Below, piece after piece: positions 1-14,829 of a DNA stretch of 14,829 nucleotides. This DNA comes from Mageeibacillus sp. UBA1243. Its GTDB lineage: Bacteria > Bacillota > Clostridia > UBA1212. Position numbers and translations under genes: made by a program. The notes under the pieces were generated by a model, which worked only from the letters and a program-made list of their open reading frames with translations, did not search any database and was not told where the DNA came from. The stretch's first letter is position 1; every line of letters starts with the position of its first letter. The stretch is from NCBI GenBank assembly GCA_002308595.1, contig DBWH01000046.1, forward strand, positions 1 to 14,829, written 5' to 3'.

Positions 1-12
1 TATTTCACGTGA

Positions 13-29
13 GTGCACCTTCAGGGACT
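13..29 (-). repeat. 17-bp direct copy of the tRNA-Lys 3' end (att-like)
   Basis: GTGCACCTTCAGGGACT at 13-29 is identical to 229-245, the 3' end of the tRNA-Lys gene, in the same orientation. Outside these 17 bases the two sites diverge at once. Such direct copies of tRNA 3' ends are typical products of tyrosine-recombinase integration. No integrase is visible, only 199 bp separate the copies, and the sequence left of base 1 is unknown. Confidence 0.6.
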
Positions 30-153
30 GCGTCGGCGCAAGCTGCGCCTGCTCGTCACCAGTGGCTAAAAAACTATTCTGATGACATCGCTCGCTCCGC
101 TGCGCCTCCTTTTCCCCAAAAGTGCAAGCACTTTCGGGGGCCCCTTTCTTTCC

Positions 154-167
154 GGGTTCGAGTCCCT
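154..167 (+). repeat. Inverted 14-bp copy of the tRNA-Lys T-arm
   Basis: GGGTTCGAGTCCCT (154-167) is the exact reverse complement of 239-252 inside the tRNA gene, and GGTGC follows at 171-175, as in the real acceptor end. No matching 5' half, D-arm or anticodon arm lies upstream, and the acceptor and outer T-stem pairs do not form. It is therefore a tRNA fragment, not a functional gene. The fragment and the true tRNA both abut the same terminator hairpin. Confidence 0.6.
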
Positions 168-183
168 TCCGGTGCGGTTGCAG

Positions 184-225
184 CACGAAAAAGGGGATGG
201 CCGTTTGGTCATCCCCTTTTTCGTG
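184..225 (-). terminator. Perfect bidirectional terminator hairpin after tRNA-Lys
   Basis: The arms at 184-199 and 210-225 are perfect 16-bp inverse copies. Three further inner pairs, one a G-U, give a 19-bp stem with a 4-nt loop. On the minus strand the GGGGATG/CATCCCC core is followed by UUUUU directly after the tRNA CCA end, so it is a textbook intrinsic terminator. The A-run on the other side makes it work in both directions. Confidence 0.9.
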
Positions 226-226
226 T

Positions 227-302
227 TGGTGCACCTTCAGGGACTCGAACCCTGGGCCCACTGATTAAGAGTCAGTTGCTCTACCAGCTGAGCTAAAGGT
301 GC
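227..302 (-). tRNA. tRNA-Lys (anticodon CTT), CCA encoded
   Basis: Read on the minus strand, the 76-nt gene folds as a standard cloverleaf. The acceptor stem is GCACCTT pairing with AAGGTGC, and the D-arm contains AGCTCAGCTGGTAGAGC. The anticodon stem ACTGA/TCAGT encloses the loop CTCTTAA, giving anticodon CTT for lysine AAG codons. The T-arm reads CCAGGGTTCGAGTCCCTG. The discriminator base is A and the CCA end is encoded in the DNA. It decodes AAG and stands alone, with its own promoter and terminator. Confidence 0.96.
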
Positions 303-324
303 GTGCTTTCGCAACGCGAGTGCT

Positions 325-354
325 ATTATACTTCTGTCTGTGTGGGCTTGTCAA
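325..354 (-). promoter_or_regulatory. Near-consensus sigma-A promoter of tRNA-Lys
   Basis: On the minus strand a perfect TTGACA (354-349) and a perfect TATAAT (330-325) are separated by 18 bp. Transcription would start near 318, about 16 nt before the mature tRNA 5' end at 302. Such strength is usual for stable-RNA genes. Confidence 0.9.
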
Positions 355-429
355 GCGTTTTTTTGTGGATTTGCGAGGCTTTTATACACAGTTTTTCAAG
401 CTTTCTTTAGGTTTGGGGGCAGAGGGTAG

Positions 430-1206
430 TCAGTCGTCCTCTACGATGATGCAGTTTACCTTGCCGCTGAGGACGGTGGTGGCGTCGATGGCGATGAGGC
501 CGGGGTAGACAAAGGGGTCGAAGATGTGATCGGGATCGTCGATTTTGCTGTAGCTGATGTTGCCGTAACGGGTGCTGCGGTGGCCGCAGATGACGGTCTT
601 GGCGGGTTCCATGAGGTTGTGTTCGATGGCGCCAAGGTAATCCATCCAGCGCGAGCATTTCCAGTCGTTTGCGTCAGCGTTGCGCCAGTTGTCGAACGTT
701 GGCGGCAGGTAGCGAAGGTTCATGTTGGCTTCACGGCAAGGCAGCCAGCCGTGCACAAAGACGTACTTCGAGGTCTCGTAGTAGTTGATTGCCGCGGGGA
801 GGATTTTTGTGAGGGCAACCGTTTCGCGCATGGCTTCGACGAGGGCTCGGGGGCTGTTGATGACGTCAGCTTCGGAGCCGCCGGTCAGGTCGCAGAGAGT
901 TTTGAGCGTCCCGTTTTTGCGGTAGTGCGAGTGGAACACCGCGTCTGTGCCTTCGTTTTTCTCTATATAATCGAGCATATCGACCATGAGGTCCTCGTGA
1001 TTTCCGCGGAGAAGGATTGTGTTGCCGTCGTCAATGAGGTCGGACAGTGCGCGCTGCATTTGAAGGGCTTCGCCGCCGCGGTCAAAGAAATCGCCGCAGA
1101 TGATCAGCTTGTGAGGCTCTTTGTCGCCAAAGAATCCGCTGTCCTCAAGCGTCTGCATAAAAGGTGTATAGAACGAATGCAGATCGGACACTACGTAGTA
1201 CTTCAA
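430..1206 (-). CDS. Calcineurin-like (PPP-type) metallophosphoesterase, UUG start
   Basis: This is a cytoplasmic phosphoesterase of 258 residues. The dinuclear-metal motifs occur in canonical order: SDLH (D8, H10), GDFFDRG (D39, D42, R43), GNHE (N69, H70), VHG (H152) and GHRS (H209). The GDxxDRG/GNHE form is that of PPP phosphatases and symmetrical Ap4A hydrolases, so protein-phosphatase, Ap4A-hydrolase or other small-phosphoester activity is possible. The substrate cannot be read from sequence. The start is chosen at TTG 1206-1204, because AGGAGG (1220-1215) lies 8 nt upstream. An in-frame GTG at 1215 would overlap that site and give three extra residues. No signal peptide is present. The lipoprotein gene upstream ends in a terminator, so this gene probably has its own promoter, which I cannot place. 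No hairpin terminator is seen after it. Confidence 0.88.
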   Translation of the reverse strand: MKYYVVSDLHSFYTPFMQTLEDSGFFGDKEPHKLIICGDFFDRGGEALQMQRALSDLIDDGNTILLRGNHEDLMVDMLDYIEKNEGTDAVFHSHYRKNGTLKTLCDLTGGSEADVINSPRALVEAMRETVALTKILPAAINYYETSKYVFVHGWLPCREANMNLRYLPPTFDNWRNADANDWKCSRWMDYLGAIEHNLMEPAKTVICGHRSTRYGNISYSKIDDPDHIFDPFVYPGLIAIDATTVLSGKVNCIIVEDD

Positions 1207-1214
1207 ACGGGGCA

Positions 1215-1220
1215 CCTCCT
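1215..1220 (-). promoter_or_regulatory. RBS that decides a UUG start
   Basis: AGGAGG on the minus strand lies 8 nt before TTG (1206-1204) and shares its last G with the upstream GTG candidate, so it cannot serve that GTG. It supports the UUG start of the metallophosphoesterase. Confidence 0.8.
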
Positions 1221-1236
1221 TTGCATTGGCGGTAAA

Positions 1237-1282
1237 TCAAAAACCGCCCGCCGGCACAATCCGGAGAAAGAGCCTGCGGGCG
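1237..1282 (-). terminator. Terminator of the CBM9-like lipoprotein gene
   Basis: On the minus strand CGCCCGC (1282-1276) pairs with GCGGGCG (1251-1245), with GCC/GGC pairing further inside. The stem is followed by GTTTTTGA. It sits about 45 nt after the lipoprotein stop codon and before the next minus-strand gene. Confidence 0.75.
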
Positions 1283-1326
1283 ATTATCAGGCGCAGCAGA
1301 AAAGAAGCTTACGCCTTTTCAATGAA

Positions 1327-2580
1327 TCAGTAAGCTATGTACTCGTGGAGAGCCAGGCCCTTGCATGTCCAGTCGTTTCCCGGAGCAGTTGACTGATTCG
1401 TGTAGCCGTTGGCGCCAAGAACTGCGAACATGCCGAAGTAGAGGTTCTCTCTTCCGTAGTTGAATTCGTCTGCTTTCTCAACGTCGGTAACGCCGAAGAA
1501 GTCTGCGGGGATCATTGCCTCAACGACGTATCCGCCTTCTTTTGCGACAATTTTAGCATTGATGGAAGCCGTGATGTCGTTTCCGCTCTGGTTTACCTCG
1601 GTCACGTATTTGTTCGTGTGATTGTGCTGGAGAACCTTGAGCTCATCGCCGACAACGAACGACACAAACAGTCCCGTTGAATCGTCGATCCTTGCGCCGG
1701 GGTTGAAGTTCAGCTGGAGCATATCGCCTGCGGCAACTCCTGTGGCATCAATCGCCAGGTAAAGACCGTCTTCCTTGAGGCTGACGTAGTACTCAATGGC
1801 CGTGTCGCCGATTTCGCTGTTGGTCCAGGTCTTGGCGGTTTTCTTATTGAGAGAGTACTGAGCGTTGTACTCGCCTTTGACGATCGTGCCGTCAATGGCA
1901 GTCTCGGGAGCCTCAGGTCCGTTGTAGTAAAGCATGAAAAGCGCTTCCTCTTTGTTGAGGTATACAACAGAGCCGTCTTCAAGTCTTGCCACAAGAGTGA
2001 TCTCGTGTCCCTCTCCGAAGAGATTTTCAACAGGAATCGTAACGTTGAATCTCTGTGCATAGTCACCGCCAACGGCTTTAACTCCGGGCTCGGTGGCTTC
2101 GGTGGCTCTCTTCACCCAAACGACAGGGTTGCCGTCGATCTGATAACCGAACTCCTTCTGCTTCAGATCATTGAAGCCGGTCCAGCCTCTCATGCTGATG
2201 GTCTTGATTGTTCCGTCGGTTCCGTCAACGGTCTCGTCGTTTTCGGATTTCCAGAGCGAGACGTCCCCCTCGGCAACTTTTTGCTTGTTAATCAATATGG
2301 AGTCGAAAGATGCGTTGTATCCGTCTGCGTCCAACCAGTCAAGTATCTCTACTGCGTAGGGATCGTTGAAAGGCACGGGTGTGGGCTCCGGTTCTTCCGT
2401 AGGTTCCGGAGTGTTTGCCTCCGGAGTCGCTTCGGGCTCGGCTGTAGGTTCCGAGGGCTCTGCAGTGACTTCGGGAGCCTGTGTGGGATCATTCTTCTTG
2501 TCTTTCGTCTGAGTGCCGCAGCCTGCAAAAAGTGCAGCCACTAAGCATAGAGCAAGAATAACGGCTAATAATTTTTTCAT
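1327..2580 (-). CDS. Secreted lipoprotein with P/E/T linker and CBM9-like C-terminal domain
   Basis: The protein has 417 residues. Residues 1-20 form a lipoprotein signal peptide with lipobox FAGC, and Cys21 is the lipidation site, so it should be tethered outside the membrane. Residues about 31-70 are an extended linker rich in Pro, Glu and Thr (EPTPEP-like). Residues about 72-215 form an uncharacterised beta-rich module containing MRGW and FGYQIDG. Residues about 228-417 resemble the family-9 carbohydrate-binding/DOMON-like fold: an IDGTIVKGEY opening, EYYVSLKEDGLYLAID, then a final hydrophobic strand with LYFGMFAVLG. Binding of sugars outside the cell is the likely role, but no catalytic domain or transporter adjoins it. 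The start is firm: GGAGG lies 7 nt before ATG. A near-consensus promoter and a 14-bp palindrome lie upstream, and a terminator follows. Confidence 0.85.
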   Translation of the reverse strand: MKKLLAVILALCLVAALFAGCGTQTKDKKNDPTQAPEVTAEPSEPTAEPEATPEANTPEPTEEPEPTPVPFNDPYAVEILDWLDADGYNASFDSILINKQKVAEGDVSLWKSENDETVDGTDGTIKTISMRGWTGFNDLKQKEFGYQIDGNPVVWVKRATEATEPGVKAVGGDYAQRFNVTIPVENLFGEGHEITLVARLEDGSVVYLNKEEALFMLYYNGPEAPETAIDGTIVKGEYNAQYSLNKKTAKTWTNSEIGDTAIEYYVSLKEDGLYLAIDATGVAAGDMLQLNFNPGARIDDSTGLFVSFVVGDELKVLQHNHTNKYVTEVNQSGNDITASINAKIVAKEGGYVVEAMIPADFFGVTDVEKADEFNYGRENLYFGMFAVLGANGYTNQSTAPGNDWTCKGLALHEYIAY

Positions 2581-2594
2581 ATTATGACCTCCTT

Positions 2595-2608
2595 ACGGAA
2601 TATTCCGT
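2595..2608. promoter_or_regulatory. Perfect 14-bp palindrome in the lipoprotein leader
   Basis: ACGGAATATTCCGT is its own reverse complement. It lies between the promoter and the RBS of the lipoprotein gene and is followed on the plus strand by further TTCCG copies. It could be an operator for a dimeric repressor or a leader hairpin. No factor is identified. Confidence 0.45.
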
Positions 2609-2623
2609 TCCGTTCTTGCATTC

Positions 2624-2652
2624 ATTTTAACATTTTGCACGCGCATTATCAA
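2624..2652 (-). promoter_or_regulatory. Sigma-A promoter of the lipoprotein gene
   Basis: On the minus strand TTGATA (2652-2647) and TAAAAT (2629-2624) are separated by 17 bp. Each box matches consensus in 5 of 6 bases. The start point would be near 2617, just upstream of the palindrome. Confidence 0.75.
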
Positions 2653-2698
2653 TATTAAAAGCGAACCTCCGCGTATTCGTCCGGGCCGGGCGGTCCCG

Positions 2699-2727
2699 TT
2701 GACAGTTTCGCCCAAAAATAGTATTAT
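2699..2727 (+). promoter_or_regulatory. Sigma-A promoter of metG
   Basis: A perfect TTGACA (2699-2704), a 17-bp spacer and TATTAT (2722-2727, 5 of 6) sit in AT-rich DNA. The start near 2734 leaves a leader of about 110 nt before metG. It is divergent from the lipoprotein promoter, with the two -35 boxes about 46 bp apart. Confidence 0.85.
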
Positions 2728-2750
2728 ATATAATTGGTTTTTATACCCCG

Positions 2751-2801
2751 TTGGCGTCTTAAACCGCCAATGCGAAGCGCCCCTCAAACCACGCCGGGGC
2801 G
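2751..2801 (+). promoter_or_regulatory. Structured metG leader: two adjacent hairpins
   Basis: TTGGCG (2751-2756) pairs with CGCCAA (2764-2769), and GCGCCCC (2776-2782) pairs perfectly with GGGGCGC (2795-2801). Neither is followed by a U-tract, so they are not terminators. T-box landmarks, such as the GGGTGGNACCGCG-type antiterminator element, are absent. The first hairpin contains a CATTGGCGG copy. A regulatory role is unproven. Confidence 0.45.
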
Positions 2802-2845
2802 CCCTTAACACAACCGATTTTAGAAACTTTGGAGGCATATCCGAA

Positions 2846-4828
2846 ATGGCTGAAAACAAGACTTACTATATAAGCACTCCGATTTACTACCCGAGCGACA
2901 AGCTTCACATCGGGCACTCTTACACGACCGTTGCGGCGGACTGCATGGCAAGGTACAAGAGGCTCAAGGGCTTTGACGTCATGTTCCTCACGGGAACGGA
3001 CGAGCACGGAATAAAAATCGAAAAGCGAGCAGCCGCGAAAGGTGTGACGCCGCAGAAATATGTTGACGATATCGTTGCAGGCATAAAGGATCTCTGGTCC
3101 ATTATGGACATTTCCTACGACAAGTTTATCCGCACCACGGACGACTATCACGTGAAAGCCGTTCAGAAGATCTTCAAAGAGCTCTACGACAAGGGAGAGA
3201 TCTACAAGGGATTCTACGAGGGCTACTACTGCACGCCCTGCGAGTCGTTCTGGACAAAGACGCAGCTCGTTGACGGGTGCAAGTGCCCGGACTGCGGCGC
3301 GGAGACTCAGATTGCCAAGGAGGACTGCTACTTCTTCAGACTTTCGAAGTACAGCCGCGTTCTCATAGATTATTTCAACGACCATCCGGAGTTCATCAGC
3401 CCCGCCGCAAGAAAGAACGAAATGATCGTAAACTTCCTTGAAAAAGGCCTTGAGGACCTCTGCGTGTCGCGCTCGTCCTTCAAGTGGGGCATCCCCGTGA
3501 CATTTGACGAGGGACACGTTGTCTACGTCTGGGTGGACGCACTTTCGAACTACATCACGGCTCTCGGATACGGCAGTGACGACACGTCGCTCTACGACAA
3601 GTTCTGGCCCTGCGACCTGCACCTTGTCGGCAAGGAAATCGTTCGTTTCCATACGATCATCTGGCCGGCGATCCTCATGGCGCTCGGTCTGCCTCTTCCG
3701 AAGAGAGTTTACGGCCACGGCTGGCTGCTTCTCAACGGCGACAAGATGTCGAAATCCAAGGGCAACGTTGTCGATCCCGTTGTGCTCGTGAACAAGTACT
3801 CATCCGACGCGATCAGGTATTTCCTGCTCCGCGAAGTTCCGTTCGGTTCCGACGGCAGCTTCACGCCCGACGCGCTCCTTACGCGCATCAACGCCGACCT
3901 CGCCAATGACCTCGGAAACCTCGTCTCAAGAACGGTTTCGATGCAGCTCAAGTACTTTGGCGGCATCGCCCCATCAGAAGCTGACAGAAAATCAGAGGCC
4001 ATCGACAATGAGATCATCGGCATGTTCAAAGAGCTCAAAGCCAACGTGGAGGAGCAGATGGAAGCGCTCCAGTTCCCGCTCGCTCTGACCGAGATCTGGA
4101 AGTGTGTGTCGCGCCTCAACAAATATATTGACGAGACCGCTCCGTGGGCCCTTGCCAAGAACGAAGACGACAAGCCGCGTCTCGCGCAGGTTCTTTACGT
4201 GCTCTGCGAAGGCATCAGGATCATAGGTGTTCTTCTTGAACCCTTCATGCCGAGGACTCCCGAAAGGATCTTCGAGCAGCTTGGCATTGCCGGCAACGCA
4301 GCCATCACTTCGTGGGATTCGTGCTCCGAGTGGGGCCTCTACCCCGCAGGCACGGTCTGCAAGAAAGGCGACGCGCTCTTCCCGAGGCTTGACATCCAGA
4401 AGGAACTTGAGGACCTCGAGGCCATCAAAATCGCCAACGCCGAAGCCGCCAAGGCCGCAGCGCCCTCTCCCGCACAAGCTCCCGTAAAAGACGCCGGAGC
4501 GGAGGGGCTTGCAACCATTGACGATTTCGCAAAGATAAAGCTTGTGATTGCAGAAGTTGTCTCCGCGGAGGCAGTCGAAGGCTCAAACAAGCTGCTCAAG
4601 CTTCAGCTGAACGTCGGCAGCGCCACGAAACAGGTCGTTTCCGGTATCGCCAAGGCGTACAAGCCGGAAGACCTTGTCGGCAAAAAAGTTGTTTTCATCA
4701 ACAATCTCGTACCCGCTAAGCTCAAGGGCGTCGTTTCGGAGGGTATGGTTCTTGCGGCTTCAAACGGCTGCAGCCTCTCGCTGCTCACCTCGTTTGAGGA
4801 CATGCCCGCAGGCACCGAAATCTACTGA
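2846..4828 (+). CDS. metG: Methionyl-tRNA synthetase with C-terminal tRNA-binding domain
   Basis: This enzyme charges tRNA-Met and initiator tRNA with methionine, using ATP, in the cytoplasm. The 660 residues show the class I signatures HIGH (21-24) and KMSKS (300-304). A cysteine knuckle (C129, C132, C147, C150, with an extra C145) matches zinc-binding MetRS of this type. After the anticodon-binding helices (about 390-530), an Ala/Pro-rich linker leads to an EMAP-II/Trbp-like tRNA-binding domain (about 558-660), which usually mediates dimerisation. The start at ATG 2846 is preferred, because TTTGGAGG lies 10 nt upstream and MetRS proteins begin with this [15 protein letters not shown] strand. 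The open frame extends 49 codons further 5', but those codons overlap the promoter and leader. It has its own promoter and a structured leader. Only a weak terminator follows. Confidence 0.97.
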
Positions 4829-4847
4829 TTCTTGCCGTCCGGTTAAG

Positions 4848-4875
4848 GGGCGCGGCTTGGGAAAGGCGCTTTTTG
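4848..4875 (+). terminator. Weak terminator-like hairpin after metG
   Basis: GCGC (4851-4854) can pair with GCGC (4867-4870), and the outer pairs are mostly G-U, before a TTTTT run. The stem is short, so read-through from metG into licD is likely. I list it only as possible. Confidence 0.3.
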
Positions 4876-4903
4876 CATTGGCGGAAGGCGGATCTAAGAT
4901 ATA

Positions 4904-5842
4904 ATGGACCAGAGCAACAAAGACATCCGGTTCGAAGACCATTTCGGACAGAACCGAAAGACCGGCGGGGATCCGGTCGATCTCAAATACATCAAGGGTA
5001 TTCATTATGCGCAGGAGCAGCTGCTTGTCGAGGTTGACCGCATCTGCCGCGCGAATGATATCACTTATTTTCTTTGGGCGGGCACTCTTCTCGGCGCCGT
5101 GAGGCACAAGAATTTCATCCCGTGGGACGACGACGTTGACGTTGCGATGACAAGGGAGAATTTTGAGAAGTTCCTGAAGATCGCGCCGAAGGAGCTTGGC
5201 GGCAGCTTTGAGCTCGTTATGCCGGGCGAGAACGGACGGTTTTTCGACATGATCCCCAAGATTAACTACGTGCCGAGCATTCTCCGGAAAAAGAACGACG
5301 GAGACGACTTTTACGGTGACAGACACAACAGGGTTTCGCTTGACGTGTTCTGCCTCGACAATCCCAAGTCCGGTCTCGGCTTCAAGTTCCAGCTGCTGAA
5401 CCTCAAGAAGTGGTACGGCTACGCCATGGGCCACAGACAGGCGATTTATTCCGAAAAATACGGTTTTTTCCAGAGACCGGTGATTAAGCTTCTTGCGGGC
5501 ATCGGCAGGAAAAAGCCAATGGAAAAGATACTTGCCGGCCAGCGCAAAGCCTCGATTTCGGGCAAAAAGCGCGACGCGGAACACCTCTGCGTTTTCAACG
5601 AGAGGATATTCTTCATATACCCCCGCTTCAGGTCGGAGTGGTTCGAAAAGACCGCCGAGTACGAGATCAGGGGACACAAGTTCACGTCGATATGCGATGC
5701 AGATTCATACCTCCGCTTCGTGTACGGAGACTACATGCAGCTGCCTCCTGAGGAGAAAAGAAGGCCGATGCACGCTGATATACTGCCGGACGTTGTGGTC
5801 TATGACCTTGGCGGCAATCTCATCAACTGCGACGAAGACTGA
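4904..5842 (+). CDS. LicD-family phosphotransferase
   Basis: The protein has 312 residues. LicD proteins belong to the nucleotidyltransferase fold and transfer phosphocholine or related phospho-groups to surface glycans or teichoic acids. The core signature is intact at residues 60-80: GTLLGAVRHK, then NFIPWDDDVDV. D75-D77 and D79 are the likely metal and catalytic acids, and the upstream helix (about 30-55) matches the family N-terminus. There is no signal peptide or clear membrane segment, so it acts at the cytoplasmic face. The RBS is weak (GGCGGA about 11 nt before ATG), and a CATTGGCGG copy lies 20 nt upstream of the start. The GT87-like gene follows after 48 nt, suggesting a shared surface-glycan role. 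The transferred group is unknown: choline-specific genes such as licA, licB and licC are not in the window. Confidence 0.88.
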   Translation: MDQSNKDIRFEDHFGQNRKTGGDPVDLKYIKGIHYAQEQLLVEVDRICRANDITYFLWAGTLLGAVRHKNFIPWDDDVDVAMTRENFEKFLKIAPKELGGSFELVMPGENGRFFDMIPKINYVPSILRKKNDGDDFYGDRHNRVSLDVFCLDNPKSGLGFKFQLLNLKKWYGYAMGHRQAIYSEKYGFFQRPVIKLLAGIGRKKPMEKILAGQRKASISGKKRDAEHLCVFNERIFFIYPRFRSEWFEKTAEYEIRGHKFTSICDADSYLRFVYGDYMQLPPEEKRRPMHADILPDVVVYDLGGNLINCDED

Positions 5843-5876
5843 GAAAGTCTTCTCACCTATTATTCGGATTTTTAAT

Positions 5877-5882
5877 AAGGAG
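5877..5882 (+). promoter_or_regulatory. RBS that decides a UUG start
   Basis: AAGGAG lies 8 nt before TTG 5891. The first in-frame ATG is 23 codons further on, inside the first membrane segment, and has no RBS, so the UUG start is favoured. Confidence 0.8.
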
Positions 5883-5890
5883 CCGTTATT

Positions 5891-7375
5891 TTGGGAAAAA
5901 AGCAAAAGGGAAGTCCTGTTGTGAAAGACCTGCGGAAGCCTCACTTCAAGAGCTTCTATTATGTTCTTATTGCCCTTTTCCTGCTTCTTTTCTTTGCGAC
6001 ACTGCTTCTTTCGGGCGGAACCAAGCTCACCGCGGCGCTTTTCGGCGACAGAGTGGACACTTTCATGGACCACTACAACAGCGTCATTTACAACGAGGTC
6101 AAAGACCCCTACGAGATTCTGGTGGTGTACCCGCCGCTCGCATCGCTGCTCTACAAGCTCTGCAACATTGCAATCCCCGCTGACGACTACTATTCGTATG
6201 TGACCGATCCGTCGGTGCTCTCGCAGGACCGCGGGCTCAAGGTCAGCCAGTCTTTCACGTTCCAGTTCATCCTTTACGCGATTGTCGCAGTGCTCATATT
6301 CCTCGCGGCTCTCTGCCTCCTGAAAAAAGGTTCCAACGCCGAAAAGGCTCTGTTTGCGGCCGCAACGCTTCTGTCGTCGCCCTTCCTCTACATGGCCGAC
6401 CGCGGAAACAACGTAATACTGCCCGTCGCGTTTTCAATGATTTTTGTGGTGCTCTACAACCACGAGAACAAGGTTCTGAGGGAGCTCGGGCTGATTTCAT
6501 TGGCGGTGGCCGTGGGTCTCAAAATATACCCGCTCGCGTTCCTGCTGTTTTTCATCGCAGACAGACGCTACAAGGATCTCCTGCGTGAAATTCTCTATAT
6601 TTGCGTGCTTTTGGTGCTTCCCTTCTTCATTTTCTACAACGGTTTTTCAAGCATGAAGCTGATGCTGAAGAACCTCTTCGGATTTGACGCCAAGCGCACG
6701 ACCGAGTCAAACCTTGCCGGCCAGCTCGATTTCAAGCGCATGTTTTTCTACACCTACGGGTTCACGCAGCGCTTCACGGGCATCGTGATTTCGGACCGCA
6801 TGCGCGAAGTTTACGCCAATATCTGCCGCTACGGCATGTCGGCGGTCTGCGCCCTCGGCACTATTTTTACGGACAAAATGTGGAAGCGCACAATGCTCAT
6901 CGCGGCCGTGATCTACGGCTTCCCGGGCTCCGCGTCCACTTACATACTTCTTTTCATGGTAATCCCGACCGCCCTCTTCCTTGACGAGGAGAAGACGCCA
7001 AGCTTTAAAAACTACCTCTACCTCTTCCTCATTGTGATGACGCAGGTGCCCATAATCGTACGCTCGGGCGACGGCTACTCAAGGCACGCACCCACCAAGA
7101 TTTCAAGCGCCGCAGTCGGCCTCATCGTTCTGATCGCATTTATAGAGCTTATCGCGGGCTTTGCCGCGTGGAACGAGGCGCGCCGGAAGAACGGGCAGAA
7201 GTTTTTCAGGAGCGCAGGCGGCGCGCTTAAAGCAAAGTTTGTTAACGTTAAAAGCGCCGCAGCTGACGCTTCAGGCGCGGCGGCAATCGGCGAAACGGCT
7301 GAAACGGCGGCTGAAACTGCTGCCGAACAGGCTGAAACGCCTGAAGGCTGTGCGGAAGGGGGCGAGGCTGAATGA
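5891..7375 (+). CDS. GT87/DUF2029-like multipass membrane glycosyltransferase
   Basis: The protein has 494 residues and about ten hydrophobic segments, the first at about 22-42. It has the layout of polyprenol-phosphate-sugar-dependent GT-C enzymes (GT87, PimE-like). Family-typical positions are an acidic first outer loop (D53, D56, D60), YPPL (80-83), DRGNN (170-174) and GLKIYP with K211. A conserved LAGQLDF lies near 275-281. It probably transfers a sugar from a lipid-linked donor on the outer membrane face. The donor and acceptor are unknown. The start is UUG with a good RBS. The C-terminus (about 455-494) is an Ala/Glu/Thr low-complexity tail from repeated GCTGAAAC-like DNA, with no counterpart in the downstream paralog. 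Its TGA overlaps the next ATG (ATGA), indicating translational coupling. Confidence 0.8.
   Translation: MGKKQKGSPVVKDLRKPHFKSFYYVLIALFLLLFFATLLLSGGTKLTAALFGDRVDTFMDHYNSVIYNEVKDPYEILVVYPPLASLLYKLCNIAIPADDYYSYVTDPSVLSQDRGLKVSQSFTFQFILYAIVAVLIFLAALCLLKKGSNAEKALFAAATLLSSPFLYMADRGNNVILPVAFSMIFVVLYNHENKVLRELGLISLAVAVGLKIYPLAFLLFFIADRRYKDLLREILYICVLLVLPFFIFYNGFSSMKLMLKNLFGFDAKRTTESNLAGQLDFKRMFFYTYGFTQRFTGIVISDRMREVYANICRYGMSAVCALGTIFTDKMWKRTMLIAAVIYGFPGSASTYILLFMVIPTALFLDEEKTPSFKNYLYLFLIVMTQVPIIVRSGDGYSRHAPTKISSAAVGLIVLIAFIELIAGFAAWNEARRKNGQKFFRSAGGALKAKFVNVKSAAADASGAAAIGETAETAAETAAEQAETPEGCAEGGEAE
7299..7353 (+). repeat. Imperfect GCTGAAAC-type repeats encoding an Ala/Glu tail
   Basis: GCTGAAAC recurs at irregular short spacing, with degenerate copies between, and encodes an ETAE/AETAAE-like stretch at the end of the first GT87-like protein. 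Such low-complexity DNA is prone to length change by slippage. Confidence 0.6.
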
Positions 7376-8676
7376 AGCTGAAAGGGCTTAAGCTTGACCC
7401 CAAAAAGGCATACTACAGGCAGCTTTTCTTCTTCCTGATGACCGTGTTTGCGCTGTCGTTCCTTGGCGTGTTGCTCTTCACGGGCGGCTACTCCATTCGC
7501 GGCCTGCTCGCTTCGGACAGATACGGCTCCTTCATGGAGTTTTTCAACAAGCTCATCCTGTCGGGCGGCGACTCATACCGCTCCGGCTCCGTCACGGCGC
7601 CCTTTGCGCTGCTATTCTACAGATGCCTGTTGCTCTTTGTTCCGGGCAGTGTGATTGACCGGTACGTTCCGAGCAGGGTCTCGTCCGCTTATCCCGCGGA
7701 GGTCAAGATCTACCAGGAGTTCAACTACCCGTTCATACTGTTCTCGGTCATCGCGATCTTCCTGCTCTTCTTTGCCCTCAAGGCGCTCAAAAAAGGAAGC
7801 GGATGCGAGCGTTTCGCGTTCATTTTCTTCATTTTCCTGTCATCGCCAATGCTTTTCGGCTTCGAAAGAGGCAGTGACGTTGTGATTACGGTGGCGCTTT
7901 GCGCGCTTTTCATTGGCGGCAAGGACTCCGAAAAAAAGATTGTCAGGAACCTTTCGCTCGCTGCCCTTGGCGTTGCAGGGGCGCTTGCCGTCTATCCGCT
8001 GCTGTTTTGCATTCTGCTGCTTAAAAAGAAAAGATTCATCGACGCGGGGAAGGTCCTCGCAGTCTTTGTCGTGCTCACTGTTCCGGCGCTTTTCATCGTC
8101 GGAGGCGGTTTTGCGGGCGCCGCAAAGTACATCGCCAATATAATTGCCGTGTGGAAGGAAAACAGCCTTCTCCTGACGGGCCAGCTGAATTTCTCGAAGT
8201 GCCTGATCAACCTGTTTGCGGGCACGTCGGCTTCAAACGGCCTGCTCTTTGCTGCCGGAAATATTTTCGCCTGCGTCATCGGTGTTTTGGCGCTCGCCGC
8301 GGCCTTCCTTGCCAAAAAAGAGTGGCAGACGGCCGCTCTCGTTTGCGGTCTGATTGCCGGGCTCGCGCCCCTCTGCGAGACACATCTGCTCGCGTTCTTT
8401 GCAATCCCGCTCGCGATGTTCCTTGATGCGGAAGACGCCAACGCGCCTGCCTCGTACGTCACACTCATCCTTTTGACTTTAACGCAGGCGCTCGTCGTAT
8501 CGCCCGACGCGGCCGTGCACGGCTACACGAGGATGTTCGTCACAAGGCTCACGGGCTACGGAACGCTCGTGCTTGTCGTGCTCGTCGCGGCCACGGCCGC
8601 GGCGGACTTTGCCAAGGGGCTTTACCGGGCGCGCAAAGGGGACGCCGCGGAGGGCATTGGCGGCAAAGCTCAATAA
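7372..8676 (+). CDS. Degenerate GT87-like membrane paralog
   Basis: The protein has 434 residues and the same multipass layout as its upstream neighbour, so it is a tandem duplicate. Shared features by eye are DR(Y/V)xxFM in the first loop, LTGQLNF versus LAGQLDF, VYP versus IYP, and matching hydrophobic segments. Several positions typical of the first copy have changed: D56 to G52, D60 to E56, YPP to TAP (75-77), DRGNN to ERGSD (165-169), and the Lys of KIYP to A206. It may have another specificity or be a non-catalytic partner of the first copy. The 4-bp ATGA overlap should give matched synthesis. I see no convincing terminator after the stop, only T-runs leading into the next promoter region. 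Confidence 0.75.
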   Translation: MKLKGLKLDPKKAYYRQLFFFLMTVFALSFLGVLLFTGGYSIRGLLASDRYGSFMEFFNKLILSGGDSYRSGSVTAPFALLFYRCLLLFVPGSVIDRYVPSRVSSAYPAEVKIYQEFNYPFILFSVIAIFLLFFALKALKKGSGCERFAFIFFIFLSSPMLFGFERGSDVVITVALCALFIGGKDSEKKIVRNLSLAALGVAGALAVYPLLFCILLLKKKRFIDAGKVLAVFVVLTVPALFIVGGGFAGAAKYIANIIAVWKENSLLLTGQLNFSKCLINLFAGTSASNGLLFAAGNIFACVIGVLALAAAFLAKKEWQTAALVCGLIAGLAPLCETHLLAFFAIPLAMFLDAEDANAPASYVTLILLTLTQALVVSPDAAVHGYTRMFVTRLTGYGTLVLVVLVAATAAADFAKGLYRARKGDAAEGIGGKAQ

Positions 8677-8685
8677 AGATTTTTT

Positions 8686-8718
8686 CGCCTTTTTTGTGTA
8701 TAATACCTTTAAAAGGCG
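8686..8718. promoter_or_regulatory. Candidate promoter with an inverted repeat around its -10 box
   Basis: A perfect TATAAT (8699-8704) lies between the arms CGCCTTTT (8686-8693) and AAAAGGCG (8711-8718), an exact 8-bp inverted repeat. No good -35 box lies 16-18 bp upstream, so this would be a weak or activated promoter. The repeat is placed where a repressor would block the -10 region. Neither strand shows a U-tract after the repeat, so it is not a standard terminator. Confidence 0.5.
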
Positions 8719-8762
8719 GCTGTAGTATATTTTAGATTGCTGACGGTTAAGGAGGAATACAA

Positions 8763-10592
8763 ATGAAGATTCGTTTAGCAGATTATATCGCGGATTTTTT
8801 GGCAAACCACGGTGTCACCGACGTGTTCAGTGTAGTCGGCGGCGGCGCCATGCACCTCAACGATGCTCTGGGACATCATCCCAAACTCAGCGTGCTTTAC
8901 AACCATCACGAGCAGGCCTGCGCGATTGCGGCGGAGGCATATGCGCGTCTTGAAAATAAGATTGCGGCGGTGTGCGTCACTTCCGGCCCCGGAGGAACCA
9001 ATGCGATCACGGGCGTTGTCGGCGGCTGGCTTGACTCCATCCCTATGTTCGTGCTGACGGGCCAGGTGCGTTACGACACGACTGCAAGATACGCCCTTCC
9101 CTTTACCGGCGAGCCTCTTCGCGCAATGGGCGACCAGGAGTACGACATCACCAAGGCGGTCTCGGCAATGACAAAATACGCCGTTATGGTCGAGGACCCG
9201 CTTGAAATTAGATACATTCTCGAAAAGGCCTGGCACCTTGCCACAACGGGCCGTCCGGGACCTGTCTGGATCGACGTTCCGGTTAACTTCCAGGGCGCGA
9301 CCATTGAAACCGATGACCTGCGAGGCTATGACCCCGCTGAGGACGACGCAAAGCTGCCGCCTCCGGTCGCGCAGAATACCATTGGCGAGATCCTCGAAAA
9401 AATCGCCAAGGCAAAGCGCCCGGTCTTCCACGCGGGCTACGGAATCAGGCTCTCAGGCGGTTACGACGAGTTCCGGAAGGTGCTTGAGAAGCTCAACATA
9501 CCCGTTGTCACGTACTGGAACGCGGTCGATCTGATTGAAGACGACCATCCTCTCTACTGCGGACGCGCCGGAAACATGGGCGACAGGCCCGGAAACTGGG
9601 CGATTCAGAACGCGGACCTCATACTTGCCGTGGGCACGAGAATTTCGATCCGCCAGGTCGGCTATAACTGGAAGACGTGGGCAAGGGCCGCCGAGGTCAT
9701 CATGGTCGACATTGACAAGGCCGAGCTCAAGAAGCCTACCCTCCACGTCGAATACCCCGTCTGGGCAGACGCCAAGGACTTCCTCACGAAGCTCGACAAA
9801 GCCGCCAAGGGCCCCGTTTTCAAGGGTGAGGACTGGCTTGAGACCTGCCGCACCTGGAAAAAGGACTACCCCGCCGTCCTTCCCCGCCAATGGGAAGAAA
9901 ACGGCAAGACCGCAAACGTCTACGCTTTCGTGCGCTACCTCAGCAGCCGCCTCCCCGAGAACAGTCTCACGGCGGTTTCAAACGGCGCCTGCTGCGTTGT
10001 CGGCAACCAGGCCTACGTGATTCAGAAGGGCAGCCGCATGGCCAACAACAGCGCCATCGCCAGCATGGGTTACGGACTTCCGGCCGCTATAGGCACGTGC
10101 GTCGGCGGCGGCAGAAAAAACACGATCTGCCTTGAGGGCGACGGAAGCATCATGATGAACCTCCAGGAGCTCCAGACGATCATCACCAACAACCTGCCCA
10201 TAAAGATATTCCTCATCAACAACAACGGCTACCACTCGATCAGGATCACGCAGACCAACATTTTCGGTCACCACACCAAGGTCGGCATCGGTCCCGAATC
10301 AGGCGATCTCTCGTTCCCCGAGTTCAAAAAGATTGCCGAGGCGTTTGGCTACAGGTATTTCTCGTGCTCTTCGAACGCCGAAATGAAAAAAGTCGTTGAC
10401 GAGGTGCTCGCGCTTGACGGCCCCGTGTTCTGCGAAGTTTTCACGGACACGGTCCAGGTCTGGGAACCCAAGAGCAGCGCCAAAAAACTTCCCGACGGCA
10501 GCCTCGTCAGCCCGCCGCTTGAGGACCTTGCGCCTTTCCTCCCAAGGGAAGAGCTCAAAAAACAGATGTTTATACCGCTTGTAGACGAATAA
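8763..10592 (+). CDS. Acetolactate-synthase-like ThDP-dependent enzyme
   Basis: The protein has 609 residues in three domains. The N-terminal Pyr domain has catalytic E50 in HHEQACAIAAEAYAR, SGPGGTN, and DSIPMFVLTGQV. The central domain is of the FAD/NAD-like type (VFHAGYGIRLSGG to VDIDKAEL). The C-terminal ThDP-binding domain starts at GDGS (459-462) and contains the NNNGYHS loop. The set matches large subunits of acetohydroxyacid synthase and relatives. At the usual FQE position it reads DQE (124-126), so the substrate-pocket Phe is replaced by Asp. No ilvN, ilvC or ilvD adjoins. It is therefore probably not the biosynthetic enzyme but a specialised decarboxylase or carboligase, possibly one that adds a two-carbon branch to a sugar as in YerE. 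That last idea is inference. The start is secure: AAGGAGG lies 7 nt before ATG. Confidence 0.85.
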   Translation: MKIRLADYIADFLANHGVTDVFSVVGGGAMHLNDALGHHPKLSVLYNHHEQACAIAAEAYARLENKIAAVCVTSGPGGTNAITGVVGGWLDSIPMFVLTGQVRYDTTARYALPFTGEPLRAMGDQEYDITKAVSAMTKYAVMVEDPLEIRYILEKAWHLATTGRPGPVWIDVPVNFQGATIETDDLRGYDPAEDDAKLPPPVAQNTIGEILEKIAKAKRPVFHAGYGIRLSGGYDEFRKVLEKLNIPVVTYWNAVDLIEDDHPLYCGRAGNMGDRPGNWAIQNADLILAVGTRISIRQVGYNWKTWARAAEVIMVDIDKAELKKPTLHVEYPVWADAKDFLTKLDKAAKGPVFKGEDWLETCRTWKKDYPAVLPRQWEENGKTANVYAFVRYLSSRLPENSLTAVSNGACCVVGNQAYVIQKGSRMANNSAIASMGYGLPAAIGTCVGGGRKNTICLEGDGSIMMNLQELQTIITNNLPIKIFLINNNGYHSIRITQTNIFGHHTKVGIGPESGDLSFPEFKKIAEAFGYRYFSCSSNAEMKKVVDEVLALDGPVFCEVFTDTVQVWEPKSSAKKLPDGSLVSPPLEDLAPFLPREELKKQMFIPLVDE

Positions 10593-10657
10593 CTGACAGC
10601 TTCCCCGCATCGCATCCAAGAGAAGTCAGCCTCTTTTAACTGAAAGGAGACCACAAA

Positions 10658-11524
10658 ATGTCTGAACCGATTGTCGCTTTGCTGTATGACTTTGACCGCA
10701 CGCTTTCCACGCAGGACATGCAGAACTACAGGTTCATCCCGAGCCTTGACATGGATCCGGCGGAATTCTGGGGATGCGCCAACGACTTTGCCCAGGAAAA
10801 CAAGATGGACGGAATATTGGCGTATATGTACACCATGATCAGACTCGCCAAGGAAAAAGGCGTTGTCTTCGACCGCGAAACTCTCGTAAAAATGGGCAAA
10901 AACATCGAGTTCTTCAAAGGCGTGCCCACATGGTTTTCAAGGATCAACGAGTTCGGAAAGACCAGGGGTGTCACGGTCGAGCACTACATCATCTCGTCCG
11001 GCCTCAAGGAAATTCTGGAAGGATGCGCGATCAGGGACTGCTTCAAAGAAATCTTCGCGTGCGAGTTCCTCTACAACAAGGAAGGAAACCCGGTCTGGCC
11101 GAAGGTCAGCGTCAACTACACCAACAAGACACAGTTCATTTACAGGATAAACAAGGGCGTCCTTGACATCTCGGACGACAAAAGGCTCAACGCGTCAATG
11201 CCGGACAACGACAAGCGCGTCAGGTTCAGCAACATGATTTACCTTGGCGACGGTCTCTCGGACGTGCCCTGCATGAAGATGGTCAAGGCTTATGGCGGCA
11301 AGTCCATTGCCGTGTACGACCCCGAAATCAGGGACAACAGGGAGAAATTCTCCAAAGTTGCCGATCTTCTCATGAAGGACCGCGTCGACTTTATCCTCCC
11401 CGCAGACTACAGCGAAGGCGCAGAGCTTGAAACGACCGTCAGGAACATCATTTCCAGCATGGCGGCGGACGACATCCTTGACGCCGAAAGCACACGCCAA
11501 CGCGAAATGCTCAGAAACGACTGA
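10658..11524 (+). CDS. HAD-superfamily phosphatase
   Basis: This is a cytoplasmic protein of 288 residues. HAD motifs occur in order: DFDRT (D11 nucleophile, D13 acid/base, T15), ISSG (112-115), a likely motif III Lys in TNKTQF (K157), and GDGLSD (197-202, metal-binding acids). A helical cap lies between about 20 and 100. The layout resembles phosphoserine-phosphatase-like (PF12710) members, so hydrolysis of a small phosphorylated metabolite is expected. The substrate is unknown. The start has a good RBS (AAAGGAG, 8 nt). It follows the ThDP gene after 65 nt with no promoter seen, so the two are probably co-transcribed. A weak hairpin (10618-10635, AAGAG/CTCTT) lies in the gap. A strong terminator closes the unit. 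Confidence 0.88.
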   Translation: MSEPIVALLYDFDRTLSTQDMQNYRFIPSLDMDPAEFWGCANDFAQENKMDGILAYMYTMIRLAKEKGVVFDRETLVKMGKNIEFFKGVPTWFSRINEFGKTRGVTVEHYIISSGLKEILEGCAIRDCFKEIFACEFLYNKEGNPVWPKVSVNYTNKTQFIYRINKGVLDISDDKRLNASMPDNDKRVRFSNMIYLGDGLSDVPCMKMVKAYGGKSIAVYDPEIRDNREKFSKVADLLMKDRVDFILPADYSEGAELETTVRNIISSMAADDILDAESTRQREMLRND

Positions 11525-11550
11525 ACGCCCCGTCTTAAGGGCAAAAAAAA

Positions 11551-11611
11551 ATCCCCCGGCAGGCACGCGCAGATTTTTCTTCTGCATAAGGTGCCCTGCC
11601 GGGGGTATTTT
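11551..11611. terminator. Strong bidirectional terminator between convergent genes
   Basis: CCCCCGGCAGG (11553-11563) pairs perfectly with CCTGCCGGGGG (11595-11605). GGCAC/GTGCC extends the stem in an alternative register with one bulge. It is flanked by an A-run on the left and T-rich sequence on the right, so it ends both the HAD gene on the plus strand and htrA on the minus strand. Confidence 0.9.
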
Positions 11612-11619
11612 TTAGTTAT

Positions 11620-12762
11620 TTACATTATTGCGCCGTCCTTGGTGTTCCAGCCCTCCGGTACCATATCCGGGCTGTACTCGTCAAGCGTTACGGTCAGTTC
11701 AAACTCCTTGTTGTTGTAGACGCCTTTAACGGTCACAGTCGTGCCTGCGGGCTTTCCTCTGACCACAACGTCAAGCTCCTCAGGGGTGGTGATTTCCGTC
11801 GAGTCAACCTCGGTGATGAGCATGCCTTCGGCGAGGCCTGCCTTTTCGGCCGCGCTGCCCTCAATTACGTAGCTTACGTACGCTCCGCTGACTCTTGACG
11901 AGCCGAAATAGCTTTGGCGGTAGGCGACTGCTGCGGCGATGCCGAGGGCGCCCTTGCCCTTTACGAAGCCGTACTCGATGAGCTGGGTTGCGATGTTAAG
12001 AGCGTCGTTGATCGGAATGCAGAAGCCGATGCCTTCGATGAGGTTCTTTTTTACCTTGGCGGTGACCATGCCTATAACGTGGCCTCTGGCGTCAAATGCG
12101 GGGCCGCCGGAGTTGCCTTCGTTGACCGCAGCGTCGATCTGGAACACTATGATGGGCGTGCCGTCCTCGTTGATTGCCCTGTTGAGAGCGCTGACAACGC
12201 CTCTTGAGAGTGAAAACGTGAGCTCGCCAAGGGGATTGCCGATGACCACCACGTCCTCGCCCACAACGATCTCGGAGGTGTTGCCGAAAACAGCGGGCTG
12301 GAGGTCCGTCGCGTCGATCTTGAGCACCGCCACGTCGTTTGACTTTTCGGCGCCCACAACCTCCGCCTCATACCGGGTCCCGTTGTAAAGGGTGACCGTG
12401 AAGCTGGTTCCGTCCTCGATGACATGGTTGTTGGTGAGTATGTAGCCGTCCGACGTCAGCACTATTCCGGTGCCTGAGGAGGCGTTGATGGTGGTCTGGC
12501 CGAATATATTCTCCGATTTGCTCTGGGATTTGATGCCGACCACCGAATTTACGTTGTTGCGGTAGATATCCACCACCGAATATGATTCTTCCGAGGATGA
12601 ACCCCGTTTAAAAGAGGTGCTGACCGCATTGGCGGCGCTTGTGCCGGACTGGCCGGGTCTCCTCTCGCGGGTTATCGTTGTGGGTCCGCAGCCGGAGAAG
12701 GTCGAGATTGCCAGCGCCAAAACCGCGGCAGTAACAAATATTTTTGCAATTCTTTTTTTCAT
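11620..12762 (-). CDS. HtrA/DegP-family serine protease, lipoprotein-anchored
   Basis: This protease of 380 residues acts in surface protein quality control. The signal peptide ends at lipobox FSGC with Cys25 as the lipid anchor, followed by a Ser-rich linker (about 38-60). The trypsin-like domain has a complete triad: H113 (NNHVIED), D143 (SNDVAVLKID) and S218 (GNSGGPAF). A single PDZ domain (about 275-365) contains AEKAGLAEGMLI. Most Bacillota HtrA proteins use an N-terminal transmembrane helix, so lipid anchoring is less common. The start at ATG 12762 has AAAGGA about 10 nt upstream. It has its own promoter, and a 15-bp inverted repeat lies just upstream of it. The M29 gene ahead is on the same strand but separated by this promoter. 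Confidence 0.93.
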   Translation of the reverse strand: MKKRIAKIFVTAAVLALAISTFSGCGPTTITRERRPGQSGTSAANAVSTSFKRGSSSEESYSVVDIYRNNVNSVVGIKSQSKSENIFGQTTINASSGTGIVLTSDGYILTNNHVIEDGTSFTVTLYNGTRYEAEVVGAEKSNDVAVLKIDATDLQPAVFGNTSEIVVGEDVVVIGNPLGELTFSLSRGVVSALNRAINEDGTPIIVFQIDAAVNEGNSGGPAFDARGHVIGMVTAKVKKNLIEGIGFCIPINDALNIATQLIEYGFVKGKGALGIAAAVAYRQSYFGSSRVSGAYVSYVIEGSAAEKAGLAEGMLITEVDSTEITTPEELDVVVRGKPAGTTVTVKGVYNNKEFELTVTLDEYSPDMVPEGWNTKDGAIM

Positions 12763-12796
12763 AATAAATCAGTCCTTTCGGGATTATCCAGTTTAA

Positions 12797-12826
12797 ATTA
12801 TACCTTGCAAACTGAAATTATCACAA
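12797..12826 (-). promoter_or_regulatory. Promoter of the htrA-like gene
   Basis: On the minus strand TATAAT (12802-12797, perfect) is preceded by TTGTGA (12826-12821, 4 of 6) with an 18-bp spacer. The region is AT-rich. The start would be near 12790. Confidence 0.7.
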
Positions 12827-12844
12827 AACCGCGCTGTGTTGGAA

Positions 12845-12863
12845 GGAATATTTCCGGGAAATA
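12845..12863. promoter_or_regulatory. Inverted repeat upstream of the htrA promoter
   Basis: TATTTCC-G-GGAAATA (12849-12863) is a perfect 7-bp inverted repeat with a 1-bp centre, about 23 bp upstream of the -35 box. It overlaps GGAATATTTCC (12845-12855), which resembles the GGAATATTCC core of the palindrome before the other lipoprotein gene. It is a candidate operator. It has no U-tract, so it is unlikely to be a terminator of the M29 gene. Confidence 0.4.
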
Positions 12864-12866
12864 CCT

Positions 12867-14093
12867 TTAAGCCCACTCGCCGTTTACGATTATCGGAACC
12901 CTCTTCCCGTCTCCGGTGACGCCCGTTATGCAGAGCGTGCTGTCGCCGATCATGAAATCGACGTGGCCAAGAGAGTCGTTGACGCCCGCCTTCCTGATTT
13001 CCTCCTGCGAAAGGTTCTCCCAGCCGTCGATAACCTCATTGAAGCCCACGCCAAGGGCAAGGTGACAGCTCGCGTTCTCGTCAAAGAGCGTGTTCAGGAA
13101 AAGAATGCCCGTTTTACTGACCGGCGAGCTGTTCGGAACGATTGCGACCTCGCCGAGCATAGCTGATCCCTCGTCAAGCGTAATGATTGTCTTGAGCAGG
13201 TCGGCGCCCTTTTCGGCCTCCCAGGAGACCGCCTTGCCGTCTTTAAACGTAATGTTGAAGTTCTCGATTAGGCTTCCGTTGTACGAAAGAGGCTTCGTCG
13301 CATAGACCCTGCCCTCGACAACGCCGCGCATCGGCGATGAGAAAATCTCCTCCGTCGGAAGGTTCGGAACGTAGAAAACCCCGTATCTTGAGGTGTCGCC
13401 GCCGCCAATGAACTTCGCGCCCTTGATGAGTCCTACCTTAAGGTCTGTGCCCTTGGCGGTTTTGTACTCAAGCGACCTCAGGTCGAGCGAGTTCAGCCAG
13501 TCGCATTTTTCGGCATAAACTGCCTTTCTGGCGTTCCATACCGCCTCGGGGTCGTTGTCCTCCGTCACGTAAACGGTGCTGAGTATGGCCTGCCAGAGCT
13601 TTTCGACCCCTGCGGCGGGCTTTTCGTCCGGAAACACAGCCTTTGCCCATGCCTTTGAGGGGATGGCGGCAATGCACCACTGCTGAATGCCTTCGACCGC
13701 GTCCCTGTACTTCTTCATAACCGCTTTTCTTGCGCGGCTTACTTTAAGCAGTTTTTCGGCGTTGATGCCTTTAAGTGCGTCCGGTGCGTCCGACTCGATA
13801 AGAATCCTTGCGGCATTTTCGTCGACCATCTCCTGCGCCTTGGCCTCGATCCACTTGCTGACTTTTTTCATTGTCGTGAGAGACTGATGTCTGAAGTCCA
13901 GCTTCGTGAGCTTGTTGGACAGAAATTCGACGCGGACCTTGCCGGCACCTGCGCGGTAGCACTCCTCCGCTAAAATTACGGCAAAATCTTCGCATTCGGC
14001 TGCGATGTCTATCACAACGCTCTGTCCCTTCTGAACGTTCACGCCCACGCGGGCAATAAGTCTTGCATATTTTCTGATCAGTGTCTTTTTCAT
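12867..14093 (-). CDS. M29-family (AmpS/PepS-like) metalloaminopeptidase
   Basis: This cytoplasmic aminopeptidase of 408 residues, the normal family length, removes N-terminal residues from peptides using two metal ions. Family metal ligands are recognisable: Glu in NLPTEEIF (248/249), E315 (LGEVA), H344 (ASCHLALG), and H377 with D379 (GHVDF). The N-terminal domain (about 1-190) matches the family pattern. The start is ATG 14093. The nearest strong RBS core (AAAAGGAG) is 13 nt upstream, which is long, so translation may be modest. A CATTGGCGG copy sits 36 nt upstream in the leader. A terminator-like hairpin separates it from the CD1247-like gene, so it may be transcribed independently, but I cannot place its promoter. 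Confidence 0.92.
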   Translation of the reverse strand: MKKTLIRKYARLIARVGVNVQKGQSVVIDIAAECEDFAVILAEECYRAGAGKVRVEFLSNKLTKLDFRHQSLTTMKKVSKWIEAKAQEMVDENAARILIESDAPDALKGINAEKLLKVSRARKAVMKKYRDAVEGIQQWCIAAIPSKAWAKAVFPDEKPAAGVEKLWQAILSTVYVTEDNDPEAVWNARKAVYAEKCDWLNSLDLRSLEYKTAKGTDLKVGLIKGAKFIGGGDTSRYGVFYVPNLPTEEIFSSPMRGVVEGRVYATKPLSYNGSLIENFNITFKDGKAVSWEAEKGADLLKTIITLDEGSAMLGEVAIVPNSSPVSKTGILFLNTLFDENASCHLALGVGFNEVIDGWENLSQEEIRKAGVNDSLGHVDFMIGDSTLCITGVTGDGKRVPIIVNGEWA

Positions 14094-14151
14094 GTCTTTC
14101 AGTAAACTCCTTTTACCGCCGCGGGGTACATTGGCGGTTTCATCTTATTTA

Positions 14152-14187
14152 AAAGGGCCGCCCGGCAACACCGCCAAACCGCCCTTT
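14152..14187 (-). terminator. Probable terminator after the CD1247-like gene
   Basis: On the minus strand AAAGGGC (14187 side) pairs with GCCCTTT (14158-14152), a 7-bp stem around a GC-rich loop, followed by TTTTAAAT. It ends the efp/CD1247-like unit before the M29 gene. The U-tract is short, so some read-through is possible. Confidence 0.5.
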
Positions 14188-14222
14188 GTCTTAACTCTTG
14201 TAAATTTTTGATCGTTCCGGAA

Positions 14223-14663
14223 TTATTCGTCCTTGTTTGCAGGGCAATTGTCGCAATCGCCGTCGCAGTCGTCGTAATCGTCGCAGGCATCCTCGGTGGA
14301 AATTGTCACTTTCTCACCGCATCCGGGACAGTCAAGAGTTATTTCTTCATCCGACTCAAGCAGTTCCTCGTCTACAGGAAGTATCTCGCCGCAGTTCGGG
14401 CAGCGGAACTCTTCGATAAAGTCATCCTCGTCCTCGTCAGCATCCTCGTCGTCATACAAAAAGTCATAAAGGTCTTCCTGTGTGTCCGCAAGCTCTTCGG
14501 AAATATCATTCTGCTTCTCGTCAATGTTCTCGATCGATGAAGCCATATCGTCAAGCAGCTCAATGATCTCGCCGAAAATTCTGCTCTCCGGGCTGTTCTC
14601 GTCAAGCTTGATGCCGTCAACAAGTCCTCTGAGATAACTTACTCTCTCTGTTAAATAACCCAT
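14223..14663 (-). CDS. CD1247-type zinc-ribbon protein
   Basis: This is a small acidic protein of 146 residues. The N-terminus (1-67, MGYLTERVSYLRGL onward) is a helical, coiled-coil-like domain of the CD1247 N-terminal family, typical of clostridia and often encoded next to efp. An Asp/Glu-rich stretch (71-85) leads to a zinc ribbon with C88/C91 and C112/C115. The last 20 residues add four more cysteines (C127, C133, C137, C140) among Asp residues, an unusual tail that could bind a further metal. The function of the family is unknown. The start is firm: AGGAGG lies 6 nt before ATG. It follows efp by 30 nt, so the two are likely one operon. Confidence 0.87.
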   Translation of the reverse strand: MGYLTERVSYLRGLVDGIKLDENSPESRIFGEIIELLDDMASSIENIDEKQNDISEELADTQEDLYDFLYDDEDADEDEDDFIEEFRCPNCGEILPVDEELLESDEEITLDCPGCGEKVTISTEDACDDYDDCDGDCDNCPANKDE

Positions 14664-14693
14664 ACGAATCCTCCTGTAAATAGGGCCCGGTCG

Positions 14694-14829
14694 TCAGGCT
14701 CTTTCCATGTACTCTTCTGTTCTGGTGTCGATTCTGATTCTGTCGCCAATGTTAATGAAGAGCGGAACCTTTACCGTAGCGCCTGTCTCAACCGTAGCGG
14801 GCTTAACCGTTCCGGTAGCTGTGTCGCCT
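14694..14829 (-). CDS. efp: Elongation factor P, C-terminal part (cut by window edge)
   Basis: The last 44 codons of EF-P are visible, in the frame that ends at TGA 14696-14694. They read from [17 protein letters not shown] through [17 protein letters not shown] to YMERA, the conserved OB-fold domain III. EF-P enters the ribosomal E-site region and relieves stalling at polyproline. Domain I, with the modifiable loop, lies beyond the window. The next gene on the strand, the CD1247-like protein, starts 30 nt downstream. Confidence 0.95.

Follow-up and report, generated by a model that had tools for sequence, protein, structure and literature searches.

The stretch of DNA analyzed here, called the window at its full length of 14,829 nucleotides, raises the question of why a single 9-mer, CATTGGCGG, should occur in it ten times. 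A preliminary description had reported ten exact copies, seven on the plus strand and three on the minus strand, and all of them were located between positions 1224 and 14137. Its estimate of 0.1 to 0.2 copies from base composition was borne out by 200 dinucleotide shuffles of the window, which held a mean of 0.17 copies and a maximum of 2.

The word in the window and in the genome

Copies of CATTGGCGG lie in spacers at 1224..1232, 4876..4884, and 14129..14137 on the plus strand and at 2764..2772 on the minus strand, the last upstream of a methionyl-tRNA synthetase gene with a called start at 2846. Within genes, the word reads in the sense direction at 6498..6506 (plus; gene 5921-7375), at 7911..7919 and at 8655..8663 (both plus; gene 7372-8676, the second at its 3' end), and at 13402..13410 (minus; gene 12867-14093), and it is antisense at 9884..9892 (minus; gene 8763-10592) and 12627..12635 (plus; gene 11620-12762). 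The window holds 14 copies of the 8-mer CATTGGCG, including those at 3901..3908 (minus; antisense in the methionyl-tRNA synthetase gene, with A as the ninth base), 7844..7851 (minus; antisense, gene 7372-8676), 9380..9387 (plus; sense, gene 8763-10592), and 14744..14751 (minus; inside a gene running past the window end). A second form of the word, CCTTGGCG, is present in 15 copies.

The word is a strict core with softer flanks. The 9-mer had been taken as the unit, and although its copies stand, the true core is the 8-mer CATTGGCG, followed by a base other than C instead of by G: at 495 sites in 571 kb of the assembly that contains the window (G000), the ninth base was G in 46%, T in 27%, A in 25%, and C in 2%. 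The eleventh base was rarely C (4%), and positions 10 to 13 favored T, A/T, T, and C. The T-rich 5' flank noted earlier is real but weak, with T in 43% at position -3, and the 3' side is more informative. In the spacers of a 324-kb sample, any substitution at positions 3 to 8 left 0 to 5 copies versus 71 for CATTGGCG, whereas T for C at position 1 (18 copies) and C for A at position 2 (16 copies) were tolerated.

The preliminary description had named confinement to the window, or a genome count near the codon-aware expectation, as what would speak against a genome motif, and neither was found. G000 (1,818,744 bases in 68 contigs, 77% complete) contains 657 copies of CATTGGCGG, 324 forward and 333 reverse, versus 23 (8 and 15) of the same word read backwards. 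CATTGGCG occurs 1549 times, or 852 per Mb and about one per 1.2 kb; among 244 other genomes drawn from the class, with congeners left out and genome sizes rounded, the highest density was about 104 per Mb. The first 324 kb of G000 served for the coding null, for the logo of spacer sites, and for the first strand-proxy counts (n = 278), and the long-gap and GC analysis, the sense and antisense counts, and the base frequencies used 571 kb, or about 31% of the assembly, in 34 stretches including the window. Genes were called with a home-made codon-usage caller, and the labels coding and spacer are therefore approximate. In the 324-kb sample, CATTGGCGG was the most overrepresented 9-mer relative to an order-3 Markov model (words seen at least 12 times), and it ranked first among 9-mers in both the synonymous-codon test and the spacer test. 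Synonymous-codon shuffles within genes gave 8.0 copies of CATTGGCGG versus 87 observed and 26 of CATTGGCG versus 202 observed; in spacers, where CATTGGCGG is denser, the order-3 Markov expectations were 1.0 versus 45 and 2.9 versus 71, respectively. CCTTGGCG was likewise enriched in coding sequence (206 versus 40) and more weakly in spacers (16 versus 2.6). Thus, the word is present genome-wide, at roughly one per kb and beyond codon and composition expectation, as is looked for in an uptake sequence.

Placement and conservation of the sites

The coding excess of CATTGGCG in the 571 kb was nearly equal on the two strands (+174 sense, +157 antisense), and the word therefore does not follow the transcribed strand. 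By local proxies in the 324 kb, orientation agreed with GC skew at 157 of 278 sites and with the majority gene strand at 161 of 278, so that there was little strand skew of the FtsK/SpoIIIE type on these proxies. Of the spacer copies in the 571 kb, 70 were oriented with the majority strand and 42 against it; in tandem spacers 41 copies had the same orientation as the genes and 15 the opposite one. Avoidance of false starts, or mis-calling of starts, may underlie this bias, because the reverse complement of the word contains ATG. Despite the spacer orientation bias, the sites show no general polarity and are found on either strand, within genes as well as between them, which is the arrangement known for uptake sequences. 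Spacing was near-random, with a coefficient of variation of 0.96 to 1.05 and no sign of evenness, and no gene-end bias was found, the deciles being flat for 351 sites in the 571 kb. Seventeen pairs of CATTGGCG lay within 60 bases of each other in the same sample, nine of them inverted.

Atypical regions in the 571 kb carried fewer sites (0.70 versus 1.63 per kb), or 17.7- versus 23.6-fold after GC correction; depletion in foreign DNA was rejected as an explanation, since little of the difference survives this correction. Atypical genes, for example, one for a UPF0236 protein and another for a lectin-type protein, lie in several of the longest gaps between sites, and 3 of 10 proteins scanned from long gaps matched no family.

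Sites are conserved beyond expectation in the comparison of G000 with its congener G004, for which 571 kb of G000 was aligned against 305 kb of G004. Over 60.9 kb aligned at 81.5% identity, 32 of 53 CATTGGCG sites were kept exactly, compared with 812 of 3019 (27%) for permuted words of the same letters (Fisher test, 4.6e-7) and with an expectation of 12.3 kept sites when gene and frame are matched (z, 6.7). Gapped sites, pieces overlapping a better one, and pieces shorter than 200 columns (150 in the multi-congener alignments) were dropped before counting. At 74.7% identity, G003 kept 5 of 28 sites versus 12.6% in the control, which was not significant; G001 kept 0 of 8 and G002 0 of 4, and none aligned to G005. 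Conservation between relatives, a check proposed in the preliminary description, therefore held for G004 and did not extend to G003 or G001, so that sites are retained in the short term and turned over in the long term.

Distribution of the word and of pilus genes

Among 58 genomes, strong enrichment is limited to four of six congeners, which form one clade. The counts of CATTGGCGG were 657 in G000, 580 in G004, 284 in G001, and 150 in G003. The congener G002 had 25 copies versus 30 of the control, and G005 (79% complete) had a mild 9-mer excess of 63 versus 17, with an 8-mer excess that was hardly visible (3 versus 1.1 in 46 kb). The top count outside the genus was 58, with a control of 11 (G037). 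In a midpoint-rooted ComEC tree, G000, G001, G003, and G004 formed one clade (100/99), with G005 and then G002 outside it. A variant word, CATTGGTT, was strongly enriched only in G003 (27 versus 1.7 expected); the corresponding values were 6 versus 6.2 in G004, 0 versus 0.5 in G001, and 21 versus 11, barely an excess, in G000. By its sequence counts, CATTGGTT appears to be a species-specific dialect of G003. Another candidate dialect, TTGGCGGA in the pilus-bearing genome L157, was rejected, as its genome count was near the control (111 versus 90); in G062 the count was 174 versus 99.

The preliminary description had proposed a search for comEA, comEC, and type IV pilus genes, and these are present in the motif-bearing clade. 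Among nine genomes of the family, PilC and a PilB-like ATPase of full length (match to T2SSE at E about 1e-139) were found only in the four motif-rich ones, G000, G001, G003, and G004. The best NCBIfam model of the G000 copy of PilB was the type IV-A PilB, almost tied with the type II GspE and both below cut-off. The best model of PilC was GspF, also below cut-off. The operon runs from minor pilins through a 402-residue protein and a prepilin peptidase to PilC and PilB. A PilT-family ATPase was found in G001, G003, and G004, with the G004 copy above cut-off, and the search of G000 (77% complete) returned none. At E <= 1e-100, PilB was matched neither in the remaining five genomes of the family nor in 20 of the 22 others from the order, and the closest other homologue (71%) came from a different family of the same class. 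The placement of the organism in Clostridia is judged from the names attached to the nearest PilB loci. This distribution suggests a gain by transfer, with loss elsewhere remaining the alternative.

The general competence core is shared more widely: ComEC and ComEA (HHH_3) were present in all nine family genomes and DprA in eight, and a secretin was found in none of the nine. The clade thus combines a type IV pilus with ComEA, ComEC, and DprA, as a host of an uptake sequence would. Three minor pilins are encoded in the pilB operon; the two for which charge was computed were acidic in the head in each of three species, and no ComP-like basic pilin receptor was identified among the minor pilins found, the known and the predicted receptors of uptake sequences being ComP and PpdA/ComN, respectively. 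All nine family genomes also carry a second, shorter T2SSE ATPase of about 400 to 470 residues, for which the best model was of the TadA type, below cut-off, in the three that were classified (G000, G002, and G005). A T2SSF-like protein followed this ATPase in the two genomes checked, the one in G002 just under the Pfam cut-off. Being present in all nine genomes, motif or not, the Tad-type ATPase does not track the motif, although uptake via a Tad pilus could be an alternative route.

Having a type IV pilus does not entail having the motif, and most pilus-bearing genomes are without it. Fifteen other PilB-positive relatives had 10 to 28 copies of CATTGGCGG each. None of 80 loci around other PilB genes (3.0 to 22.5 kb) exceeded 0.51 C[AC]TTGGCG per kb, the best observed-to-expected value being 3 versus 0.5, compared with 1.8, 1.5, and 0.65 per kb in the stretches that carry the pilus genes in G000, G004, and G003. 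Additionally, the match between motif and pilus is confined to one branch, and it therefore counts as one event, a single observation and not a correlation.

A candidate DNA uptake sequence in Clostridia

We consider it probable, at roughly 60%, that CATTGGCG serves throughout the genome as a DNA uptake sequence and that the type IV pilus reads it. That the motif clade shares this pilus suggests a self-recognition tag for DNA uptake. The form recognized would be CATTGGCG followed by any base but C and then favorably by T, A/T, T, and C, with CCTTGGCG tolerated. The type IV pilus, which was found in the clade and not in the relatives closest to it, would attach to word-bearing DNA outside the cell, retract, and hand the DNA on through ComEA and ComEC, and DprA and a putative RecA would aid its recombination. 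With such DNA taken up and recombined in preference to other DNA, the word would spread through the genome and persist there, in coding and spacer sequence alike and in either orientation. Competence, uptake by this pilus, and the reading of the word by whichever of its pilins acts as receptor are what we infer from these genomes. The tendency of spacer copies to point with the genes and the acidity of the minor pilins weigh against this reading.

The strict core, the soft flanks, the conservation, and the clade restriction would suit any DNA-binding protein, and the word might instead be bound by an abundant chromosome-organizing protein, or modified by a DNA methylase specific to the clade, and have nothing to do with uptake. 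We regard this as unlikely: about 1500 non-palindromic sites, near-randomly spaced (coefficient of variation about 1) and many of them genic, would be unusual for a regulator, although this is a weak ground. A Chi-like recombination signal read by AddAB, the other analogy drawn in the preliminary description, is more doubtful still. Like Chi of RecBCD/AddAB, the word is an overrepresented octamer of high density with a common TGGnGG string, AddB-like genes were found in five of six congeners, and the co-orientation with the majority gene strand is mild. However, AddB-like genes also occur in the motif-free G002 and G005, with all matches below the curated cut-off, and incomplete G000 gave no AddB match, so that in the search of the six congeners the word did not track AddB. 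An orientation that agrees with GC skew at no more than 157 of 278 sites and the near-equal coding excess likewise count against Chi, on proxies that are local and weak. Chi is therefore a poor fit, because strand polarity is weak and two congeners with AddB-like genes lack the word. The uptake-sequence analogy of the same description fits better as a predicted function, in view of the density, the weak polarity, the strict core, the clade-specific use with a variant, and the co-occurrence with the pilus.

Biased repair or gene conversion favoring a word without function would account for its spread on both strands and in genes and spacers, but an 8-base core that is intolerant of single substitutions in one clade demands a sequence-specific repair enzyme. 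We know of no such enzyme for a word of this kind and judge this explanation improbable. Hardly any credence is left for an artefact of codon usage or base composition, or for a dispersed repeat or a mobile element: many coding copies do concentrate in few frames, read as Ile-Gly and Ala-Asn, and genes hold 206 of the 222 CCTTGGCG copies of the 324-kb sample, but the synonymous shuffles and spacer counts rule out the former, the flanks are unalike beyond about five bases, which rules out the latter, and four species share the word.

An uptake sequence here would resemble known systems in part. As in the uptake signal sequence of Haemophilus influenzae (Pasteurellaceae), a non-palindromic core of about 9 bases occurs about once per kb on both strands, in genes and spacers, with apparently random spacing (PMC2346458; PMC5397411). 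The word itself differs, H. influenzae has an outer membrane whereas no secretin was found in the nine genomes here, the gene-end bias that PMC2346458 describes for most Pasteurellaceae is lacking, and uptake preference has been shown in that family whereas here it is predicted from sequence. With the uptake sequence and ComP of Neisseriaceae the clade shares a type IV pilus and a clade-specific word with variant dialects (PMC3630211); the Neisseria word starts with ATG (PMC2346458), and here the reverse complement ends with ATG. It differs from that family in the lack of an identified ComP-like pilin and in its few inverted pairs. The ComG competence pili of Streptococcus and Bacillus are also type IV filaments working with ComEA and ComEC and without a secretin, but the clade differs in its PilB-like ATPase, which is full-length, and in the PilT found in three of its species.

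A 2025 paper gives Neisseriaceae and Pasteurellaceae as the only families known to use uptake sequences, and according to PMC12040237, nearly all competent species outside Neisseria and Haemophilus import DNA irrespective of sequence. A Veillonella screen (PMC5397411) reported no word of at least 10 bases occurring 100 times and left 9-mers open. Among the literature matches listed, none described an uptake sequence from a Gram-positive bacterium, with subscription journals mostly outside the scope of the search. We lean slightly toward regarding the present case as the first such system outside those two families, of independent origin in single-membrane Clostridia, on a branch that apparently gained a type IV pilus, and with at least one dialect (CATTGGTT, in G003) diverging.

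It has long been asked why just two bacterial families tag DNA of their own kind for uptake. If the proposed uptake sequence is real, Bacillota would supply an independent third example, in which some sister species bear the motif and others do not and a pilus was apparently gained on the same branch, and it would allow one to ask whether the pilus or the word came first and whether an outer membrane is required. Overall, these bacteria would then swap genes by transformation, and the word would provide a handle for transforming them.

Other recurrent words, and a transposase-like gene in a motif-free stretch

In G006, a genome of the same family, TGAGTCAGGGGGC-type words were enriched in stretches L081-L085, with CTGACTCA at 19 versus 1.5, and these words perhaps represent a dispersed repeat. 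A Methylomirabilota MAG (stretch L192) contained 12-17 occurrences of AACCGTGAACC-type words in 20 kb. A stretch without the uptake-like motif carried a gene for a UPF0236 protein (L147:11780-13282), which we take to be an ISLre2-type transposase.

ATPase genes and their neighbors

All nine family genomes encoded the TadA-like ATPase, a second, shorter T2SSE protein whose best model match was below the cut-off in the three genomes where it was classified (L116 in G000, L110 in G002, and L113 in G005). In several family genomes, the ComEA gene was found on the same contig, approximately 16 kb away. The GAP1-N2 domain-containing protein encoded directly downstream of pilB (L138:4124-6835) is 903 residues long, and its homologues adjoined pilB in 4/4 pilus-bearing congeners.

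Long prepilin-like proteins

On contig 6 of G000, L040:6942-11405 encoded a 1487-residue protein with a prepilin N terminus and a weak, below-cut-off Hint match. It adjoined another long prepilin-like open reading frame (~640 residues), and the two are possibly giant adhesins linked to pilins.
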